DNA of 64,000 nt. Origin: Porticoccaceae bacterium LTM1. GTDB taxonomy: Bacteria; Pseudomonadota; Gammaproteobacteria; Pseudomonadales; Porticoccaceae. A program made the position numbers and the translations under genes. The stretch is taken from the NCBI GenBank assembly GCA_030252795.1, contig CP127080.1, forward strand, positions 2,683,501 through 2,747,500. Direction: 5' to 3'. Shown here piece by piece: positions 1 through 64,000 of the stretch. Each line of letters begins with the position of its first letter. Within the stretch, counting starts at the first letter, position 1. The notes under the pieces are model-generated. The model was not told the origin of the DNA and searched no databases. It worked only from the letters and a program-made list of their open reading frames with translations.

Positions 1-59
1 CCGCGCAGGCGGGAATCCACCATTTCGCAGAAATGGATCCCCGCCTTCGCGGGGATGAC
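1..59. repeat. Palindromic intergenic repeat (GCGGGAATCC family), truncated by window start
   Basis: An imperfect inverted repeat with arms around GCAGGCGGGAATCCA and TGGATCCCCGCCTTCGC, ending in GGGGATGAC. Related copies lie near 11864-11889 and 22117-22190. It sits directly before paaC, presumably in the paaB-paaC gap, and its last bases supply a false upstream ATG at 55. Confidence 0.8.
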
Positions 60-90
60 AGTTGAACAGTTAACAACGACGGTAATTACT

Positions 91-867
91 ATGACCGATA
101 CAAAACTTGCCCCAAATAAGGACGCCATCGTCGACTACGCCATTCGTCTGGCCGACGACTCGCTGACTCTGGGCCACCGTCTTTCCGAGTGGTGTTCCAA
201 TGGCCCGTTTTTGGAAGAAGACATCGCCCTGATCAACGTGGCACTGGACTATGTTGGTCGAGCAAAAATGTTTTACGAATATGCCGCCACCACCGAAGGT
301 AAAGGTCGCAGTGAAGATGACATCTGCTACCTGCGTGATGCGCGCGAATATCGCAACCTGCTGATCAACGAGCTGCCCCGCGGTGATTTTGCATTCACGA
401 TTGTGCGTCAGGTTTTTGTCGACACGTTTAATATGCTGTTCTACACAGAACTGCTAAAAAGCGCAGACAAAACCCTGGCCGCTATTGCCGGCAAGTCCAT
501 TAAAGAGACCAAGTACCACTTGCGTCGCAGCCAGGAGTGGCTGATTAAATTAGGTGACGGCACCGAAGAGAGCCATAACCGCTGCCAGAACGCCATCGAA
601 GAACTGTGGGACTACGTCACCGAAATGTTTGATATGGACGCGCTGGAAACCAATCTGGTTGAACAGGGTATAGCTGTTGATCGCGCTGCTTTGCGCGAAC
701 CATGGCAAAAAATGGTCAAAGAAGTATGCGACGAAGCCACACTGCAATTACCGGATCACGACATCGCCATTCGCGGTGGCCGCAGCGGGATTCATACCGA
801 GCACCTCGGTTTTCTGCTGGCAGAATTACAGTTTGTACAGCGGGCTTACCCAGGCAATACCTGGTAA
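91..867 (+). CDS. paaC: 1,2-phenylacetyl-CoA epoxidase subunit PaaC
   Basis: Structural subunit of the multicomponent ring 1,2-phenylacetyl-CoA epoxidase, a cytoplasmic oxygenase that epoxidises the aromatic ring of phenylacetyl-CoA. The 258-residue all-helical ferritin-like protein matches PaaC over its length, with recognisable stretches such as LGHRLSEWC near the N terminus, NVALDYVGRAKMFYEYAA in the middle and a C-terminal HTEHLGFLLAELQFVQRAYP. In the family PaaC supports the catalytic di-iron subunit PaaA. I take the ATG at 91; the in-frame ATG at 55 lies inside a palindromic repeat. paaD and paaE follow on the same strand, and paaA and paaB are expected just left of the window. Confidence 0.95.
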   Translation: MTDTKLAPNKDAIVDYAIRLADDSLTLGHRLSEWCSNGPFLEEDIALINVALDYVGRAKMFYEYAATTEGKGRSEDDICYLRDAREYRNLLINELPRGDFAFTIVRQVFVDTFNMLFYTELLKSADKTLAAIAGKSIKETKYHLRRSQEWLIKLGDGTEESHNRCQNAIEELWDYVTEMFDMDALETNLVEQGIAVDRAALREPWQKMVKEVCDEATLQLPDHDIAIRGGRSGIHTEHLGFLLAELQFVQRAYPGNTW

Positions 868-875
868 GTAGGCCT

Positions 876-947
876 GTCATCCTGAGCGTAGCGAAGGATC
901 TCGTAGGTTAATGTTCCACTGAGATCCTTCGCTATGCTCAGGATGAC
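876..947. repeat. Long inverted repeat between paaC and paaD
   Basis: Two 27-base arms (876-902 and 921-947), each beginning or ending GTCATCCTGAGC, are complementary with one mismatch and separated by 18 bases. A transcript would fold into a strong hairpin 8 bases after the paaC stop. A second copy lies between paaD and paaE and a collapsed copy at 21588. Confidence 0.9.
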
Positions 948-975
948 AAATAATGATGATGACAAGAGAGCGTAT

Positions 976-1527
976 ATGGTTGCACTAATCCCCACCGTCA
1001 GCGCAGAACAGGTCGAACGCGACCAGCGTCGTGCCGACCCGGCTACTGCTGAGCTCTGGAAGTTGCTGGACGCTGTCCACGACCCGGAGGTACCCGTGCT
1101 GTCGCTGTGGGACTTGGGCGTACTGCGCGATATCGAAAAACAGGACGACAAAATCATTGTCACCCTGACGCCGACATACAGCGGCTGCCCAGCCATCAAA
1201 ACCATGGCGGAAGATGTCGAAGCGGCATTGCGTGCTGCAGGCTATAACGATGTCGACATACGCAACCAGCTGGCTCCAGCCTGGACGACAGATTGGTTAA
1301 GCCCCGAAGGGCATCGCAAGTTAAAAGAGTACGGTATTGCGCCACCGCAAGAGTCTTCAACCTGCAGAGACTCGCGCAGCCCAATGGGAAAAGAGCCCAG
1401 CGTGCCCTGCCCGCAATGTGGCTCAAGCAATACTCGAAAAATCAGTGAATTTGGTTCAACCGCCTGCAAAGCACTGTATCAGTGTGAAGATTGCCACGAG
1501 CCATTTGATTATTTTAAGTGCCTGTAA
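976..1527 (+). CDS. paaD: 1,2-phenylacetyl-CoA epoxidase assembly protein PaaD
   Basis: PaaD of the phenylacetyl-CoA epoxidase system, a 183-residue cytoplasmic protein of the MIP18/DUF59 family thought to help assemble the iron-sulfur or di-iron centres of the complex. The N-terminal DUF59 domain shows DPEVPVLSLWDLGVLRD and the family cysteine in TYSGCPA. The C-terminal third is a zinc ribbon with CPQCGSSNTR, a central cysteine (STAC), CEDC and a final Cys before the stop. The ATG at 976 follows a GAGAG ribosome site; an in-frame ATG at 934 lies inside the upstream inverted repeat and is rejected. Flanked on both sides by copies of the same palindrome. Confidence 0.94.
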   Translation: MVALIPTVSAEQVERDQRRADPATAELWKLLDAVHDPEVPVLSLWDLGVLRDIEKQDDKIIVTLTPTYSGCPAIKTMAEDVEAALRAAGYNDVDIRNQLAPAWTTDWLSPEGHRKLKEYGIAPPQESSTCRDSRSPMGKEPSVPCPQCGSSNTRKISEFGSTACKALYQCEDCHEPFDYFKCL

Positions 1528-1537
1528 AAGTGATTTT

Positions 1538-1609
1538 GTCATCCTGAGCACAGCGAAGGATCTCGTACCCTACCGCAATATAGAGATCCTTCGCTGCGCT
1601 CAGGATGAC
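1538..1609. repeat. Long inverted repeat between paaD and paaE
   Basis: Arms 1538-1564 and 1583-1609 (27 bases each, one mismatch) start GTCATCCTGAGC and belong to the same family as the element at 876-947. It begins 10 bases after the paaD stop. Confidence 0.9.
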
Positions 1610-1639
1610 AGCTAAAAAATTATCGACAGAGTAAGAACT

Positions 1640-2734
1640 ATGAACGACACCAACTTCTACAAATTAAACGTCGCCGCCGTGGTGCCGGAAACCGACACTG
1701 CCGTTCAGGTAATTTTTGATATTCCAGGCGAGTTAAAAAACAAATATGAATTTATTCAGGGCCAATACCTGACCTTGAAACAAACCATCAATGGCGAAGA
1801 CGTTCGCCGCTCCTACTCTATCTGTTCCACTGTGGGCGACGAGCAGTTGCGTGTGGGAATCAAAAAGATTGATGACGGTGTTTTTTCCACCTACGCCAAT
1901 GAGCAATTAAAAGCTGGCGACACTCTGGAAGTGATGCCGCCGCAGGGCAAGTTCTATACCGAACTGAATCCGACCAATGCCAAAAACTATATGTGCATTG
2001 CTGCCGGCTCAGGTATTACCCCAATGCTGTCGATTATCAAAACCGTGCTGGCCACCGAGCCTAACAGCAAAGTCACGCTGATTTACGGCAACCAGCGCGT
2101 TAAAAGCATGATGTTCCGCGAAGAGCTGTCCGACATTAAGAACGCCAACATGGAACGTTTTCAGTGGATTAATATCCTCAGTCGCGAAGAGCACGAAGCA
2201 GAAGTACTGCACGGCCGCATCAATAACAAAAAAGGCGCTGAATTGCAGGCCAAAAAGTTAATCGCCATTAATGAATTCCAGGAATTCTTCCTGTGCGGCC
2301 CTGAGGCTATGATTTCAGAAGTCTCTCGTGGACTGCGTTCCGAAGGAATCGACGAATCCCAGATTCATTACGAATTGTTTGGCGCATCGGCTGAAGCAGC
2401 CCAGGCCGCTGTTCAGAAGCACCACGAGCGCGCGGAGAAATACGGCAAGCTGGTGAGTAACGTCACCCTGATGTCTGGCGGCCGTCGTGTTAATTTTGAC
2501 CTGAGTGCCGACGGCGAAAACCTTTTGGACGCTGGAATCGACAACGGTGTCGACCTGCCGTTCTCCTGTAAAGGCGGTGTCTGTGCCACCTGTAAAGCCA
2601 AACTGATTGAAGGCGAAGTGGAGATGGACCTGACCCACGGCCTGGAGCAGTACGAAATAGATAAAGGCTTTATTCTCACCTGCCAGTCACACCCGGTGAG
2701 TGAAAAAGTAGTCGTGGATTTCGACCAGCATTAA
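1640..2734 (+). CDS. paaE: 1,2-phenylacetyl-CoA epoxidase reductase subunit PaaE
   Basis: The 364-residue electron transfer subunit that passes electrons from NADPH through FAD and a [2Fe-2S] cluster to the PaaA oxygenase. An N-terminal ferredoxin-reductase FAD domain carries RRSYSICS, the nucleotide domain carries AAGSGITPMLS, and the C-terminal plant-type ferredoxin domain has cysteines at about 310, 315, 318 and 348 (FSCKGGVCATC and LTCQSHP). This is the CX4CX2CX29C pattern of the family. It is the last gene of the paa run here and is followed by a rho-independent terminator. Confidence 0.96.
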   Translation: MNDTNFYKLNVAAVVPETDTAVQVIFDIPGELKNKYEFIQGQYLTLKQTINGEDVRRSYSICSTVGDEQLRVGIKKIDDGVFSTYANEQLKAGDTLEVMPPQGKFYTELNPTNAKNYMCIAAGSGITPMLSIIKTVLATEPNSKVTLIYGNQRVKSMMFREELSDIKNANMERFQWINILSREEHEAEVLHGRINNKKGAELQAKKLIAINEFQEFFLCGPEAMISEVSRGLRSEGIDESQIHYELFGASAEAAQAAVQKHHERAEKYGKLVSNVTLMSGGRRVNFDLSADGENLLDAGIDNGVDLPFSCKGGVCATCKAKLIEGEVEMDLTHGLEQYEIDKGFILTCQSHPVSEKVVVDFDQH

Positions 2735-2761
2735 TCCAACCCACATTTTAATTTCCAGATT

Positions 2762-2798
2762 AAATGGCCTGTTTACTGAAGTGAACAGGCCATTTTTT
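2762..2798 (+). terminator. Rho-independent terminator after paaE
   Basis: AATGGCCTGTT and AACAGGCCATT form an 11-base stem with a 10-base loop followed by a run of T. It ends the paa operon. Confidence 0.88.
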
Positions 2799-2894
2799 CA
2801 AATCCAACAAGCCGGTTACATTCACGGTCGTCACAATACAGTCACAACTCTGTAGCATCATGCCACCCCTACTTTGCAGTTCCGGGATTTCATT

Positions 2895-4736
2895 ATGTTG
2901 CTGCCTGAAACAAGACGCCCCACAGATCCCTTACATCAGGTCTTAACCAATATTCTCGACCAGCAATCCCTTGAGTGTTGGTTTCAACCTATTGTCGATT
3001 TTCCCAGTCGAACTATTCTTGGCTATGAAGCACTGGCTCGCGGCCCACAGCATAGTTCACTTCATATGCCCTCAGCGCTGTTCGCATGCGCCCATGACAG
3101 TAATCAACTTCAAAGGCTTGAAGAGCTTTGCATAGCTACTGCCTGCGCCCAATTTCTGAAACTGGAATTGCCCGGCAAACTTTTCATTAACATTTCTGCC
3201 GCCGACATTTATCAACTGGACAGGCCACACAGCATAATCGGAACAACTCTTGCCAACTATGCAGAGCAGATTAATATCGTTTTGGAGGTGTCGGAAAAAG
3301 CACCGCTTAACGACTATAAACGCATTCGCGAAATCTCTAATTACTGCCACAAGATTGGCCTGCAACTGGCCATTGATGACCTCGGAAGTGGTTATTCCGG
3401 ATTGCGGACCTGGGCTGAGCTACACCCTGACTATGTAAAAATTGATATGCACTTTGTGCGGGACATTCACAAAGACTCTGTTAAACGGGAGTTTGTGCGC
3501 TCAATTTGTGAAATCGCCAGAGGCATGAATTGCCACCTTATTGCAGAAGGAATTGAACACCCTCTGGAACTGGAAACCCTGCGAAATCTTGGTTTGAAGC
3601 TTGGGCAGGGCTTTCTGCTACACCCGCCTTCCAGTTATCCGCAGAAAAAACTCTCCGGACTGGCAAAACAACTCGGCACGTCCAACTCCATCAGCACCCG
3701 ACGTCAAAATACCCGGCCCGCTGACACCGTTGCTGCCATTGTACAAAGCGCACAATCGCTTCCACCGGAAATTGTCGCCGAGGACGTTAATGATTTCTTT
3801 ATTCGCAATCCATCCGTAAGTTCAGTCCCTATTGTCGAAAATGAAAAACCTGTTGGGCTGATCTCCCGCTCACAGATTCTCGAAATTTTTTCAGGACGAT
3901 TCTCTCACCAACTCTATGGTCGGCAGCCCGTAACCAACTTAATGAATCGTCAACCGATCATTGTCGATGCAGATACACGTCTCGAAGAAGTTAGTCAGCG
4001 AATTACCGAAGAGCAGCATGCGGACCTCAGTAATGACTTCATCGTTACCCGCAATGGCAAATACATTGGCGTGGGTAAAGTAAATGATTTACTGCGGCGC
4101 ATTACCGAGTACCAGATGCGGTATGCCCGATACAGCAACCCATTAACCCTGTTGCCGGGCAATGTTCCCATTTACGAGTGGATTGATCAGCTATTGGATC
4201 AGCGCGAACATTTTCGTCTCGCATACATTGACCTCAATAATTTCAAGCCGTTTAACGACACCTACGGCTACAGTCGTGGCGATGAGGTGTTAGCAACAAT
4301 GGCTGATATTCTGGTCGCCGCTACCGATCCGGATACAGATCTGGTGGGGCATGTTGGGGGAGATGATTTTGTTATCCTGTTTCGCAGCCCGGACTGGCGG
4401 CATCGCTGCGAAGAGATATTTAATCGATTTGATCACGAGAAAAGACGTTTTTACGATTCGCCTGATTTACAGGAAGGCGGAATCTGGTGTGAAGATCGCC
4501 AGGGGAACAATAATTTCTTTGGCCTTCTTACCCTGGCGATGGGTGTCGTTGTTCCCGATCCTGACCGCTGCCAGTCACACCACGATGTTGCCCAGATGGC
4601 TACCGAAGCCAAACATCAGGCAAAAATGCGCGGGAAAAACCAGAACTACACATTCCTTTCGCGCCGTCGTGGACCTTCCGAATATCGATTCAAAAGCATG
4701 GTCAGGGATCAGAGCAATTCTCGCAGAGCCATTTAG
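2895..4736 (+). CDS. EAL-CBS-GGDEF cyclic-di-GMP turnover protein
   Basis: Cytoplasmic protein of about 613 residues with an N-terminal EAL phosphodiesterase domain, a central pair of CBS domains and a C-terminal GGDEF cyclase domain. The EAL domain keeps the motif in YEALARG, the Asn in FINIS, the Glu in [16 protein letters not shown], the Lys in YVKID, AEGIE and GQGF, so c-di-GMP hydrolysis looks possible. The GGDEF signature is GGDDF, so cyclase activity is also possible, but the RxxD product-inhibition site is not conserved (PDTD at that place). No transmembrane segment is visible; the CBS pair suggests nucleotide sensing. I choose the ATG at 2895; a TTG at 2874 is possible. The gene overlaps the convergent slipin gene by 4 bases. 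Confidence 0.92.
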
Positions 4737-5488
4737 CTGCCGCTTTCATTACCTATAATTCGATTCATTAAATCCACCGGCAGTGGAAAAACGATTGTCG
4801 AACTCTTCTCACCGGCAATCTCTGTCAATGTCTGCAGGTATCGCAATTGCAGCGATTGCGGTTGTGTGCCAAGAATTTTCGCTGCCTGCGCCAGTTTTTC
4901 TGCCGCTTGATGCTCACCTTCAGCATGTATCACTTTGGCGCGACGCTCCCGCTCCGCTTCCGCCTGTTTGGCAATTGCGCGAATCATGCTCTCATCCAGG
5001 TCAACATGCTTGATCTCAACATTGGAAACCTTGATTCCCCACGCATCAGTCTGTTGATCCAGAATCACCTGAATATCTGCATTTAATTTTTCGCGCTTGG
5101 AAAGCATATCATCAAGATCGTGCTGGCCAAGCACTGAGCGCAGTGTAGTCTGGGCAAGCTGACTGGTAGCTTCGAGATAATTTTCCACCGCAATAATTGC
5201 TTTTTGCGGATCGACCACTCGAAAATAAACCACTGCGTTTACCTTGACCGATACGTTATCCATTGAGATAACATCCTGGGTCGGCACATCCATCACAATG
5301 GTGCGAAGATCCACCCTGACCATTTGCTGCAGGCCAGGGATAACAATTATCAGGCCAGGACCTTTAACCTTATAAAAGCGACCCAATAAAAAGATCACGC
5401 CTCGATCGTATTCGCGCAGTACGCGAAACGTGGACATGATTATCAGAATCGCAAATACGGTTAACGTAACCGAAAAATATTCCATCAT
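4733..5488 (-). CDS. Slipin (stomatin/SPFH-domain) membrane protein
   Basis: A 251-residue bacterial slipin with one N-terminal membrane segment (about residues 5-22), an SPFH domain with [17 protein letters not shown] and [19 protein letters not shown], and a helical [17 protein letters not shown] tail typical for oligomerising stomatins. Slipins are cleaved or partnered by NfeD-type proteases and are thought to organise membrane microdomains. The ATG at 5488 has a GGGAGT ribosome site that overlaps the end of the nfeD gene, 4 bases upstream, so the two are translated as a pair. I infer joint membrane quality control. Confidence 0.93.
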
Positions 5489-5492
5489 AGGA

Positions 5493-6836
5493 TTACTCCC
5501 GAGAGTTGTTATCCATTGGTGTCACTGACAGCTTCAAACCATCAACTGCCAGCACTCGCACATAATCACCTTTCTGCAGGGGTTGATCACATATTGCCTG
5601 CCAGCGCTCCCCCTGAACCAACACTATCAGCTGCTCACCTTGCCCTGTGATTACCTGTGCCACGTCACCTACCAATATAGACACACCGGAAACCGTCGGT
5701 CCGCGTCGATAACGCAGCAGCATTCCCAGCACCAGTATCAACAAACCGGCTGAAACGGCGGTCAACGCCAGAATAATTGGCCAGGCAATCTGGAAAGCTG
5801 GCAGCTTGGTATCCATCAGCATGATAGAGCCCACCACAAAGGCAATAATCCCGCCCACGCCCAACACCCCAAAGCTGGGTGAAAAGGCTTCTGCTGTCAT
5901 CAATCCGATACCCAACACAATGAGCGCCAGCGCCGAATAACTGACGGGCAAAACCTGCAAGGCATAGAGAGCAGTAATTAAACAGATCGCCCCGATAATC
6001 CCCGGGCCGCCCATTCCCGGGTTGGAAAATTCAAAAATCAAACCGTAAATGCCAATCAACAACAGGATGTAAGCCACGTTGGGATCGGTAATGATGGACA
6101 GAAATTCGTAGCGCCAATCCGGTTCATGCAGGCTGACCTCGGCATCCGTCGTAGCGAGCGTCACCTTGCCGGCCTCAGTTGTGACGACCCTTCCATTGAT
6201 TAATTTCAGCAGTTCCGATGTATTACTGGCCACCAGGTCAACTACGTTTTTTTCGCGTGCCTGCTCTGCGGTGAGCGTCGCAGCATCCGTGACAGCACGC
6301 TCCGCCCACTCGGCATTCCGTCCTCGCAACTCAGCCAGTCCGCGAATATAGGCCACCGCATCATTGATCATCTTGCGTTCCATGGCAGTAGAAGGTTGTT
6401 TGGACTTTTCGGCTGAGGGAGAGTCTGGATCAGGTTCATCAGGTGATGAAGGCATTCCCGGCGCGCCGATCTGCACTGGTGTAGCGGCACCGAGATTTGT
6501 AGCTGGTGCCATCGCCGATATATGGCTGGCGTAGAGAATATAGGTTCCGGCACTGGCCGCCCGGGCTCCGCTGGGCTCCACATAGCCAATGACCGGGATG
6601 GGCGATGCAATGATGGCCTGAATAATATCGCGCATGGCACGATCCAGGCCGCCGGGTGTATCCATCGCCAGGATTACAGCATGCGCGCCCTGTTCATCGG
6701 CGTCTTCCAGCCCCCTGACGACATAATCCGCTGTGGCCGGGCCAATAGCCCCCTGAATTTTCAGTATCCACACGGACTCTGCCGCAGATACCGACAGTGA
6801 GGTTACCAACAATAAAAGTAGCCATAGTTTTCTCAT
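5493..6836 (-). CDS. NfeD-family membrane serine protease
   Basis: A 447-residue protein with a signal peptide ([15 protein letters not shown]), a ClpP-like protease domain, about five membrane helices and a C-terminal OB-fold (NfeD) domain. The nucleophile serine is expected in [12 protein letters not shown] and the catalytic lysine in [16 protein letters not shown], as in the archaeal PH1510 protease. In that family the enzyme cuts the C terminus of its stomatin partner, which fits the slipin gene 4 bases downstream. The ATG at 6836 is preferred over an earlier in-frame start at 6863 because it starts directly at the signal peptide. Divergent from pyruvate kinase. Confidence 0.93.
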
Positions 6837-6962
6837 GTGAGTAAGTATAGAAGGCTTCTGCAACTCTTCAGGACTGAAAGAAATGAGAGTCTTTGCGATT
6901 CAGCTGTCATACTACTGTGTACAATAGTGAGAAATTCGCCTGTATTCACAACTGTAAAAACA

Positions 6963-8399
6963 ATGATGAAACGCACCAAGATTATTGCCACCCTGGGGCC
7001 AGCCAGTTCCGACGCCGACACCATTCACAACCTGATTCGTGCGGGCACAAATGTCTTTCGCATCAATTTTTCCCACGGCAAGCCCGACGAGCACCGCGAA
7101 CGGGCCCGGCTGGTTCGACAGGAGGCTGAAAAGCTCAATGCTCATGTGGCTTTGCTGGGCGACCTGCAAGGACCCAAGATTCGCATTGCCGGTTTTGCGG
7201 AAGGACAAGCCACGCTAAGACAGGACGCCGGGTTTGTGCTGGATACCGCACTGGACTCCGATGCGGGCGACGACACACAGGTAGGTTGCAGCTACACCCA
7301 ACTACCGGAAGACTGCCGCCCAGGCCAGACCCTGCTGCTGGACGACGGTCGCCTGCAGCTGCTGATCGAGAAGATTGAAGACACGCGGATTTACACCAAA
7401 GTACTGGTTGGCGGCACGCTCTACCCCAAAAAAGGGATCAACCTGCTGGGTGGCGGCTTGTCTGCACCAGCGCTGACCGATAAAGACCTGGAAGACCTGC
7501 AGCTCGCATCCGAACTGGAGCTGGACTATCTCGCCATCTCCTTTCCGCGCAGCGCCGACGATATGCACTACGCCCGTCGCTGCGCCACCCGTGCGGGCTG
7601 TAACGCCCGATTGATTTCCAAAATTGAACGCGCCGAAACCGTTGCCAATGACCAAACCCTGGACGACATTATTCGCGCATCTGATGCGGTAATGGTGGCG
7701 CGCGGAGATCTGGGCGTGGAAATTGGTGACGCAGAGCTGATTGGTGTGCAGAAAAAAATTATTCTGCGATCGCGACAACTGGATCGCCCGGTAATTACTG
7801 CCACCCAAATGATGGAGACAATGATCGAGAACGCCATCCCCACTCGCGCCGAAGTGTTCGACGTGGCCAACGCGGTACTGGATGGCACCGACGCAGTAAT
7901 GCTCTCCGCCGAGACTGCCACCGGCAAGCACCCCGTTACCGTTGTGGAAGCGATGAGCCGCATCGCCCTGGGTGCAGAAAAACAGCGCAGCGCAAAAACT
8001 TCCGGCCACCGTATGGACCGTCTGTTTGATACCACTGAAGACGCCATTGCGATGGCCGCAATGTACGCTGCCAACCATATGCCGCGAGTGAAAGCGATTG
8101 TCTGCCTGACCGAATCCGGCACCACCCCGCTACTGATGTCGCGCATTCGTTCCGGCCTGCCGATCTACGCCATGTCAGAGCACAAAGCCTCACTGAATCG
8201 AATGGCTCTGTTTCGCGGTGTAATTCCCCGCTACTACGACATGTCATCCGTGGAAAACCGCAACAAACTGCTGACTAATGCAGTGAAGCAACTTAAAGCC
8301 AACGGGTTTATTCAGAAAGGTGATGTGGTACTCGGGACTCGAGGTGATTTGGTTGGCCAGGGTGGGATGACCAATACGTTGAAGATTTTTGAGGTGTGA
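6963..8399 (+). CDS. pyk: Pyruvate kinase
   Basis: Glycolytic enzyme converting phosphoenolpyruvate and ADP to pyruvate and ATP in the cytoplasm. The 478-residue product starts MMKRTKIIATLGPAS and holds the active-site stretches RINFSHG, ISKIERAE, VMVARGDLGVE and TATQMMETMIENAIPTRAE, followed by a C-terminal allosteric domain ending in GMTNTLKIFEV. Length and sequence resemble the PykA (type II) form. The reading frame is open upstream to 6837, but the ATG at 6963 matches the family N terminus. Transcribed divergently from nfeD across about 126 bases. Confidence 0.97.
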   Translation: MMKRTKIIATLGPASSDADTIHNLIRAGTNVFRINFSHGKPDEHRERARLVRQEAEKLNAHVALLGDLQGPKIRIAGFAEGQATLRQDAGFVLDTALDSDAGDDTQVGCSYTQLPEDCRPGQTLLLDDGRLQLLIEKIEDTRIYTKVLVGGTLYPKKGINLLGGGLSAPALTDKDLEDLQLASELELDYLAISFPRSADDMHYARRCATRAGCNARLISKIERAETVANDQTLDDIIRASDAVMVARGDLGVEIGDAELIGVQKKIILRSRQLDRPVITATQMMETMIENAIPTRAEVFDVANAVLDGTDAVMLSAETATGKHPVTVVEAMSRIALGAEKQRSAKTSGHRMDRLFDTTEDAIAMAAMYAANHMPRVKAIVCLTESGTTPLLMSRIRSGLPIYAMSEHKASLNRMALFRGVIPRYYDMSSVENRNKLLTNAVKQLKANGFIQKGDVVLGTRGDLVGQGGMTNTLKIFEV

Positions 8400-8405
8400 A
8401 TGTAA

Positions 8406-8429
8406 AAGGGGCTGAATATTCAGCCCCTT
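8406..8429. terminator. Perfect palindrome between convergent pyk and M50-like gene
   Basis: AAGGGGCTGAATATTCAGCCCCTT is a perfect 24-base palindrome located in the short gap between two convergent genes. It probably works as a shared terminator, although the T tract is weak on both sides. Confidence 0.75.
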
Positions 8430-8438
8430 ATTGGAACT

Positions 8439-9752
8439 TTAATTCTGCAAATTCAGAAGTGGCATATTAGCCATCAGTGAATTGACCAAATTTTCATCCA
8501 AACGTTTCGCCTCTTCCAGTGCGTGGCTACTACTTGCCAGATTTCCAAGTTTTTGATACCCCTCACAAAGTCCGACATATGTCATAGCCAGCTGGGCTGG
8601 TATGACTTTTTGTCTTTCCTCTTCTTTTTTTATTTTCTCCAGGAGCTTAACGCCCTCTTCAACATCAAATGAAGTTCGAATCAGAATAACTGCATAGGTG
8701 CCAACCACAGAGTTCTCCCATGGGATTTGCCGAAATGCTCGCTGGGACAGCTCCAGCATTTTTTTATCATCTCGACTACCTTTGCAGTACATAGAAAATG
8801 CATAGTTATTTTCACAAATTGCTAATACCACCTTAGACTGGTCACTACCATCCTTGCTCTCTGCATCCTTCGCCACCTGAAGAGCCGCTTCTGAATTCAC
8901 AAGAAATTCCTCAAACTTCCCCTCTATGTAATACGCGTAGCTGAGAGCAATCAATAAAACCGGGGACTCCTGATAATTGCGACAAGAGAAGACAAAGTCT
9001 TGTAATTCGCCAAATCTATTTCTTGAAATCAATGCAGTGACTATCGTCGAATAATAAACCCCATCAGTTGCAACCACAGAATCTGGTGTTGAACGGAAAA
9101 TATCCAAGATCCTCATACCATCAGACTTTAAGGCCTGTCTGACTACCTGCGGATATATTGAGCAAAAAAACAAAGCCCCATTCACTAAAGCACACACAAG
9201 CCAAAATAATGACTTAGGCTCAATGCTTAACACATCCAAACCGTAGATAAATATGTATACTGATAACAAACAAATTAGTAAGTTAACCAAGAAACCAGCT
9301 GACAGCATCAAGATATTCCGCCATACCTGACGCTTATAAGCAGGGTAAGCACAGTATGCCAAACCAAGTGTTGGAGAAGTTTTCAACCTCCAGATCGTAT
9401 TTTTAGTATTCCACGAAAAAATCTCTTCACCCTCTCCAAATTCAACAATAGGGCATACCCCACCTGTAAGTCTTGCTACGGCCCAATGCCCGAGCTCGTG
9501 AAGCGCTATACTGATGAACTGAAGAGCATACGCCCACGCTGAAATTAGAAGTAATGCCAGAAAAAAGTTAGACTCAAAACTGATTTCCAGCCAATACCCA
9601 ACCGGAATTCCCACTAGGACTAAGAGCCAGACAATCCTGGCTCTTTTGGATACTGAGTTTTTGAAGCAAATAGGACACAACAGTTCGTTTTTATCATTAC
9701 GTGTAAAACCTGATTCAACAGTTGATTCTAATTGGCACCTTGAGCACTCCAT
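8439..9752 (-). CDS. Site-2-protease-like (M50) membrane protein with zinc ribbon and helical repeat tail
   Basis: A 437-residue multi-pass membrane protein. Residues 3-29 form a small zinc ribbon (CSRC and CPIC). The membrane core holds ALHELGHW (H85, E86, H89), the HExxH zinc motif of M50 proteases, then SAGFLVN matching the usual AGPxxN stretch, and SDGMRILD (D211) matching the DG motif that supplies the third zinc ligand. The last 200 residues are soluble and look like TPR-type helical repeats. All catalytic elements seem present, so intramembrane protease activity is a fair inference; the substrate is unknown. The ATG at 9752 has an AAGGAG site 8 bases upstream; the GTG at 9758 would be too close to it. 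The gene is AT-richer than its surroundings. Confidence 0.8.
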   Translation of the reverse strand: MECSRCQLESTVESGFTRNDKNELLCPICFKNSVSKRARIVWLLVLVGIPVGYWLEISFESNFFLALLLISAWAYALQFISIALHELGHWAVARLTGGVCPIVEFGEGEEIFSWNTKNTIWRLKTSPTLGLAYCAYPAYKRQVWRNILMLSAGFLVNLLICLLSVYIFIYGLDVLSIEPKSLFWLVCALVNGALFFCSIYPQVVRQALKSDGMRILDIFRSTPDSVVATDGVYYSTIVTALISRNRFGELQDFVFSCRNYQESPVLLIALSYAYYIEGKFEEFLVNSEAALQVAKDAESKDGSDQSKVVLAICENNYAFSMYCKGSRDDKKMLELSQRAFRQIPWENSVVGTYAVILIRTSFDVEEGVKLLEKIKKEEERQKVIPAQLAMTYVGLCEGYQKLGNLASSSHALEEAKRLDENLVNSLMANMPLLNLQN

Positions 9753-9797
9753 ACACACTTCTCCTTAAGAAAATCTTCCATAAAATGGATTTAAAAC

Positions 9798-11093
9798 TCA
9801 AACATCATTTCCCCAAATCACTTTAATGCTTCGACCATCTTTTACTTCGCTAAAAGGCCCTTCGTAACTGGCTTCACCATTTTCAACTTTAATTTCACTA
9901 CCATCATACGGATTTATCTCACCATGACTATTTAAGTCTTCCATAGAACTTGACTGCACTATCGCTCTAGCCAAAGATAATAGGCAATCAATGTCATGAA
10001 CCCGAGCAAAATAGGTGTAATAAGTATCGGCATCCGGGAAAGCATGAGCTGACAGGAATGGGTTATAGACTTTTTGCCAGAATGGCCAGCCTGATATAGA
10101 TTCAGTTTTTTTGAGAACCTTATTAAATTGCTCAGGGCTCATCTCCCCCTTTTCTATAAGCCTCTCCCACTCAGGAAACCTCTCATTTGCTGCCGAATTT
10201 GGTTTACTAAGCCATTTTTTTACAGAATAAATAAAACTTTCAGGAGCCCCATAAAGAGAATCTTCAAAATCACTAAATAGCAACCACCAATCCTCTGACT
10301 CATTCAAGCCCACAAAGAAAAGGAGTTCTCGTTTCAAGACCTCATCAAAACTTCTTTCCAACTGTGTTAGTGGATTGAGGACAGAAAGTAATTTATCTTT
10401 TTCATAACGGCTTATGTGTTCTTGCCTCATCAAGAACACAGAAAACTTAATCGACCTTTGAAGAACAACCACTCGAACCATCTTATCAATTAGAGTATCC
10501 ACTGCAGCCAACTGACGACGATTAGAGCCAAGGTCATCAATTACATTTTGAACAGCGCTGGAAACCTTCCCTGCTGATACCAAGTAAACTGCTTCCAGAA
10601 AAAACACATCCTGAGCCCTCAACAATTGGTATGCGCTTGGCATCTGTTCCAGATACGTGGGGTCAGTCAGTGTAGAAAAAGCAGGAAACTGATAAAGCTC
10701 TTTATATCGCTTCAAATATAAAGAATTGTCTCGAATAAGAGATAGAATGGAGTCTGGATTATCAAATAACCGTTGCAAGCAGTCAAAGTCATCCAGATCA
10801 CATGGAACTGTTATGCCTGATTCAGGAAATACTGACTTCTCATCTAACTGATCTTCCAGACCATTAAGAATACGATCAACTCTGGACATTCCAGCATTTA
10901 AAGGGCTTTCCTTTTCAGGGCATTCAAAGCCCATCAGGTAAAGGTAAGCATTTTTTTCATCAGGTGGGTGATTATTTTCCTCCACTAACCATTTTTGAAT
11001 TTCAGGGTTCAGTTTTTCATCAATGCTATACAGCCATACCAAAACCACCAAACAAACAACAAAAATTTCGATGCAACTTAAAAATCTTTTCAT
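9798..11093 (-). CDS. Membrane-anchored hypothetical protein, companion of the M50-like gene
   Basis: A 431-residue protein I do not recognise. One membrane helix at residues 5-22 (IEIFVVCLVVLVWLYS) is followed by about 400 mostly helical, charged residues, which should lie in the periplasm. No catalytic motif stands out. The ATG at 11093 has GGGAGAAGG just upstream; an earlier in-frame start at 11132 would overlap the end of paaY. It lies 45 bases before the M50-like gene on the same strand and shares its AT-rich composition, so the two probably act together, for example as protease and substrate or adaptor, but this is only context. Confidence 0.7.
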   Translation of the reverse strand: MKRFLSCIEIFVVCLVVLVWLYSIDEKLNPEIQKWLVEENNHPPDEKNAYLYLMGFECPEKESPLNAGMSRVDRILNGLEDQLDEKSVFPESGITVPCDLDDFDCLQRLFDNPDSILSLIRDNSLYLKRYKELYQFPAFSTLTDPTYLEQMPSAYQLLRAQDVFFLEAVYLVSAGKVSSAVQNVIDDLGSNRRQLAAVDTLIDKMVRVVVLQRSIKFSVFLMRQEHISRYEKDKLLSVLNPLTQLERSFDEVLKRELLFFVGLNESEDWWLLFSDFEDSLYGAPESFIYSVKKWLSKPNSAANERFPEWERLIEKGEMSPEQFNKVLKKTESISGWPFWQKVYNPFLSAHAFPDADTYYTYFARVHDIDCLLSLARAIVQSSSMEDLNSHGEINPYDGSEIKVENGEASYEGPFSEVKDGRSIKVIWGNDV

Positions 11094-11118
11094 CGCCTTC
11101 TCCCTGGCTACTTTTAGT

Positions 11119-11715
11119 TTACTTATTCTCAAACAACGGCTTCACATCCCCAGCCTCAATCCGTCGCCGATTCGGCTCCACCTCGGTAAGCGGCTCCACC
11201 TCTTTTAGCGTATTTTTACAGCGCACTGCCAATTGATGATATTCCGCTGTCCCCTGACTCTTCCACTTCAATTGATCATCGGTTACCTGCTTCACAACTT
11301 TAGCAGGACTGCCCACCACCAGGCTGCGTGGTTCACATTTAAACGCGGCTTTTACAAAAGAACTGGCAGCGACAATGGACTCTTCGCCGATCTCGGCGCC
11401 ATCCATCACCACGGCATTCATTCCAACCAAAGCATTGCGACCAATATGGCAACCGTGCAGTACTGCACCGTGGCCGATATGACCATCTACTTCCACCACT
11501 GTATCTTTGCCCGGGAATCCGTGTACAACACAGGTGTCCTGAATATTGGCCCCTTCTTTGATAACCAGCCGCCCAAAGTCTCCACGCAGACAGGCGCAGG
11601 GCCCGATGTAGCATCGCGGTCCGATAATTACATCACCGATAATTTCGGCCGAGGGATGAACATAAGCAGTTGGATCCACCACAGGGGTAATTCCATCAAT
11701 CGAATAAATAGGCAT
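11119..11715 (-). CDS. paaY: PaaY-type gamma carbonic anhydrase-like thioesterase
   Basis: A 198-residue left-handed beta-helix hexapeptide-repeat protein. PaaY in the phenylacetate pathway hydrolyses CoA thioesters formed when the ring-opening step fails. Repeats such as [19 protein letters not shown] and [20 protein letters not shown] are plain, and zinc-ligand histidines sit in VVHGFPG and [11 protein letters not shown]. The length and the [17 protein letters not shown] tail fit PaaY better than generic gamma-CA proteins. It lies 8.4 kb from paaCDE. It is 25 bases upstream of the unknown gene at 11093 and may be transcribed with it. Confidence 0.85.
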
Positions 11716-11825
11716 ATAACAGGTACTCGTTTCGAGGTGCGATTTTTGTAAGGGTACTCAGGCTGGGTCGGTCAGACAACTCTGTTTAAAGCCGGAGCCC
11801 TGATATCTCCAGACAAGGCCAATTG

Positions 11826-11889
11826 TGCAGGCGGCAATCCGGGGCATGGGAGTAACAGCGACATGGATTCCCGCTTTCGCGGGAATGAC
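11826..11889. repeat. Decayed palindromic repeat (GCGGGAATCC family)
   Basis: The right arm TGGATTCCCGCTTTCGC through GGGAATGAC (11864-11889) is intact; a left arm resembling GCAGGCGGCAATCCGG (from 11828) is degraded. It lies in the 259-base gap between paaY and secB and gives rise to a spurious minus-strand frame containing VIPAKAGIH. Confidence 0.75.
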
Positions 11890-11930
11890 GAAGCATAGGC
11901 CATCGCTTGCATAAGTTTTTCCGCCCACAA

Positions 11931-11957
11931 AAAAGCCCGCTATAAGCGGGCTTTTTT
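11931..11957 (-). terminator. Rho-independent terminator of secB
   Basis: GCCCGCT and AGCGGGC form a 7-base stem with a 3-base loop, flanked by A and T runs. It lies 18 bases after the secB stop on the minus strand and could also act on the opposite strand. Confidence 0.88.
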
Positions 11958-11974
11958 GTATCACTTGTCAGCGA

Positions 11975-12526
11975 TTAGTGAGTAGCTTCACCAGCCGCTT
12001 CGGCTTGCTGCTGTTCCGCTTGGGCTTTGGCTTGAGCCATAGCTTGCATGAACAGGGCATCGAAGTTGATCGGTGGCAGCATCAGTGCCGGGAAAGAACC
12101 CTTGGTCACTACGTTGTCGATAACTTCACGTGCATACGGGAACAGCATGTTCGGGCACGCAGTGTTCAGTACTTGAGCCAGTTGAGCACCTTCCAGGCCT
12201 TTTACGGTAAACAGGCCAGCCTGTTGTACTTCTACCAGGTACAGTGGCAGCTCTTCATCCTTAACAGTGATGGTCAGCTTCAGGGTCACTTCATACAGAT
12301 CGTCTTCTACTTTATTGGTAGAAGTAGTCATGTCCTGGTTTACAGATGGCTTCCACTGCTTTTTGAAAGCTTCTACACCCTGTGGTGTTTCGAAAGAGAG
12401 ATCTTTCAGGTACATGCGCTGCATGGCGAATTGTACTTGCGGGCGCTCCTGTTGTTCGATCGCCTGAGCTTCGGTCGCTTCGGTGTTCTCTTCCTGGGTG
12501 TTTTCGTTTGTGATTTCGTCAGTCAT
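11975..12526 (-). CDS. secB: Protein-export chaperone SecB
   Basis: Cytoplasmic tetrameric chaperone that keeps preproteins unfolded and hands them to SecA. The 183-residue product has an acidic Gln/Glu-rich N terminus followed by the SecB core: QRMYLKDLSFETP, QAGLFTVKGLE, LNTACPNMLFPYAREVI and FPALMLPPINFDALF. The tail is rich in Ala and Gln. The ATG at 12526 has AAAGGCGAG upstream; the frame is open to 12571 but without such a site. It is last in yibN-grxC-secB, the order also seen in enterobacteria. Confidence 0.97.
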   Translation of the reverse strand: MTDEITNENTQEENTEATEAQAIEQQERPQVQFAMQRMYLKDLSFETPQGVEAFKKQWKPSVNQDMTTSTNKVEDDLYEVTLKLTITVKDEELPLYLVEVQQAGLFTVKGLEGAQLAQVLNTACPNMLFPYAREVIDNVVTKGSFPALMLPPINFDALFMQAMAQAKAQAEQQQAEAAGEATH

Positions 12527-12605
12527 TGGACTCGCCTTTATATCTTGGATTGTGAAAGGGCTCAGGCCCATTTTATATTGGTTGTGGAGTCTATATGGAG
12601 ACTAC

Positions 12606-12872
12606 TCAGGCCAATTCAAGGCCTTCTAGCAAATTATTTAATTGCCCACTCATCTCGAGCCTGCGAAGGTCATCAAATCCGCCCACATGAGTGTCACCCA
12701 CCCAGATTTGGGGGACGGTACGCTGGCCACTGCGCTGCATCACCTCGGCGCGCAGCTGGGGATTTCCATCAACCGGAATATCTTGATAATGCACCCCTTT
12801 TTGCTCCAGCAGTCGCTTGGCAGCAATGCAGTAAGGGCAAAAACGAGTGCCGTACACTGTAACTTTTTGCAT
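12606..12872 (-). CDS. grxC: Glutaredoxin 3
   Basis: An 88-residue dithiol glutaredoxin that reduces disulfides and mixed glutathione disulfides with glutathione. The active site CPYC is at residues 12-15, the cis-proline loop is RTVPQIWVG, and GGFDDL supplies the glutathione-binding glycine pair. The ATG overlaps the yibN stop codon by one base (TGATG), so translation is coupled. secB follows 79 bases downstream. Confidence 0.95.
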   Translation of the reverse strand: MQKVTVYGTRFCPYCIAAKRLLEQKGVHYQDIPVDGNPQLRAEVMQRSGQRTVPQIWVGDTHVGGFDDLRRLEMSGQLNNLLEGLELA

Positions 12873-13288
12873 CAGGCTTTACCGGCTACCAGCGGCAGGT
12901 TCTGGTTTTGCCACTCAACCATGCCACCGCGAATCCGGCGCACATCAAAGCCCTCTTTGCGCAACTGTTTGCCCACGTTACCGGCGTGTTGCCCCAATTT
13001 ATCGACAACAATCAGGGTTTTGTTGCGGTATTTTTCCAACTCAGCTTTACGATCCGCCAGCTTGTTGTGAGGAATGTGGAGAGCCCCGGTAACATGTCCG
13101 GCCTCGTACTCTTTGCGTTCGCGAACATCCACCAACACGGCGTCGTCACGGTTGAGCAGTTGTACCACTTCACTTGTGGAGAGCAGCTTGCCGCCCTTGT
13201 TGCCCTCGGTGATAGCCAACAGGTAAACCAATACCAATCCGGCACTCACCAGTACCCACTGTTCACTGACAAATACAAAAAAATCCAC
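12872..13288 (-). CDS. yibN: Membrane-anchored rhodanese-like protein YibN
   Basis: A 138-residue protein with one N-terminal membrane helix (about residues 10-27) and a cytoplasmic rhodanese fold: AVLVDVRERKEYEAGHVTGA and RIRGGMVEWQNQNLPLV are clear. The position of the catalytic cysteine reads LIVVDKLGQHAG, so the cysteine is absent, as I recall for Escherichia coli YibN. Sulfur transfer activity is therefore unlikely. It is the first gene of yibN-grxC-secB and is divergent from gpmI, as in enterobacteria. Confidence 0.9.
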   Translation of the reverse strand: MDFFVFVSEQWVLVSAGLVLVYLLAITEGNKGGKLLSTSEVVQLLNRDDAVLVDVRERKEYEAGHVTGALHIPHNKLADRKAELEKYRNKTLIVVDKLGQHAGNVGKQLRKEGFDVRRIRGGMVEWQNQNLPLVAGKA

Positions 13289-13474
13289 GCTAGCTTTCCC
13301 GTCGGTTGATTCAAAAGGCGGCAGTATACCTGAAAACCTTTCCAGCTGGAGGGCCCCACCTCCAGAGCGACCGCGACGATGAAGATATTCACCAATGCCT
13401 CCTCAACCGTGGAGTTAACGGCCTTAAAACGGTAACATTCGCAGCTGATTTTGATTGCTAAAGATGCGGTAACC

Positions 13475-15010
13475 ATGACGACCCAAAAGAAACCCCTGGT
13501 ACTCCTGATTCTCGATGGCTGGGGGCACAGCGATGCCACCGAGCACAACGCTATTTACCACGCCAATACACCGGTATGGGACAAGCTGTGGGCAGAAGCG
13601 CCACACACCCTGATCCAGACATCCGGCATGGCAGTTGGCCTGCCAGAGGGCCAGATGGGTAACAGCGAGGTTGGTCACATGACCCTCGGTGCCGGTCGCG
13701 TGGTGTACCAAAACTTCACCCGCATCAATAAAGCCATTGCCGATGGTGACTTCTTTACCAACCCGGCCTATGTAAAAGCGGTGGATGCCTCAGTGGCTGC
13801 CGGTAAAGCCGTGCACGTTCTTGGCCTGTTGTCACCAGGCGGTGTACACAGTCACGAAGATCACATCCTAGCCGCTTGCGAACTGGCCGCCAAACGCGGC
13901 GCCCAACAGGTTTACGTGCACGCCTTTCTCGATGGCCGCGACTGCCCACCACGCAGTGCACAGCCGTCACTGGAGAAAGCCGACGCCAAACTGGCCGAAC
14001 TGGGTGTTGGCCGAATCGCCACTATCTGTGGCCGTTACTTCGCCATGGATCGCGATTCACGCTGGGACCGAGTGCAAAGCGCATACGACCTTATGACTCT
14101 TGGCAAAGCTGAATTTTCCGCCGGCAGCGCCGTGGAAGGGTTACTGGCGGCGTACGAACGCGGTGAAAACGACGAGTTTGTGAAAGCGACGTCTATAAAC
14201 GGTGCCGCTCCGATTGCCGATGGCGACGCGGTTCTGTTTATGAACTTCCGCCCGGATCGCGCCCGCCAGATCACCCGCGCATTTGTAGAGGCCGATTTCG
14301 ACGGCTTTGAGCGCAAAGCCAAGCCTGCGCTTGCTGACTTTGTAATGACCACTGAATACGCTTCGGACATTCACACAAGCTGCGCCTTCCCGCCAGAAGC
14401 CCTGGTCAACTCTATGGGCGAATACCTGGCCAGCCAGCACAAGACTCAGCTGCGAATCGCCGAGACTGAAAAATACGCTCACGTAACCTTCTTCTACTCA
14501 GGTGGTCGTGAAGAGCTCTATCAGGGTGAGGAGCGTATTCTGGTTCCTTCACCCAAGGTTGCCACTTACGACCTGCAACCGGAAATGAGCGCTGGCGAAG
14601 TCACCGAGAAGTTGGTGGATGCCATTACCAGCGGCAAGTACGACACCCTGATTTGCAACTACGCAAACGGCGATATGGTAGGCCACACAGGGGTATTTGA
14701 TGCCGCTGTTAAAGCCGCTGAATATGTCGATCAATGCCTGGGGGAAATTGTTGAAGCGGTAAAAAGTGCTGGAGGCGACTGCCTGATCACTGCCGATCAC
14801 GGCAATCTGGAAGAGATGTTCGACGCCAGCTCCGGTCAGATCAGCACTCAGCACAGCACCCTGCCCGTTCCACTGGTTTACGTTGGCGACCGCAAACTCA
14901 GCCTGGCCGATGACGGCTCACTGGCTGATGTTGCCCCCACCATGCTTGCCCTTATGGGTCTGCAGCAACCGGCAGAAATGACCGGTCGTTCGCTGGTAAA
15001 TCCGGAATAA
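13475..15010 (+). CDS. gpmI: 2,3-bisphosphoglycerate-independent phosphoglycerate mutase
   Basis: Interconverts 3- and 2-phosphoglycerate in glycolysis with two manganese ions and a phosphoserine intermediate. The 511-residue enzyme has [10 protein letters not shown] with the first metal Asp, the catalytic serine in [64 protein letters not shown] and [11 protein letters not shown]. The ATG at 13475 fits the family N terminus; a TTG at 13451 is open in frame. envC follows 8 bases downstream. Confidence 0.97.
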
Positions 15011-15018
15011 TTCTATCC

Positions 15019-16203
15019 ATGCAGGCAAAGCCGACCAAAGTTAAACGGCAGCTCCTTAGAGGGCTGCCTCTGGTTGGCTTGGCAATTTTCTTGCTTCACG
15101 CCGTTTCATTCAGCGTTTGGGCAGACAGCGATGGTGCCGAAGAGGAGCGTAAACTCAAGGCCCTGAAAGCCCGCATCGAAAGCCTGCAAAAAGAGATTCA
15201 GTCCCGTACTGCCGATCGAGACAAAGAGAGCCAGGCACTTCGCAACACCGAGGTGGCGGCCGGCAAGCTGCGTAAGCAAATTCACGGCTCCGAACAAAAA
15301 CTCAGCGCACTTCGAAAAGAGCTGGCCGACCTGCAAAAACAACGCACCGAACTGCAAGCTGCCAAGCACGAACAGGAAGGCCGGATCGGCCAGCACCTCA
15401 ATGCCGCCTATCGACTCGGTCGCGAAGAGCAGATCAAGCTGTTGCTCAATGCGGAAGATCCGGCACGCTTCAATCGTTTATTGAAGTACCACGATTACTT
15501 TGTGCAAGCACGGGCCGACAAAATCAAAACCTTTTTGTCTACCATTGAAACTCTCTCCGAAGTGGAGAAGTCCATCGCGGCAAAAGAACAGCAGCAATTA
15601 GCCGAGCGCGACTCCCTAACGGAAAAGCAGGCGCAGCTTAATCAACAGATAAAAGAACGCCAGAAGATAGTCGCCAGCCTCAACAGCGCGATTACCAGCG
15701 ACCAAAAAAACCTGTCCAAATTGCACAGTGAACGCAAAGCGCTGGAAGAGGTTTTGCGCGAGCTTGAAAAGGCGATTACCGACCTCGCTATGCCCCAAAA
15801 CAATCAGCCTTTTGCCAAGCGCCAGGGCAAAATGAGTTGGCCGGTTAAGGGTCGGGTTACCAAGCGATTCGGCAACTCAAGGACCGCAGATATTCGCTGG
15901 AATGGCTGGTTGATGAGTGCCCGTGAAGGCACTTCAGTTCACGCCGTGCACCACGGTCGAGTGGTATTTTCTGATTACTTACGCGGCCACGGTTTGCTAC
16001 TGATTATTGATCATGGCGATGGCTACATGAGCCTCTACGCTCACAATCAGGTACTTCTTAAAGATACTGGTGACTGGGTTCAGTCTGGAGAGCTGATCAG
16101 TCGAGTGGGCGATTCCGGAGGGCTTGGCGAAACGGCGCTTTATTTTGAAATTCGCAAAGATGGCAAACCCCGCAATCCGGCGAAATGGCTATCCAGTAAA
16201 TAG
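15019..16203 (+). CDS. envC: Murein hydrolase activator EnvC
   Basis: A 394-residue periplasmic protein with a signal peptide (GLAIFLLHAVSFSVWA), a long coiled coil (about residues 45-250) and a C-terminal LytM/M23 domain. EnvC is recruited by FtsEX and activates amidases at the division septum. The LytM domain is degenerate as expected for an activator: the zinc-binding HxH is replaced by LYFEIRKDG, and the first His/Asp motif by WNGWLMSAREG, although LYAHN remains. It sits between gpmI and ctpA, a conserved gammaproteobacterial arrangement. Confidence 0.93.
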   Translation: MQAKPTKVKRQLLRGLPLVGLAIFLLHAVSFSVWADSDGAEEERKLKALKARIESLQKEIQSRTADRDKESQALRNTEVAAGKLRKQIHGSEQKLSALRKELADLQKQRTELQAAKHEQEGRIGQHLNAAYRLGREEQIKLLLNAEDPARFNRLLKYHDYFVQARADKIKTFLSTIETLSEVEKSIAAKEQQQLAERDSLTEKQAQLNQQIKERQKIVASLNSAITSDQKNLSKLHSERKALEEVLRELEKAITDLAMPQNNQPFAKRQGKMSWPVKGRVTKRFGNSRTADIRWNGWLMSAREGTSVHAVHHGRVVFSDYLRGHGLLLIIDHGDGYMSLYAHNQVLLKDTGDWVQSGELISRVGDSGGLGETALYFEIRKDGKPRNPAKWLSSK

Positions 16204-16324
16204 CCCTTCCCCCTCCACACGGACAAACGGCGTTAGCTCCTGCACTGCCGGTACGGAAACTCTTTCCATTTTCCAGGTTCCAACCCTACACTGACTATAG
16301 AACCGTTGAATGCAGGAATACCCG

Positions 16325-17650
16325 ATGTCCATCCGCAAGCCGTGCTGGCTGTCCGCTCTACCCATAGCACTGTTACTGAATGCCTCCGTACTGCAGGCCA
16401 ATGAGCCCGCTCCAGAGGTTCCCGACAATGCCCGCCTGCCACTGGAAGAGTTGAGACTCTTTACCCAGGTATTCGAACAGATTCGTCAAACCTATGTCGA
16501 ACCGATTGACGATAAAACTCTGCTGGAACACGCCATAGCAGGACTGCTTACCGGCCTCGACCCACACTCTGTATATCTGGATGAACAAGCGTTTGCGAAT
16601 CTGCAGGAAAACACAAATGGGGAGTTCAGCGGCATCGGCATTGAAGTGGACATGGAAGATGACCAGGTACTGGTTATTGCCCCAATCGACAACTCGCCAG
16701 CCAAAAAGGCGGGCATTAAGGCTGGTGACCGCATCATTAAAATTGATGAGCACCTGGTAAAAGGCATGACCCAGGCTCAGGCCATAGAACGCATGAGGGG
16801 ACCGATTGGCAGCATGGTATCGCTAACCATACTGCGCAGTGGGGAAACAGCCCCTTTGGAAATCAAACTGGCGCGAGGCACCATAAAAACCAATAGTGTT
16901 TCCAGTCGTGTATTGGAGCCGGGCTACGGATATATAAGAATTTCCCAGTTCCAGCTGGATACTGGCACCCAGTTCCGGAACAACCTGATTTCATTGATGC
17001 ACACGGAGAAACCTCTGAAAGGTTTGCTGCTTGATCTACGCAACAATCCCGGTGGCTTGTTACCAGCCGCAATTGATGTGGCCGACACTCTATTGGATGG
17101 CGGCATAGTTACCTACACCAAAGGACGCCTCTCCAGTTCTAACCACGAATACGCAGCCAGCCCTGGAGATATCACCAGTAATATTCCAATCGTTGTAATC
17201 ATTAACGGCGGCTCTGCTTCGGCATCCGAAATCGTTGCAGGCGCTCTTCAGGATCACCAAAGAGCTGTAATCCTTGGCACCCAGAGCTTCGGTAAAGGCT
17301 CGGTACAAACAGTCATGCCAATCAGTGAAACCCAGGCAATCAAATTGACCACTGCCCGTTACTTCACACCTGCCGGAAGGTCTATACAGGCGCAAGGCAT
17401 CAAACCGGACATTCTGGTTGAACGCGCCCAGATAACTGCTGTTGAACCCAGTTTCGGCATTCGCGAGGAAAATTTAATAGGCCATCTGGAGAATGGAGAC
17501 CCCTCTTCAGCCAATACACCATCAAAACTGGACTTCAGCGCCGATAACCAGTTGTTTGAAGGCCTGAATGTTCTAAAAGGTGCTCATATTCTCAGTCGAA
17601 AAGAGACAAAGGCCGACCAAATTGGTGATCTGGGTCACAAAATTAACTGA
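16325..17650 (+). CDS. ctpA: Carboxy-terminal processing protease (S41)
   Basis: A 441-residue periplasmic serine protease. A signal peptide (SALPIALLLNASVLQA) is followed by a helical N-terminal region with TGLDPHSVYLDEQAF, a PDZ domain (GIGIEVDMEDDQVLVIAPI) and the S41 catalytic domain with LLLDLRNNPGGLL, the nucleophile serine in INGGSASASEIVAGALQDH and the lysine base in SFGKGSVQTVMP. CtpA enzymes trim and degrade periplasmic cell wall enzymes. The ATG at 16325 starts directly at the signal peptide; an earlier start 15 bases upstream is possible. The gene is 121 bases after envC. Confidence 0.95.
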   Translation: MSIRKPCWLSALPIALLLNASVLQANEPAPEVPDNARLPLEELRLFTQVFEQIRQTYVEPIDDKTLLEHAIAGLLTGLDPHSVYLDEQAFANLQENTNGEFSGIGIEVDMEDDQVLVIAPIDNSPAKKAGIKAGDRIIKIDEHLVKGMTQAQAIERMRGPIGSMVSLTILRSGETAPLEIKLARGTIKTNSVSSRVLEPGYGYIRISQFQLDTGTQFRNNLISLMHTEKPLKGLLLDLRNNPGGLLPAAIDVADTLLDGGIVTYTKGRLSSSNHEYAASPGDITSNIPIVVIINGGSASASEIVAGALQDHQRAVILGTQSFGKGSVQTVMPISETQAIKLTTARYFTPAGRSIQAQGIKPDILVERAQITAVEPSFGIREENLIGHLENGDPSSANTPSKLDFSADNQLFEGLNVLKGAHILSRKETKADQIGDLGHKIN

Positions 17651-17747
17651 CACAAAAATAAAATTAAGCCACATTACCTGCGGGGTTATACAGGGAATGT
17701 GACTCGGGGAGTACAAAAAAACACAACAACAACTCTTGGAGAACATT

Positions 17748-17984
17748 GTGAAGTCAGACCTAAGAGCGGGTGAATTTAATCCACCCAAATCAATTCGCAG
17801 TGACAGGTTTTTCAACCTGAACAACTACTGGTTTTTTGCCACCAGAGAAGGAGCGTCGGTAGGTCCTTACGACTCAAAAGAGCAAGCAGTACAGGGTGTG
17901 GCTGACTACATCGAGTTTGTCGGCAGCGCAGACCCTATTTCAATGGATTTTTTCAGGGCTCGGGATAAAGCGTTAGCTTCCTGA
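17748..17984 (+). CDS. DUF6316 family small protein
   Basis: A 78-residue cytoplasmic protein of unknown function. The pattern RSDRFFNLNNYWFFATREG then VGPYDSKEQA and YIEFVG matches the DUF6316 family of marine gammaproteobacteria. The GTG at 17748 has a TTGGAGAA ribosome site; a TTG at 17736 is part of that site. Immediately followed by a hairpin and the convergent hisF. Confidence 0.8.
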   Translation: MKSDLRAGEFNPPKSIRSDRFFNLNNYWFFATREGASVGPYDSKEQAVQGVADYIEFVGSADPISMDFFRARDKALAS

Positions 17985-17994
17985 TCCTGAATCA

Positions 17995-18016
17995 ACAAGC
18001 TCCATCAGGAGCTTGT
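17995..18016. terminator. Hairpin between DUF6316 gene and hisF
   Basis: ACAAGCTCC and GGAGCTTGT make a 9-base stem with loop ATCA in the 33-base gap between two convergent genes. No long T run follows, so it may be a weak bidirectional terminator. Confidence 0.7.
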
Positions 18017-18017
18017 G

Positions 18018-18806
18018 TTACTGCGACAAAAGCGCTTGGCGAACCTCGACACCGTGGTTCGCCAAGTGTGTTTTGGCTTCTTGAATGCTGTACTCACCGA
18101 AGTGAAAGATGCTTGCGGCAAGCACTGCATCGGCACCGCCTTCCTGAATACCATCAACCAGGTGCTGCAGGTTACCCACTCCACCTGAAGCAATAACCGG
18201 AACTGCCACCGCATCAGAAACCGCCTTGGTAAGTTTCAAATCAAAACCATTTTTGGTGCCATCGCGATCCATACTGGTCAACAAGATCTCACCTGCGCCA
18301 TAACTTACCATTTGCTTCGCCCATTCAACCGCATTGATCCCGGTAGGCTGGCGGCCACCATGTGTGAAGATCTCCCAACGCATTGGCTCACCTTCCGCGG
18401 AAACCTGCTTGGCATCAATGGCTACCACAATGCACTGGGCACCAAAACGATCAGCGGCCCGACGAACAAATTCCGGATCTTTCACTGCCGCTGAATTGAT
18501 GGCAACTTTATCAGCGCCAGCATTAAGCAGTGCACGAATATCATCGAGCGTTCTTACTCCACCGCCTACAGTCAATGGAATAAATACCTCACTGGCCATA
18601 CGCTCAACGGTTTGCAGAGTGGTTGCCCGCCCTTCGTGAGTAGCACTGATATCGAGAAAAGTAATTTCGTCAGCACCGGCTTCGTTGTAGCGCTTGGCCA
18701 CTTCTACCGGGTCACCGGCGTCACGAATATCGACAAATTGAACCCCTTTGACAACACGGCCGTTATCAACATCGAGGCAGGGAATAATACGTTTGGCGAG
18801 GGACAT
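18018..18806 (-). CDS. hisF: Imidazole glycerol phosphate synthase subunit HisF
   Basis: Cyclase subunit that uses ammonia from HisH to make imidazole glycerol phosphate and AICAR, joining histidine and purine synthesis. The 262-residue TIM barrel keeps the catalytic aspartates in [13 protein letters not shown] and VVAIDAK, and the phosphate loops [13 protein letters not shown] and [12 protein letters not shown]. No other his gene is in the window: it stands alone at the end of the ribA-side chain, 52 bases after the ribA stop, so it may be read through from ribA or have its own promoter. Confidence 0.97.
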
Positions 18807-18858
18807 GGCAGTTACTCAATATCAGGCTGAATTAAAAGCGTGGTCGGGCCTGGGCCCC

Positions 18859-19446
18859 TTAATCGAACAAGTGACCAAGCTTGCCCGCTTTTGTTTCCAG
18901 GTACTTCTGGTTGTGTGGATTGCGACCGGTTTGAAGAGGAACCCGTTCCACCACCTCAACTCCGTGAGCGGCAATGGCTTTCACCTTGCGCGGGTTGTTG
19001 GTCATCAACTTAACCTTCTGGATATGCAGATGTTCTAACATTGGCTTGCAAATCGAGTAATTACGCATATCTGCGCCAAAGCCCAGCTTTTCATTGGCCT
19101 CAACGGTGTCATGGCCTTCGTCCTGCAAGTGATAAGCCTTGATCTTGTTCAGCAGGCCAATGCCCCGACCTTCCTGACGCAAGTAAAGAATCACTCCACG
19201 GCCCTCTTCCGCGATCCGCTGCATTGCAGTCTGCAATTGCGAACCGCAATCACAGCGCTGGGAAAACAGGGCATCCCCGGTGAGACACTCAGAATGCACT
19301 CGCATCAAAACCGGTTCATCACCGGATAAATCCCCCATCGTAAGGGCGATGTGTTCCTTGTTGTTTTCACGATCATCAAACCCGTGAATGGTAAACACAC
19401 CATAAGGGGTTGGCAGTTGGGAAGATTCCACAAATCTGAGGGTCAC
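18859..19446 (-). CDS. ribA: GTP cyclohydrolase II
   Basis: First committed step of riboflavin synthesis, opening GTP to diamino-ribosylamino-pyrimidinone phosphate. The 195-residue enzyme has the zinc cysteines in [19 protein letters not shown], the catalytic region [16 protein letters not shown] and the [11 protein letters not shown] stretch. This intact enzyme complements the degenerate GCHII domain in the ribBA gene 3 kb upstream. About 200 bases without a gene separate it from pgpA; I see no clear element there. Confidence 0.96.
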
Positions 19447-19645
19447 GGGTTACTCCGGGATCTGTTCATTCAGGCATTGCACTCTTTATTCATGCATTGC
19501 CAAGGGCGCGCCTATTGTAGCGGCGAACCGCGTTGAGTAAAGGTTTTAGTATTTGGTGGAAAGCACCAAAACATCACGCTCTTGCTCCATTTCCAGCAGC
19601 TTTAGGAAACTGTTGCCCCTGGAGGGTGAACACTGTTACGAGTCA

Positions 19646-20146
19646 TTATCCGGTAAATTGATACACAGAAAACAGTATAAGCCAGCTGTAAACACCGGCG
19701 AGCAGATCATCAACCATTATGCCAACACCACCGGACACCCGCTTGTCACACCAGCCTATCGGCCAGGGTTTGGCGATATCAAAAATACGAAAAAGCACGA
19801 AACCTGCGGCGATCCACGGCCAAGTTGCTGGAATTGCTGTCATTGTGAGCCAAAAACCAACATATTCATCCCAAACAATTCCGGGGTGGTCATGCACCCC
19901 CAAATCCTTGGCGGCCTTACCGCACAGGTAGCATCCCAACAGTGCTGTCACCAGAATCATTGACAGGTAAATTGGCAAGGGCAGATGCGCCATAGGCAGG
20001 TATAACAGCACTGCCATCACTGTACCAACTGTACCGGGCGCTTTGGGCGAAAGACCGGAGCCAAACCCGAAGGCCAACAGATGAACAGGGTTCTTTAGCA
20101 GGCTCAAAAAGCCGGGTGTTGGTATTTTAGAAGTGGCTGTATCCAT
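19646..20146 (-). CDS. pgpA: Phosphatidylglycerophosphatase A
   Basis: Inner-membrane phosphatase that makes phosphatidylglycerol from its phosphate. The 166-residue protein has the FGSGLSPKAPGTVGT motif, the acidic DEYVGFWLTM stretch and membrane helices with FRIFDIAKPWPIGW, all typical of PgpA. Its ATG at 20146 overlaps the 3' end of thiL by 20 bases, indicating translational coupling. Confidence 0.95.
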   Translation of the reverse strand: MDTATSKIPTPGFLSLLKNPVHLLAFGFGSGLSPKAPGTVGTVMAVLLYLPMAHLPLPIYLSMILVTALLGCYLCGKAAKDLGVHDHPGIVWDEYVGFWLTMTAIPATWPWIAAGFVLFRIFDIAKPWPIGWCDKRVSGGVGIMVDDLLAGVYSWLILFSVYQFTG

Positions 20147-21089
20147 TAGAGTGAGTACTCACTTTCTTGTTATGACTGTCCAGGCAATACACGCCATTGC
20201 CTTCGATAATTCGACCTATCCGGTGAACAGGTGTATCTGTATCTTTGGCTATTTGCGCCAACTCCCCAACAGCCGACTCGGGTACGGTGAAACAGAGTTC
20301 ATAATCATCCCCACCACTCAGCACCCATTGTTGCAGTTGTTGGACTGCGATACCGCTGACTGTGCTCAAAAGCGGCAATGCCTCCAGCGAGAGCTCGGCG
20401 CCCACACCGCTGAGCCGACAGATGTGTCCAAGATCCGCCAGCAGGCCGTCGGAAACATCAATGGTTGCACTGGCAAGATTTCGCAATTGTACCCCGAGGG
20501 CCAGTCGCGGCACTGGGCCAACAAAATAGTCGACCAGCTGCTGATACTGCTCGGCAGCAAGCCCTTCCAGCTGCCCAAGTACCGCTGCCAGCCCCGCCGC
20601 CCCCTTACCGGGTTGGCCGCTGACAAAAACCAGGTCACCGACTTGGGCACCGGAACGGGTCAGCGCAGCACCTTTTGGCACCACACCATGGATGGCAATT
20701 GTTACGGTAAGTGGACCGCGGGTGGTATCACCACCAATCAGCGAGCATCGATATTGTCTTGCAGCCTTTGCCAACCCCTCACTGAACCGTTGCAACCAGT
20801 CGGGATTGGATTCAGGCAGGGTTAACGCCAGCGTGAACCAGCGCGGTTCGGCTCCCATCGCCGCAAGATCGCTGAGGTTTGTCAGCAACGTACGTGCGGC
20901 GATATAGCCGGGGTCGAGATCTTCGGGGAAATGTACGCCGCTCACCAGGGTATCGGTGGCGACCACCAGTTGCTGGTCTGCAGGGACATTCACTACAGCG
21001 GCATCATCACCGATTCCCAACACCAGGCCCGGTGACAGCTCCTGAAGATCGGAAAAATAGCTTTTGATCAGGTCAAATTCGCCGATCAT
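20127..21089 (-). CDS. thiL: Thiamine-monophosphate kinase
   Basis: Phosphorylates thiamine monophosphate to the active cofactor thiamine diphosphate. The 320-residue protein shows the ThiL/PurM signatures GIGDDAAVV, LIGGDTTRGPLTV, TIDVSDGLLADL and LSGGDDYELCFTV. It lies between nusB and pgpA, the common gammaproteobacterial order, 41 bases after nusB. Confidence 0.96.
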   Translation of the reverse strand: MIGEFDLIKSYFSDLQELSPGLVLGIGDDAAVVNVPADQQLVVATDTLVSGVHFPEDLDPGYIAARTLLTNLSDLAAMGAEPRWFTLALTLPESNPDWLQRFSEGLAKAARQYRCSLIGGDTTRGPLTVTIAIHGVVPKGAALTRSGAQVGDLVFVSGQPGKGAAGLAAVLGQLEGLAAEQYQQLVDYFVGPVPRLALGVQLRNLASATIDVSDGLLADLGHICRLSGVGAELSLEALPLLSTVSGIAVQQLQQWVLSGGDDYELCFTVPESAVGELAQIAKDTDTPVHRIGRIIEGNGVYCLDSHNKKVSTHSNGYSHF

Positions 21090-21130
21090 GATTACCCCTG
21101 CTTCAACTACCTACCAAGCGGCCTGCAGTC

Positions 21131-21568
21131 TCAATTGCGAGCAGCTTTGACTTCAATGGCACGCTTGTCGGCGGCCACTTTGTCCATTACGCCGTTTATG
21201 TATTTGTAGGAGTCGGTCGCACCAAACTTCTTAGCCAGAGAAACCGCTTCATTGATTACTACTTTATACGGAACATCAAGACGGAACAGCATCTCGTAGC
21301 AGCCCACTTCCAGCACAGCGCGAGCAATTGGGTCGAGGCCGTCCAACTCACGATCCAAATATGGTTTATAGGCGGATTCTATCTCGCCAATACGCTTGGG
21401 AACACCGTGAAAAATTTCCTGGAAAAAGTCTACGTCGACTTTTGACATATCGTTATCAGTACGAAATTCCGCATCGATATCCACCAGGGCATTACCGCTC
21501 ATACGCCATTGGTAGAGGGCCTGCACCAGCAGATGACGGGCTTTTTTACGTTCGGATGGTTTGCTCAC
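21131..21568 (-). CDS. nusB: Transcription antitermination factor NusB
   Basis: A 145-residue helical protein that joins NusE on boxA RNA in rRNA antitermination. ARHLLVQALYQWRMSG at the N terminus and DVPYKVVINEAVSLAKKFG near the C terminus are diagnostic. The start is a GTG at 21568 with GAAGAGAG upstream. A short repeat copy separates it from ribH. Confidence 0.96.
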   Translation of the reverse strand: MSKPSERKKARHLLVQALYQWRMSGNALVDIDAEFRTDNDMSKVDVDFFQEIFHGVPKRIGEIESAYKPYLDRELDGLDPIARAVLEVGCYEMLFRLDVPYKVVINEAVSLAKKFGATDSYKYINGVMDKVAADKRAIEVKAARN

Positions 21569-21587
21569 AATTTTCTCTCTTCAGTGT

Positions 21588-21614
21588 GTCACCCTGAGCG
21601 CAGCAAAGGATGAC
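21588..21614. repeat. Collapsed GTCATCCTGAGC-family repeat
   Basis: GTCACCCTGAGCGCAGCAAAGGATGAC is a 27-base shortened relative of the inverted repeats that flank paaD. It lies in the nusB-ribH gap just upstream of the nusB ribosome site. Confidence 0.75.
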
Positions 21615-21623
21615 AATAATCAA

Positions 21624-22094
21624 TTAAAGGGTGCGAAACAGCGACAGCATTTCCAATGCAGTCAACGCGGCTTCTTCGCCTTTGTTCTCTTCATTGTCAG
21701 CAGAACGCGCCTGGGCCTGAGCCAGATCATCGGTAGTCAGCAGACCAAAAGCGACTACCTTGTTCTCTTTCAGGGCCACTTCACCCAGACCGCGAGTGGT
21801 TTCGCTGCACACGTAGTCGAAGTGCGGGGTGTCTCCACGAATCACACAGCCCAGTGACAGCACCGCATCGAAACGACCGGTTTGCAATACACGCTGGGTA
21901 GCCAACGGAAGCTCAAAGGCACCGGGGACACGGAACAGTTCCAGGTTGTGCTCGTCAAAACCGTGACGAGCCAGTGCACGCTTGGCACCGTTCAGCAAAC
22001 CCTCTGTGATTTCGCCATTCCAGCGTGCAACCACTACAGCGATTCGCGCTTCACCAAATTCAAAACTGCCTTCGTCGGGACGGTATTCACTCAT
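21624..22094 (-). CDS. ribH: 6,7-dimethyl-8-ribityllumazine synthase
   Basis: Penultimate riboflavin enzyme (also called ribE in Escherichia coli); it forms icosahedral shells. The 156-residue product has IAVVVARWNGEITEGLLNGA, RVPGAFELPLATQ, LSLGCVIRGDTPHFDYV and VAFGLLTTDD. The ATG at 22094 has AGGAAC upstream; the frame is open to 22121, where it reaches the repeat at 22117. Confidence 0.96.
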   Translation of the reverse strand: MSEYRPDEGSFEFGEARIAVVVARWNGEITEGLLNGAKRALARHGFDEHNLELFRVPGAFELPLATQRVLQTGRFDAVLSLGCVIRGDTPHFDYVCSETTRGLGEVALKENKVVAFGLLTTDDLAQAQARSADNEENKGEEAALTALEMLSLFRTL

Positions 22095-22116
22095 TGTTTT
22101 GTTCCTGCTGTTTATT

Positions 22117-22190
22117 GTCATTCCCGCGAAGGCGGGAATCCATCTCAGGGATTCACATTAACCCTGGATTTCCGCCTGCGCGGAAATGAC
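22117..22190. repeat. Inverted repeat between ribBA and ribH
   Basis: Arms 22117-22142 and 22165-22190 (26 bases, three mismatches) start GTCATTCCCGCGAAGGCGGG. Full-length member of the family also seen at 1-59 and 11826-11889. In mRNA it would form a strong hairpin between the ribBA stop and the ribH start. Confidence 0.88.
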
Positions 22191-22201
22191 AGTGCCTGGC
22201 A

Positions 22202-23314
22202 CTATTCACAATCAATCATTTCGACCACTTCCAAGTCAAACCCTGAAAGGCCGGTAAATTTAAATGGCGCACTGAGCAAGCGCATTTTGGTCACTCCCAA
22301 CTCACGCAATATTTGCGAGCCTGTACCTACCTGCTGATACACCATTGGAGCTTTGGAGGACTTGGGCGGCGCTTCTTCAAACAGGTGCTCCAGCTGCTGC
22401 TCGACATCTTCCGCATCTTCTTCATGGCAGAGTAACACCACTACTCCGCGACCTTCCTCAGCAACTTTCTGCATAGCCTTCGGAAAGTTCCAGCTGGCGT
22501 GCTTGCCACCCGGGTAGTGCAGGGTAAATACATCGCGCAGCATACTGCCTACATGAACACGCACCAGCGGCGCTTCGTCACCACTGATATCTCCTTTCAC
22601 AAAAGCGAAGTGCTTTTCACTGCGCGCCACATCCATAAAGGAGTGCAACTCAAATTCGCCGTAGTCGGTATCGACTTTACGAGTGGCGATGCACTCAACC
22701 GTTTTTTCAGTAGCGATGCGGTAGTGAATCAGGTCGGCAATGGTGCCGATTTTCAGACTGTGTTTTTTGGCAAACTTTTCCAGATCCGGACGGCGTGCCA
22801 TGGTGCCGTCTTCATTCATGATCTCGACAATTACCGCTGCCGACTCATATCCTGCAAGGCGCGCCAAGTCACAACTGGCTTCGGTATGACCAGCTCTGCT
22901 CAATACACCACCAGGCTGGGCCATGATCGGGAATATATGGCCGGGCTGAACAATATCCGAAGGCTTGGCGTTGGGAGCCACCGCCGCCTGAATAGTGCGG
23001 GCGCGATCGGCAGCAGAGATGCCGGTTGTAACACCTTCGGCTGCTTCGATAGACATGGTGAAGTTAGTGCCAAACTGGGCACCACTCACCCCCACCATCA
23101 ACGGAAGGTTGAGCTGTTGGCAGCGCTCTCGGCTCATCGGCATACAGATCAGGCCGCGGCCTTCAGCAGCCATAAAGTTGATATCGTCCGGACGCACCTG
23201 CGAAGCAGCCATCACCAGATCGCCTTCGTTTTCGCGATCCTCGTCGTCCATCAGAATAACCATCTTGCCCTGGCGAATATCTTCGATCAGTTCTTCGGTT
23301 GTATTCAGTAGCAT
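22202..23314 (-). CDS. ribBA: 3,4-dihydroxy-2-butanone 4-phosphate synthase with degenerate GTP cyclohydrolase II domain
   Basis: A 370-residue two-domain protein. The N-terminal half (1-200) is DHBP synthase, making the four-carbon unit for lumazine: LMDDEDRENEGDLV, ISAADRARTI, GHIFPI and GVLSRAGHTEASCDLARLAG are intact. The C-terminal half is related to GTP cyclohydrolase II, but the zinc cysteine region reads VHVGSMLRDVFTLHYPGG in place of the usual cysteine motif, so this domain should be inactive. That fits the separate intact ribA at 18859. The ATG at 23314 has AAAGGCAG upstream. Confidence 0.94.
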   Translation of the reverse strand: MLLNTTEELIEDIRQGKMVILMDDEDRENEGDLVMAASQVRPDDINFMAAEGRGLICMPMSRERCQQLNLPLMVGVSGAQFGTNFTMSIEAAEGVTTGISAADRARTIQAAVAPNAKPSDIVQPGHIFPIMAQPGGVLSRAGHTEASCDLARLAGYESAAVIVEIMNEDGTMARRPDLEKFAKKHSLKIGTIADLIHYRIATEKTVECIATRKVDTDYGEFELHSFMDVARSEKHFAFVKGDISGDEAPLVRVHVGSMLRDVFTLHYPGGKHASWNFPKAMQKVAEEGRGVVVLLCHEEDAEDVEQQLEHLFEEAPPKSSKAPMVYQQVGTGSQILRELGVTKMRLLSAPFKFTGLSGFDLEVVEMIDCE

Positions 23315-23406
23315 TGTCTTCTGCCTTTAAAGCTTGGTGTTTGCTCTTAACCTTTTATATCGCCATCTTCTTGAAAGTAGCGATCACAGTCTGGTGCGCT
23401 GGGCAC

Positions 23407-24021
23407 TTAATTAGTTTGCTCTGCAGCCTTATCGCCCAGCAACAGTCGCTCCAGATAGCGGGCGATCAGGTCCACTTCCAGATTTACTTTGCTGCCTGGC
23501 TGGTATGTGCCCATCACAGTTTTTCCCAGTGTATGCGGCACGATGTTCAGCTCAAAATCGCAGCCACTTACCTTGTTCACCGTAAGGCTGGTGCCATCCA
23601 CGGTGATAGACCCCTTGTGAGCGATGTACTTGGCAAACTCTGCCGGTGCACGCAGCACAAAGCGCTCGGAACGCGCATCAGGGTGTCGGCTGATGACTTC
23701 GCCAATACCATCGACATGACCGCTGACCATATGGCCACCCAAACGGGTTTGCGGGGTGAGTGCCTTTTCCAGGTTTACCGGAGTGCCTTCCTGCCAGTCA
23801 CCCACAGTTGTAAGGCTCAGGGTTTCCACTGACACATCGGCTACATAGCCATCGCCCGGCAATTCAATAACCGTCAGGCAGACACCGTTGGTGGCGATGC
23901 TGTCCCCCAGGGAGACATCCGCCAAATCCAGGTCGTTGGTTTTAACCCGCAGACGCACGTCGCCGCCGCGTTTTTCGACGGTAGTGATCTCACCAACTGC
24001 TTCGATAATTCCGGTAAACAT
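23407..24021 (-). CDS. ribC: Riboflavin synthase alpha chain
   Basis: Dismutates two lumazines to riboflavin (ribC in Escherichia coli, ribE in many annotations). The 204-residue protein has the duplicated lumazine-binding fold: MFTGIIEAVGEI and ATNGVCLTV in the first half, GGHMVSGHVDGIGEV and ITVDGTSLTVNKV in the second. The ATG at 24021 has CCAGGAA upstream; the longer frame to 24060 would be encoded by a short repeat. Confidence 0.95.
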   Translation of the reverse strand: MFTGIIEAVGEITTVEKRGGDVRLRVKTNDLDLADVSLGDSIATNGVCLTVIELPGDGYVADVSVETLSLTTVGDWQEGTPVNLEKALTPQTRLGGHMVSGHVDGIGEVISRHPDARSERFVLRAPAEFAKYIAHKGSITVDGTSLTVNKVSGCDFELNIVPHTLGKTVMGTYQPGSKVNLEVDLIARYLERLLLGDKAAEQTN

Positions 24022-24032
24022 ATTATTTCCTG

Positions 24033-24062
24033 GTCGCACGTCTGACGTCGGACGTCGCACGC
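24033..24062. repeat. Short GACGTC-rich repeat upstream of ribC
   Basis: A 30-base stretch containing GTCTGACGTCGGACGTCGCA, built from overlapping ACGTC units and partly self-complementary. It ends 12 bases before the ribC start and translates to RRPTSDVR in a false extension. Confidence 0.55.
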
Positions 24063-24081
24063 TTAAAACATTTCACCCAAA

Positions 24082-24166
24082 GTCATAGCGAGGAGTAAAG
24101 CAACGCGACAAACCAGTGACTAATTTCATTAAAGACACTGGTTTGCTTCGCTTCGCTCGCAATGAC
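24082..24166. repeat. Inverted repeat (GTCATTGCGAGC family) between ribD and ribC
   Basis: Arms beginning GTCATAGCGAGGAGTAAAGC and ending GCTTCGCTCGCAATGAC enclose the complementary inner blocks AAACCAGTG and CACTGGTTT around a central spacer. Related pieces lie at 61214-61251 and 47467-47533. Confidence 0.8.
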
Positions 24167-24175
24167 GAGACGTAA

Positions 24176-25273
24176 TTACTTTTGCGGAACCGCGGTGATG
24201 CGTAAATCATCACCCACAGTTCGAATATCCATAATCTTTAACCGCCGCTGCTCGGCCATCGTGTTAAACGGCAAAGTCAGTAGCGGTCTGGCTGCACTGC
24301 CGAGTAAAGTCGGCGCCATATAAATGACCAGCTGATCCACCAGGCCAGCTTCAACAAAAGCACCAGCCAACTCGGCTCCGGCCTCGATCAACACTTCATT
24401 ACACTGGCGTTCCGCCAAGTGCGTTAACAGTTTGAGTAAATCGACCTGGCCTTTTTCCCCGGGCAATTGGATGGTATCCACACCGGCAACATCCACGCCC
24501 GCCGTCACCAGCAACAACTCGCCGGGCTGATTGCGAATTTTCGCGCCTTCAGGCAGCTGGCCGCGACTATCCACCACTACTTTTAGTGGCTGCCGCAAGG
24601 TCGAAATACCATTGCGATCTGCCGCCAATTCATGACTGCGAACTGTCATGGCCGGATCATCGCTCAGTACAGTACCGATACCGGTAACAATTGCACAACT
24701 GCCCGCTCGCAGGCGTTGGACGTCCTTTCGCGCCTCTGCACCAGTAATCCACTGGCTCTCACCGCTGGCCATTGCTGTTCGGCCATCGAGGCTCATCGCC
24801 AACTTCACGGTTACCCTTGGCAACCTGCTTCTCATGCGCTTGCAAAAGCCGGGGTTGAGCAGCTCGGCCTCGGACTCCAACAGCGGACCTTCAACCTCAA
24901 TACCAGCATCACGCAGCCGCTTCAGGCCGCGACCGGAGACCTTTGGATTAGGGTCGGCCATGCCGTAAATCACCTTGCCAACTTGCGCAGACACCAAGGC
25001 TTCTGCACAAGGACCGGTCAACCCGTGATGGCTACAGGGCTCCAGGGTCACATATACAGTGGCACCCTTGACATCATTGCCCTTGCTCGCGGCATCCGCC
25101 AGCGCATTTACTTCGGCGTGACCTTTACCAGCCCACTGGTGCCAGCCTTCGCCGAGAATTTTTCCATTCCTCTCAATCACACAACCCACTCTCGGATTGG
25201 GCGATGTGGTGTAATGACCGCGGCGCGCCAACTCAAGCGCACGGGACATTATTGTGCGTTGTTCAGCCAGCAT
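24176..25273 (-). CDS. ribD: Bifunctional riboflavin deaminase/reductase RibD
   Basis: Deaminates and then reduces the pyrimidine intermediate of riboflavin synthesis. The N-terminal deaminase domain carries the zinc motifs GHAEVNAL and [14 protein letters not shown]; the C-terminal reductase domain has [18 protein letters not shown] and [15 protein letters not shown]. The start is uncertain: I prefer the ATG at 25273 (365 residues, overlapping the nrdR end by 11 bases), which gives the usual length; ATGs at 25291 and 25249 are alternatives. Confidence 0.93.
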
Positions 25274-25739
25274 CGTTCTTGGCTGTTCCATTGTTTTCGA
25301 GCTTGTCGAGCTCTGCACGGAATTCATTCAGGTCCTGGAAGCTGCGATACACCGAGGCAAACCGCACATAGGCAACCTGATCGAGCTGACGCAACTGGTC
25401 CATCACCTTTTCACCCACTACTCGGCTGGGCACTTCTCGTTCGCCCGCTGCTTGCAGGGCAAATTTGATATTGGAGATCGCGGTCTCGATCTGCTCCATA
25501 CTGACCGGGCGCTTTTCCAGTGCTCTCAACAAGCCGGCGCGCAACTTTGCCTCATCAAAAGGTTCGCGGGTTTCGTCGCGCTTGATAAGGCGTGGCATTA
25601 ACAGCTCTGCCACTTCATAGGTGGTAAAGCGTTCCTTACAGGACAGGCATTCACGTCTGCGTCTAACCTGGCCGCCTTCAGCCACCAGTCGCGAGTCGAT
25701 TACCTTGGTATCGTCGGCACCGCAGAAAGGGCAATGCAT
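25263..25739 (-). CDS. nrdR: Transcriptional repressor NrdR
   Basis: ATP/dATP-sensing repressor of ribonucleotide reductase genes. The 158-residue protein has an N-terminal zinc ribbon (MHCPFC and CLSC, residues 1-34) that binds NrdR boxes, then an ATP cone with [20 protein letters not shown]. It is first in the rib chain, as in many gammaproteobacteria. Confidence 0.97.
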
Positions 25740-25847
25740 GAGAGTTCCTTGAAAGAGTTCCTTGAAATGGAGATGCCTTACAAATCAGCAGGTTGGCAAT
25801 TTTAGCACATCCACTGCCAATGCTAACCCTCAGCAACCAGATACAAC

Positions 25848-25888
25848 TCGGGCTTCTTAGGCAATAAACAATCACCCAAGAAGCCCGA
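25848..25888 (-). terminator. Inverted repeat between glyA and nrdR
   Basis: TCGGGCTTCTT (25848-25858) and AAGAAGCCCGA (25878-25888) are perfectly complementary with a 19-base loop. It follows glyA on the minus strand; the T tract is weak, so it may be a processing hairpin or a partial terminator. Confidence 0.6.
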
Positions 25889-25907
25889 TGAACAGCGTTA
25901 ACAACCG

Positions 25908-25959
25908 AGCGTTACTTACCGCTCTTATTTGCCGCTCTTACTTACCGTACTTACTTACC
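25908..25959 (-). repeat. Four tandem 13-base units covering the glyA stop codon
   Basis: Read on the minus strand from 25959, the sequence runs GGTAAGTAAGTAC, GGTAAGTAAGAGC, GGCAAATAAGAGC and a fourth diverged unit beginning GGTAAGTAA. The first unit holds the last two codons and stop of glyA. Because 13 is not a multiple of 3, the TAA of successive units falls in all three frames. Confidence 0.85.
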
Positions 25960-27216
25960 ATACACGGGGAAGTCAGCGCACAGGTTCAGAACCTTGGCTT
26001 TCACTTCCGGAATCACCTGCTCGCTGGTGCCGTTTTCCAGAGACGCCAGAACGTCGCAAATCCAGTTGGTCATCTGCTCGGTTTCAGCTTCTTTAAAGCC
26101 GCGAGTAGTGATGGCAGGAGTACCAACACGCAGGCCACTGGTAATGAACGGCGAACGGGTGTCATTCGGAACAGCGTTCTTGTTCACAGTAATAAAGGCC
26201 GCACCCAGCGCTTCCTCAGCGTCTTTACCGGTGTACTCTTTGCCCAGCAGGCTTACCAGCAACAGGTGGTTGTCGGTACCGCCGGAAACGATGTCGATGC
26301 CGCGCTCCAGGAATACTTTCGCCATTACACGGGCATTGGTAACAACTTGCTGTTGGTATACTTTGAAGTCGTCAGACAGCGCTTCTTTGAAGGCAACGGC
26401 TTTAGCAGCGATCACATGACACAGCGGGCCACCCTGACCGCCCGGGAATACTGCGGAGTTGATCTTCTTGGCCACGTCCTCGTTGTTGGAGAGGATGATA
26501 CCGCCACGCGGGCCGCGCAGTGTTTTGTGGGTAGTAGAAGTTACAACGTCAGCAAACGGCATTGGGTTCGGGTACACACCGGCAGCAATCAAACCGGCTA
26601 CGTGCGCCATATCCACCATCAGGTAAGCACCAACTTTGTCGGCGATCTCACGGAAACGAGCCCAATCCACTACGCGTGAGTAGGCAGAGAAGCCGGCAAC
26701 AATCATCTTCGGCTTGTGTTCCAGTGCCAGCGCTTCTACCTGATCGTAATCCAGCTCACCACTGCCGTCGGCTTTCAGGCCGTACTGAATGGCGTTGTAC
26801 ATTTTGCCGGAGAAGTTCGGCTTGGCACCGTGAGTCAGGTGACCACCTTCCGCAAGGCTCATACCCAGAACGGTATCACCCGGAACACACAGGGCCTGGT
26901 AAACCGCGGAGTTAGCCTGGGAACCAGAGTGCGGCTGCACGTTGGCGAACTCAGCGCCGTACAGCTGCTTAACGCGCTCAATGGCCAGATCTTCGGTGAT
27001 GTCCACATACTCACAACCGCCGTAGTAACGCTTGTGCGGGTAACCTTCGGCGTACTTGTTGGTGAGTTTGGTACCCTGCGCTTCCATCACCGCCGGGCTG
27101 GTGTAGTTTTCGGAAGCAATCAGCTCGATGTGCTCTTCCTGACGCACTTCTTCTTTCTGAATAGCAGCGAACAGCTCTGGGTCATACTTGGCAAGGGAAA
27201 GGTCTTTGTCGAACAT
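25951..27216 (-). CDS. glyA: Serine hydroxymethyltransferase
   Basis: Pyridoxal phosphate enzyme interconverting serine and glycine while charging tetrahydrofolate with a one-carbon unit. The 421-residue protein has [26 protein letters not shown], the PLP lysine in [25 protein letters not shown] and [15 protein letters not shown]. It ends GK just within a tandem repeat array. It is upstream of nrdR on the same strand but about 210 bases away. Confidence 0.97.
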
Positions 27217-27573
27217 CTCAGCTCCACAGCGGTTAAGTCAGTAAGGGGTGTAAAAAAGGAGCGCAGATTGTACACGAGATGATCAAGCACGTCTCTCCCA
27301 ATACCGCCTTCAAGGCGGCAATTTCCTTTCAATATCGACGAAGATACGCAATTTCCAGAACTTACACCCAATCAATCCCGGCAACCATGCCACCCAACTG
27401 AGTTTCGCTGTAATTCCAATCAGCATCACCCTCCAGCTAATTTCAACAGCTGCAAGGCCTTTTACGACTTATTCATGCCAGCAACATGAAAAAAATTCAC
27501 CTCCACCGGTAGGGTACCAGCCGTTTTGCGAGTGTAGTCATAAAGGAAACTGAAGAGACCATCGCCTATTCTC
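27217..27573. other. Intergenic region between divergent glyA and the first sigma factor gene
   Basis: 357 bases without a gene. It holds the promoter-like element at 27508-27539 for the sigma gene and must hold the glyA promoter. I looked for a riboswitch-like fold for glyA and saw none; a GCCTTCAAGGC palindrome near 27305 is the only other small dyad. Confidence 0.6.
27508..27539 (+). promoter_or_regulatory. Predicted ECF sigma promoter of module 1 sigma gene
   Basis: GGTAGGGT (27508-27515), a 16-base spacer, then GTGTAGTC (27532-27539), 34 bases before the sigma gene ATG. The same two boxes with the same spacing occur before the module 1 TonB receptor (29430), and the -35 box recurs before both module 2 genes. 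This indicates autoregulation by an ECF sigma factor. Confidence 0.8.
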
Positions 27574-28170
27574 ATGTTGATGGCACGCAAAAAAGACAAT
27601 GTTGTCGATCTGGATCGGCGACGATTGCAGGCAACCGAGCAACTGCTCAAACAATTGTTTGATGAGCATGCGGTGCCATTGCGCTCTTTTTTGGCCGCTC
27701 GCCTGGGTTCAAGAGCTGATCTTGATGATATCGTTCAAGATGTATTCCTGAGGCTGGCCAAAATGAACAACCTGATTGAACGAATGGAAAAAGACCGGGG
27801 AAGCTGCCGGGCTTACCTGTTCACCATTGGCAGCAATCTGGTGATGGATCTTAAACGCAAACATCAAGTCCGCAATGACTATGCGCAGGAAAAATACCAA
27901 CTGGATCAGGAACACTCCGGGGAAGCGTCGCCAGAAACCATACTTGCAGCCCGGCAGGAGCTGGCCATTGTGAAAAAGGCGATTTTTTCCATGCCACCCA
28001 GATGGCAAAAGGTATTTTTGCTCAGCCGAGTGGAGTTGATGAGTTACAAGCAAATCGCAGAAAAACTGGGTGTGTCTGTGAAGCAGATAGAAAAGTACAT
28101 GTCTAAAGCTCTGAGATGCATTCGGGATGCTGTACAGCAGGAAAATCGGCGGGAAGCTGAAAATGACTAA
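27574..28170 (+). CDS. FecI-type ECF RNA polymerase sigma factor (module 1)
   Basis: A 198-residue ECF sigma factor. Region 2 spans about residues 25-90 with DLDDIVQDVFLRLAKM and YLFTIGSNLVMDLKRK; region 4 spans about 130-185 with MPPRWQKVFLLSRVELMSYK and the recognition helix GVSVKQIEKYMSKALRCIRD. The N terminus DNVVDLDRRR recurs in the module 2 sigma (NNVVDLEGRR), showing the two are paralogs. The ATG at 27574 lacks a strong ribosome site; ATG 27580 is an alternative. The stop overlaps the start of the FecR-type gene by 8 bases. Confidence 0.93.
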   Translation: MLMARKKDNVVDLDRRRLQATEQLLKQLFDEHAVPLRSFLAARLGSRADLDDIVQDVFLRLAKMNNLIERMEKDRGSCRAYLFTIGSNLVMDLKRKHQVRNDYAQEKYQLDQEHSGEASPETILAARQELAIVKKAIFSMPPRWQKVFLLSRVELMSYKQIAEKLGVSVKQIEKYMSKALRCIRDAVQQENRREAEND

Positions 28171-29212
28171 GTTAAAAGACAACTCTACAGACAGGGACCT
28201 GGCCAAACTGTTTTCGGATCATATCTCTAAACAGGATGCCGGGCGTATTGGCCAATTAATGGAGTCGGACTCCAGCTATGAGGCGGATTTCTTGCGCACC
28301 TCAAGCGCTACTTTGGCAGCAAAAGACCTGATCGACGATGAGGACATACGCAAGCTATTAAACGAAGATAGTTTACCCGCATCCAAAAAACGCAGCTTCT
28401 GGATCAGCACCGGAATTGCAGCGGCATTTTTAATTGCCGCCACATTTGCATTACAGAATTTTTTACCATGGGGGACTTCTAACCAGGCCGAATCTCTCCA
28501 GCGCTACGCCACACGCATTGGCGAGCAGAAAACTTTCAGCCTGAGTGACGGCAGTACATTAACCCTTAATACAGGCACTGTTCTCAGGGTCCAGATAAAT
28601 GACAACTTTCGAAAAGTCATACTGGACAAGGGTGAAGCATTTTTTGACATTGAGAAAGATGAACAACGCCCATTCTCAGTTGATTTGGGTGAAAAGACCA
28701 TCAGCGTACTGGGCACCCAGTTTAATATTCGCAAGCAACCTGAATCTTTTACCATGGCACTGGTAGAAGGTGTTGTAGCTTTACATAACAGCGACGAACC
28801 ACTTTCCGCAACATCAACAGCTATACCTTTTGGCGGCACTAGCGAGGAGCAAATCAATCTTAACCCTCAAAGCCAGCAGACAATTAAGGCCGGCTGGGTA
28901 GTCTCCTATAACCAGAACAACCAGACCCTCCTTGCACAGCAGGATGCGGACATATCAAGGCGCCATGCGTGGACCAATGGCTTTATTCCATTTAGCGGAG
29001 AGTCCTTGGTCAACCTGGTAAATGAATTAAATCGTTACTCAGGTAAAAAGATTCTGATTGGCGACAGCTCTATTATGGACCTCCAGGTGTACGCAGGTAT
29101 TCGAGTAGACCAGATAGATCAAACCCTGAAAGCCCTGGAAATGACACTACCAATAAGGATTGAACAGGATTTTGACCGTGTTTTAATTCTGGGGTCAGAC
29201 AAAAACAGATAG
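28163..29212 (+). CDS. FecR-type anti-sigma factor (module 1)
   Basis: A 349-residue single-pass membrane protein expected to hold the sigma factor inactive and to receive the signal from the TonB receptor in the periplasm. A cytoplasmic N-terminal region (1-75) precedes one membrane helix (FWISTGIAAAFLIAATFAL) and a periplasmic FecR domain with LSDGSTLTLNTGTVLRV and VLGTQFNIRKQPE, then a C-terminal STN-like stretch with VNELNRYSGKKILIGD. The ATG at 28163 overlaps the sigma stop, so the two are translated together. Paralogous to 38628-39695. Confidence 0.92.
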   Translation: MTKLKDNSTDRDLAKLFSDHISKQDAGRIGQLMESDSSYEADFLRTSSATLAAKDLIDDEDIRKLLNEDSLPASKKRSFWISTGIAAAFLIAATFALQNFLPWGTSNQAESLQRYATRIGEQKTFSLSDGSTLTLNTGTVLRVQINDNFRKVILDKGEAFFDIEKDEQRPFSVDLGEKTISVLGTQFNIRKQPESFTMALVEGVVALHNSDEPLSATSTAIPFGGTSEEQINLNPQSQQTIKAGWVVSYNQNNQTLLAQQDADISRRHAWTNGFIPFSGESLVNLVNELNRYSGKKILIGDSSIMDLQVYAGIRVDQIDQTLKALEMTLPIRIEQDFDRVLILGSDKNR

Positions 29213-29525
29213 TTTTAAAAAAAGACCATCTATCAATCTATACTTATTAAAAGACTGGCCATGATCTTCCAGCCTAAGAAGGCAGAACCAGCCATTCCAC
29301 ATCCCATTCGATGCTTCCACGAATCGATATTTTTTATTTTTTGAATACGGATATTCCACCTCCAACTCTTTTCAACCAGAAAAGGGCTGGGTCATTAAGC
29401 TCTAAACTGGAATTATTTTTTGAAGAGCCGGTAGGGTAGACAAAAAGTTACACGTGTAGTCCGTGAATCCACAACAGCTTAAAAAAGTTTCGGATTACAA
29501 ACGTGATAACCAGAGGGTGGTACTA
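29213..29525. other. Intergenic region before the module 1 TonB receptor
   Basis: 313 bases between the anti-sigma stop and the receptor ATG. It holds the second promoter element at 29430-29461. I saw no convincing terminator or small gene. Confidence 0.6.
29430..29461 (+). promoter_or_regulatory. Predicted ECF sigma promoter of module 1 TonB receptor
   Basis: GGTAGGGT (29430-29437), 16 bases, GTGTAGTC (29454-29461), identical in both boxes and spacing to the element at 27508. Transcription would begin near 29468, downstream of the GTG at 29463, which supports the ATG at 29526 as the true receptor start. Confidence 0.8.
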
Positions 29526-32411
29526 ATGATTCAGAAAAAAAGCAGATTCAATCGAAATAAGCTGGCATTAAGCGTAGCAGCGCTCACGCTGTCCGGCGCT
29601 GTTTTAGCTGGCGATTTATTTAAAATTAATATAGAAAAACAAAATGCCGGAACAGCATTATTGAAGCTTTCCGAAAAGTCCGGTGTACAGATCCTGATGT
29701 CAAAAGAGCTTGGCGACAACATCCAACTGCCTGCCATCAAAGGCGAATATACCGTTGAAAGTGCATTGGCATCTATGCTGAAAGGCACCGGCCTTACTTT
29801 CGAGTATGCCTCTGAAAACTCAATTGTTATTCAAAAAGAGGACTCCCAACCTGAAGTATCTGATAAAAAAGAGGTTGAAGAAGTTGTCGTCACAGGGTCA
29901 CGACTGAAAAACTCCAACCCGACTTCACCGGTTGTCTCAATTAATCGAGACCAAATTGACAACCGTGGATTCAGCACCGCTGAAGACATCATTAGATCTC
30001 TGCCACAGAATTACTCCAGCATGAATATGGCGCGAAGTGTAAGCCAACCTGTTGGCGGTGATGGCATCCCTGTCGGCTCGGTTGCCCAAGGGGAATCATC
30101 AGCAAACCTCAGGGGGCTTGGAACAGGTGCCACATTAGTCCTGATCAACGGTCGCAGAACTTCCGGGTCAGCCGCATTCAAAGGCGCCCAGGTAAATTTA
30201 TCCAACATCCCCGCTGCCGCAATCGAGCGAGTGGAAGTCATGCTGGATGGTGCCGCTGCCGTATATGGCTCCGATGCCATAGCCGGTGTAATTAACTTCA
30301 TATTGCGAAAAGAATACTCTGGCGCAACAACAACAATTCACTATGAAAATGGCGTCAATGGTGGCAACAAATATGCTCTGGACCAACTATTTGGGATCAA
30401 TTGGGAAACCGGCAATTTAACAGCCTCTATGAGTTTGTCCCAAACAACTCCCATATTAACTTCAAAAACAGGATACACCTCTAATGACTACCGCAACAGA
30501 GGTGGTCCGGATCTGAGAAACTCAACGTTCACTCAACCTGGCAATGTCAGTGGATTTGGCGCTCTAGCTCTGGATAATGACGGAACGAATTGGACATTGG
30601 CAGACTTGAGTATGGATAACATCGAATCCGCCAAAGGTGACCTGATTCCAAAAACACAGACATCAGATACCGATTCCAAGTCATTATCCTTATCGCTGGA
30701 ACAAGAGATTTGGGAAAACGCTAAGGGGTTTGGTGAAATTCTTTATACAAAAAATAACACCCAAAGCCTTGGCCAAGGCCCTATAGCCTTTGGGTTTGTG
30801 CCAGCTTCCAACCCATTTAATCAAGCGGGATTCCCTCTACTTGTATTTTCATATCACGGCACAGAAGCTGAAGCCGGGTTAATTCCATTTTCGAGAACCG
30901 AAGCAAACTCAGATAATCTGACAATCAATGCCGGATTCACCTCAGACATCGGCTTTAAAGATTGGGAAGTGAATGTCAGCGGCTCCTATTCCACCAGTAA
31001 AACCGAAGCGACCAGCTTTGCGTACGATTCCACCTTTAGTTCCAATCCTGACTTCACCGAGCATTACAACCCATTTGGAAATGGCAGCGTTCAGGATACA
31101 GATGCTTTCCTGGCCGCATATCAAGCAGGCACTCCTCGTATCACTAAATCACGACTAGCGAGCTTGAACGGCTTCGTAGAGGGCAGCATTATGGAGCTGG
31201 ATTCTGGTGACTGGCGATTAGTAATGGGCGGAGAGTATCGCCTTGAAACCCTGTCTCAAGGCAGCGATGCATTGGCCATTAGAGATCTGGCTGATACTGG
31301 CCCTTCGCAAACCGTTGAAGCGCTATTCCTGGAGAGTTCCCTGCCAATTACAAGCTCCTTAAGTGCAACACTTCAGGGTCGATGGGAACAGTACACTTTT
31401 GATTCAGACGCAGATCCAATGGACACCTCAGGCGTGAAAATTGACGGAATTTCCTACGAGAAGTTTAGTCCTCGTATTGGTCTCCTCTGGAATGCGACAG
31501 ATGAACTGAAATTGCGAGCCAGCTGGGGGGAGTCTTTCAAAGCGCCTAATTTGACCCAAGTTGTAAGCAGCACAAGTGAAGGTACATTTCCATCGAACAC
31601 TTACGATCCTATCGAAGATGAAATCGTTGCAATCTTTTTTGATGGAAGGGGAAACCCCAAACTCCAACCTGAAACCGGAGAAACTATTACTTTTGGTCTG
31701 GACTGGACACCAGAGTTTATAGACGGACTGAATATTTCATTAAATTACAACAAAACCAAATTTGACAGCCGCATTGAAGCAAACCCCGGATTTAATTTTG
31801 GTGAAGAATTTATATTAGCTAACCCCGATCTTTTCCCAGGATTTGCCAAGAGGAACCCTGACACCAATCAATTGGAGCGCATTGAGTTAAGGCCAATCAA
31901 TATTGCCCAAAGGGACAATGAAAGTATCGACTTCTCTGTTCAATACGCATGGAGCAATAACTGGGGTGACTTTGATGCCAGCCTGGGCGGAGTCTACACA
32001 AGTAAACAGGAAGACCTCATTGCCCCCGGCCAGGAAAAAATTGGACTGGATGGTACAACAGGCGGACCAGATAAAGTGACTGCCAACCTATCCCTTAACT
32101 GGACAAAAGATGCGTACGGCGCCAATTTGTATGGCAACTATCACCATCATTACCAGAATACCGAAGCAACCGGCCCATCATTCATTGCCACCATTCCTGA
32201 ACCACCGAGGATTGGGCACTATATCACCTGGGATTTAACCGGCTTCTATAAAGATGCGAATTCCGGCTGGACATTCAGAGTTGGCGCCAGAAATCTGTTA
32301 AATAACAAATTTCCATTTCATATCAGTTTTGCCGGCCCGTATGACACAGTCAGAGTGGATTTACGTGGACGCGTAATATTTGCAGAAGTGAAAAAAAACT
32401 TCAACTTTTAA
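29526..32411 (+). CDS. STN-domain TonB-dependent receptor (module 1)
   Basis: A 961-residue outer-membrane receptor for TonB-driven uptake that also signals. A signal peptide (LALSVAALTLSGAVLA) leads to an N-terminal STN signalling domain (about 30-100, NAGTALLKLSEKSGVQILMS), a linker, the TonB box and plug (VEEVVVTGSRL, NLRGLGTGATLVLINGRR, GSDAIAGVINFIL) and a 22-strand barrel ending in aromatic FNF. STN receptors contact a FecR-type anti-sigma, matching the genes upstream. The ATG at 29526 has AGAGGGTGG upstream. Substrate unknown; the loops show no family-specific clue I can read. Confidence 0.93.
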   Translation: MIQKKSRFNRNKLALSVAALTLSGAVLAGDLFKINIEKQNAGTALLKLSEKSGVQILMSKELGDNIQLPAIKGEYTVESALASMLKGTGLTFEYASENSIVIQKEDSQPEVSDKKEVEEVVVTGSRLKNSNPTSPVVSINRDQIDNRGFSTAEDIIRSLPQNYSSMNMARSVSQPVGGDGIPVGSVAQGESSANLRGLGTGATLVLINGRRTSGSAAFKGAQVNLSNIPAAAIERVEVMLDGAAAVYGSDAIAGVINFILRKEYSGATTTIHYENGVNGGNKYALDQLFGINWETGNLTASMSLSQTTPILTSKTGYTSNDYRNRGGPDLRNSTFTQPGNVSGFGALALDNDGTNWTLADLSMDNIESAKGDLIPKTQTSDTDSKSLSLSLEQEIWENAKGFGEILYTKNNTQSLGQGPIAFGFVPASNPFNQAGFPLLVFSYHGTEAEAGLIPFSRTEANSDNLTINAGFTSDIGFKDWEVNVSGSYSTSKTEATSFAYDSTFSSNPDFTEHYNPFGNGSVQDTDAFLAAYQAGTPRITKSRLASLNGFVEGSIMELDSGDWRLVMGGEYRLETLSQGSDALAIRDLADTGPSQTVEALFLESSLPITSSLSATLQGRWEQYTFDSDADPMDTSGVKIDGISYEKFSPRIGLLWNATDELKLRASWGESFKAPNLTQVVSSTSEGTFPSNTYDPIEDEIVAIFFDGRGNPKLQPETGETITFGLDWTPEFIDGLNISLNYNKTKFDSRIEANPGFNFGEEFILANPDLFPGFAKRNPDTNQLERIELRPINIAQRDNESIDFSVQYAWSNNWGDFDASLGGVYTSKQEDLIAPGQEKIGLDGTTGGPDKVTANLSLNWTKDAYGANLYGNYHHHYQNTEATGPSFIATIPEPPRIGHYITWDLTGFYKDANSGWTFRVGARNLLNNKFPFHISFAGPYDTVRVDLRGRVIFAEVKKNFNF

Positions 32412-32426
32412 ACTTATAACTTTTTT

Positions 32427-32460
32427 GGGCACCTTCCAATGGAGGTGTCCATTTTCTGTT
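32427..32460 (+). terminator. Attenuator-like hairpin between receptor and thioredoxin gene
   Basis: GGCACCTTCC and GGAGGTGTCC pair imperfectly around a 3-base loop, followed by ATTTTCTGTTTTTT. It may partly stop transcription after the receptor, lowering expression of the downstream thioredoxin-fold genes. Confidence 0.55.
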
Positions 32461-32500
32461 TTTTGAAATAATCAAAAAACTACCATTAAATGGAGGGAAA

Positions 32501-33796
32501 ATGAAACATTTGATCAGCGTTATTTTCTGCCTACTTGTACCCATTGCTGCAAGTGCTAATGGCATTCAATTTTTTCAGGGCAGCTTTGATGAAGCATTAT
32601 CTTTGGCGACCAAGGAAAACAAACTGCTTTTTGTAGATGTGATGACTGAATGGTGTGGCCCCTGCAAAAACATGGAGTCAAACGTATTCCCTCAACAAGA
32701 GGTAAGAGATTTCTATAATCAACACTTTATTGCCTTCCAGCTGGATGCTGAAGACTCCGACTTAAATGGCCCTGAAATCAGTGAAAAATATCAAGTAAAT
32801 GGCTATCCAACTTATCTGTTTATCCAGCCGGATGGCACCCTGAAGCACAAGGCATCAGGCGGCATGGAGGCAGAGGCTTTTATTACAGTTGGCAAGCAGG
32901 CCTTAGGCCTGGACGTACTTTCAGTATTATATGGCCTGCAGGAAAAATACGATGCCGGGAATCGAGAACCAAAGGCAGTCAGAGCTTATCTGAAAGAGTG
33001 GACAAAAGTCGTTCCGGCTTTATCCAATGTCCTCCCTCAGGAAAAGTCTCAGGAGTTGTATAAAAAATGGAGCAATGCCCTGAAAGACTATTTCTCGCAC
33101 CGCACCCCCTACGAATTGACCAATGCTGAAGACTTCCAAATCATCACGGATATGAGTGTTCAATTTACCCTTGAACTGAGCCGGGGACACCCAATGGTGG
33201 AATACCTGATCAATCACTACAATCAGGCAAGTAGCGTAATTCCAGAAAAGTCGCTAGGTGAATTCTTAATGAATATGAACTATTTCGGTATTCGCAATGC
33301 CGCTTCGAAAGGCGACAAAGAAACTTATCAACGATACGTGAAAGATATTACCGGAACTTTGGAGCAAGCCTACACCTTCAATGACTGGACCGATGTGAAC
33401 CCGCCTGCCCTACTGGGTGCTATGGGAGATATGGAGTACGCCTTTTCCCGAAAAGACTACCCTGACTACCTGAAAAAAGGCTGGAAATACATCGAACTCT
33501 GTGAAAGTCATACCGGAGCCAGCGAGCTTCTCAGCTTTGCTCGTCGTCTGGAGCGTGCAGAAGGCGGATCGGCGTATCTTCCGGAAACCTTGAAATTTAT
33601 CCAAAAAGCCTACGACGAGTATCACAACATTTATGTGCCCGCCGATTATGGCCGTGTTCTAGCCAAAATCGGTCAACCAGAGAAAGCACGTGAATATTAT
33701 GCGGAAGTAATGAAGCTGGCAGACGAAATGGGCGGCGAGCGCGGCCAGGGAATCCGCGAGCGCTTTACCAAAGAAATGAAAGAACTGGGCTTGTAA
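32501..33796 (+). CDS. Secreted thioredoxin-fold protein (WCGPC) with helical C-terminal domain
   Basis: A 431-residue protein with a signal peptide (LISVIFCLLVPIAASA), a thioredoxin domain (about 22-140) with the redox motif WCGPC at 51-55 and the cis-proline loop VNGYPTYLFIQPDG, and a 290-residue helical C-terminal region with TPR-like features. It should act in the periplasm as a reductase or isomerase with its own substrate-binding part. It follows the module 1 receptor by 89 bases with a GGAGGG ribosome site. The next gene is a clear paralog (GSFDEAL, ENKL, WCGPC, NGPE all shared), so the pair arose by tandem duplication. Confidence 0.85.
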   Translation: MKHLISVIFCLLVPIAASANGIQFFQGSFDEALSLATKENKLLFVDVMTEWCGPCKNMESNVFPQQEVRDFYNQHFIAFQLDAEDSDLNGPEISEKYQVNGYPTYLFIQPDGTLKHKASGGMEAEAFITVGKQALGLDVLSVLYGLQEKYDAGNREPKAVRAYLKEWTKVVPALSNVLPQEKSQELYKKWSNALKDYFSHRTPYELTNAEDFQIITDMSVQFTLELSRGHPMVEYLINHYNQASSVIPEKSLGEFLMNMNYFGIRNAASKGDKETYQRYVKDITGTLEQAYTFNDWTDVNPPALLGAMGDMEYAFSRKDYPDYLKKGWKYIELCESHTGASELLSFARRLERAEGGSAYLPETLKFIQKAYDEYHNIYVPADYGRVLAKIGQPEKAREYYAEVMKLADEMGGERGQGIRERFTKEMKELGL

Positions 33797-33856
33797 GGCA
33801 ACGCCTACTACAACAGCAATTCAAGGCCTATGGGCCTGGTTTATCAGGAGCAACTC

Positions 33857-35221
33857 ATGAAGTATTTGATAGCAATTCTCTGTTTGCCATTAATTCTGGC
33901 TGCCTGTGATGGCTCATCCAGAGAAAACGAGACCAGTAAAACAATGGCCCATACTGCGCAAATGAGCGCAGGAGACGCAAGCCATGATCATTCAGTGAAA
34001 GAAACCGGCATCCGATTCTTTCACGGCAGCTTTGACGAAGCACTCGAAAAAGCCAAAGTGGAAAACAAGCTGGTATTTATTGACGCCTACACCACCTGGT
34101 GTGGTCCCTGCAGGATGATGGCCCTCAATATCTTTCCCTTGAAAGAAGTTGGCGACTTTTACAACGCCAACTTTATCAACCTGAAACTGGACACTGAGAA
34201 TGAAGACCAGAATGGTCCTGAGCTGTCTGAGCGTTATGGTGTAGAGGTACTTCCTACGTACTTCTATCTTGATCCTAATGGAAAAGTACTCCACAAAGCT
34301 ACCGGTTTTATTGAGGCTGATCGTTTTATCGCCACTGCCAAAGAAGCGATGGGCGAAGAGAACACTCTGTTTGCAGAACTGGATAAACGCTATCAAGCAG
34401 GTGAGCGCTCTCCAGAGTTTATTCGTGAATTCCTCGCCGAAGCGATACATATTGAGCCAGGTGATCGGATGTCCCAAGAGCGTCGCAATCACCAGGCCAG
34501 AATGCAAAAAATCTTTAATGACTATATCCGCAAAAAAGATAAGTCATCATTGGTAAACGCCGAAGATTTTGCCCTGATGAAGTCCTTTCTGCACCATGCC
34601 GGTCGCAACAACGAATATGTAGATTATGTAGCAAATCACTACAAAGCTTTTACGAAAGTCATCCCTGAATCACAAGTTGCTTTTTTCCTGCTGGAGTCAG
34701 TCAAACACTCTGTCGGCGAGATATCCCGTAAAGGAGATGCCAACTACATCAAATACATTCAAGAACTCGATGACTTACTGGCTCCTGCCTATGAATGTCA
34801 GCTGAAGGTTATCAAGAACGTTTATATCTATCGCGAATACCTGGAAAAACTGGGCAGAAGATGTTATTTGGAGGCAATTCAGGATTGGGAAGAAATGCTG
34901 GCTGATGCAGAAAAGTCCATCGCCGAAAAAGGCAACACCCTAACCGGAGAGGATTATAGTGGTTTTAGCAATGGATTTGGGAGCTGCAATGATACCGAAG
35001 TTCTCAAAAAAGTAATGACTTACGCCAAAAAGGGTTATGAGTTGAGTCCCTCTGCTCATACCTCCATGAATTATATCGGAATTTTGACCACTTTAGGTCA
35101 CAGGGAAAAAGCCATTGAGGTGGCCGAAAAGACACTGGCAAGCATTGATAAAAAATCCAAAGACGCAAACTACATCGACATCCTTAACCAGATGCTAACG
35201 GTCCTTAAAGCACAAAAGTAA
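33857..35221 (+). CDS. Thioredoxin-fold lipoprotein (WCGPC), paralog of the preceding gene
   Basis: A 454-residue lipoprotein. The lipobox is ILAAC with Cys17, and the +2 residue is Asp, which in enterobacteria means retention in the inner membrane. A short His- and Ser-rich linker precedes the thioredoxin domain with WCGPC at 81-85 and GVEVLPTYFYLDPNG, then a long helical region ending in TPR-like repeats (GHREKAIEVAEKTLAS). The ATG at 33857 has CAGGAG upstream; a start at 33830 would lie before the signal peptide. The secreted and lipidated versions may act on the same imported substrate at different positions. Confidence 0.85.
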   Translation: MKYLIAILCLPLILAACDGSSRENETSKTMAHTAQMSAGDASHDHSVKETGIRFFHGSFDEALEKAKVENKLVFIDAYTTWCGPCRMMALNIFPLKEVGDFYNANFINLKLDTENEDQNGPELSERYGVEVLPTYFYLDPNGKVLHKATGFIEADRFIATAKEAMGEENTLFAELDKRYQAGERSPEFIREFLAEAIHIEPGDRMSQERRNHQARMQKIFNDYIRKKDKSSLVNAEDFALMKSFLHHAGRNNEYVDYVANHYKAFTKVIPESQVAFFLLESVKHSVGEISRKGDANYIKYIQELDDLLAPAYECQLKVIKNVYIYREYLEKLGRRCYLEAIQDWEEMLADAEKSIAEKGNTLTGEDYSGFSNGFGSCNDTEVLKKVMTYAKKGYELSPSAHTSMNYIGILTTLGHREKAIEVAEKTLASIDKKSKDANYIDILNQMLTVLKAQK

Positions 35222-35234
35222 TCCCCGCTTTACT

Positions 35235-35261
35235 CCGGCAGCTTGATCCTAAAGCTGCCGG
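35235..35261 (+). terminator. Terminator-like hairpin after the thioredoxin pair
   Basis: CCGGCAGCTT and AAGCTGCCGG form a perfect 10-base stem with a 7-base loop 14 bases after the stop, followed by GTTATT. It ends the module 1 transcript. Confidence 0.78.
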
Positions 35262-35390
35262 TTATTCACGCCATTTACTTATAATGAGCTTCAATTCTGT
35301 TAAGGTATCAGTTGATTAAAAATCAAGGTTCTTGCTGAAACAACTCTCAACGACCTTGTTCACATCTTCTCACCCCAAAATCAAACTGGT

Positions 35391-35425
35391 AAAAAATAGG
35401 GGCCCTTCAAGGGCCCCATATTTTT
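35391..35425. terminator. Bidirectional terminator between the convergent modules
   Basis: GGGGCCCTT-C-AAGGGCCCC is a perfect palindrome (35399-35417) with an A run on the left and T run on the right, so it can stop transcription from either side. It lies 27 bases from the module 2 receptor stop. The rest of the 230-base gap holds only the hairpin at 35235. Confidence 0.9.
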
Positions 35426-35451
35426 CTTGCAAGAATCAATTACTGAATTAT

Positions 35452-38424
35452 TTAAAATTCAAAGGTTTTACTGATATCAAAATAGACGATTCTTCCTCGG
35501 GTATCTACACGTTGTGCATCGAAACCATAGCCTGTGCTTGCGTGAGGAAATCCTGAATTAAAGAGGTTTCTCACACCCAACTGCAGGTTCCAACCGGATT
35601 CAATCAAATTATATCGACCATTTACATCAACGGTAGTATAACCTTCAACCTTCTCGTTTGGATTTGGTGCATACCATGGGCCGCCTGTATCAGCGTTAGT
35701 GTAGCCACTAGAGTGGTTAACAAACAGACTGGCGCTGTATTCGCTATATGACCAATCCAGTTTGGCACGCAGTTTCCATGGCTCCGGACCTCTCTCGGTT
35801 CCGTTCAACACTTCTGGCTCAAGTCCTTCAAAAGCAGTATCTTCCAGTGTACTGGTATAAGTTCCTGCCAGCCCAGTAACAAATGAACCGAAGTCGGTAT
35901 CAAAGTCATATTTGATATTGAAGTCTACCGATTTTTGCAGCCTTCCAGCCAGGTTGATGGGCATACTATTAACATGGGTCAAGAAACCGTTTGCATCACG
36001 CTCTGCCACACCGGGAAACTTATCCGGGTTTCCAAATACTGCTTCGTCACCCAGCGTAAACAAGAATCCACTATCAATTCGATCCACAAATTCTGTGCGG
36101 CTATAGGTCATCGAAAAAGACAGCCCCTCAATCGCAGCTGGTGTCCAGTCGAATCCATAGCTGTACGTATCAGCGGTTTCTGCCTGTAGATTAGGGTTAC
36201 CGCGATACTGGAAGCTGGCCATTACCTCATCTCGCCCTTGCGGATCCAGCGGATCGACAAAAGCCAGATCGAAGGGAAATTCCTCCGTGTAGTACAACAT
36301 ATCACTGGCGGTTGGCGCTCGAAATGAGGTTGATTGACTGACGCGAATATTTAGATCTTCGACTGGGCGCCATGACAGCTTTATCTGCGGGCTGGTCTGC
36401 GAAAAAGTTGTCGTGCGAGATTCAGTTCCAAAACCATCAAATGGTGCAGTAACTTCGTACTCCTCCCAACGAGCTGCCAGTGAAACAGTCAGAGATTTAA
36501 CCATCGGCAACTGATTGTCTGTTCCAACTACTGGAATACTTGCTTCCACAAAATACGCAGTCAGGTCGCGGCTTGGGGTGGAATCAAGCAGGTCATCCGC
36601 CTCTGAGCCGAGATCTACATCCGAACTCGACGACGTAAAATTCAATTCTTCGCGACGGAGCTCAGCACCCAATGCCATACGAATTTCACCACCCGGCAAA
36701 TCTGCAATACCACCGTCCAGGCTCAAGTTAACGCCTGTGATCAAGTTTTCCGGTTGTGTACCGCGCAACTCGCCGTAAAGAGTTCCCAAAAGTGGAGATT
36801 GTGCACTACCGTCCCCAAAAGGATTGATCGCTTCGCTGGGGTCGGAAGACGCCAATAATCTATCCAGCTCCGGGTTGCTATACTCAAGCAACGTCAATGT
36901 TCTGGAATCACTTTTTTCTTCAGCATAACTACCGGAAAGATCCATGCGCCAATCCCTGAATGGCAAATTAACTTTAACGCCATAGTTAAAGTTAACTCGC
37001 TCATGCTCGGAGATTTGCTGTCTGGGATCAATCAGTCCCGCTGCGATCTCATTATCCAAAGAGTAATACACTGCCATGTGACGATCAGTATATGGTGTAA
37101 AGGCGTTTGTACCCGGAACAATAAACTGAACCGAATATGTGGCGGCGTTACTGTGAGTTTCAGTTTTATCATAAAGGGCATCTGCATATAGGCTGATGCC
37201 GTCCGTAATGTCCTGTTCAGCGCTCAAAAACAGTGAGGTTGTTTCGCTGTCCGATCCCAACTGAAAAGGGATGGTTGATTTGTTGACTACGTTATCAGGA
37301 GATACATCACTTTCATCAAAATTGGTACCATCATGGCCCAGCGGTAGAGTGCCGATTTCATCCCATACACTCCAGTACGAATCTGTCCACCATGCATAAA
37401 ACGTATTACTTATTAGAGGCATAACCGATCCGCCTCGGCGATCATAGCCACCGCGACCGGTAAAATCCTGAGTCACAATGCCAGCTTTTTCTGCTGAGAT
37501 TGGCTTATCTTCAGTTTTGGTCAATGTGGCATTTACTCGACCGGAATCCCAACTGAAACCCAGATCCTGACTGATTCTGTAACGGTCACCACCATTGACG
37601 GAATTTTCATATCTGACCGAGGTGGTTGCACCTACATAGTCTTTTTTCAATATAAAGTTGATTACACCGCCAATTGCATCGGAACCATAAATAGCCGACG
37701 CGCCATCCAGCAATACTTCCACTCGCTCAATCGCGCTTGCTGGAATGGTATTCAGGTTGACTACTGCGCCATCAAAAAGAGCTGCACCGGCAATGCGTCG
37801 ACCATTCACCAGAACCAGTGTGGAATCTTCACCCAGACCGCGCAGATTGGGTGAGGAAATGCCCTGCGGATTAAAATAGCCTACTCGCCCCTCACTCAGG
37901 TTGGTTACATTATTGGAACTGGGAAAATTTTGCGGCAGCGAGCGGACAATATCTTCCGCCGAGCTAACACCCAACTTATCCAACTCATCACGAGTTATGA
38001 TTACAGTGGCAGAAAGTGGATCCACTTTACGCAGGCGAGAACCGGTTACTACAACTTCCTCTACTGTTTCATCACTTCCAGCTTCCGGCTTATCTTCTTC
38101 ACGAACTAATACAGATGCTTCAGAGGTAAATTCGTACACCAGGCCGGTGTCTTTCAACAGCACATCCAAGGCAGCAGTGAGATTATATTTACCATCAATA
38201 CCTACTTTTGACACGCGGCTGCCAACACCGTCTGCAAACATAATTTGCACACCGGCAGACTCGCCTAATTCCATTAATGCCGTACCGATTTTTTTGGCAT
38301 CGATTTTCAGTTGAATCTGTTGATCGTCTTTTGCGTGCAATCCTGCAGAGAATCCAACTGCTATGGCAGCAGCCAGACCTGCCGCCAATCGATTACGCTT
38401 GATATGTGATTTTTCGAATATCAT
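35452..38424 (-). CDS. STN-domain TonB-dependent receptor (module 2)
   Basis: A 990-residue outer-membrane receptor paralogous to the module 1 receptor. Signal peptide (LAAGLAAAIAVGFSAGLHA), STN domain (about 35-105, IGTALMELGESAGVQIMFAD), TonB box and plug (VEEVVVTGSRLRK, NLRGLGEDSTLVLVNGRR, GSDAIGGVINFILKK) and barrel ending FEF. STN makes it a likely signal giver to the anti-sigma at 38628. The ATG at 38424 has AGAGGTGGGA upstream. Ligand unknown. It has its own promoter (38484-38514) and a terminator separates it from the anti-sigma gene. Confidence 0.93.
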   Translation of the reverse strand: MIFEKSHIKRNRLAAGLAAAIAVGFSAGLHAKDDQQIQLKIDAKKIGTALMELGESAGVQIMFADGVGSRVSKVGIDGKYNLTAALDVLLKDTGLVYEFTSEASVLVREEDKPEAGSDETVEEVVVTGSRLRKVDPLSATVIITRDELDKLGVSSAEDIVRSLPQNFPSSNNVTNLSEGRVGYFNPQGISSPNLRGLGEDSTLVLVNGRRIAGAALFDGAVVNLNTIPASAIERVEVLLDGASAIYGSDAIGGVINFILKKDYVGATTSVRYENSVNGGDRYRISQDLGFSWDSGRVNATLTKTEDKPISAEKAGIVTQDFTGRGGYDRRGGSVMPLISNTFYAWWTDSYWSVWDEIGTLPLGHDGTNFDESDVSPDNVVNKSTIPFQLGSDSETTSLFLSAEQDITDGISLYADALYDKTETHSNAATYSVQFIVPGTNAFTPYTDRHMAVYYSLDNEIAAGLIDPRQQISEHERVNFNYGVKVNLPFRDWRMDLSGSYAEEKSDSRTLTLLEYSNPELDRLLASSDPSEAINPFGDGSAQSPLLGTLYGELRGTQPENLITGVNLSLDGGIADLPGGEIRMALGAELRREELNFTSSSSDVDLGSEADDLLDSTPSRDLTAYFVEASIPVVGTDNQLPMVKSLTVSLAARWEEYEVTAPFDGFGTESRTTTFSQTSPQIKLSWRPVEDLNIRVSQSTSFRAPTASDMLYYTEEFPFDLAFVDPLDPQGRDEVMASFQYRGNPNLQAETADTYSYGFDWTPAAIEGLSFSMTYSRTEFVDRIDSGFLFTLGDEAVFGNPDKFPGVAERDANGFLTHVNSMPINLAGRLQKSVDFNIKYDFDTDFGSFVTGLAGTYTSTLEDTAFEGLEPEVLNGTERGPEPWKLRAKLDWSYSEYSASLFVNHSSGYTNADTGGPWYAPNPNEKVEGYTTVDVNGRYNLIESGWNLQLGVRNLFNSGFPHASTGYGFDAQRVDTRGRIVYFDISKTFEF

Positions 38425-38483
38425 CTATCCCACCTCTTTGGTCAAAATCATTAGTTGCCCAGTTTTTTTGTCAGGGCTACTAG

Positions 38484-38514
38484 ACGCACGGATAGATCCT
38501 TTAAACACCCTACC
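38484..38514 (-). promoter_or_regulatory. Predicted ECF sigma promoter of module 2 TonB receptor
   Basis: On the minus strand GGTAGGGT (38514-38507), 16 bases, then CGTGCGTCTAG starting at 38490. It lies about 60 bases before the receptor ATG. The -35 box equals that of module 1; the -10 region starts CGTGCGT as in the module 2 sigma promoter. Confidence 0.8.
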
Positions 38515-38574
38515 TTCTTATTTTCAACTTATGTAATTATCGTTTATTTACCAATTTACCCATACGCTTAAATG

Positions 38575-38596
38575 CAAAAACCCACCAGTGGTGGGT
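38575..38596 (-). terminator. Rho-independent terminator after the module 2 anti-sigma gene
   Basis: ACCCACC and GGTGGGT form a 7-base stem with a 3-base loop; on the minus strand a run of T follows. It separates the sigma/anti-sigma transcript from the receptor gene, which fits the receptor having its own promoter. Confidence 0.85.
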
Positions 38597-38627
38597 TATA
38601 TACATGACCATTTGGATTAAACCGGTA

Positions 38628-39695
38628 TTACTGGCTATCTCTTTTTATCACTACACGATCAAAGTATTGCACCACTTCTACTGGCAGGGTGTATTCCAAA
38701 TCGTTAAGTGCAAGATCAAGTCTATCCACCCGAACCGTTGCATAGACTTTGAGATCCATAATATCGGTATCTTCAATCAGAATTTTCTTGGCTGAGTAAC
38801 GGTTTAGCTCCTGTATTAATTGTTTTAATGGCACCGAATCAAACCGCAGTACTCCTGCGCGCCAGCTTAGTCTCTTCTCAATTTTTGCATCTGCGTAAGC
38901 AGTCATATTTTTGGAATCATATTTATAATTCACCACTGTACCCGCAGCAATTCGGAGTTGCCGTGCAGCACTGACTGTTGCGGCATGATCAGAAGAAACC
39001 TCCAGCAAGGGTGCGTCGGGAATAACGCTTTCATAGTCAGGGTGCAACGCAACCGACCCTTCCACCAACGCCAGGGTGAACTGTTCTGGGGTAACACGAA
39101 TATTAAATTGAGTTCCAAGCACTGTGACTGCCTGCCGCTCCATTTCGACCGTGAAGGGCCGATCCGAGTCCTTGGCAACGTCAAAATAGGCCTCTCCGCG
39201 CTCAAGTATGACCCTCCTGCCTGACTCGGTCATTTCGACCAGCATCAGCGTGCCTGTATTAAGGGTCACCTCGGAGCCATCAGCCAACTTCACATCTTTT
39301 TGCTCTCCTATACGAGTAACATAACGGTAGAGATCGGCCTGATCCCTGTCCTGAACCTGAAAGCTTTGGTAACCAACTACTATCGCCACAATAACTGCAG
39401 CCGCGGCAGCCAGTTTCGGCCAGCGATATCGTTGAGTTACCTTGGTTTCTTGCTTGCTGTATACCGGAGCCGATTCACCAATCAACGCCAGGATATCCGG
39501 ATCATTCTCCAGACCCCGCAGATCCGCCAGTGCGCCATTGGCAGCGCGAAAATGCTCTTGATATTCAAAGTCCTTACTTTGCCACTCTGCAATTTGAATT
39601 TGCTGGTCAGCAGTCAGTGCAGCCGAGTTCATTCTCACCACATCACGGGCCGCACGGCGCTTGGCGATAAAATGCCTCAATTTACGCATAATCAT
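38628..39695 (-). CDS. FecR-type anti-sigma factor (module 2)
   Basis: A 355-residue single-pass membrane protein. The cytoplasmic part (1-85) is followed by one membrane helix (LAAAAAVIVAIVVGYQSF) and a periplasmic FecR domain with LADGSEVTLNTGTLMLVEM, VTVLGTQFNIRVTPEQF and a C-terminal IQELNRYSAKKILIEDTDI stretch that is shared with module 1. The ATG overlaps the sigma stop as ATGA, with GGGAGC upstream, so the two are translationally coupled. Confidence 0.92.
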   Translation of the reverse strand: MIMRKLRHFIAKRRAARDVVRMNSAALTADQQIQIAEWQSKDFEYQEHFRAANGALADLRGLENDPDILALIGESAPVYSKQETKVTQRYRWPKLAAAAAVIVAIVVGYQSFQVQDRDQADLYRYVTRIGEQKDVKLADGSEVTLNTGTLMLVEMTESGRRVILERGEAYFDVAKDSDRPFTVEMERQAVTVLGTQFNIRVTPEQFTLALVEGSVALHPDYESVIPDAPLLEVSSDHAATVSAARQLRIAAGTVVNYKYDSKNMTAYADAKIEKRLSWRAGVLRFDSVPLKQLIQELNRYSAKKILIEDTDIMDLKVYATVRVDRLDLALNDLEYTLPVEVVQYFDRVVIKRDSQ

Positions 39696-40288
39696 GGCTT
39701 TGCTCCCGAGGGCGATCCCGCCACATCCCGAATGCGCATCAGCGCCTGCTTCATATATTTTTCAACTTGCTTGACCGAAACTCCCATCTCACTGGCAATC
39801 TGTGGGTAGCTCAGATACTTGAAGCGACTCAAAACAAAAGCCTGGCGCCAGTTGGGTTTCAACTCCATGATCACATCCTTTACCCTCGCGAGCTCCTGCT
39901 TATTCAGGGCAATAATCTCTGGTGTAGCTTCATTTGCTTTGCCATGCTGCTCCAGAGCCAAACGCTCGGCATAGTTGCGCCGCACCGATTTATAACGCTC
40001 TAGATCTACAGTCAGGTTGTTGGCAACTGTAAACAGATAAGACCGATTATCCTCTCGACCCGGCGCCAACTTTTCCCTGAGGTTGTCCATATTGGCCACT
40101 CGAATAAAGACCTCTTGCAGTACATCTTCCAGCTCGTCATCAGCCCCCATACGCATACGCAGAAACGCACGTACATCAGATGCGTGCTCCCTGAACAACC
40201 GTTCAAGCACCTGCTCCCGGGTTTCTTGTCGCCTGCCTTCGAGATCGACGACATTGTTGGGTGGTTTCTTTTTCAATGCGATGGTCAT
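39692..40288 (-). CDS. FecI-type ECF RNA polymerase sigma factor (module 2)
   Basis: A 198-residue ECF sigma factor, paralog of the module 1 sigma and of the same length. Region 2: DDELEDVLQEVFIRVANM and YLFTVANNLTVDLERYK; region 4: LKPNWRQAFVLSRFKYLSYP and GVSVKQVEKYMKQALMRIRD. The region 4 recognition helices of the two sigmas are nearly the same, matching the shared GGTAGGGT -35 box; region 2 differs more, matching the different -10 boxes. ATG 40288 has GGAGAAGG upstream. Confidence 0.93.
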   Translation of the reverse strand: MTIALKKKPPNNVVDLEGRRQETREQVLERLFREHASDVRAFLRMRMGADDELEDVLQEVFIRVANMDNLREKLAPGREDNRSYLFTVANNLTVDLERYKSVRRNYAERLALEQHGKANEATPEIIALNKQELARVKDVIMELKPNWRQAFVLSRFKYLSYPQIASEMGVSVKQVEKYMKQALMRIRDVAGSPSGAKP

Positions 40289-40313
40289 ATCTGTTATCTA
40301 CCTTCTCCAGTCT

Positions 40314-40344
40314 ACGCACGGCCAGGTAGTGCTGCCACCCTACC
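40314..40344 (-). promoter_or_regulatory. Predicted ECF sigma promoter of module 2 sigma gene
   Basis: On the minus strand GGTAGGGT (40344-40337), 16 bases, then CGTGCGTAGAC starting at 40320, about 30 bases before the sigma ATG. Same layout as the element at 38484-38514. Confidence 0.8.
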
Positions 40345-40481
40345 TTTAGAAGGAAATTTATTTGAAGGTGATCGCCACTCTTGCCCCTGATGAGGCTGGA
40401 GTTTTTTACCCTTATTTTTCAACCTGTGCTGATGCACGCTTTGTGATACTGTTGGCACTGCTCTACTGGAGGTATGAATAC

Positions 40482-41585
40482 ATGGGCAGGCTCGCTGAAC
40501 ACGCTGCCAAACTCACTTTGATCGTTTTCCTGATGTTGACGACCAGTTACGTCGCCTGTGCCTCAACGCCAAAACAACGCGCAGAGGAGCGCAACCGGGA
40601 ACTGCAGCGCCAATACGAAGCCCAGCGCTACAAACAGTACAAATATCAGAGAACCCACCCCATGGAACGCCGTGGCACGGTTCCACCGGGATTGTCACAA
40701 ATCCTGACACGCACCTTCGATTACCACAGCAATGTTCCAAGCATGATTGACGTAAAGCTGCTTACCGATGGCTGTGACCAGCGCGATTGCGTTACTGCTA
40801 TTGACCTGCCTCACTTCGACAGTGTCGTTAACACCAGTTACCTCCAAGAGGGTGACCTGCTGATTGTGGTGGAATATCAGGGCGAAATTCGCGCCTACCC
40901 TCATACCGTCCTCAATATTCATGAGGTGGTCAATGACCGGTTTGGAGATACGCCTGTGTTGGTGAGTTATTGTCCACTTACCGGTGCTGGAACCGCTTTT
41001 TATGCTCAAGTAAATGGCCTACCAGCTGAGTTTGGTGTCTCTGGAATGCTCTATAACAGCTCTCGGGTTTTATATGATCGCAGCAATAACAACCTGTGGG
41101 ATCAAATCAGCGGCGAAGCGCTGGTGGGTAAATTCGCCGGCCAGGTACTGACGCCCCTTCCGGTTCGCACATTGACCTGGAGTCAACTGAAACAGTACTA
41201 CCCAAAGGCCAGGGTTCTTCAAGTTGAAGTAAATCAAATGGCCAAACTGAGAGATGTCACCAATCAGTTTGCCAATTACCGGCAGAGTGAACGGATCTAT
41301 TTCCCGGTAGCCAACAAAGATAGAACCCAGCACCCGAAAATGATGGTGTACGGTATTTATCACAATGGACAATCCCTGGCGATCAGTGAATCCTATTTGC
41401 AACAGAAACCTGTAGTAGAGAGGGACTTCAACGGCGACATGGTACGTATTCAGCGCAATCGCGACGGCTCTATTCAAGCGATACTCAAACAAACCAAACA
41501 GCCACTGGCTGTCACCCAGCTCTACTGGTTTGCCTGGTATAACACTCACACAGAAACTGATTTGCTAATTCCACGAAGCCCTTAA
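40482..41585 (+). CDS. DUF3179 domain-containing exported protein
   Basis: A 367-residue protein of unknown function. A hydrophobic leader (LTLIVFLMLTTSYVACA) may be a signal peptide or an atypical lipoprotein signal. The DUF3179 region shows RAYPHTVLNIHEVVNDRFGD, VLVSYCPLTGAGTAF and SGMLYNSSRVLYDR. The family is exported and has conserved His and Cys residues that may bind metal. The ATG at 40482 has GGAGG 9 bases upstream; the frame is open back to 40362, but that start lies near the module 2 sigma promoter. Divergent from that sigma gene. Confidence 0.82.
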   Translation: MGRLAEHAAKLTLIVFLMLTTSYVACASTPKQRAEERNRELQRQYEAQRYKQYKYQRTHPMERRGTVPPGLSQILTRTFDYHSNVPSMIDVKLLTDGCDQRDCVTAIDLPHFDSVVNTSYLQEGDLLIVVEYQGEIRAYPHTVLNIHEVVNDRFGDTPVLVSYCPLTGAGTAFYAQVNGLPAEFGVSGMLYNSSRVLYDRSNNNLWDQISGEALVGKFAGQVLTPLPVRTLTWSQLKQYYPKARVLQVEVNQMAKLRDVTNQFANYRQSERIYFPVANKDRTQHPKMMVYGIYHNGQSLAISESYLQQKPVVERDFNGDMVRIQRNRDGSIQAILKQTKQPLAVTQLYWFAWYNTHTETDLLIPRSP

Positions 41586-41678
41586 ATGACTTTTTAGCGT
41601 GTGCAGCTTGGCGATTCCTGAGATCACCACTACCATCTAATAATCAGAATATAAATCAGAAGCCAATCGAGTTTTCCG

Positions 41679-42602
41679 ATGACGCACGCTCCGACACTGA
41701 AACAACTACGTTACCTACGTGCACTGGCCGAAGAACGTCACTTCGGACATGCAGCCGCCCGCTGCCATATTTCCCAGTCAACGCTCAGCACCGGTATTCA
41801 GGAACTTGAGCGTATGCTCGACGCGACCCTGATTGAGCGCAACAACAAGCAGGTAATGCTGACGCCACTTGGCGAAGAGGTTTTACAGCGCGGCTGCCAG
41901 ATTCTTGGACTGGTAGATGACTTGATGGCCGCTTGTGATCGCTCAAGCAAACCCTTTCAGCAGCAACTGCGACTTGGTGTTATTCCCACTATTGCGCCTT
42001 TTCTGTTGCCCAAATTACTGCAGTCATTGCGCAGGGAGCATCCGGACTTTCGTCTCTATATTCGCGAAAACTTGAGCGAGCCATTAATTGCTGAACTGGC
42101 TCGCGGCGAACTGGACTTGTTGCTGCTGGCTCTTCCCTATCCGGCGGAAGGTGTTACCACCGAATTTTTGTTTCACGATCCGTTCACTCTGGCTTTGCCC
42201 AAGGGGCACAACTTCTGCGATCAGCAAGCCGTCTCTACTTCACAACTGAAAGGCCAGGATCTGCTGCTCCTGGAAGATGGCCACTGTTTGCGCGAGCATG
42301 TTTTAGAGGCGTGCCAATTGCGGGAAAGTGATTTTAACCTGCCCTACAAAGCCACCAGCCTGAATACCATCGTACAAATGGTAGCTAACGGCATCGGTAT
42401 GACACTGCTGCCACAGATGGCTCAAGCCAGCGGAATTTTAACCGGGACCGATATCGCCACACGCCCCTTTGAGGAAGCCTGTGTATGGCGTTCGATTGGC
42501 TTAATGTGGCGACAGAGCAGCCCTCGCGCCGAGGAATTTAAAATATTAGGTGAATTTATACGTACCATTACTAACAGCGAACCGGCAACTGAAAATCTAT
42601 AA
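41679..42602 (+). CDS. oxyR: Hydrogen peroxide-sensing LysR-type regulator OxyR
   Basis: A 307-residue LysR-type regulator. An N-terminal winged helix (LRYLRALAEERHFGHAAARC with SQSTLSTGIQELE) is followed by the sensor domain. LLLLEDGHCLREHVLEACQL carries Cys203 and Cys212, nine residues apart, the same as the redox pair Cys199/Cys208 of Escherichia coli OxyR. That pair forms a disulfide on peroxide exposure. No catalase or peroxiredoxin gene is in the window. The stop overlaps the convergent membrane gene by 6 bases. Confidence 0.93.
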   Translation: MTHAPTLKQLRYLRALAEERHFGHAAARCHISQSTLSTGIQELERMLDATLIERNNKQVMLTPLGEEVLQRGCQILGLVDDLMAACDRSSKPFQQQLRLGVIPTIAPFLLPKLLQSLRREHPDFRLYIRENLSEPLIAELARGELDLLLLALPYPAEGVTTEFLFHDPFTLALPKGHNFCDQQAVSTSQLKGQDLLLLEDGHCLREHVLEACQLRESDFNLPYKATSLNTIVQMVANGIGMTLLPQMAQASGILTGTDIATRPFEEACVWRSIGLMWRQSSPRAEEFKILGEFIRTITNSEPATENL

Positions 42603-43013
42603 TCGCACAATCAACCGTCGGGCGAATAATAGCGGAACCAGCAGTCCGACCAGCACCACCGAATTGTATGGCAGAGCGACCTCTACACCATTCATGGTTG
42701 CATAACTGGAATCACCTACAAACCACAATAACTCAGCCAGCACCAGCCCCCACCATTTATTTCCATTCGGTTCGGCAAAAAAGCTGTTAACCAGAGTTAA
42801 AAACAGCACTCCCCAACTGGCCACCGTAGGACCAAATAACGCCACAACAAATGCTGCCTGCTTCGCCACTTCCGGCTCAAGCACCATGCCAGGAAAAAAA
42901 CTGGCCACAAAGGAATCGGATACAGCGGGGATTTGATTTAAAAATGGCAGGGCTATACCTGCAACAATGTGAAAGATTGCGATGATTTGGAGCGGAATTT
43001 TACACCAGGGCAT
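42597..43013 (-). CDS. Small four-helix membrane protein, unknown function
   Basis: A 138-residue protein with about four membrane helices (IIAIFHIVAGIALPFL, AAFVVALFGPTVASWGVLFL, WGLVLAELLWFVGDSSYA, VVLVGLLVPLLFARRL). I do not recognise the family with certainty. It ends inside the 3' end of oxyR. About 170 bases without a recognisable element separate it from the next gene upstream. Confidence 0.7.
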   Translation of the reverse strand: MPWCKIPLQIIAIFHIVAGIALPFLNQIPAVSDSFVASFFPGMVLEPEVAKQAAFVVALFGPTVASWGVLFLTLVNSFFAEPNGNKWWGLVLAELLWFVGDSSYATMNGVEVALPYNSVVLVGLLVPLLFARRLIVRL

Positions 43014-43182
43014 ATTTCACCATATACATTAAATAATAAGACACTTTACTAACCTCCAGTTTTACCATTCCCTCAAGGCAACCACCAGTCCTGTGCAAAT
43101 CCTTCAACATTGGATGCAGAGCTTCAAATTTTGAACCAAACCACACTGTTACTGCATTTGCTATAGGTTGCTCTCAGGCATT

Positions 43183-43632
43183 TCAGCCTCTGAGATGAGT
43201 AAAAAAGAACAGAATATCCATACCTGTACGTGAGTTGATGTATTCAAAACCCAGATTTTCAATCTGAAAACAGCTTTTCCTTACAAATAGATGCCCGCGA
43301 TCGGTGTGAAGCCATACTATCGCACTCAAATTAACCACGACTGTCAGCCAAAATACGATTTGAAAACTCAGCTTCTTGGTCTTATGACGAAATCTCTGCT
43401 GAGCAAGGAGTGCGCCTGGCCAACCAAAACCCAACCCCAACAAATGAAGATTGTTTTCAGGTATTCGCCAAAGACCGTCCTGTGCAGCTCTCTTATCTTT
43501 TCGATAGGCAAAAAAAGCCACCCCACTGACCAGAACAAATAGAAGAGAAATTAACAAAGGGGTGAAGCCATTAAAATAAGAGAATGCCAATCCGGCTGTG
43601 AGCAATAGTAGCAGTGTGGAATGCCATTTCAC
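43183..43632 (-). CDS. DUF1294 family membrane protein
   Basis: A 149-residue membrane protein with the DUF1294 signature: FAYRKDKRAAQDGLWRIPE, LHLLGLGFGWPGALLAQQ and FRHKTKKLSFQIVFW. Two or three hydrophobic helices. Function unknown. The start is uncertain: I use the GTG at 43632 with AAAGGACG upstream; a TTG at 43692, overlapping the hydrolase stop, would add 20 residues without a ribosome site. Confidence 0.78.
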   Translation of the reverse strand: MKWHSTLLLLLTAGLAFSYFNGFTPLLISLLFVLVSGVAFFAYRKDKRAAQDGLWRIPENNLHLLGLGFGWPGALLAQQRFRHKTKKLSFQIVFWLTVVVNLSAIVWLHTDRGHLFVRKSCFQIENLGFEYINSRTGMDILFFFTHLRG

Positions 43633-43684
43633 GAAATTTCGTCCTTTATCATTTGTAATTAAACAGTAACCATCGAATTGAATT

Positions 43685-44590
43685 TTACTCAACCATTAGA
43701 TATTTCCTGAAAAAATCCAATGTTCGAGTCCAGGCAAGTTCCGCCTCTTTTTCAGAATAACGCCCGGTAGAATCATTATGAAAACCGTGATTTACATCCT
43801 TATACCAGTGATCAATATATTCAACACTATTTTCCTTTAATACCTTCTCGTAGTCCGGCCAGGTAGCATTTACCCTTTGGTCGTTACCGGCAAACTGTAA
43901 CATCAAAGGACCCTTTACTTTCTTTCTGAGCTCCTCTGCCGCTGGAGTTCCGTAAAAAGGCACACCTGCATCTAGCTGGTCCGGAATAGTAGCTGCCAGC
44001 ATATTAACGATATAGCCTCCAAAACAGAAACCAACTGCACCGAGCTTGCCATTACCCTGGATGTGGCTCTTGATAAATAGCGCTGCGGCAATAAAGTCCT
44101 CTTCCAGTTTGGCGCGATCCATACTGCGCTGCATTGCCCTTCCTTCGTCGTCATTGCCGGGGTAACCACCCAGCGGATACAGGCCATCAGGCGCAAAGGC
44201 AATAAAACCCTGCTTGGCCAAACGGCGGGCCACATCCTTGATGTATGGGTTCAAACCGCGATTTTCATGCACCACCAGTACAGTAGCGGCTTTACCCAAC
44301 AAATTGCGAGGCAGCACCAGATAGCCCTGACACTCGCCATGCCCCTTGGGAGACTTAAATTTCTGATAGCTGGCTTTGATATCGGGATCGTTAAATGACA
44401 CCTGCTCGGCGAGAGCATAATTGGGCAACAGGGCGGAGGTCAGCGACGTCATGGTAAAACCCAGCGCCGTCAGGCCGGCTAAACGGCCTAAAAATGTTCG
44501 CCGGTCCATCAGGCCGTGGGCGTATTGGTCGTACCAGTCAAATGCTTCTTGGGGGATGGGGCGGGCAAGGCCCTGCCGCTGTTCGCTCAC
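43685..44590 (-). CDS. Exported dienelactone hydrolase family protein
   Basis: A 301-residue alpha/beta hydrolase with a Tat-like signal starting at DRRTFLGRLAGLTALGF (about residues 29-45), preceded by a 28-residue tail. The DLH catalytic cysteine lies in GAVGFCFGG and the histidine in VNHGFHND; VVHENRGLNPYIKDVARRLA is typical of the YghX-type group. Export suggests hydrolysis of esters or lactones in the periplasm. Start is GTG 44590 with GGAGGAT upstream. The stop is 2 bases beyond a possible TTG of the DUF1294 gene. Confidence 0.88.
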   Translation of the reverse strand: MSEQRQGLARPIPQEAFDWYDQYAHGLMDRRTFLGRLAGLTALGFTMTSLTSALLPNYALAEQVSFNDPDIKASYQKFKSPKGHGECQGYLVLPRNLLGKAATVLVVHENRGLNPYIKDVARRLAKQGFIAFAPDGLYPLGGYPGNDDEGRAMQRSMDRAKLEEDFIAAALFIKSHIQGNGKLGAVGFCFGGYIVNMLAATIPDQLDAGVPFYGTPAAEELRKKVKGPLMLQFAGNDQRVNATWPDYEKVLKENSVEYIDHWYKDVNHGFHNDSTGRYSEKEAELAWTRTLDFFRKYLMVE

Positions 44591-44659
44591 GAGTAATCCT
44601 CCGTATTATTAGAGTTCCAAGCTCAACAACCATCTTGTCCAACTTACATAATCTGGATT

Positions 44660-45019
44660 TTAAAACGCATTTTTCCATTGCTCAGTATCTATGAACCAAC
44701 GTTCCTCATAAATTTTATTATCTTCAAATTTAAAAAGTACAGACAACTGGGAACTTGAAACCTTGTCCGACTTCCACTCCAGAATCGACACAACTTCATT
44801 TTCGCCTTCCAGATTACGAAGACCAGTAATCTCGAATCCCGGCGGCAATATTTGACCAAGGGAACTTAGAGCTTCTCTAAATGGCCCCTTACCTTCAAGA
44901 ATATTATCCTGCCCAGGCATAATGAAGATCATGTTATCGGCATAGTCCTTCACCAGAGCGTCAAAATCACCAATACCCAATAAATTCCAACCATTTTGGA
45001 TAATATCTGACAATTTCAT
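44660..45019 (-). CDS. SnoaL/NTF2-like small protein
   Basis: A 119-residue cone-fold protein of the SnoaL/NTF2 type: WNLLGIGDFDALVKDYADN, GPFREALSSL and SVLFKFEDNKIYEERWF fit the fold. Such proteins are isomerases, ketosteroid-like enzymes or binding proteins; the catalytic role is not visible here. AGGAGAA lies before the ATG. It precedes the hydrolase gene by 69 bases on the same strand. Confidence 0.8.
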   Translation of the reverse strand: MKLSDIIQNGWNLLGIGDFDALVKDYADNMIFIMPGQDNILEGKGPFREALSSLGQILPPGFEITGLRNLEGENEVVSILEWKSDKVSSSQLSVLFKFEDNKIYEERWFIDTEQWKNAF

Positions 45020-45107
45020 ACCGTTCTCCTAAATTCGCTTATCATTTCGAATTGAAAAATACATAAGGAATACTAGCTATAGTTCCATCTTTAATCACTC
45101 GCAACCT

Positions 45108-47432
45108 CTAATTAATCAATCCCAGCAGCCCGTAATACTTAAGCACCACCGTTAACACAAGATAAAGCACATAACATGCCCCCAACCCCCACAAACTGGT
45201 GCGGGCGGCGATATGACCCAGTGTATGGAGCTTGGTTTTGTGGGCGAGCAGGTAGAGCAGCCAGAGGATAAACGCACCCATCCAGAATACGGTGTAACGC
45301 TCGGCAATGATGGGGCCGAGCATATTTGTGTAAACTGCCTTGCGGTCGTAATTCCAGATTACCCCGTCTTCACGCTGATGATGTGGGCCACGTGCGATTG
45401 CTTTTACTGCGTTGTTTTCTGATTGCAATTCGACTTTTTCCCAGATAAAAACGCCCTGCTCACCGTGGTGGCTGCCGAGGGATATTCCGTTAACCATCAG
45501 TTCCACTTCTGGCAAATTGGAATAGACTTTTACTTCTATTTTTTTATTGCTGCGATTCAGGTTGCGACGGTCAGTGATGTACACAAATAGCTCGTCACTC
45601 CAGTTTGCCTTATAAAAATAGAAGGCGTCCTTCTTAACTTTGCGATCATAGCTGACCAATCCTTTGTTATTGAGCCCTGCACTGTCGCCTTCCTGACGGC
45701 CAGTGGAGGTAAAGTCGAACATACTCCACACAAAGCTGCCCACCAGGTAATCCCGCACGCTGATATCGCGCCAGTTATGTTCGTGCAGGTAGGCCTGCCA
45801 ATTTTCTTCATGGTGGGCGCCACCGACAGCATAGGGCTTATCCAGCCCTTCACGGTGCTGGTTGACGCTGGCCCCGGCGCCATATTCACTGATGCCGATT
45901 GGGCGCTCAGGTAGTTTTTTGTGGGTTCGATCCAGCCAGGGACCGAGGGAATTAACAGAGCCGTAGTACCAACCGTGGTAGCGATTCCAGAATTGCAGGT
46001 CGGTTATTTGATTCAGTGGTTCTTTGACACTTTCCACAAAGGCCGCCGAGACGGTATAACGATCGGGGTCTTCCTGTTTGGCCAAACGCTGCAGCTCGCG
46101 GACAAAGTCATTTCTGCTGTCGCTGTACTTGGCACGATGGCTGTTGGGCAGTTCGTTGTAGAGGCCCCAAAATAAAACCGACGGATGGTTGTAGCGCTGG
46201 CGAATCATTTCAATCAATTGCTGGCGACCTACCTGGCGAAACTCCTCGCTATCACTGTATCCACCCACTGGGCCGATGGGGAATCCGACAAATGGAATTT
46301 CGCTCCAGGCGACAATACCAAGTTTGTCACTTAGCTCCAGACTGTGATTGCCGTGAGGATAGTGGGCAAGTCGCACCGCATTGGCACCGATCTCGTGAAT
46401 TAATTGAAAGTCCCGCTCACGCTGTTGACGAGTAAGCGCCACGGCCACACCGGGCCAGTCTTCGTGCAGTGCTACGCCATTTAACTTGAGGGGCATACCA
46501 TTCAGAAGCAGGCCCTTATCGGGGTCAACAGCTATAGAACGCAGCCCTAGTGGCTGTGTAATCCGATCAAGCAATTGGCTGCCTTCGAACAGGGATATTA
46601 CTACCAGGTAGAGGTAAGGGTTTTCCCTGCCTTGCCACAAGACGGGGTTGGCGATTGTAATGGGTAGTTCAACACTACCTGTCAGGCCCGCTGCCAGTTT
46701 TGTAGATTTGGATCCGGTGGCAACGACACGGTCAAAGCGATCAATAACTGCGGCAGAAATAGTTAACTCGCGATTTGTGGCACTGCCATTATCGAGCTTG
46801 GTGATCAGTTCCACTTCGGCTTTTGAGTCCTCCACCAACTTTTGCTGCAGGTAAACTCCGGGGCCACCGAAATCCAGCGGGGTGATATTTATCTGCTCAG
46901 TGACCAGCAGTTGTACCGGTCTCACCAACCCGCCGTAAAGGTTGTAGTCCCCTTGCAGGGGCATAATGTCAGGGTTTGCGCTGTTGTCCACTTGCACTTC
47001 AAACTGGTTTTCAGCGCCAAAAACCACATAGTCGGTGACCTCAAATACAAAGGCACTGTAGCCACCGCGGTGCTGACCTACATGTTTACCATTAACGTTT
47101 AGATCGGCGACAAAGTTAGCGGCTTCAAAACGCAGGAACAGGCGCTTACCACGATAGCCTTCGGGAATGGTATGCCACTTACGGTAAGTGCCGAGACCAC
47201 GGCGGTAAACAATACTGCGTACTTTGCCGCGGTCGGCATCCCAGGACTCTGCGCCATTCCAGCTGTGGGGAAGATTGACCTCTTCGTTGTATTCGTCGCC
47301 GTAGAGGTCTATGCAAGAGAAACTCCAGTCACGGTTAAAGTCGATGACTTCGCGTGCTGCCAGATGCTGGCAGAACAACAGCCCTATTAGGCAGAGGGCG
47401 ATGGCGAGCTTCTTTTGCTGACTGTAGGTCAT
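45108..47432 (-). CDS. Glycoside hydrolase family 2 enzyme with C-terminal membrane anchor
   Basis: A 774-residue beta-glycosidase, most like beta-galactosidase or beta-glucuronidase enzymes. A signal peptide (LAIALCLIGLLFCQHLAA) is followed by the sugar-binding jelly roll, an immunoglobulin-like domain and the TIM barrel. The acid/base Glu is near residue 426 in WGLYNELPN, the nucleophile Glu near 516 in GISEYGAGASVN. Unusually the last 62 residues hold two hydrophobic helices (VFWMGAFILWLLYLLA and GACYVLYLVLTVVLKYYG), which should fix the enzyme in the inner membrane facing the periplasm. No transporter or other sugar gene is next to it. Confidence 0.9.
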   Translation of the reverse strand: MTYSQQKKLAIALCLIGLLFCQHLAAREVIDFNRDWSFSCIDLYGDEYNEEVNLPHSWNGAESWDADRGKVRSIVYRRGLGTYRKWHTIPEGYRGKRLFLRFEAANFVADLNVNGKHVGQHRGGYSAFVFEVTDYVVFGAENQFEVQVDNSANPDIMPLQGDYNLYGGLVRPVQLLVTEQINITPLDFGGPGVYLQQKLVEDSKAEVELITKLDNGSATNRELTISAAVIDRFDRVVATGSKSTKLAAGLTGSVELPITIANPVLWQGRENPYLYLVVISLFEGSQLLDRITQPLGLRSIAVDPDKGLLLNGMPLKLNGVALHEDWPGVAVALTRQQRERDFQLIHEIGANAVRLAHYPHGNHSLELSDKLGIVAWSEIPFVGFPIGPVGGYSDSEEFRQVGRQQLIEMIRQRYNHPSVLFWGLYNELPNSHRAKYSDSRNDFVRELQRLAKQEDPDRYTVSAAFVESVKEPLNQITDLQFWNRYHGWYYGSVNSLGPWLDRTHKKLPERPIGISEYGAGASVNQHREGLDKPYAVGGAHHEENWQAYLHEHNWRDISVRDYLVGSFVWSMFDFTSTGRQEGDSAGLNNKGLVSYDRKVKKDAFYFYKANWSDELFVYITDRRNLNRSNKKIEVKVYSNLPEVELMVNGISLGSHHGEQGVFIWEKVELQSENNAVKAIARGPHHQREDGVIWNYDRKAVYTNMLGPIIAERYTVFWMGAFILWLLYLLAHKTKLHTLGHIAARTSLWGLGACYVLYLVLTVVLKYYGLLGLIN

Positions 47433-47466
47433 ACCGGTTTTTAGCCTGTTGGTGTTAATAAAGACC

Positions 47467-47533
47467 CTGGATTACTTCGTTACTCTCGTAACGACGGGTG
47501 GGGATAATTCGTCATTGCGTGGAGTAAAATGAC
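47467..47533. repeat. Degenerate GTCATTGCGAGC-family repeat
   Basis: ACTTCGTTACTCTCGTAACGAC followed by GTCATTGCGTGGAGTAAAATGAC resembles the two arms of the element at 24082-24166, decayed. It lies in the 226-base gap between the divergent GH2 gene and yejK. Confidence 0.6.
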
Positions 47534-47658
47534 GCGTCATTCGAGTGTCCTAGAATCTGCGAAACTCCTTCTAGTCACACCAATACTATTACCGTTGTAT
47601 GTGAGTCATATTTCAGGCGTTATAATCCCGGTTCATTCATCGCGACCTGATAAGAACA

Positions 47659-48699
47659 ATGCCGATTACCCACGTTATTGCCCACCACGCCCTGCGCCCC
47701 ACCCCCACCAGCGAAGCCAAGTTTGCCCAGCGCGACGACGAGTTGCCAATGGATGGCAAGGTGGAAGAGCTGCTGCGGGAGCTGAAGCGCACTTACTGCA
47801 ACCGCACTGGCAAGTTGTGGGGGCTATTCAATAATGACCTGGGCAACTACCCGTTTCCGGGCCTGCTGAAAAAGTACAGCGACGAAGGGCTGACTTTTGC
47901 CGGCTTTACCCAACAGGTCGTAAAGCAGTTCAAGCTGGAACTGGAGAAAGACGACGCAGTGGTAGACGCGCACTTACTGATGTTTCAGGAGAAACTGGCA
48001 GAAGCGGACTACATCTACCTGTTCATGGTCGATCACGACGAGGCGCTCTATATCGATGGCGACCTTTCGATCAAAAGCACCTGGAATATTGGCAGCCTGA
48101 TGCTGGGTGCACGGGTAAACCTGTGTGAGTGGCAGGCCGGCGGCAGCAACTATCTGTCCCTGCTGCGGCTGCGTGGTGAGAAGGCATTGACCGACGCGTT
48201 TTTCAATCTGGTGGCTTACGACGACCCACAGATTGACCTGATTGCCGACACCAGCCAATTCCTGGACGCAGTGGACTCCTACAGCAAGACACTACCAGAA
48301 GAAAAGGCTCAGGAAACCCGCCACAAAGTAGTGGATTATTGCATTGAGCAGGATAAAAACGCGGAACCGGTGGTATTTGAAAAACTTTCCAAGGCACTCA
48401 ACGAAGAAAAGCCCCAGGAATTTGTCGAGTTTATTGAAAAGGCCTACGAAGAGAGCAAAAGCTTTGAGGAGAGAGCTGAGAAGCAGCCGCCGAAAAAAGA
48501 GATTATTCCGCACCGGGGCCGCCTTAAACAGTATCTGCGCTTAAGTGGCCGCGACCCGGAAATAAGCATCAGCTTTAATGCCGACTGCATCGGTAACAGT
48601 ATTGAGTATGATCATGAAAATGATGTGCTTACCCTCAAAAAGCTGCCCAAAGCACTGCGCTCAAAACTGCTGGAGCACCTGCGCGGACAGGAAGGGTAA
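47659..48699 (+). CDS. yejK: Nucleoid-associated protein YejK (NdpA)
   Basis: A 346-residue cytoplasmic protein of the 37-kDa nucleoid-associated family. Recognisable parts are FFNLVAYDDPQIDLIADTSQ-like central text, a charged helix EKAYEESKSFEERAE, and the C-terminal FNADCIGNSIEYDHENDVLT followed by LKKLPKALRSKL. The molecular role is poorly known. No operon partner: divergent from the GH2 gene and 95 bases before iorA. Confidence 0.92.
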   Translation: MPITHVIAHHALRPTPTSEAKFAQRDDELPMDGKVEELLRELKRTYCNRTGKLWGLFNNDLGNYPFPGLLKKYSDEGLTFAGFTQQVVKQFKLELEKDDAVVDAHLLMFQEKLAEADYIYLFMVDHDEALYIDGDLSIKSTWNIGSLMLGARVNLCEWQAGGSNYLSLLRLRGEKALTDAFFNLVAYDDPQIDLIADTSQFLDAVDSYSKTLPEEKAQETRHKVVDYCIEQDKNAEPVVFEKLSKALNEEKPQEFVEFIEKAYEESKSFEERAEKQPPKKEIIPHRGRLKQYLRLSGRDPEISISFNADCIGNSIEYDHENDVLTLKKLPKALRSKLLEHLRGQEG

Positions 48700-48762
48700 C
48701 GCCACCTTTACGGTTTTTTACATTTACAAGCTGGTTTCAAATCGACCCTGCTCCTAGTATTG

Positions 48763-48789
48763 ACCCCTGACACTAATAATTTCAGGGGT
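48763..48789 (+). promoter_or_regulatory. Hairpin covering the iorA ribosome binding site
   Basis: ACCCCTGA (48763-48770) and TCAGGGGT (48782-48789) are perfectly complementary with an 11-base loop. The AGGGG ribosome site of iorA (48784-48788) lies in the right arm, so folding would hide it. It could equally be a DNA operator. Confidence 0.55.
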
Positions 48790-48794
48790 AGATC

Positions 48795-49262
48795 ATGGCA
48801 ATTGAATTGACCATCAATGGTAAGCCGGTTCAGGTCGCGGACGAGCCTGATACGCCGTTATTGTGGGTAATCAGAGACTCCCTGGGGCTTACCGGCACCA
48901 AATTCGGTTGTGGTATGGCTCAATGCGGTGCCTGTACGGTTCACCTCAACGGCAGCGCAATTCGTTCCTGCATAACACCAGTTTCCGCAGTCGCAGGACA
49001 ATCCATTACCACCATTGAAGGTGTTTCCGAGAATGGGCTGACTCCTGTTCAACAAGCCTGGATCGAAGAGGATGTCGCCCAATGCGGTTACTGCCAGTCC
49101 GGGCAGATTATGTCCGCCACTGCACTACTCGCCTACAACGCCGCCCCTACTGACAAAGATATCGATGACGCCATGATGGGCAACATCTGCCGTTGTGGCA
49201 GCTATCCGCGCATCAAAAAAGCGATTCACCGTGCCGCCGAGCTGGCACGGGAGGTGAAGTAA
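48795..49262 (+). CDS. iorA: Isoquinoline 1-oxidoreductase-type small subunit ([2Fe-2S])
   Basis: A 155-residue small subunit of a molybdenum hydroxylase. The N-terminal plant-type [2Fe-2S] domain has [14 protein letters not shown] and a further cysteine in IRSC; the C-terminal four-helix [2Fe-2S] domain has [10 protein letters not shown] and [12 protein letters not shown]. It carries electrons away from the molybdopterin subunit next door. IorA is the closest named match; the actual substrate (N-heterocycle or aldehyde) cannot be told from sequence. The stop overlaps the iorB start by one base. Confidence 0.9.
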
Positions 49263-51319
49263 TGGATATTTCACGTCGCGGATTTTTGAAAGGCTCCACA
49301 GCCGGTGGCGCACTGTTAACCCTGGGCTTTCATCTCAGCAGCAAGGCCCAAGCGCAGCAAAACGATGAGCAAACCAAAGGTGAGTTTGAGGTCAATGCCT
49401 ACATTCGTATCTCAGCTGATAACCGCATCACCCTGATCACCAACAAATCGGAAATGGGCCAGGGTTCACACACCGCCATACCGATGTTGCTGGCAGAAGA
49501 GCTAGACGCCGATTGGCAGGCCATTAAGGTCGAACAGGTATCGCTGCCCAACAGTGACTTTCGATTTATCGGCACTGCAGGCTCCAGCAGTATCTCCAGA
49601 GGTTTTATGTCGGTACGCCAGGCCGGTGCTAACGCCCGCGCCCTTTTAATTGCAGCCGCCGCCAAAGAATGGAATGTACCAGCGGATTCGCTGCGCACCG
49701 AAACCAGCCATGTGATCAACCCCGTCAATGGCAAACGTCTCCCATATGGCGACTTACTGACAACAGCCGCCACATTGCCAATACCCGGTGATGCACCATT
49801 GAAGGCACCGGCAGATTTTAAGCTGCTGGGTAAAGACGTTAAACGCACCGAAGCCAAAGAGAAGGTCACCGGCAAAGCCAACTTCGGCATTGATGCCCAA
49901 CTGCCCGGTATGCACTATGCGGTGGTTGCACGGGCACCAGTGTTTGGCGCTACGCTGAAATCCGTAGATGACAACGCAGCCAAGAATGTAAAAGGCGTTG
50001 TGAAAATCAAAACCATTCCCTCCGGTGTCGCGGTTATTGCCACCAGCTTCTGGCAAGCCAAAAAGGGCCGCGACGCCTTGAAGTTGGAGTGGGATATAAA
50101 CGACTGGGCCGATCAATCTACCGAGGACCTGCAAGAAACCTATCGCAGTGAAGCCCAGCAACCCGGCAGCCGCGCCCGCAGAACTGGCGACCCGGCAACT
50201 GCTATAGCAAACGCCAGCCAGGTACTGGAAATGGTCTATGAGGTTCCTTACCTGGCCCACGCGCCGATGGAGCCACTTAACTGCACAATCCACGACAAGG
50301 GCGACAGCGCAGAAATTTGGGTTGGCAGCCAACTGCCCACCGCCGACCAAACCAAGGCCGCACAGATTCTGGGCCACAGCCCGGATAAGATAACCCTCAA
50401 CCTGGCATTTTTGGGGGGCGGCTTTGGTCGTCGCGGAGCTTCCGACTTTGTTAAGGAAGCCGCCCATGTTGCCAAAAGCGAGCCATGGCCAGTCAAAACA
50501 CTGTGGACCAGGGAAGATGATATTCAAGGCGGCTTCTACCGGCCTATGATGACCCATAAAACCCGTCTGGCACTGGATGACAACGGCAACTTAAACGCCT
50601 TTGAAAGCATTGCCGCCGGTCAGGGTGGTGGCGTTGGCAGTATTGCCTACTCTGTACCCAATACCCTGTTTGATACAAAACCCCAACAAGCGCCGGTACA
50701 GACCCACTGGTGGCGCTCGGTGAATAACTCATTTCAGGCGTTTGTCGTTGAATCCGCTCTGGATGAAGCGGCACAGACAGCCGGCATTGATCCATTCAGT
50801 TACCGTCGCAGCCTACTCGCCACCGAGCCCAGAATGCTGGCGCTGCTGGACAAGGTGAAAGAGATGTCGGACTGGGATCGCAAGAGACCGGAAAATACCG
50901 GATTGGGCGTGGCGATTCACGCCTCTTTTGGCAGTATCGTTGCCGAGGTAGCGGAAGTGACTGTTAAGGGTACTGACATTGCCGTGAACAAGGTCTGGTG
51001 TGCCGTAGATTGTGGCTTTGCAGTAAACCCTCTCAATGTTCGGGCACAAATGGAAAGCGCCATTATCTACGGATTGAGTGCAGCGCTGTTTGGTGAGATC
51101 ACCTTTAAGGGTGGCAAGGTACAGCAGTCCAATTTCCACGACTACCAGGTTGTGCGAATGTCTCATTGCCCCGACATTGAGGTCGCCATTATCAATAACG
51201 GCGAAAGCATCGGTGGTATTGGCGAGCCCGGACTGCCACCCATTGCACCGGCGGTAGCCAATGCAGTATTTGCCGCCACCGGCAAACGACTGCGTCAACT
51301 GCCACTTACTATCAGCTGA
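49262..51319 (+). CDS. iorB: Isoquinoline 1-oxidoreductase-type molybdopterin subunit
   Basis: A 685-residue large subunit of the xanthine oxidase family with a Tat signal (SRRGFLKGS and a hydrophobic stretch to about residue 32), placing the enzyme in the periplasm. The cofactor-binding parts include SEMGQGSHTAIPMLLAEELD, FLGGGFGRRGASDFVKEA and GGIGEPGLPPIAPAV, the last with the catalytic Glu. The length is somewhat below that of the classic IorB. No cytochrome subunit or chaperone gene follows; a terminator stands 22 bases after the stop. Confidence 0.9.
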   Translation: MDISRRGFLKGSTAGGALLTLGFHLSSKAQAQQNDEQTKGEFEVNAYIRISADNRITLITNKSEMGQGSHTAIPMLLAEELDADWQAIKVEQVSLPNSDFRFIGTAGSSSISRGFMSVRQAGANARALLIAAAAKEWNVPADSLRTETSHVINPVNGKRLPYGDLLTTAATLPIPGDAPLKAPADFKLLGKDVKRTEAKEKVTGKANFGIDAQLPGMHYAVVARAPVFGATLKSVDDNAAKNVKGVVKIKTIPSGVAVIATSFWQAKKGRDALKLEWDINDWADQSTEDLQETYRSEAQQPGSRARRTGDPATAIANASQVLEMVYEVPYLAHAPMEPLNCTIHDKGDSAEIWVGSQLPTADQTKAAQILGHSPDKITLNLAFLGGGFGRRGASDFVKEAAHVAKSEPWPVKTLWTREDDIQGGFYRPMMTHKTRLALDDNGNLNAFESIAAGQGGGVGSIAYSVPNTLFDTKPQQAPVQTHWWRSVNNSFQAFVVESALDEAAQTAGIDPFSYRRSLLATEPRMLALLDKVKEMSDWDRKRPENTGLGVAIHASFGSIVAEVAEVTVKGTDIAVNKVWCAVDCGFAVNPLNVRAQMESAIIYGLSAALFGEITFKGGKVQQSNFHDYQVVRMSHCPDIEVAIINNGESIGGIGEPGLPPIAPAVANAVFAATGKRLRQLPLTIS

Positions 51320-51340
51320 TATTAAGTGGCAGCTGACAGT

Positions 51341-51368
51341 AAAAAGGGGAGCCATTGGCTCCCCTTTT
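51341..51368. terminator. Bidirectional terminator between iorB and the convergent gene
   Basis: AAAAGGGGAGCC and GGCTCCCCTTTT form a perfect 12-base stem with loop ATT, flanked by A and T runs. Confidence 0.9.
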
Positions 51369-51387
51369 AATTCTCGATACTGACCGA

Positions 51388-51930
51388 TTACATTCGGTCT
51401 TCAAACTGTTTCGGGTCAACGTAAAACAGTCTTACCGTCACTTCACCCGGAGTTCCCATATCAATCGCCATCATGATGGTATTGAGCTGGTTGTTTACAG
51501 AGTATCCACCGGCAAAGCCGACCAGCACACCACCACTGTTATTGGTGCGCAGGTTCAGGTCTGCTTTCAACTTCAGAGTACTGGCAATACGCTCCAGTAG
51601 ACTGCCCAACGCCGGACGAAACACATCAAAGTTGAATCCCGGGCCTACAAACTCACGGTGATCCAGGGCAATTTTAAGCTTCAGCTTGATCTTTTCACCC
51701 AGGGTGACTTCACCCAACTGGGGCTTTTCACCTTTTTTCATCTGCTGAAACAGCTCTTTGGATTTCTCCTTGGGCAGTTTGAAGAATGCCTGACTCAGTA
51801 CACCGCCGCACAGGTCCAGTAACTTTGGAAAGTTCAAGGTTGGCTTGCCGGGCTGCTCTGGAGCTGTCGCCGGTTTCACACCCTCATCCATATCGTACAG
51901 GTTGGTTTTGCTCTCGGAATTGTTACTCAT
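51388..51930 (-). CDS. Conserved hypothetical protein, soluble
   Basis: A 180-residue protein I do not recognise. It starts with a polar, Pro-rich 35-residue segment, then a helical part (LLDLCGGVLSQAFFKLPKEK and a Lys-rich turn), then probable beta structure with GVLVGFAGGYSVNNQ and VTVRLFYVDPKQFEDRM. No signal peptide or membrane helix. ATG 51930 has AGGAAG upstream. It stands alone between iorB and fklB; no function can be inferred. Confidence 0.7.
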   Translation of the reverse strand: MSNNSESKTNLYDMDEGVKPATAPEQPGKPTLNFPKLLDLCGGVLSQAFFKLPKEKSKELFQQMKKGEKPQLGEVTLGEKIKLKLKIALDHREFVGPGFNFDVFRPALGSLLERIASTLKLKADLNLRTNNSGGVLVGFAGGYSVNNQLNTIMMAIDMGTPGEVTVRLFYVDPKQFEDRM

Positions 51931-52125
51931 AATTCTACTTCCTGATACATCATTACCACGGCGCGTTCATTGTCTATGTTGTTAGCGCCCCTCCAAAGTC
52001 GCCAAGATTGCCACGTCTGGCCCGTTACCGCAATCACCGGTTGAAGTTGTCTTTTTAGCCCCCATATAGGCTGTTCATGCCGTTGAATTGGCGGCAAAAA
52101 GTTATCAAACAATATGAGGTGCCCC

Positions 52126-52758
52126 ATGGCATTTGAAACACAGATCGAGAAAATCAGCTACGCCATCGGCACCGACATTGGCCGTCAACTGCAGTCCCAG
52201 GAGCTGGAATTGGACGCCGCTGCTTTGAGTGCTGCAATCTGCGACACCCTCAACGGTGCAGAGCCACAACTTTCCGGCGAAGAGATCAACGCCGCCATGA
52301 CCGCACTGATGGAACAGCAACAGGCCAAGCAGCAACGCGCTGCAGAAGCCGCCGCCGCTGCTGGTGAAGAAAACCGCAAAGCCGGTGAAGCGTTCCTGGC
52401 TGAAAACGCCCAGCGCGACGAGGTTGTAGTACTTGAGAGTGGCCTGCAATACGAAATCATCACCGAAGGCACGGGCGACAAGCCTGGGCGTGACAGCACC
52501 GTGGAAGTTCACTACGCGGGCACCCTGATCAACGGTAACGAGTTTGACAGCTCCATCAAACGTGGCCAGCCAGCCAGCTTTGGTGTAACCCAGGTTATCG
52601 CCGGCTGGACCGAAGGCCTGCAGCTGATGCCGGAAGGCTCCAAGTGGCGTTTCTTTATCCCGGCTGACCTGGCTTACGGTGACCGCGCCATGGGTCCACA
52701 CCTGCCAGCTGGCTCCACACTGATTTTTGAAGTAGAGCTTCTGAAAGCTAACATCTAA
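52126..52758 (+). CDS. fklB: FKBP-type peptidyl-prolyl isomerase FklB
   Basis: A 210-residue two-domain isomerase that speeds proline isomerisation in folding proteins. The N-terminal dimerisation domain is helical with an Ala/Gln/Glu-rich arm; the C-terminal FKBP domain shows VEVHYAGTLINGNEFDSS, VIAGWTEGLQLMPEGSKW and IPADLAYGDRA. No signal peptide, so cytoplasmic like FklB. ATG 52126 has GAGGTG upstream; the in-frame ATG at 52114 lacks a site. Confidence 0.93.
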   Translation: MAFETQIEKISYAIGTDIGRQLQSQELELDAAALSAAICDTLNGAEPQLSGEEINAAMTALMEQQQAKQQRAAEAAAAAGEENRKAGEAFLAENAQRDEVVVLESGLQYEIITEGTGDKPGRDSTVEVHYAGTLINGNEFDSSIKRGQPASFGVTQVIAGWTEGLQLMPEGSKWRFFIPADLAYGDRAMGPHLPAGSTLIFEVELLKANI

Positions 52759-52783
52759 AACCAGTATTCGTTAGCTGGAATGT

Positions 52784-52816
52784 ACAGGCTCTGATACCAT
52801 TCAGGGCCTGTTTTAT
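52784..52816 (+). terminator. Terminator after fklB
   Basis: ACAGGCTCTGA and TCAGGGCCTGT pair with one mismatch around a 6-base loop, followed by TTTATTTT. Confidence 0.78.
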
Positions 52817-52835
52817 TTTGTCTGAAGGAAATCTA

Positions 52836-53279
52836 ATGGCTACTGAAATCAAAGCCTGTGGTGTCGAAATCAAGAACAACGAAGTGCTGATTTGCCCGCT
52901 GGTAAAAAGCGGCGAACTGTTCACCGTTCCGGATCTGCGCCAGCAGCGCTTGCAAGTTAACAATGCGGATGATCAAAGCCAGATTCAGGCGTTCCAGCGC
53001 ACCTTCAGTAAACTGATGAAAGATTACGGCATCACCCAGGTTGCCATTCGCTCGCGCCCCCAGAAAGGTAAATTTGCCGGCGGCGCAGTGGGTTTTAAGC
53101 TGGAAGCAGCCATTCAGTTGATTGATGGGCTGACTGTGACGCTACTCACCAACACCCAGATCAATGAACAGCTGAAGCACACCCCACTGTTTATCGACTT
53201 TGCCGAAACCGGGCTGAAAAAGTTTCTGGAGCCGGCTTTTACCACTGTGTTTGCTGCATTGAGCAAGAAAAACGGCTGA
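52836..53279 (+). CDS. DUF3010 family protein
   Basis: A 147-residue cytoplasmic protein of unknown function. ACGVEIKNNEVLICPLVKSG and KGKFAGGAVGFKLEAAIQLI match the DUF3010 family as I know it from marine gammaproteobacteria; the fold may be RNase H-like. The ATG at 52836 has AAGGAAA upstream; the frame is open to 52818. Follows fklB by 77 bases behind a terminator. Confidence 0.78.
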   Translation: MATEIKACGVEIKNNEVLICPLVKSGELFTVPDLRQQRLQVNNADDQSQIQAFQRTFSKLMKDYGITQVAIRSRPQKGKFAGGAVGFKLEAAIQLIDGLTVTLLTNTQINEQLKHTPLFIDFAETGLKKFLEPAFTTVFAALSKKNG

Positions 53280-53300
53280 TCAACCAGTTTCAACAACCTG

Positions 53301-53555
53301 TTAACGGGTGGCCTCCTCCAGCTGCCCTATCAATCTAATCGCCTCTTCGCGAGACTCACCACACACATACTCTGCTGGCAAAAAGTGACGACAGGTATCC
53401 GGGTACTGCTCGGTATCCCAGATTTTGCACTGGCGAGTATCGGCATCGAGATTCACACAAATAACACCGGCAGGCTTACCTTTAGGCATGCCCGGCAACG
53501 GGTGATTGATTGATGGCGCAATACAGCAGGCGCCACAATTGGGTCGGCAGTTCAA
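53301..53555 (-). CDS. YkgJ family cysteine cluster protein
   Basis: An 84-residue protein with a dense cysteine cluster: CRPNCGACC at the start, VICVNLD, CKIW and DTCRHF. This is the YkgJ/UPF0153 family, thought to bind zinc or an iron-sulfur cluster. It starts with TTG at 53555 (AGGA upstream); no in-frame ATG or GTG gives the family N terminus MNCRP, so the TTG is well supported. Convergent with the DUF3010 gene. Confidence 0.88.
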   Translation of the reverse strand: MNCRPNCGACCIAPSINHPLPGMPKGKPAGVICVNLDADTRQCKIWDTEQYPDTCRHFLPAEYVCGESREEAIRLIGQLEEATR

Positions 53556-53673
53556 ATCTGGATTCCTGAGGCGTCACTATTGGGCCAGGCTCAATTTTCG
53601 CACACGCTAACCCCGCAGACTAAAACAGCCTGCAGGGCGATGTGCGCAACAAATGATTTATACAGTCGCCAGA

Positions 53674-53883
53674 TCAGGCAACCGGATTCACATTTTCCGC
53701 TTGCGGCCCTTTTTGGCCCTGCACCACATCCATAGTGACCTTCTGGCCTTCGGCAAGCGAGCGTCGACCGCTGCCGCTAATAGCGCTGAAGTGAACAAAA
53801 ACATCCGGGCCACCTTCCTGCGCTATGAAACCAAAACCTTTTTCGTCGTTAAACCACTTAACCGTGCCTGTTACCTGTGACAT
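53674..53883 (-). CDS. CspA-family cold shock protein
   Basis: A 69-residue single-domain nucleic acid chaperone with RNP1 KGFGFIAQ and RNP2 DVFVHFSAI, and the typical GTVKWFNDE start. It melts RNA structure and is often cold-induced. The ATG at 53883 has AAGGCAAGG upstream; the frame is open to 53943, which is probably leader RNA, long leaders being common in this family. About 110 bases separate it from the LplT-Aas gene on the same strand. Confidence 0.96.
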
Positions 53884-54056
53884 ACCTTGCCTTTCTTTGT
53901 TGCTGAAAACTTTACCATTCTCAGTGTAGTTGATAATTGCCAATTGTTTTGGCGAAACAGCATTATAGAAAGGCAGTATTAAAGAAAAATGTTATCTATA
54001 TAACAGTGTTGACGGCCATTTCAGTAACGAACTAACCGTCAATCACTCGAATAAAA

Positions 54057-57000
54057 TTAATTCACCAGCTCCAAAGCCAACTTCTTAACAGCGCAGAAAT
54101 CCGTTTTACCACTGCCCAGCTTGGGAATTTCAGTAACCGGATAAATTTCTGATGGAATCATCAGGTTATTACACTTGGCGGACAGAAGCGCATCACGAAT
54201 GGCCTCCGGCGAAGTACCATCAGCCAGTAGCAACACCACTTTCTCGCCCTTTTTGGCATCTGGCAGATTGACCGCAGCCACTTCCAATTCCGGCATTTGC
54301 ATCACATCGCGCACTGTTTGCTCTACGGCTCCAAGACTGACCATTTCACCGCCCAGTTTGGCAAAACGCGAGAAACGATCGACGATGGTGAGAAATCCAT
54401 CACGATCCACATACCCTTTATCGCCGGTTTTGTACCAACGAATTCCATCCTGTTCCAATATGGCTTCGCAGGTCTTTTCTTCGTCATTCAGGTAGCAGCT
54501 CATTACCTGGCTCCCCCCCACCAATACAAGCCCAGCCTCCTCTGTCGGCAGCTCCTGTAATGTGTCTGGATCGACAATTCGAAAACTGGTACCTGGCAGT
54601 GGCAGGCCCACCGTACCAATCTTGCTGCCCAGCTGGACTTTAAAGTCATTGGGATCCAACCTGTCCGGGACATTGACGCTGGCAACCGGCGAGGTCTCGG
54701 TGGCACCATAGCCTTCGTAAATCTCTTTGTTGAATTTCAGTTTGAATGCTTCACGCACATCCGGAGAAAGTTTCTCCGCGCCAGCAACAACCAGCCTCAA
54801 TGATTCCAGCATTAAAGGCTGAACCTTGGTATTGCGGGTATAAAGCCTCAGAAAGGTCGCTGTTGCGCACAGAATGGTGGCGCGGTAGCGAGCGATTGCT
54901 TTGCCGATATTTACTGCATCAGTCGGGTCCGGGTGAAATACCACTGGAATCCCTTCAATCAGTGGCATGAACTGGGTAACGGACAAACCAAAAGCGTGAA
55001 ATGGTGGCAACGTTCCCATCATCACATCCCCATCTTCCATGTTCAGCACTTCGCTCATCTGTTTGACGTTGGTCATGACATTGCGGTGGCTCAGAACTAC
55101 CCCTTTGGGAACTCCTTCACTGCCACTGGAAAACAGAATCGCTGCAGGTGAGTCTATTGTGGTGCGAACTGTAACCAGTATTTTCAGAAGCCACGCCGGG
55201 AGCAAGCGCACGGCTACCAGCCAGGTAACAAAGGTTCGCTTGTGTATGGAGGCCCGTAATTCCTCCAGATAAATCACCTGCATACCTTGCAATACCGCAT
55301 CTACATCAATGCCCTTACCGCGCAGCTTTTCGACAAATTTTTTCGATGTATAAACAGTCCTTACCCGGGCCTTTTTCAAAGCTGACTGTTGCGCGTCCAC
55401 TGAAGCCGTAAAGTTGATATTGACCAGTGTTTTGCCCCGCAACAATGCCGCCATATTAGCGATGGCTGAACCGCTGGCGCCGGGCAATAAAAAACCGACA
55501 TTTTGCTCTTTAGCCTGAATTTCCATCTTGCGGGAAAATGCAATTGCCGCAGCCAACATGCGGTAGTTGGAAAGGCTGGCCCCAATGGAGTCCGCAGCCG
55601 ACATTTCCGAACCATTGCGTTTTACGGTATCAATCCATGCTTCCGGCAGGGTCGGGAGCCCCTGGGTGTAGGTGTCCCATGAGTGGGTGGACAGTTCAAA
55701 TATCTTGCTCTTTAACTGTTCTGCCGTGGTGCTGTCCGGCAACGGTTCCCCAAACGCGACAACAATGTCGCGCACCAAGCCGCGGCTCGTTGAACTGCCA
55801 AGGCGATCGCTGGAGCGGGAAAAACGGCTGCCCCACAAACCGCGCAGATAAAAGGGCACAATTTCCGCACCGGTATCTGCTGCTGCGGTTTCAAAACCAC
55901 GCTGGAATTCCGCCAGATTTCCGGTGCGGCTGATCACCCCTTCCGGGAACAGACATACCACTTCGCCCTGCTTCAACAATTCGTTAATGGTTTTCATCGC
56001 GGTTTTGGTGCTGCGGCCACCGATAGGAATAGCCCCCATCAGATCCAGGAACCACTTCAGGTACCAGCGCTGGTAAAAATCCTTATACATCACAAATCGC
56101 ACCGGCCTTGGCGAGGCAATCTGAACAATCGCCCAATCAATCCAGCTGATGTGATTGCCCAGCAGCAATACCCCTCCCTGTCCCGGCAGATTGTGGAGCC
56201 CCTGAACATTGAGTTTGTAGCGGCGACCTATAATCAGTGCTGCCACATAACGGGCAAACGCCTGGGGTAATTTCAACAACGTCCACACTGCACCACCACA
56301 GGCCAGCATCGCCACCAGAATAAACAGGGTTTTGGTGCCAGCTCCCACCGCAGAAATGACGGCTGTAAGAATCAACACCCCCAACATACCGATATTCTGA
56401 ACCCAATTATTCCCTGCGAGGATTTTGCCAAGTTCATTCTTGCCAGCGTGAAACTGGATCAGCGCGTTTAGCGGTACCGCAATAAAGCCCCCACCAATGC
56501 CCAGGATCACGAAGTTGACCATTGCACCGGTAATGGTTTGCAGCGAGGGAATCAATGCCAGGGTTGCTGCCATCAAGGCGGCACCAATCGGCAGTGTGCC
56601 GGTTTCGATATAGGCGCGTGAAGCTCGTCCGGCGATTAATGAGCCGAGCATAATGCCGATGCCTGAACAGGCGAGCGCCCCCTGCACCAGCACTGTGTTG
56701 TCGATACCCATTTCCGCTTTGGCAAAAGCGGGGAATGCCGCGAGCAAGACTTGGCCAATACCCCAGAACATGGTCAGTCCAATAATGGAGCGCCAGATAA
56801 TTTTGCGGTGACTAATTGCGTGGATGGTTTCTTTTAGCGCTTTTCCACTGCGATACTCCGCCATATCAAAGTGCATTTCCCGGTTGGTTTGCGATGTGGA
56901 GGGCAGTCGATAGCAGAACAAGAACTCTGCAACTGACAACGCCACCAGCACCCAACCCAATGGAGCAATCAAAGTGAGGATCTCGCTTTCACTTCTGAAT

Positions 57001-57509
57001 GCCTGATCTGCCAGTCGATTTTCAAAAAGGACGGAAAAGAAAAAGATACCAGCCAGAATTGCGATGGTTGTCATAGCCTGAACGCCACCATTGGCACGCC
57101 CCAACAAATCCTTACCCACCAACTCTTTTATGTAGCCATATTTTGCCGGCGAGTAGAGGGCGCTCTGCACGGCCAATAAAAAGGTCAGACAGAAAGCGGG
57201 CCAGAACCAGCCCATGTAGTAACAGAGGGTAATCAGTAAAGTGATCGCAATGGCTGCGGCTGCTGAATACCTAAGCACTTTTGGCTTGTCATATTTATCT
57301 GACAGAAAGCCGGCTGGTGTCATTAATAGGATAAAAGGTAACAGAATCAGCGCATTGACGATGGCAGTCAGTACAACCTGTTCTGTGCCATCGTAGATTT
57401 TAAAAACGGTATTCTGGACCATGATCTTGTGACCCAGGTCCACAAAGGCATTCAGGAATACCACTGCCATGTAGGGCAAAAATCCTGCAATCCGGTGCAG
57501 CGCTTTCAT
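54057..57509 (-). CDS. aas: LplT-Aas fusion: lysophospholipid transporter, acyltransferase and acyl-ACP synthetase
   Basis: A 1150-residue inner-membrane protein. Residues 1-405 are an MFS transporter like LplT (flips lysophospholipid inward); residues about 430-620 are a PlsC acyltransferase with NHISWIDWA (HX4D near 452) and FPEGVIS (near 521); residues about 650-1150 are an AMP-forming acyl ligase with FSSGSEGVPKGVVLSHRN, EGYGATETSPVAS and YKTGDKGYVDRDG. Together they import and reacylate lysophosphatidylethanolamine. In Escherichia coli these are two adjacent genes; here one chain does all three steps. Divergent from a helix-turn-helix regulator. Confidence 0.93.
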   Translation of the reverse strand: MKALHRIAGFLPYMAVVFLNAFVDLGHKIMVQNTVFKIYDGTEQVVLTAIVNALILLPFILLMTPAGFLSDKYDKPKVLRYSAAAAIAITLLITLCYYMGWFWPAFCLTFLLAVQSALYSPAKYGYIKELVGKDLLGRANGGVQAMTTIAILAGIFFFSVLFENRLADQAFRSESEILTLIAPLGWVLVALSVAEFLFCYRLPSTSQTNREMHFDMAEYRSGKALKETIHAISHRKIIWRSIIGLTMFWGIGQVLLAAFPAFAKAEMGIDNTVLVQGALACSGIGIMLGSLIAGRASRAYIETGTLPIGAALMAATLALIPSLQTITGAMVNFVILGIGGGFIAVPLNALIQFHAGKNELGKILAGNNWVQNIGMLGVLILTAVISAVGAGTKTLFILVAMLACGGAVWTLLKLPQAFARYVAALIIGRRYKLNVQGLHNLPGQGGVLLLGNHISWIDWAIVQIASPRPVRFVMYKDFYQRWYLKWFLDLMGAIPIGGRSTKTAMKTINELLKQGEVVCLFPEGVISRTGNLAEFQRGFETAAADTGAEIVPFYLRGLWGSRFSRSSDRLGSSTSRGLVRDIVVAFGEPLPDSTTAEQLKSKIFELSTHSWDTYTQGLPTLPEAWIDTVKRNGSEMSAADSIGASLSNYRMLAAAIAFSRKMEIQAKEQNVGFLLPGASGSAIANMAALLRGKTLVNINFTASVDAQQSALKKARVRTVYTSKKFVEKLRGKGIDVDAVLQGMQVIYLEELRASIHKRTFVTWLVAVRLLPAWLLKILVTVRTTIDSPAAILFSSGSEGVPKGVVLSHRNVMTNVKQMSEVLNMEDGDVMMGTLPPFHAFGLSVTQFMPLIEGIPVVFHPDPTDAVNIGKAIARYRATILCATATFLRLYTRNTKVQPLMLESLRLVVAGAEKLSPDVREAFKLKFNKEIYEGYGATETSPVASVNVPDRLDPNDFKVQLGSKIGTVGLPLPGTSFRIVDPDTLQELPTEEAGLVLVGGSQVMSCYLNDEEKTCEAILEQDGIRWYKTGDKGYVDRDGFLTIVDRFSRFAKLGGEMVSLGAVEQTVRDVMQMPELEVAAVNLPDAKKGEKVVLLLADGTSPEAIRDALLSAKCNNLMIPSEIYPVTEIPKLGSGKTDFCAVKKLALELVN

Positions 57510-57616
57510 GTGTTGATCCTCTATAGCTATTGTTCTTGATTCGGGATGGCCTGCACTCTACTCAAAGAACCAAAATACACAACTTTTTTTGATTAAGTGG
57601 TATTTTTTTGATCTTC

Positions 57617-57637
57617 AAGTATTATTATTTGATACTT
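57617..57637. promoter_or_regulatory. Dyad in the LplT-Aas / regulator intergenic region
   Basis: AAGTAT-N9-ATACTT, a perfect 6-base dyad in an AT-rich stretch 29 bases before the GTG of the divergent helix-turn-helix gene. Possible operator for autoregulation. Confidence 0.4.
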
Positions 57638-57665
57638 TTTTAACTAGTAATCTATCGAGGCCTTT

Positions 57666-58400
57666 GTGTCGGAAACCGATTCCCTGTTTGGAGCCCTTAA
57701 ACATTACCTGAAAGCGGATGGTAAAACCTACCGCGATCTGGCTCTGGCTTTGGAAATTTCCGAGTCCAGCGTAAAACGGATCTTCGCAAATCGCGATTTG
57801 TCGCTTAGCCGGTTGGGACAAATCTGCAGTTGGCTGGGAATTACCATTTCTGATCTTTCTGAATTTGCCAGTCGACAGCAACCCAAACTTGAACAGCTTG
57901 ACTGTCAACTTGAGCAACAGATTATTGAAGATCCCCTGCTATTACTGGTAGCCACCTGTGTGATGAACCATTGGCAATTGGGTGAGATCATCGGCTTCTA
58001 TCGATTACCGGAAGCGCTGTGTATTCAAAAGCTGATACAGCTGGATCGCATTGGCATAATTAACCTGCTTCCTGGCAACCGTATCAAATTGCGCATTACA
58101 CCTAACTTTCGTTGGCAGCCTAATGGACCAATTCAACGCTTTTTCCAGAAAAGTATCGCTGACGAATTTTTTGATTCCCAGTTCACCGCCAGGGATGATC
58201 AGCTGATTGTCCTCAACGGAACCCTCTCCTCATCATCCAACCAGGCGTTTCAAACTCTTATGCGCAGACTCGCAGAGGAGTTCAATGCACTGACTAAAAA
58301 CGACCTTGCATTGCCGCTGGACCAACGCCATGGGACCACAGTTGTTATTGCCATGCGCCGTTGGAGTCCCAGTTTTTTTGATGATTTCAAGCGCGACTAA
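57666..58400 (+). CDS. XRE-type helix-turn-helix regulator with long C-terminal domain
   Basis: A 244-residue protein. Residues 15-70 form an XRE helix-turn-helix (KTYRDLALALEISESSVKRI with LSLSRLGQICSWLGITISDL). The remaining 170 residues resemble a winged or effector domain; LLLLVATCVMNHWQLGEIIG and LPGNRIKLRITPNF are its clearest parts. No ligand is apparent. GTG start with GAGG upstream. Divergent from lplT-aas by 156 bases, which makes that gene a candidate target. Confidence 0.85.
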   Translation: MSETDSLFGALKHYLKADGKTYRDLALALEISESSVKRIFANRDLSLSRLGQICSWLGITISDLSEFASRQQPKLEQLDCQLEQQIIEDPLLLLVATCVMNHWQLGEIIGFYRLPEALCIQKLIQLDRIGIINLLPGNRIKLRITPNFRWQPNGPIQRFFQKSIADEFFDSQFTARDDQLIVLNGTLSSSSNQAFQTLMRRLAEEFNALTKNDLALPLDQRHGTTVVIAMRRWSPSFFDDFKRD

Positions 58401-58408
58401 TTGAACGC

Positions 58409-58678
58409 CTAGCGACTATCATCGTTGGCAGCGATCTGTTTAAAGCTCTGGCACTGCTGTTGTAGCTGTTCTTTCAAGGCTGCCAGCCGTTTCTTTTTCT
58501 CCAGTGAAAAAAGCTGTAAACCAAGCAGGCTTTGACCTTTCTCCCCAAATCCATCCCCCTCCAGAATATGAATTATTGCGCTTTCCAAAAAACAGTCCAT
58601 TGCCTGTAGATCTGCCAGTGCATCACACCAGGCGACCAAATTGGTCAACATGAGCTGCTGCTCTCGTTTTGACGACAT
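58409..58678 (-). CDS. Small helical hypothetical protein
   Basis: An 89-residue, mostly helical soluble protein, not recognised. ATG 58678 has a strong GAGGAGG ribosome site, supporting a real gene; the GTG at 58681 is too near to it. C-terminal half is Lys/Gln-rich and may be a coiled coil (EKKKRLAALKEQLQQQ). Convergent with the XRE gene before it and divergent from the XRE gene after it. Confidence 0.65.
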   Translation of the reverse strand: MSSKREQQLMLTNLVAWCDALADLQAMDCFLESAIIHILEGDGFGEKGQSLLGLQLFSLEKKKRLAALKEQLQQQCQSFKQIAANDDSR

Positions 58679-58779
58679 CACATCCTCCTCGACCCAAGCA
58701 CTGTATAAATATATAGCTTTACGCTAATGATATTCAAGCTAAACTTTCTGGATGTGTTAACACTCATACTTGAAGATGG

Positions 58780-59154
58780 ATGTTTCAAATGACAATTCAG
58801 TCTATTCGCTATCAAAATCTAAAAATTCTGCTGGCAGACGCGGCAAACAGCCAGGCTGAACTGGCCAGGCGCGCAGGTACTCACCCTGCCTACATCAGCC
58901 AGATTCTCAATGGAACTCCGCTGCCTTCTGGTAAGCCTCGATCTGTTGGCGACCGCCTGGCTCGATCCCTGGAAACAGCTTTTGATAAGCAGCACGGCTG
59001 GATGGATGAAACCCATCCACAGCATCACGTGAGTGAAAATCACCCTGAATACAGGACAAAGCGCCAGACGCTTGTTGAACTAGCAAAGACCCTTGAGGAG
59101 TCGCAGCTGGATAAAGCAATCCGTCAACTGACAAACCTTATGGATACACGGTAA
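58780..59154 (+). CDS. Phage repressor-like helix-turn-helix protein without peptidase domain
   Basis: A 124-residue protein. Residues 10-75 look like the DNA-binding part of CI/C2-type prophage repressors: SQAELARRAGTHPAYISQIL, VGDRLARSLETAF and HGWMDETHP. The S24 peptidase domain that usually follows is missing; the tail is a short helix. A second ATG at 58789 is an equal candidate start. It stands between small unknown genes and may be a prophage remnant or a standalone regulator. Confidence 0.8.
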   Translation: MFQMTIQSIRYQNLKILLADAANSQAELARRAGTHPAYISQILNGTPLPSGKPRSVGDRLARSLETAFDKQHGWMDETHPQHHVSENHPEYRTKRQTLVELAKTLEESQLDKAIRQLTNLMDTR

Positions 59155-59155
59155 T

Positions 59156-59458
59156 TTACTGGCAAACAGCAGCAGGGACTGAGTCTATTGGTACTTCAAC
59201 TGGCGCAAGCCATCCCAGAAGATCCCTTTGTATGGTATGCCGAATAAAATCCATCGGATCGCAGTATCGCCTTGCCTGAAGCCAAAGATGCTGGCTTTGC
59301 CAAGTGAGGTAGGATTCACAACAACCCAATTTACGCTCAACCGCCCAGGCATTAATCACACCCAACTCTTGCAACAGTTCGCCTTGCTGCTGCCAGACCA
59401 ATTTAAATGCCGGGATTGCCGGTGATTTAATCCAGACTTGATACATCACTGTGAACAC
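59156..59458 (-). CDS. Small hypothetical protein, Trp/Cys-rich
   Basis: A 100-residue soluble protein, not recognised, with several tryptophans and ERKLGCCESYLTWQSQHLW. GTG start at 59458 with AGGAGG 6 bases upstream, which argues for a real gene. Its start overlaps the 3' end of the next upstream gene by 32 bases, suggesting a two-gene operon, and it ends one base from the convergent repressor-like gene. Confidence 0.6.
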   Translation of the reverse strand: MFTVMYQVWIKSPAIPAFKLVWQQQGELLQELGVINAWAVERKLGCCESYLTWQSQHLWLQARRYCDPMDFIRHTIQRDLLGWLAPVEVPIDSVPAAVCQ

Positions 59459-59726
59459 GTTTTCCCTCCTGGATTAATCGCTGTATTTTTATTTGAAGTT
59501 CACTTTGACGTTGACGCACCCAACTGCAGGTAATGTCCAGGCCATTGCTAATGCTGGGCGAGACACCACTATCGGGGCTGGAAGTGATATTCACAAATGC
59601 TTCAAAAATAAAATGGTTGAGCGATGTCAGCTCCACCAGTTCATCATAAAAATCAATTACCTGACCCAGTTCAACGGTCAAGGAATCGCCAGCCTTCTTT
59701 CCTTTCTGATCTCTTGCCTGAGGCAT
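59427..59726 (-). CDS. Small hypothetical protein, helical
   Basis: A 99-residue soluble protein, not recognised. LTVELGQVIDFYDELVELTS and a C-terminal RQSELQIKIQRLIQEGKRV suggest a helical bundle. The ATG has GGAGTGA upstream. It overlaps the following gene by 32 bases and is divergent from the helix-turn-helix gene at 59820, sharing the palindrome at 59786. Confidence 0.6.
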   Translation of the reverse strand: MPQARDQKGKKAGDSLTVELGQVIDFYDELVELTSLNHFIFEAFVNITSSPDSGVSPSISNGLDITCSWVRQRQSELQIKIQRLIQEGKRVHSDVSSLD

Positions 59727-59785
59727 ACACGGTCACTCCATACACCATTACGCCATATATGACGTTGCATGAGCCATTTAAACAT

Positions 59786-59797
59786 GACATTAATGTC
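59786..59797. promoter_or_regulatory. Perfect 12-base palindrome, candidate operator
   Basis: GACATTAATGTC lies between the divergent small genes at 59726 and 59820, extended by an imperfect CAT/GTG on each side. Position and symmetry suit binding by a dimeric helix-turn-helix protein such as the one encoded next to it. Confidence 0.5.
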
Positions 59798-59819
59798 GTG
59801 TCTATACATAGAGAATTCC

Positions 59820-60071
59820 ATGAAAAGATCAATACCACCGGAAAACTCGCTCTACCCGGAATTTCAGCGTTACAGCCAACAGCTGAGAGAACGGATCACC
59901 ATGCTGAGGAAGGAGCGGGGACTCACCCAGGAAGATATGCAGTCCTTTGGTTTGTCTCTTCGCCAGTATCAACGTATTGAAAGTGGTGAAACCGAGAACA
60001 TTACATTGGCAAACCTCTACCGCCTTGCCATAGCATTTGAATTAACCCCAGCTGAGCTTATGGACGTTTAA
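59820..60071 (+). CDS. Small XRE-family helix-turn-helix regulator
   Basis: An 83-residue single-domain regulator. LTQEDMQSFGLSLRQYQRIE is the helix-turn-helix and NITLANLYRLAIAFELTPAEL closes the five-helix fold, as in Cro/C1-type proteins. The ATG at 59820 starts the known fold; the frame is open to 59769 through the palindrome. Probably binds the palindrome 23 bases upstream and controls itself and the divergent gene pair. Confidence 0.85.
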   Translation: MKRSIPPENSLYPEFQRYSQQLRERITMLRKERGLTQEDMQSFGLSLRQYQRIESGETENITLANLYRLAIAFELTPAELMDV

Positions 60072-60084
60072 TCAGCTTCAAAAC

Positions 60085-60115
60085 AAAAGCCCCCACCTTA
60101 ACGGCGGGGGCTTTT
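60085..60115. terminator. Terminator between the XRE gene and hppD
   Basis: AAAAGCCCCCACC and GGCGGGGGCTTTT form a 13-base stem with one weak pair and a short loop. It lies between two convergent genes and can act on both strands. Confidence 0.88.
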
Positions 60116-60149
60116 GCATTCTTGCGGTAATAATCCTTATTAGGGCCTG

Positions 60150-61190
60150 TTAAATCACCCCTCTACGCTCCTGATCACGCTCAATGGATTTAAACAAGGC
60201 ACCGAAGTTACCTTCTCCAAAACCCTGGTGGCTAGCGCGCTGAATAATCTCGATAAAGATGGGGCCAAACAGGTTTTTGGTAAAAATCTGCAACAGGTAA
60301 CCCTGCTCATCACCATCCACCAGTACCTGATGATCCATGATGCGTTGTTTATCTTCACGTACGTTACGCACACGGGCAAACGCCTCGTCGTAATAATCTT
60401 CATCGATATCTAAAGTCTCGATAGAAGATCCTTTCATCTTATCCAGTGATGCCAGGATGTCGTCGGTCAAAAATGCCAGGTGCTGAACACCGGGACCTTT
60501 GTACTCATCCAGATATTCATCAATCTGGTTGTTGTTATCGTCTTTACCTTCGTTGATCGGTATACAGAAACTTCCATCCGGTGAACGCAGTGCGTAAGAA
60601 AGCAGAGCGGTTTTTTTGCCTTTGATATCAAAGTAGCGCACTTCGGTAAATCCGAATACGTTTTTGTAAAACTCGGACCACTGCTCCATAGTGCCTTTGT
60701 AAACATTGTTGGTAAGGTGATCGACAACCGTAAACCCTTTGTCTTCTACGATCACCGGATTTTCCAGGTCAACAAAGTCGCTTTCGTAAATTGATCCCTT
60801 GTCACCAAACTTGTCGATCAGATAAATCAGGCTGTCGCCAATACCATATATTGCCGGATATGGCAGATCCTTGTCATTGGCAGCAACCGGTTTGGCACCA
60901 CGCTCAACGGCTGTTTTAAAAGCCGCTTCCGCATCATCCACACGCCAGCCCATTGAGCAGATAGAGGGACCGTGCGCTTTGGCAAACTGCCCGGCATGCC
61001 CATCACTATCCAGATTCAGCAAAAAGTGAATGTCATTCTGGTTGTAATAGTAGATCTCTTTTTCCTTGTGCTTTTTCAGCAGAGAAAAGCCAAAGTCGGC
61101 AAACACATTTTTCATAAAATCGATATTCGGGGTGGCGTACTCGGTAAACTCAATTCCGCGCAGCCCCAACGGGTTTTCTACTGTACTCAT
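60150..61190 (-). CDS. hppD: 4-hydroxyphenylpyruvate dioxygenase
   Basis: Converts 4-hydroxyphenylpyruvate to homogentisate in tyrosine catabolism. The 346-residue enzyme of the vicinal oxygen chelate fold has its iron ligands in VVDHLTNNV (His), GVQHLAFLTDD (His) and FIEIIQR (Glu), and the usual QGFGEGNFGALFKSIE tail. ATG 61190 is preferred; the frame is open to 61238, into a repeat. It lies 114 bases after hmgA on the same strand, the step order being HppD then HmgA. Confidence 0.97.
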   Translation of the reverse strand: MSTVENPLGLRGIEFTEYATPNIDFMKNVFADFGFSLLKKHKEKEIYYYNQNDIHFLLNLDSDGHAGQFAKAHGPSICSMGWRVDDAEAAFKTAVERGAKPVAANDKDLPYPAIYGIGDSLIYLIDKFGDKGSIYESDFVDLENPVIVEDKGFTVVDHLTNNVYKGTMEQWSEFYKNVFGFTEVRYFDIKGKKTALLSYALRSPDGSFCIPINEGKDDNNNQIDEYLDEYKGPGVQHLAFLTDDILASLDKMKGSSIETLDIDEDYYDEAFARVRNVREDKQRIMDHQVLVDGDEQGYLLQIFTKNLFGPIFIEIIQRASHQGFGEGNFGALFKSIERDQERRGVI

Positions 61191-61213
61191 ACTCTTTCTC
61201 CAAATTTGATAAC

Positions 61214-61251
61214 CGTCATTGCGAGCCAAGCGAATCAATCCAGTGTCTTTG
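61214..61251. repeat. Partial GTCATTGCGAGC-family repeat before hppD
   Basis: GTCATTGCGAGCCAAGCGAA and the following bases through CCAGTGTCTTT match the complement of one arm of the element at 24082-24166 over about 36 bases with a few changes. The other arm (to about 61285) is degraded. Confidence 0.75.
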
Positions 61252-61304
61252 ACTACTGTTTTGGACCATCACTCCGCTATTAAGCTCGCATTAACTAATA
61301 GTAA

Positions 61305-62462
61305 TTACTCAACCCAGGAACGGTTGTATTCCTCGTCCATGGTGTCACGTACGTTTTCAGTCAGTTTCAACGGCGCAAAGGTGTCCACCATAACGGCGTA
61401 TTCGTACGTGTCTTTTTTGCCGATGGAGTCCTCGGTCTTACCCGGCTGCGGACCATGGGGTACTCCCTTCTGGTGCAAGGTCATAGAACCGGGCTCAATG
61501 CCAGTGCGACTCATAAATTCACCGTGTACGTAATAAAGGACTTCGTCGCTGTCGATATTGGAGTGGTAGTACGGCGCTGGAATGGCATCCGGGTGGAAGT
61601 CATACAAGCGTGGTACAAAATTACAGATCACAAAATTATTAGCGGTCAGCAACAAGTGAATGGTCGGCGGCAAGTGAATTTTGCCAACGATCGGCGCGAA
61701 CTCATCAATATTGAAAGCCCATGGGAAAACATAACCATCCCAACCCACAAGGTCGTAGGGATGGTATTCAAGCTTGGCAAGCTGGTAACGGTCGCCATAC
61801 TTCATCACCAGATCAAACTCCCCCTTTTCAACGATCGCATCCTGCAACACCGGGCCGCGAATATCGCGCTCGCAATACGGTGCAGTTTCCAGCATCTGGC
61901 CGTGTTCGTTGCGATAGTTTTTGGGTATCTGCACCATGGAGAAAGACTCCACCACAAACAGGCGAACATTCTCAAAAGAGCTGAACTTCAATTGATAAGT
62001 GGTGCCACGAGGAATCACCAGGTAATCCCACTTGCGGAACTGGATATTGCCGTATTCAGAGGTCAGCACCCCCTCTCCTTCGTGAACAAATACCACTTCG
62101 TCGGCGTAGCTGTTGCGATAAAACTGTTCGGTGTCTTCGGTCACTTTGGCGGTGTAGATCGCCACATCAACATTGAACATATGCTTTTTGCGGGCAGTAA
62201 AGAAGTTGCCTTCACCATCGGCTTTTTTGGTGTCCATGCGATAGTTCTGCAACAGGGTGTCCTGCCACTCTTCTCCGTGAAGAACCGACATGGTGTCCAC
62301 GGCCAGAGTTTTGCAGGGCATGTTGTAGTGATACTTGTTGGAGTAGATATTGCTGAAACCGTGCGTCGAAAACAGCTCTTCTCGGTACAGTTCGCCATCC
62401 GGACGCTTGAAGGCGACGTGGCGCTTGGCGGGGACTTGCCCCTGAGTCATATAGAACGGCAT
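61305..62462 (-). CDS. hmgA: Homogentisate 1,2-dioxygenase
   Basis: Opens the homogentisate ring to maleylacetoacetate, with ferrous iron. The 385-residue protein is shorter than the classic HmgA of about 430 residues but keeps the cupin core: YYHSNIDSDEVLYYVHGEF supplies His and Glu ligands and LHQKGVPHGPQPG the last His; LVIPRGTTYQLKF and GWDGYVFPWAFN are family text. The downstream maleylacetoacetate isomerase and fumarylacetoacetase genes are not in the window. A LysR-type gene is divergent. Confidence 0.95.
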   Translation of the reverse strand: MPFYMTQGQVPAKRHVAFKRPDGELYREELFSTHGFSNIYSNKYHYNMPCKTLAVDTMSVLHGEEWQDTLLQNYRMDTKKADGEGNFFTARKKHMFNVDVAIYTAKVTEDTEQFYRNSYADEVVFVHEGEGVLTSEYGNIQFRKWDYLVIPRGTTYQLKFSSFENVRLFVVESFSMVQIPKNYRNEHGQMLETAPYCERDIRGPVLQDAIVEKGEFDLVMKYGDRYQLAKLEYHPYDLVGWDGYVFPWAFNIDEFAPIVGKIHLPPTIHLLLTANNFVICNFVPRLYDFHPDAIPAPYYHSNIDSDEVLYYVHGEFMSRTGIEPGSMTLHQKGVPHGPQPGKTEDSIGKKDTYEYAVMVDTFAPLKLTENVRDTMDEEYNRSWVE

Positions 62463-62485
62463 CTACTGCTCCCTTGCTATGTCCT

Positions 62486-62541
62486 GTAGGGTGCGCCACG
62501 CGCACCGGTTATCTGTCATCGGGGCACTTGACGTGCCCTAC
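62486..62541. repeat. GTAGGGTGCGCC inverted repeat between hmgA and the LysR gene
   Basis: GTAGGGTGCGCCACGCGCACC (left arm) and GGGGCACTTGACGTGCCCTAC (right arm) are imperfect complements; both arms also contain smaller dyads. A fourth repeat type in the window, occupying the hmgA leader. Confidence 0.75.
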
Positions 62542-62605
62542 GGTTAAGGCGAACACGATAAAGGAGCAATAACCCTAAAAAAAGAATGGGTTTTTGATAA
62601 ACATC

Positions 62606-62620
62606 ATCTAATATTTTGAT
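62606..62620. promoter_or_regulatory. Candidate LysR-type binding site (T-N11-A)
   Basis: ATC-N9-GAT in an AT-rich stretch 39 bases before the LysR-type ATG, matching the T-N11-A rule for this regulator family. It lies between hmgA and its divergent regulator. Confidence 0.45.
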
Positions 62621-62658
62621 ATAGTTTCATCCCAACCAACTGATTATCTGGCCTTGTT

Positions 62659-63567
62659 ATGTATCTTGACCTGGACACCTTTCGCACCCTTTCGGCGATC
62701 GTTGAAGAGGGCAGTTTTGCCAAGGCCGCAGAGCGCCTCAACCGCTCCCAGTCAGCGGTAAGCTATAAGATCAAGCAGCTGGAGCAATTTCTGGGAGCAC
62801 CGGTATTTGATCGCAGCAGTTATCGAGCCACGCTTACCGAGAGCGGTGAAGCCATTCACCGTGAGGGGCTCAAGCTGCTCAGACAGATGCGACACATTGA
62901 ACACCTGGCCCAGCAGCATCAAACCGGCTGGGAGCCGCGACTGGACCTGATTATTGACGGCGCACTGTCCATGACGCCGGTACTGCGCGCACTGAAGGCG
63001 TTTGAAGACCAGCGTGTTCCCACCGCTATTCAGCTTCACGTTGAACACTTGCACGGTGTTCAGCAACGATTCGAGAAATCTCCCGCTGCCATTATGCTAA
63101 CCAAGGAATATACGCCGCTGGACGACTGCGACTCGGAGCCGCTTCCACCGGTGAGAAATTTACTGGTAACCGCAACGGATCATCCTTTGGCTGGCATGAA
63201 AGAGATTACTCGCCAGCAATTGCAACAGTACGCCGAACTCACTGTTCGTGACAGCGCCCAACGCATTCAATCAGCATCGGTCACCGGCACGCCACTATTT
63301 GGGGGCGAACGGGTCTATTTTCTCAGTGACTTCCAGCAGAAGCGTCAGGCGCTGCGAATGGGTCTCGGATTTGGCTGGGCACCCCAATACCTGATTAAAA
63401 AAGAACTGGAGGCAGGAGAGCTGTTAAGCATCGATTACAAAGAGGGCAATCAGTTTGAGTTTGTCCCGGTAATGGTTTGGCATACCGCTCAGCAAGCTGG
63501 CCGTGGCTCGGCACTGCTTCTCGAGTTATTGCGTCAGGAGTTTCAATCACTCAAAACAACTGGCTAA
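62659..63567 (+). CDS. LysR-type transcriptional regulator, likely of hmgA-hppD
   Basis: A 302-residue LysR-type regulator. The winged helix-turn-helix is FRTLSAIVEEGSFAKAAERL with SQSAVSYKIKQLEQFLG; the effector domain has GLGFGWAPQYLIKKELEAGEL, near the C terminus. Divergent placement beside hmgA and hppD suggests control of tyrosine catabolism, perhaps with an aromatic intermediate as effector; this is inferred from position. A terminator follows. Confidence 0.9.
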   Translation: MYLDLDTFRTLSAIVEEGSFAKAAERLNRSQSAVSYKIKQLEQFLGAPVFDRSSYRATLTESGEAIHREGLKLLRQMRHIEHLAQQHQTGWEPRLDLIIDGALSMTPVLRALKAFEDQRVPTAIQLHVEHLHGVQQRFEKSPAAIMLTKEYTPLDDCDSEPLPPVRNLLVTATDHPLAGMKEITRQQLQQYAELTVRDSAQRIQSASVTGTPLFGGERVYFLSDFQQKRQALRMGLGFGWAPQYLIKKELEAGELLSIDYKEGNQFEFVPVMVWHTAQQAGRGSALLLELLRQEFQSLKTTG

Positions 63568-63578
63568 ATTTTCTGGAC

Positions 63579-63609
63579 AAAAAAAGGGCTGCCATTAGGC
63601 AGCCCTTTT
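63579..63609. terminator. Bidirectional terminator after the LysR gene
   Basis: GGGCTGCC-ATTA-GGCAGCCC with an A run before and T run after. It serves both the LysR gene and the convergent peptidase. Confidence 0.92.
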
Positions 63610-63631
63610 AGTACCTGAACTCAGGCAATAC

Positions 63632-64000
63632 TTACCAAATACGCACACGCTTTTCCGGCGGCAAGTAGAGTTTGTCACCCGGCTCAACACCAAATGCGTC
63701 GTACCAGGCGTCTACGTTGCGAACGATACCGTTTACACGGAATTCGCCCGGAGAGTGCGGATCTGACTTCAGCCTTTGCAGCAGGGCTTGATCACGCATC
63801 TTGCCTTTCCAAAGCTGCGCATAAGCCAGGAAGAAACGTTGATCACCAGTCAGGCCATCAATGACTTCGTCCTCTTCACCATTGAGGTGCATTTTGTATG
63901 CCTCGTAGGCGATCATCACACCACCCAGGTCACCGATGTTCTCACCCAGGGTAAAGCGGCCATCTACGAACTGTCCAGGCAGGGCCTCGTAGCTATTGTA
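63632..64000 (-). CDS. M13 family metallopeptidase, C-terminal part (cut by window edge)
   Basis: The last 122 codons of a neprilysin/PepO-type zinc metallopeptidase running in from beyond the window. On the minus strand from 64000 the frame reads through LGENIGDLGG, the ENxxDxGG motif that supplies the third zinc ligand of this family, then FRVNGIVRNVDAWYDAFGV and a C terminus in LPPEKRVRIW. The zinc HExxH lies outside. Such enzymes are periplasmic or exported and cut oligopeptides. Confidence 0.92.
   Translation of the reverse strand, partial: YNSYEALPGQFVDGRFTLGENIGDLGGVMIAYEAYKMHLNGEEDEVIDGLTGDQRFFLAYAQLWKGKMRDQALLQRLKSDPHSPGEFRVNGIVRNVDAWYDAFGVEPGDKLYLPPEKRVRIW

Follow-up and report, generated by a model that had tools for sequence, protein, structure and literature searches.

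The genome of Porticoccaceae bacterium LTM1 (3.13 Mb; a Porticoccus relative) quite probably harbours a radiation of FecI-like sigma factors, each of which, as judged from sequence, would drive its own gene and the gene of a linked TonB-dependent receptor through a private pair of promoters. Of its 43 FecR genes, 42 belong to modules that also contain a sigma gene close by and, downstream, a receptor gene; a sigma gene lies within 2.5 kb of all 43 FecR genes, and one of the 42 triplets has it on the opposite strand. In 34 of the 42 modules, the −35 and −10 boxes at the sigma gene match those at the receptor gene, as identified by the automated search in 33 and by hand in one. Two of these modules lie in the window, i.e. 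the whole stretch of 64,000 nucleotides that was analysed (contig CP127080.1, positions 2,683,501 to 2,747,500), and the four putative promoters found there are two examples of the genome-wide pattern.

Module 1 is encoded on the + strand and starts with a FecI-like ECF sigma factor of 198 amino acids (P0001, 27574-28170; Pfam Sigma70_r2 and Sigma70_r4_2 over cut-off), followed by a FecR-like sigma regulator (P0002, 28127-29212; FecR 72.4 bits, FecR_C 25.5 bits), the likely start of which is the ATG at 28163, overlapping the sigma stop codon. The TonB-dependent receptor of this module (P0003, 29463-32411) exceeded the Pfam cut-offs for barrel, Plug and the STN signalling domain (38.5 bits for STN, cut-off 28.4). 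Its translation more likely starts at the ATG at 29526 than at the listed GTG at 29463, because the GTG falls right at the end of the receptor's own −10 box. Two thioredoxin-fold proteins are encoded 3′ of the receptor gene on the same strand, P0007 (32501-33796; Thioredoxin_2 and Thioredoxin_7), which belongs to a cluster of receptor-following genes from 22 modules, and P0008 (33830-35221; Thioredoxin). Module 2 lies on the − strand and comprises the sigma factor P0004 (39692-40288; Sigma70_r2 and Sigma70_r4_2 over cut-off), the FecR-like regulator P0005 (38628-39695; FecR 74.6 bits) and the receptor P0006 (35452-38424), with barrel and Plug over cut-off and an STN match of 26.8 bits, slightly below the cut-off; the STN scan covered these two window receptors. 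Both sigma factors are FecI-like and not FecI, scoring 78.2 (P0001) and 83.4 bits with the NCBIfam FecI equivalog NF041727 (cut-off 260), and the top NCBIfam model for both was Sig70_bacteroi1, under its cut-off. Their Pfam matches were to ECF and sigma70 region 2/4 models only. The two proteins are not sisters on the tree. Region 4, which an earlier note on this DNA had called near-identical, shares 52% identity and region 2 shares 45%; near-identity is confined to the recognition helix VSVKQ[IV]EKYM.

The same note had placed GGTAGGGT 5′ of the sigma gene and the receptor gene in each of the two modules, and this was borne out at all four sites, where sigma-type promoters are predicted. In module 1, the sigma promoter (27508-27539, + strand) combines GGTAGGGT as −35 box (27508-27515) with the −10 box AGTGTAGTC (27531-27539), and the receptor promoter (29430-29461, + strand) combines GGTAGGGT (29430-29437) with CGTGTAGTC (29453-29461). 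In module 2, the receptor promoter (38484-38514, − strand) consists of GGTAGGGT (38514-38507) and CGTGCGT (38490-38484), and the sigma promoter (40314-40344, − strand) of GGTAGGGT (40344-40337) and CGTGCGT (40320-40314). The −10 boxes were module-specific, as had been proposed, with GTGTAGTC at both sites of module 1 and CGTGCGT at both sites of module 2. A spacer of 16 bases in all four promoters holds only with the −10 start chosen at that time; when aligned on the NGT core, the spacers are 15 bases in module 1 (AGTGTAGT/CGTGTAGT) and 16 in module 2 (CGTGCGT). A fifth copy of GGTAGGGT, absent from the earlier note, was found at 1567-1574 on the − strand; by eye, it sits within an inverted repeat. 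The five copies in the window compare with 0.98 expected, and five were reached in 1 of 100 shuffles; GGTAGGGT with GTG 14-18 bases further on was likewise found five times, the fifth copy counted, with 0.08 expected and none of 100 shuffles reaching this number.

In a genome-wide test for paired boxes, 33 of the 42 modules reached a score of at least 12, compared with 1.56 expected from 1,722 mismatched sigma-receptor pairs. The summed score was 545, while 10,000 permutations gave a mean of 413 (sd 6.8) and a maximum of 442.5. The threshold of 12 and the final scoring were fixed after earlier variants had been seen; in one of these, 19 of 42 modules scored at least 16 (4 of 1,722 mismatched pairs), and in the other, 25 of 42 scored at least 14 (12 of 1,722). 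The −10 search demanded GT, and C earned an extra 0.5. The module added by hand, M1233062, has a −10 box without GT; with it counted, 8 of the 42 modules showed no paired boxes. Since one promoter type is common to a sigma gene and its linked receptor gene, autoregulation, which had also been predicted, is likely.

All −35/−10 combinations were distinct among the 34 modules. As a rival explanation, sigma factors sharing the GGTAGGGT −35 box might cross-activate one another's receptors and form one network of overlapping regulons instead of private loops. This would fit the six modules in which both promoters contain exact GGTAGGGT and the recognition helices are nearly identical, and also certain module pairs that differ at just 2-3 of 18 box positions; M0452668 and M2712002, for example, have promoters with as few as 2 differences over the 18 positions compared, so that some cross-talk is possible. 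However, the six GGTAGGGT modules carry six different −10 boxes. With spacers of 13-19 bases, exact copies of the complete module 2 motif were confined to the two promoters of that module in the genome, and those of the module 1 motif to its two promoters and one antisense site inside a distant receptor gene. Moreover, the strictly best match to the sigma promoter was the module's own receptor promoter in 27 of 34 modules, and the reverse held in 30 of 34. Cross-recognition between the two window modules, as envisaged earlier, thus has little in its favour; cross-talk among the most closely related sigma factors is possible, and overlapping regulons as a general explanation appear unlikely.

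As a means of finding the regulon, GGTAGGGT did not live up to the proposal. The pattern GGTAGGGT-N14-18-GT gave 30 rows genome-wide, the same number as its reversed-pattern control, and was rejected as a genome-wide regulon motif. The 30 rows represent 27 distinct sites, 10 of which are module promoters; among the other 17, the stop-to-stop frame around the site spans 380-1018 codons in 10 cases and 39-164 codons in 7. One of the 10 in long frames, site 3006556, lies close to where a module receptor gene starts and, by eye, coincides with the ribosome-binding site of that gene. With up to two mismatches and a fixed 16-base spacer, 9 sites (16 in the control) were obtained for the module 1 motif and 5 (3 in the control) for that of module 2, so that only exact matches are informative.

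The matching of −35 and −10 boxes to sigma regions 4 and 2, respectively, was supported by Mantel and leave-one-out tests. Region 4 correlated with the −35 box (r=0.43, p=0.0002) and not appreciably with the −10 box (r=0.02), and region 2 correlated modestly with the −10 box (r=0.18, p=0.03). Region 2 also correlated with the −35 box (r=0.31, p=0.001; 0.16, p=0.05 given region 4), and both expected pairings survived the partial tests. In leave-one-out prediction, the −35 box from the helix and the −10 box from the loop each gave p=0.0005, and the wrong pairings carried signal too (−10 from the helix, p=0.005; −35 from the loop, p=0.02), indicating that shared ancestry contributes. At residue 92, Asp was accompanied by C as the first −10 base in 76 of 78 cases and Asn by T in 6 of 6 (42 modules, two genomes; z=19.4, 95% max-null 6.5). 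The bonus in the −10 search slightly favoured C, and the T cases emerged despite it. The family-wise threshold was passed by one of 568 region 2/−10 cells and, barely, by one of 550 region 4/−35 cells (6.1 vs 5.97); among the wrong pairings, the highest cell (region 4 with −10) reached 5.6 against 5.62. Asn92 requires two changes on the best tree, and a single origin is conceivable. A post hoc Fisher test for association of the recognition helix (7 of 34) with GGTAGGGT (6 of 34; 6 shared) gave p=5e-6, and independent pairs on the tree were too few for significance. The automatic −35 alignment set the two promoters of a module out of register with each other in M0859032, M0967520, M2650630 and M0896840, and offset them by a single base in L193, L197, L201 and M1201380; these faults touch the −35 residue analyses and inflate the count of distinct −35 keys, and the paired-box test is unaffected. 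That the boxes are operators of a DNA-binding regulator and not sigma −35/−10 elements seems very improbable in view of the sigma-like spacing, the ECF-type CGT core and the expected co-variation with regions 4 and 2; furthermore, the only frames of at least 80 amino acids in the window modules were those of sigma, FecR and receptor, and frames overlapping these.

In a same-genus genome (G001), 9 of 17 scored modules reached at least 12, and 8 of the 9 belong to the same sigma clade; one of them, L204, is a relative of module 1 with nearly the same boxes. L202, an Asn92 member of this clade, scored only 9; its best automated −10 box starts with A, and by eye TGTCTAGTG precedes its sigma gene. 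The G001 contribution to the residue analyses consisted of the eight clade members at 12 or above, L202 and L191 being left out. The first relative set held 41 loci, from which L159 (a copy of L207) and others without sigma or receptor were dropped; 11 of the 33 scored modules reached 12, compared with 0.53 expected, namely the eight G001 clade modules, L191, L210 and L227. L191 and L210, with TTTACGG and TGTTATAT, belong to a distant FecI group in G001 and G002; L227 comes from another genus and looks like a chance case. Among family modules outside the genus, 1 of 12 scored reached 12; L224 and L245 are one locus present in two sets. Elsewhere in the order, in other genera as well as other families, none of 24 modules reached 12 (0.17 expected) and two reached 11 (1.39 expected); 28 loci were given, of which 24 were scorable, the receptor side was taken as the 450 bases after the FecR stop codon, and the top score was 15 instead of 16, as no C bonus was given. 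In three other FecR-rich genomes, none of 27 modules reached 12 (0.19 expected), the 27 being the scorable ones of 40 regions among the 61 matches listed. Paired boxes as a general FecI trait were therefore rejected, since none of the 51 control modules outside the genus scored at least 12.

These controls also weigh against ordinary Fec systems that respond to iron starvation under Fur, in which case GGTAGGGT would be a motif found by chance. The gene order is that of the Fec system, but the 51 FecI-type modules of other genomes lacked paired boxes, and sites resembling a Fur consensus showed no excess (mean best match 10.4 of 19 positions, 10.5 in shuffles). In addition, 22 of 33 receptor-following genes fall into one cluster, the four tested members of which have a thioredoxin fold, and we consider the Fur explanation highly doubtful. 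Least probable of all are matched boxes that arose without specific function when a module's two promoters, which are close together and alike, underwent recent duplication or gene conversion, since own-pair identity was 0.83 in the −35 box (background 0.40) and 0.84 in the −10 box (0.56) and at or near background in spacers (0.36; 0.27) and flanks (0.32/0.31; 0.31/0.28), and the closest G001 relative of module 1 retains both boxes at 64% sigma identity.

The boxes are thus best read as putative promoters of the linked sigma factors, with positive feedback and insulation as probable consequences. By analogy with the Fec paradigm, a ligand at the TonB receptor would signal through the N-terminal domain to membrane-bound FecR, which would then free or activate the sigma factor. 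The latter would drive its own promoter, giving positive feedback on sigma-fecR, and the promoter of the receptor operon, region 4 reading the −35 box and region 2 the −10 box. Because each of the approximately 34 circuits has a different −35/−10 combination, this combination may act as a private address limiting cross-activation. The stronger proposal, of about 34 mutually insulated loops with independently chosen −35 and −10 boxes as a two-part address and a residue code including an Asp/Asn92 switch, strikes us as evenly balanced between right and wrong; here, Asp92 would pair with CGT, as it has two acceptors and the CpG step two cytosine amino groups, and Asn92 with TGT. Such a set may show how related sigma factors avoid activating each other's genes, and it bears on the question of how dozens of them coexist without misfiring. 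As the two promoters per sigma factor disclose its probable specificity, residue-to-base rules can be read and tested directly. The set also points to a FecI-like lineage that has apparently gained self-activation, contrary to the rule of E. coli Fec, and naturally supplies candidates for orthogonal sigma/promoter parts.

The sigma/anti-sigma/SusC expansions of Bacteroidetes resemble the present set in that a genome holds numerous paralogous sigma-regulator-receptor loci, and differ in belonging to another phylum. The FecI-FecR-FecA system of E. coli likewise consists of a sigma factor, a FecR-family regulator and a receptor with an STN domain, and its ECF sigma factor has regions 2 and 4 only. 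According to PMC9249621, however, fecIR transcription in E. coli depends on sigma70 under Fur control without autoregulation, and FecI acts on one promoter only. In the present genome, the predicted sigma promoter bears receptor-type boxes in 34 of 42 modules, no Fur-box signal was found and approximately 34 circuits coexist. The SigI-RsgI systems of cellulolytic clostridia, as described in PMC6056542, are alike in comprising 8-16 sigma paralogues that have anti-sigma partners and promoter types of their own and show limited cross-talk. They differ in that SigI is proposed to read the −35 box by its SigI-C domain, whereas here ECF regions 4 and 2 vary with the boxes, and approximately 34 circuits have one receptor each. 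In the review PMC8103513, Todor et al. (2020) are credited with the finding that sigma2 and sigma4 residues of autoregulated ECFs predict −10 and −35 bases, and FecI-like ECFs are named there as exceptions to autoregulation. In contrast to those exceptions, the FecI-like clade described here looks autoregulated and would represent a natural library within one genome.

The four GGTAGGGT sites lie in the window as the earlier note had described them, and so do the spacers and the -10 boxes particular to each module. Both window modules code for an ECF sigma factor, a FecR-family regulator and a TonB receptor; module 1 (forward strand) is followed by two thioredoxin-fold genes, and module 2 (reverse strand) has its end facing these genes. 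Five cases of GGTAGGGT with a GTG 14-18 bases further on were counted in the window, against 0.08 expected. The fifth site (window 1549-1574, reverse strand) is away from any module and, by eye, within an inverted repeat (agcgaaggatct / agatccttcgct); it is probably a palindromic repeat and not a promoter. GGTAGGGT with a downstream AGTGT was also seen shortly before the gene of an orphan 711-aa TonB receptor (L146) with no FecR partner (G000:C1:2820379-2820404, reverse strand).

The LTM1 genome, a single contig of 3,132,333 bases, showed 50 matches to sigma region 4 (48 above cut-off), 43 FecR and 69 receptor plug domains. A sigma gene was present within 2.5 kb of all 43 FecR genes and a receptor downstream of 42; in one of the 42 sigma-FecR-receptor modules, two of which are in the window, the sigma gene was on the opposite strand. 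Among 29 genomes including LTM1, FecR counts were 43 in LTM1, 20 in the same-genus genome G001, 6 in the relative G002 and at most 7 in other genomes of the family. Across a sample of 398 genomes of the phylum, in which up to 12 candidates per genome were scored, LTM1 had the highest first-look count of FecR candidates among the genomes listed (45, followed by 28, 26 and 22); full scoring of the three next genomes gave 21, 21 and 19 FecR.

Paired boxes were searched for by comparing the sigma and receptor upstream regions of each module, without use of GGTAGGGT. The model consisted of a 9-base -35 box and an 8-base -10 box with GT at positions 2-3, at start-to-start distances of 23-26 bases differing by at most one base between the two promoters; the scoring reported is the third variant, and the first two agree in outcome. 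The own-pair score was at least 12 in 33 of the 42 modules, 1.56 being predicted from mismatched modules, and the summed score was 545 against 413 ± 6.8 in 10,000 permutations (permutation maximum 442.5). M1233062, which has GGTAGGGT with CGATATG/CGCTATG, was included by hand, giving 34 modules. Identity between the two promoters of a module was 0.83 in the -35 box and 0.84 in the -10 box; spacer (0.36) and flanks (0.31-0.32) were near background. Since the boxes were picked for likeness, it is the permutation test that bears the paired-box claim, and the identity profile argues only against copying. Positions -5, -2 and -1 before NGT were also more similar inside these modules (0.62-0.65 vs 0.23-0.35), hinting at a module-specific extended -10.

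GGTAGGGT was common to six modules, all with different -10 boxes, and the -10 box CGTGTA occurred in four modules, each with a different -35 box. The 34 modules showed 26 -10 keys and 27 -35 keys, the latter number being inflated by alignment-register shifts that leave the paired-box test unaffected, in 34 distinct combinations; no two modules had both keys alike, and -35 and -10 distances among modules were not correlated (r=-0.12, p=0.94). With spacers of 13-19 bases, exact matches to the complete module-2 motif were confined to the two promoters of that module; the complete module-1 motif matched exactly at its own pair of sites and at one more. The reversed controls gave none. The additional match (G000:C1:2954319-2954347, reverse strand) has a spacer one base shorter and lies antisense within the receptor gene of M2953492. 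With up to two mismatches allowed, the sole other promoter pair for the module-1 motif was that of M0452668, the module with the closest sigma in the LTM1 genome. The own receptor promoter was the strictly best match for 27 of 34 sigma promoters, and the reverse held for 30 of 34.

Pairs of modules with more divergent region 4 had more divergent -35 boxes (r=0.43, p=0.0002, and r=0.35, p=0.0006, with region 2 held constant). For region 2 and the -10 box the correlation was weaker (r=0.18, p=0.03, and r=0.18, p=0.014, with region 4 held constant). Region 4 and -10 distance showed no correlation (0.02, p=0.39). Region 2 also correlated with -35 distance (0.31, p=0.001); once region 4 was accounted for, 0.16 (p=0.05) remained, which indicates that common descent makes up part of the signal. 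When each of 42 modules (34 from LTM1, 8 from G001) was left out in turn, the -35 box was predicted by the nearest recognition helix (6.43 vs 5.46 of 11, p=0.0005) and the -10 box by the nearest region-2 loop (5.47 vs 4.42 of 8, p=0.0005), wrong pairings being weaker (p=0.005 and 0.02). Prediction from LTM1 to G001 by nearest neighbour gained 1.46 (-35) and 1.45 (-10) matches over background and improved in 8/8 and 7/8 modules, respectively. This test is not fully independent, since several of the modules are probably orthologous and the -35 boxes of all 42 were placed in register jointly.

Two candidate residue rules emerged. In the first, residue 92 (numbered on P0001, the module 1 sigma) was associated with the first -10 base (z=19.4; 95% family-wise null 6.5). 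Asp92 (39 modules) was accompanied by C in 76 of 78 promoters and by A in two, the sigma promoters of module 1 and its G001 relative L204; Asn92 (three modules) was accompanied by T in 6/6 promoters. L191 and L210, which lie outside the expanded FecI-like clade of LTM1 and G001 and look like orthologues of each other, likewise have Asn at this position and TGT boxes; L202, a G001 clade member with Asn92, is ambiguous, its best automated -10 beginning with A. In module 1 the sigma promoter reads AGT (27531) and the receptor promoter CGT (29453); L204 keeps this difference, which may serve to hold basal expression of the sigma gene lower. By residue numbering, residue 92 presumably corresponds to N92 of M. 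tuberculosis SigH. In SigH, N92 is reported to form a bond with the template-strand cytosine facing G-11 (PMC6411747). Asp could act as acceptor for the amino groups of both cytosines in a CpG step; Asn could act as acceptor for one and as donor to thymine O4. In the second, residue 174 of the recognition helix was associated with the base at position 2 of the -35 box (z=6.1, barely above the threshold of 5.97); for example, EK occurred with GGTAGGGT, EQ with TATAGGGT and EN with CTCAGGGT, with exceptions such as M0896840 (EK helix without GGTAGGGT). By eye, residue 174 presumably corresponds to SigE S172 and SigW T171. These two residues are reported to contact base -34 (PMC6713349).

Of 293 genomes sampled from the order, with up to 10 candidates scored in each, only LTM1, G001 and genome G093 gave matches to 22 clade sigmas at E<1e-50, G093 two of them. 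Paired boxes at threshold were detected in none of 24 modules from other genera and families, in none of 27 from three other FecR-rich genomes, and in one of 12 scored modules from other genera of the same family (L227, exactly 12). Paired boxes (TTTACGG with TGTTATAT) were also observed in the distant FecI-like group of L191 and L210 (G001 and G002), and pairing may thus have arisen more than once. The sigma tree had deep branches and poor resolution, with good support for 11 of 39 inner branches, and it did not group the sigmas of modules 1 and 2 as sisters. The earlier note's reading of two paired, autoregulated sigma regulons is upheld in part: the boxes vary with regions 4 and 2 and the sigma genes look autoregulated.

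In 33 of 42 modules the receptor gene was followed, within 700 bases, by a frame of 120 aa or more on the same strand, and 22 of the 33 fell in one BLAST cluster including P0007, encoded downstream of the module 1 receptor. All four members tested had a thioredoxin fold, which suggests substrates other than iron. In M1225172 and M2197447 the protein after the receptor looked by eye not like a thioredoxin-fold protein but like a catalase-peroxidase (743 aa) and a prolyl oligopeptidase (729 aa), respectively. No excess of Fur-box-like sites was found in clade modules.

Judged from sequence, the probable explanation is that FecI-like circuits have radiated in this lineage, each apparently activating itself through private promoters of two parts. 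Confidence in this is slightly lowered by the additional exact match to the module-1 motif and by the scant evidence for the -35 box at the level of single residues. This genome-wide pattern is of more interest than the two-module finding itself. In the open-access literature, no paper among the matches listed dealt by title or abstract with such a FecI expansion or with FecR systems in Porticoccus. The idea that ECF residues encode promoter bases has been published (Todor et al. 2020, as reported in PMC8103513). The clade has the FecIRA layout; in E. coli, fecIR is described as lacking autoregulation and FecI as serving one promoter (PMC9249621), and FecI-like factors are named in a review as exceptions to ECF autoregulation (PMC8103513), whereas the clade sigmas look autoregulated. 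The clostridial SigI sets (PMC6056542), in which many sigma paralogues have different promoters, are the closest parallel found.
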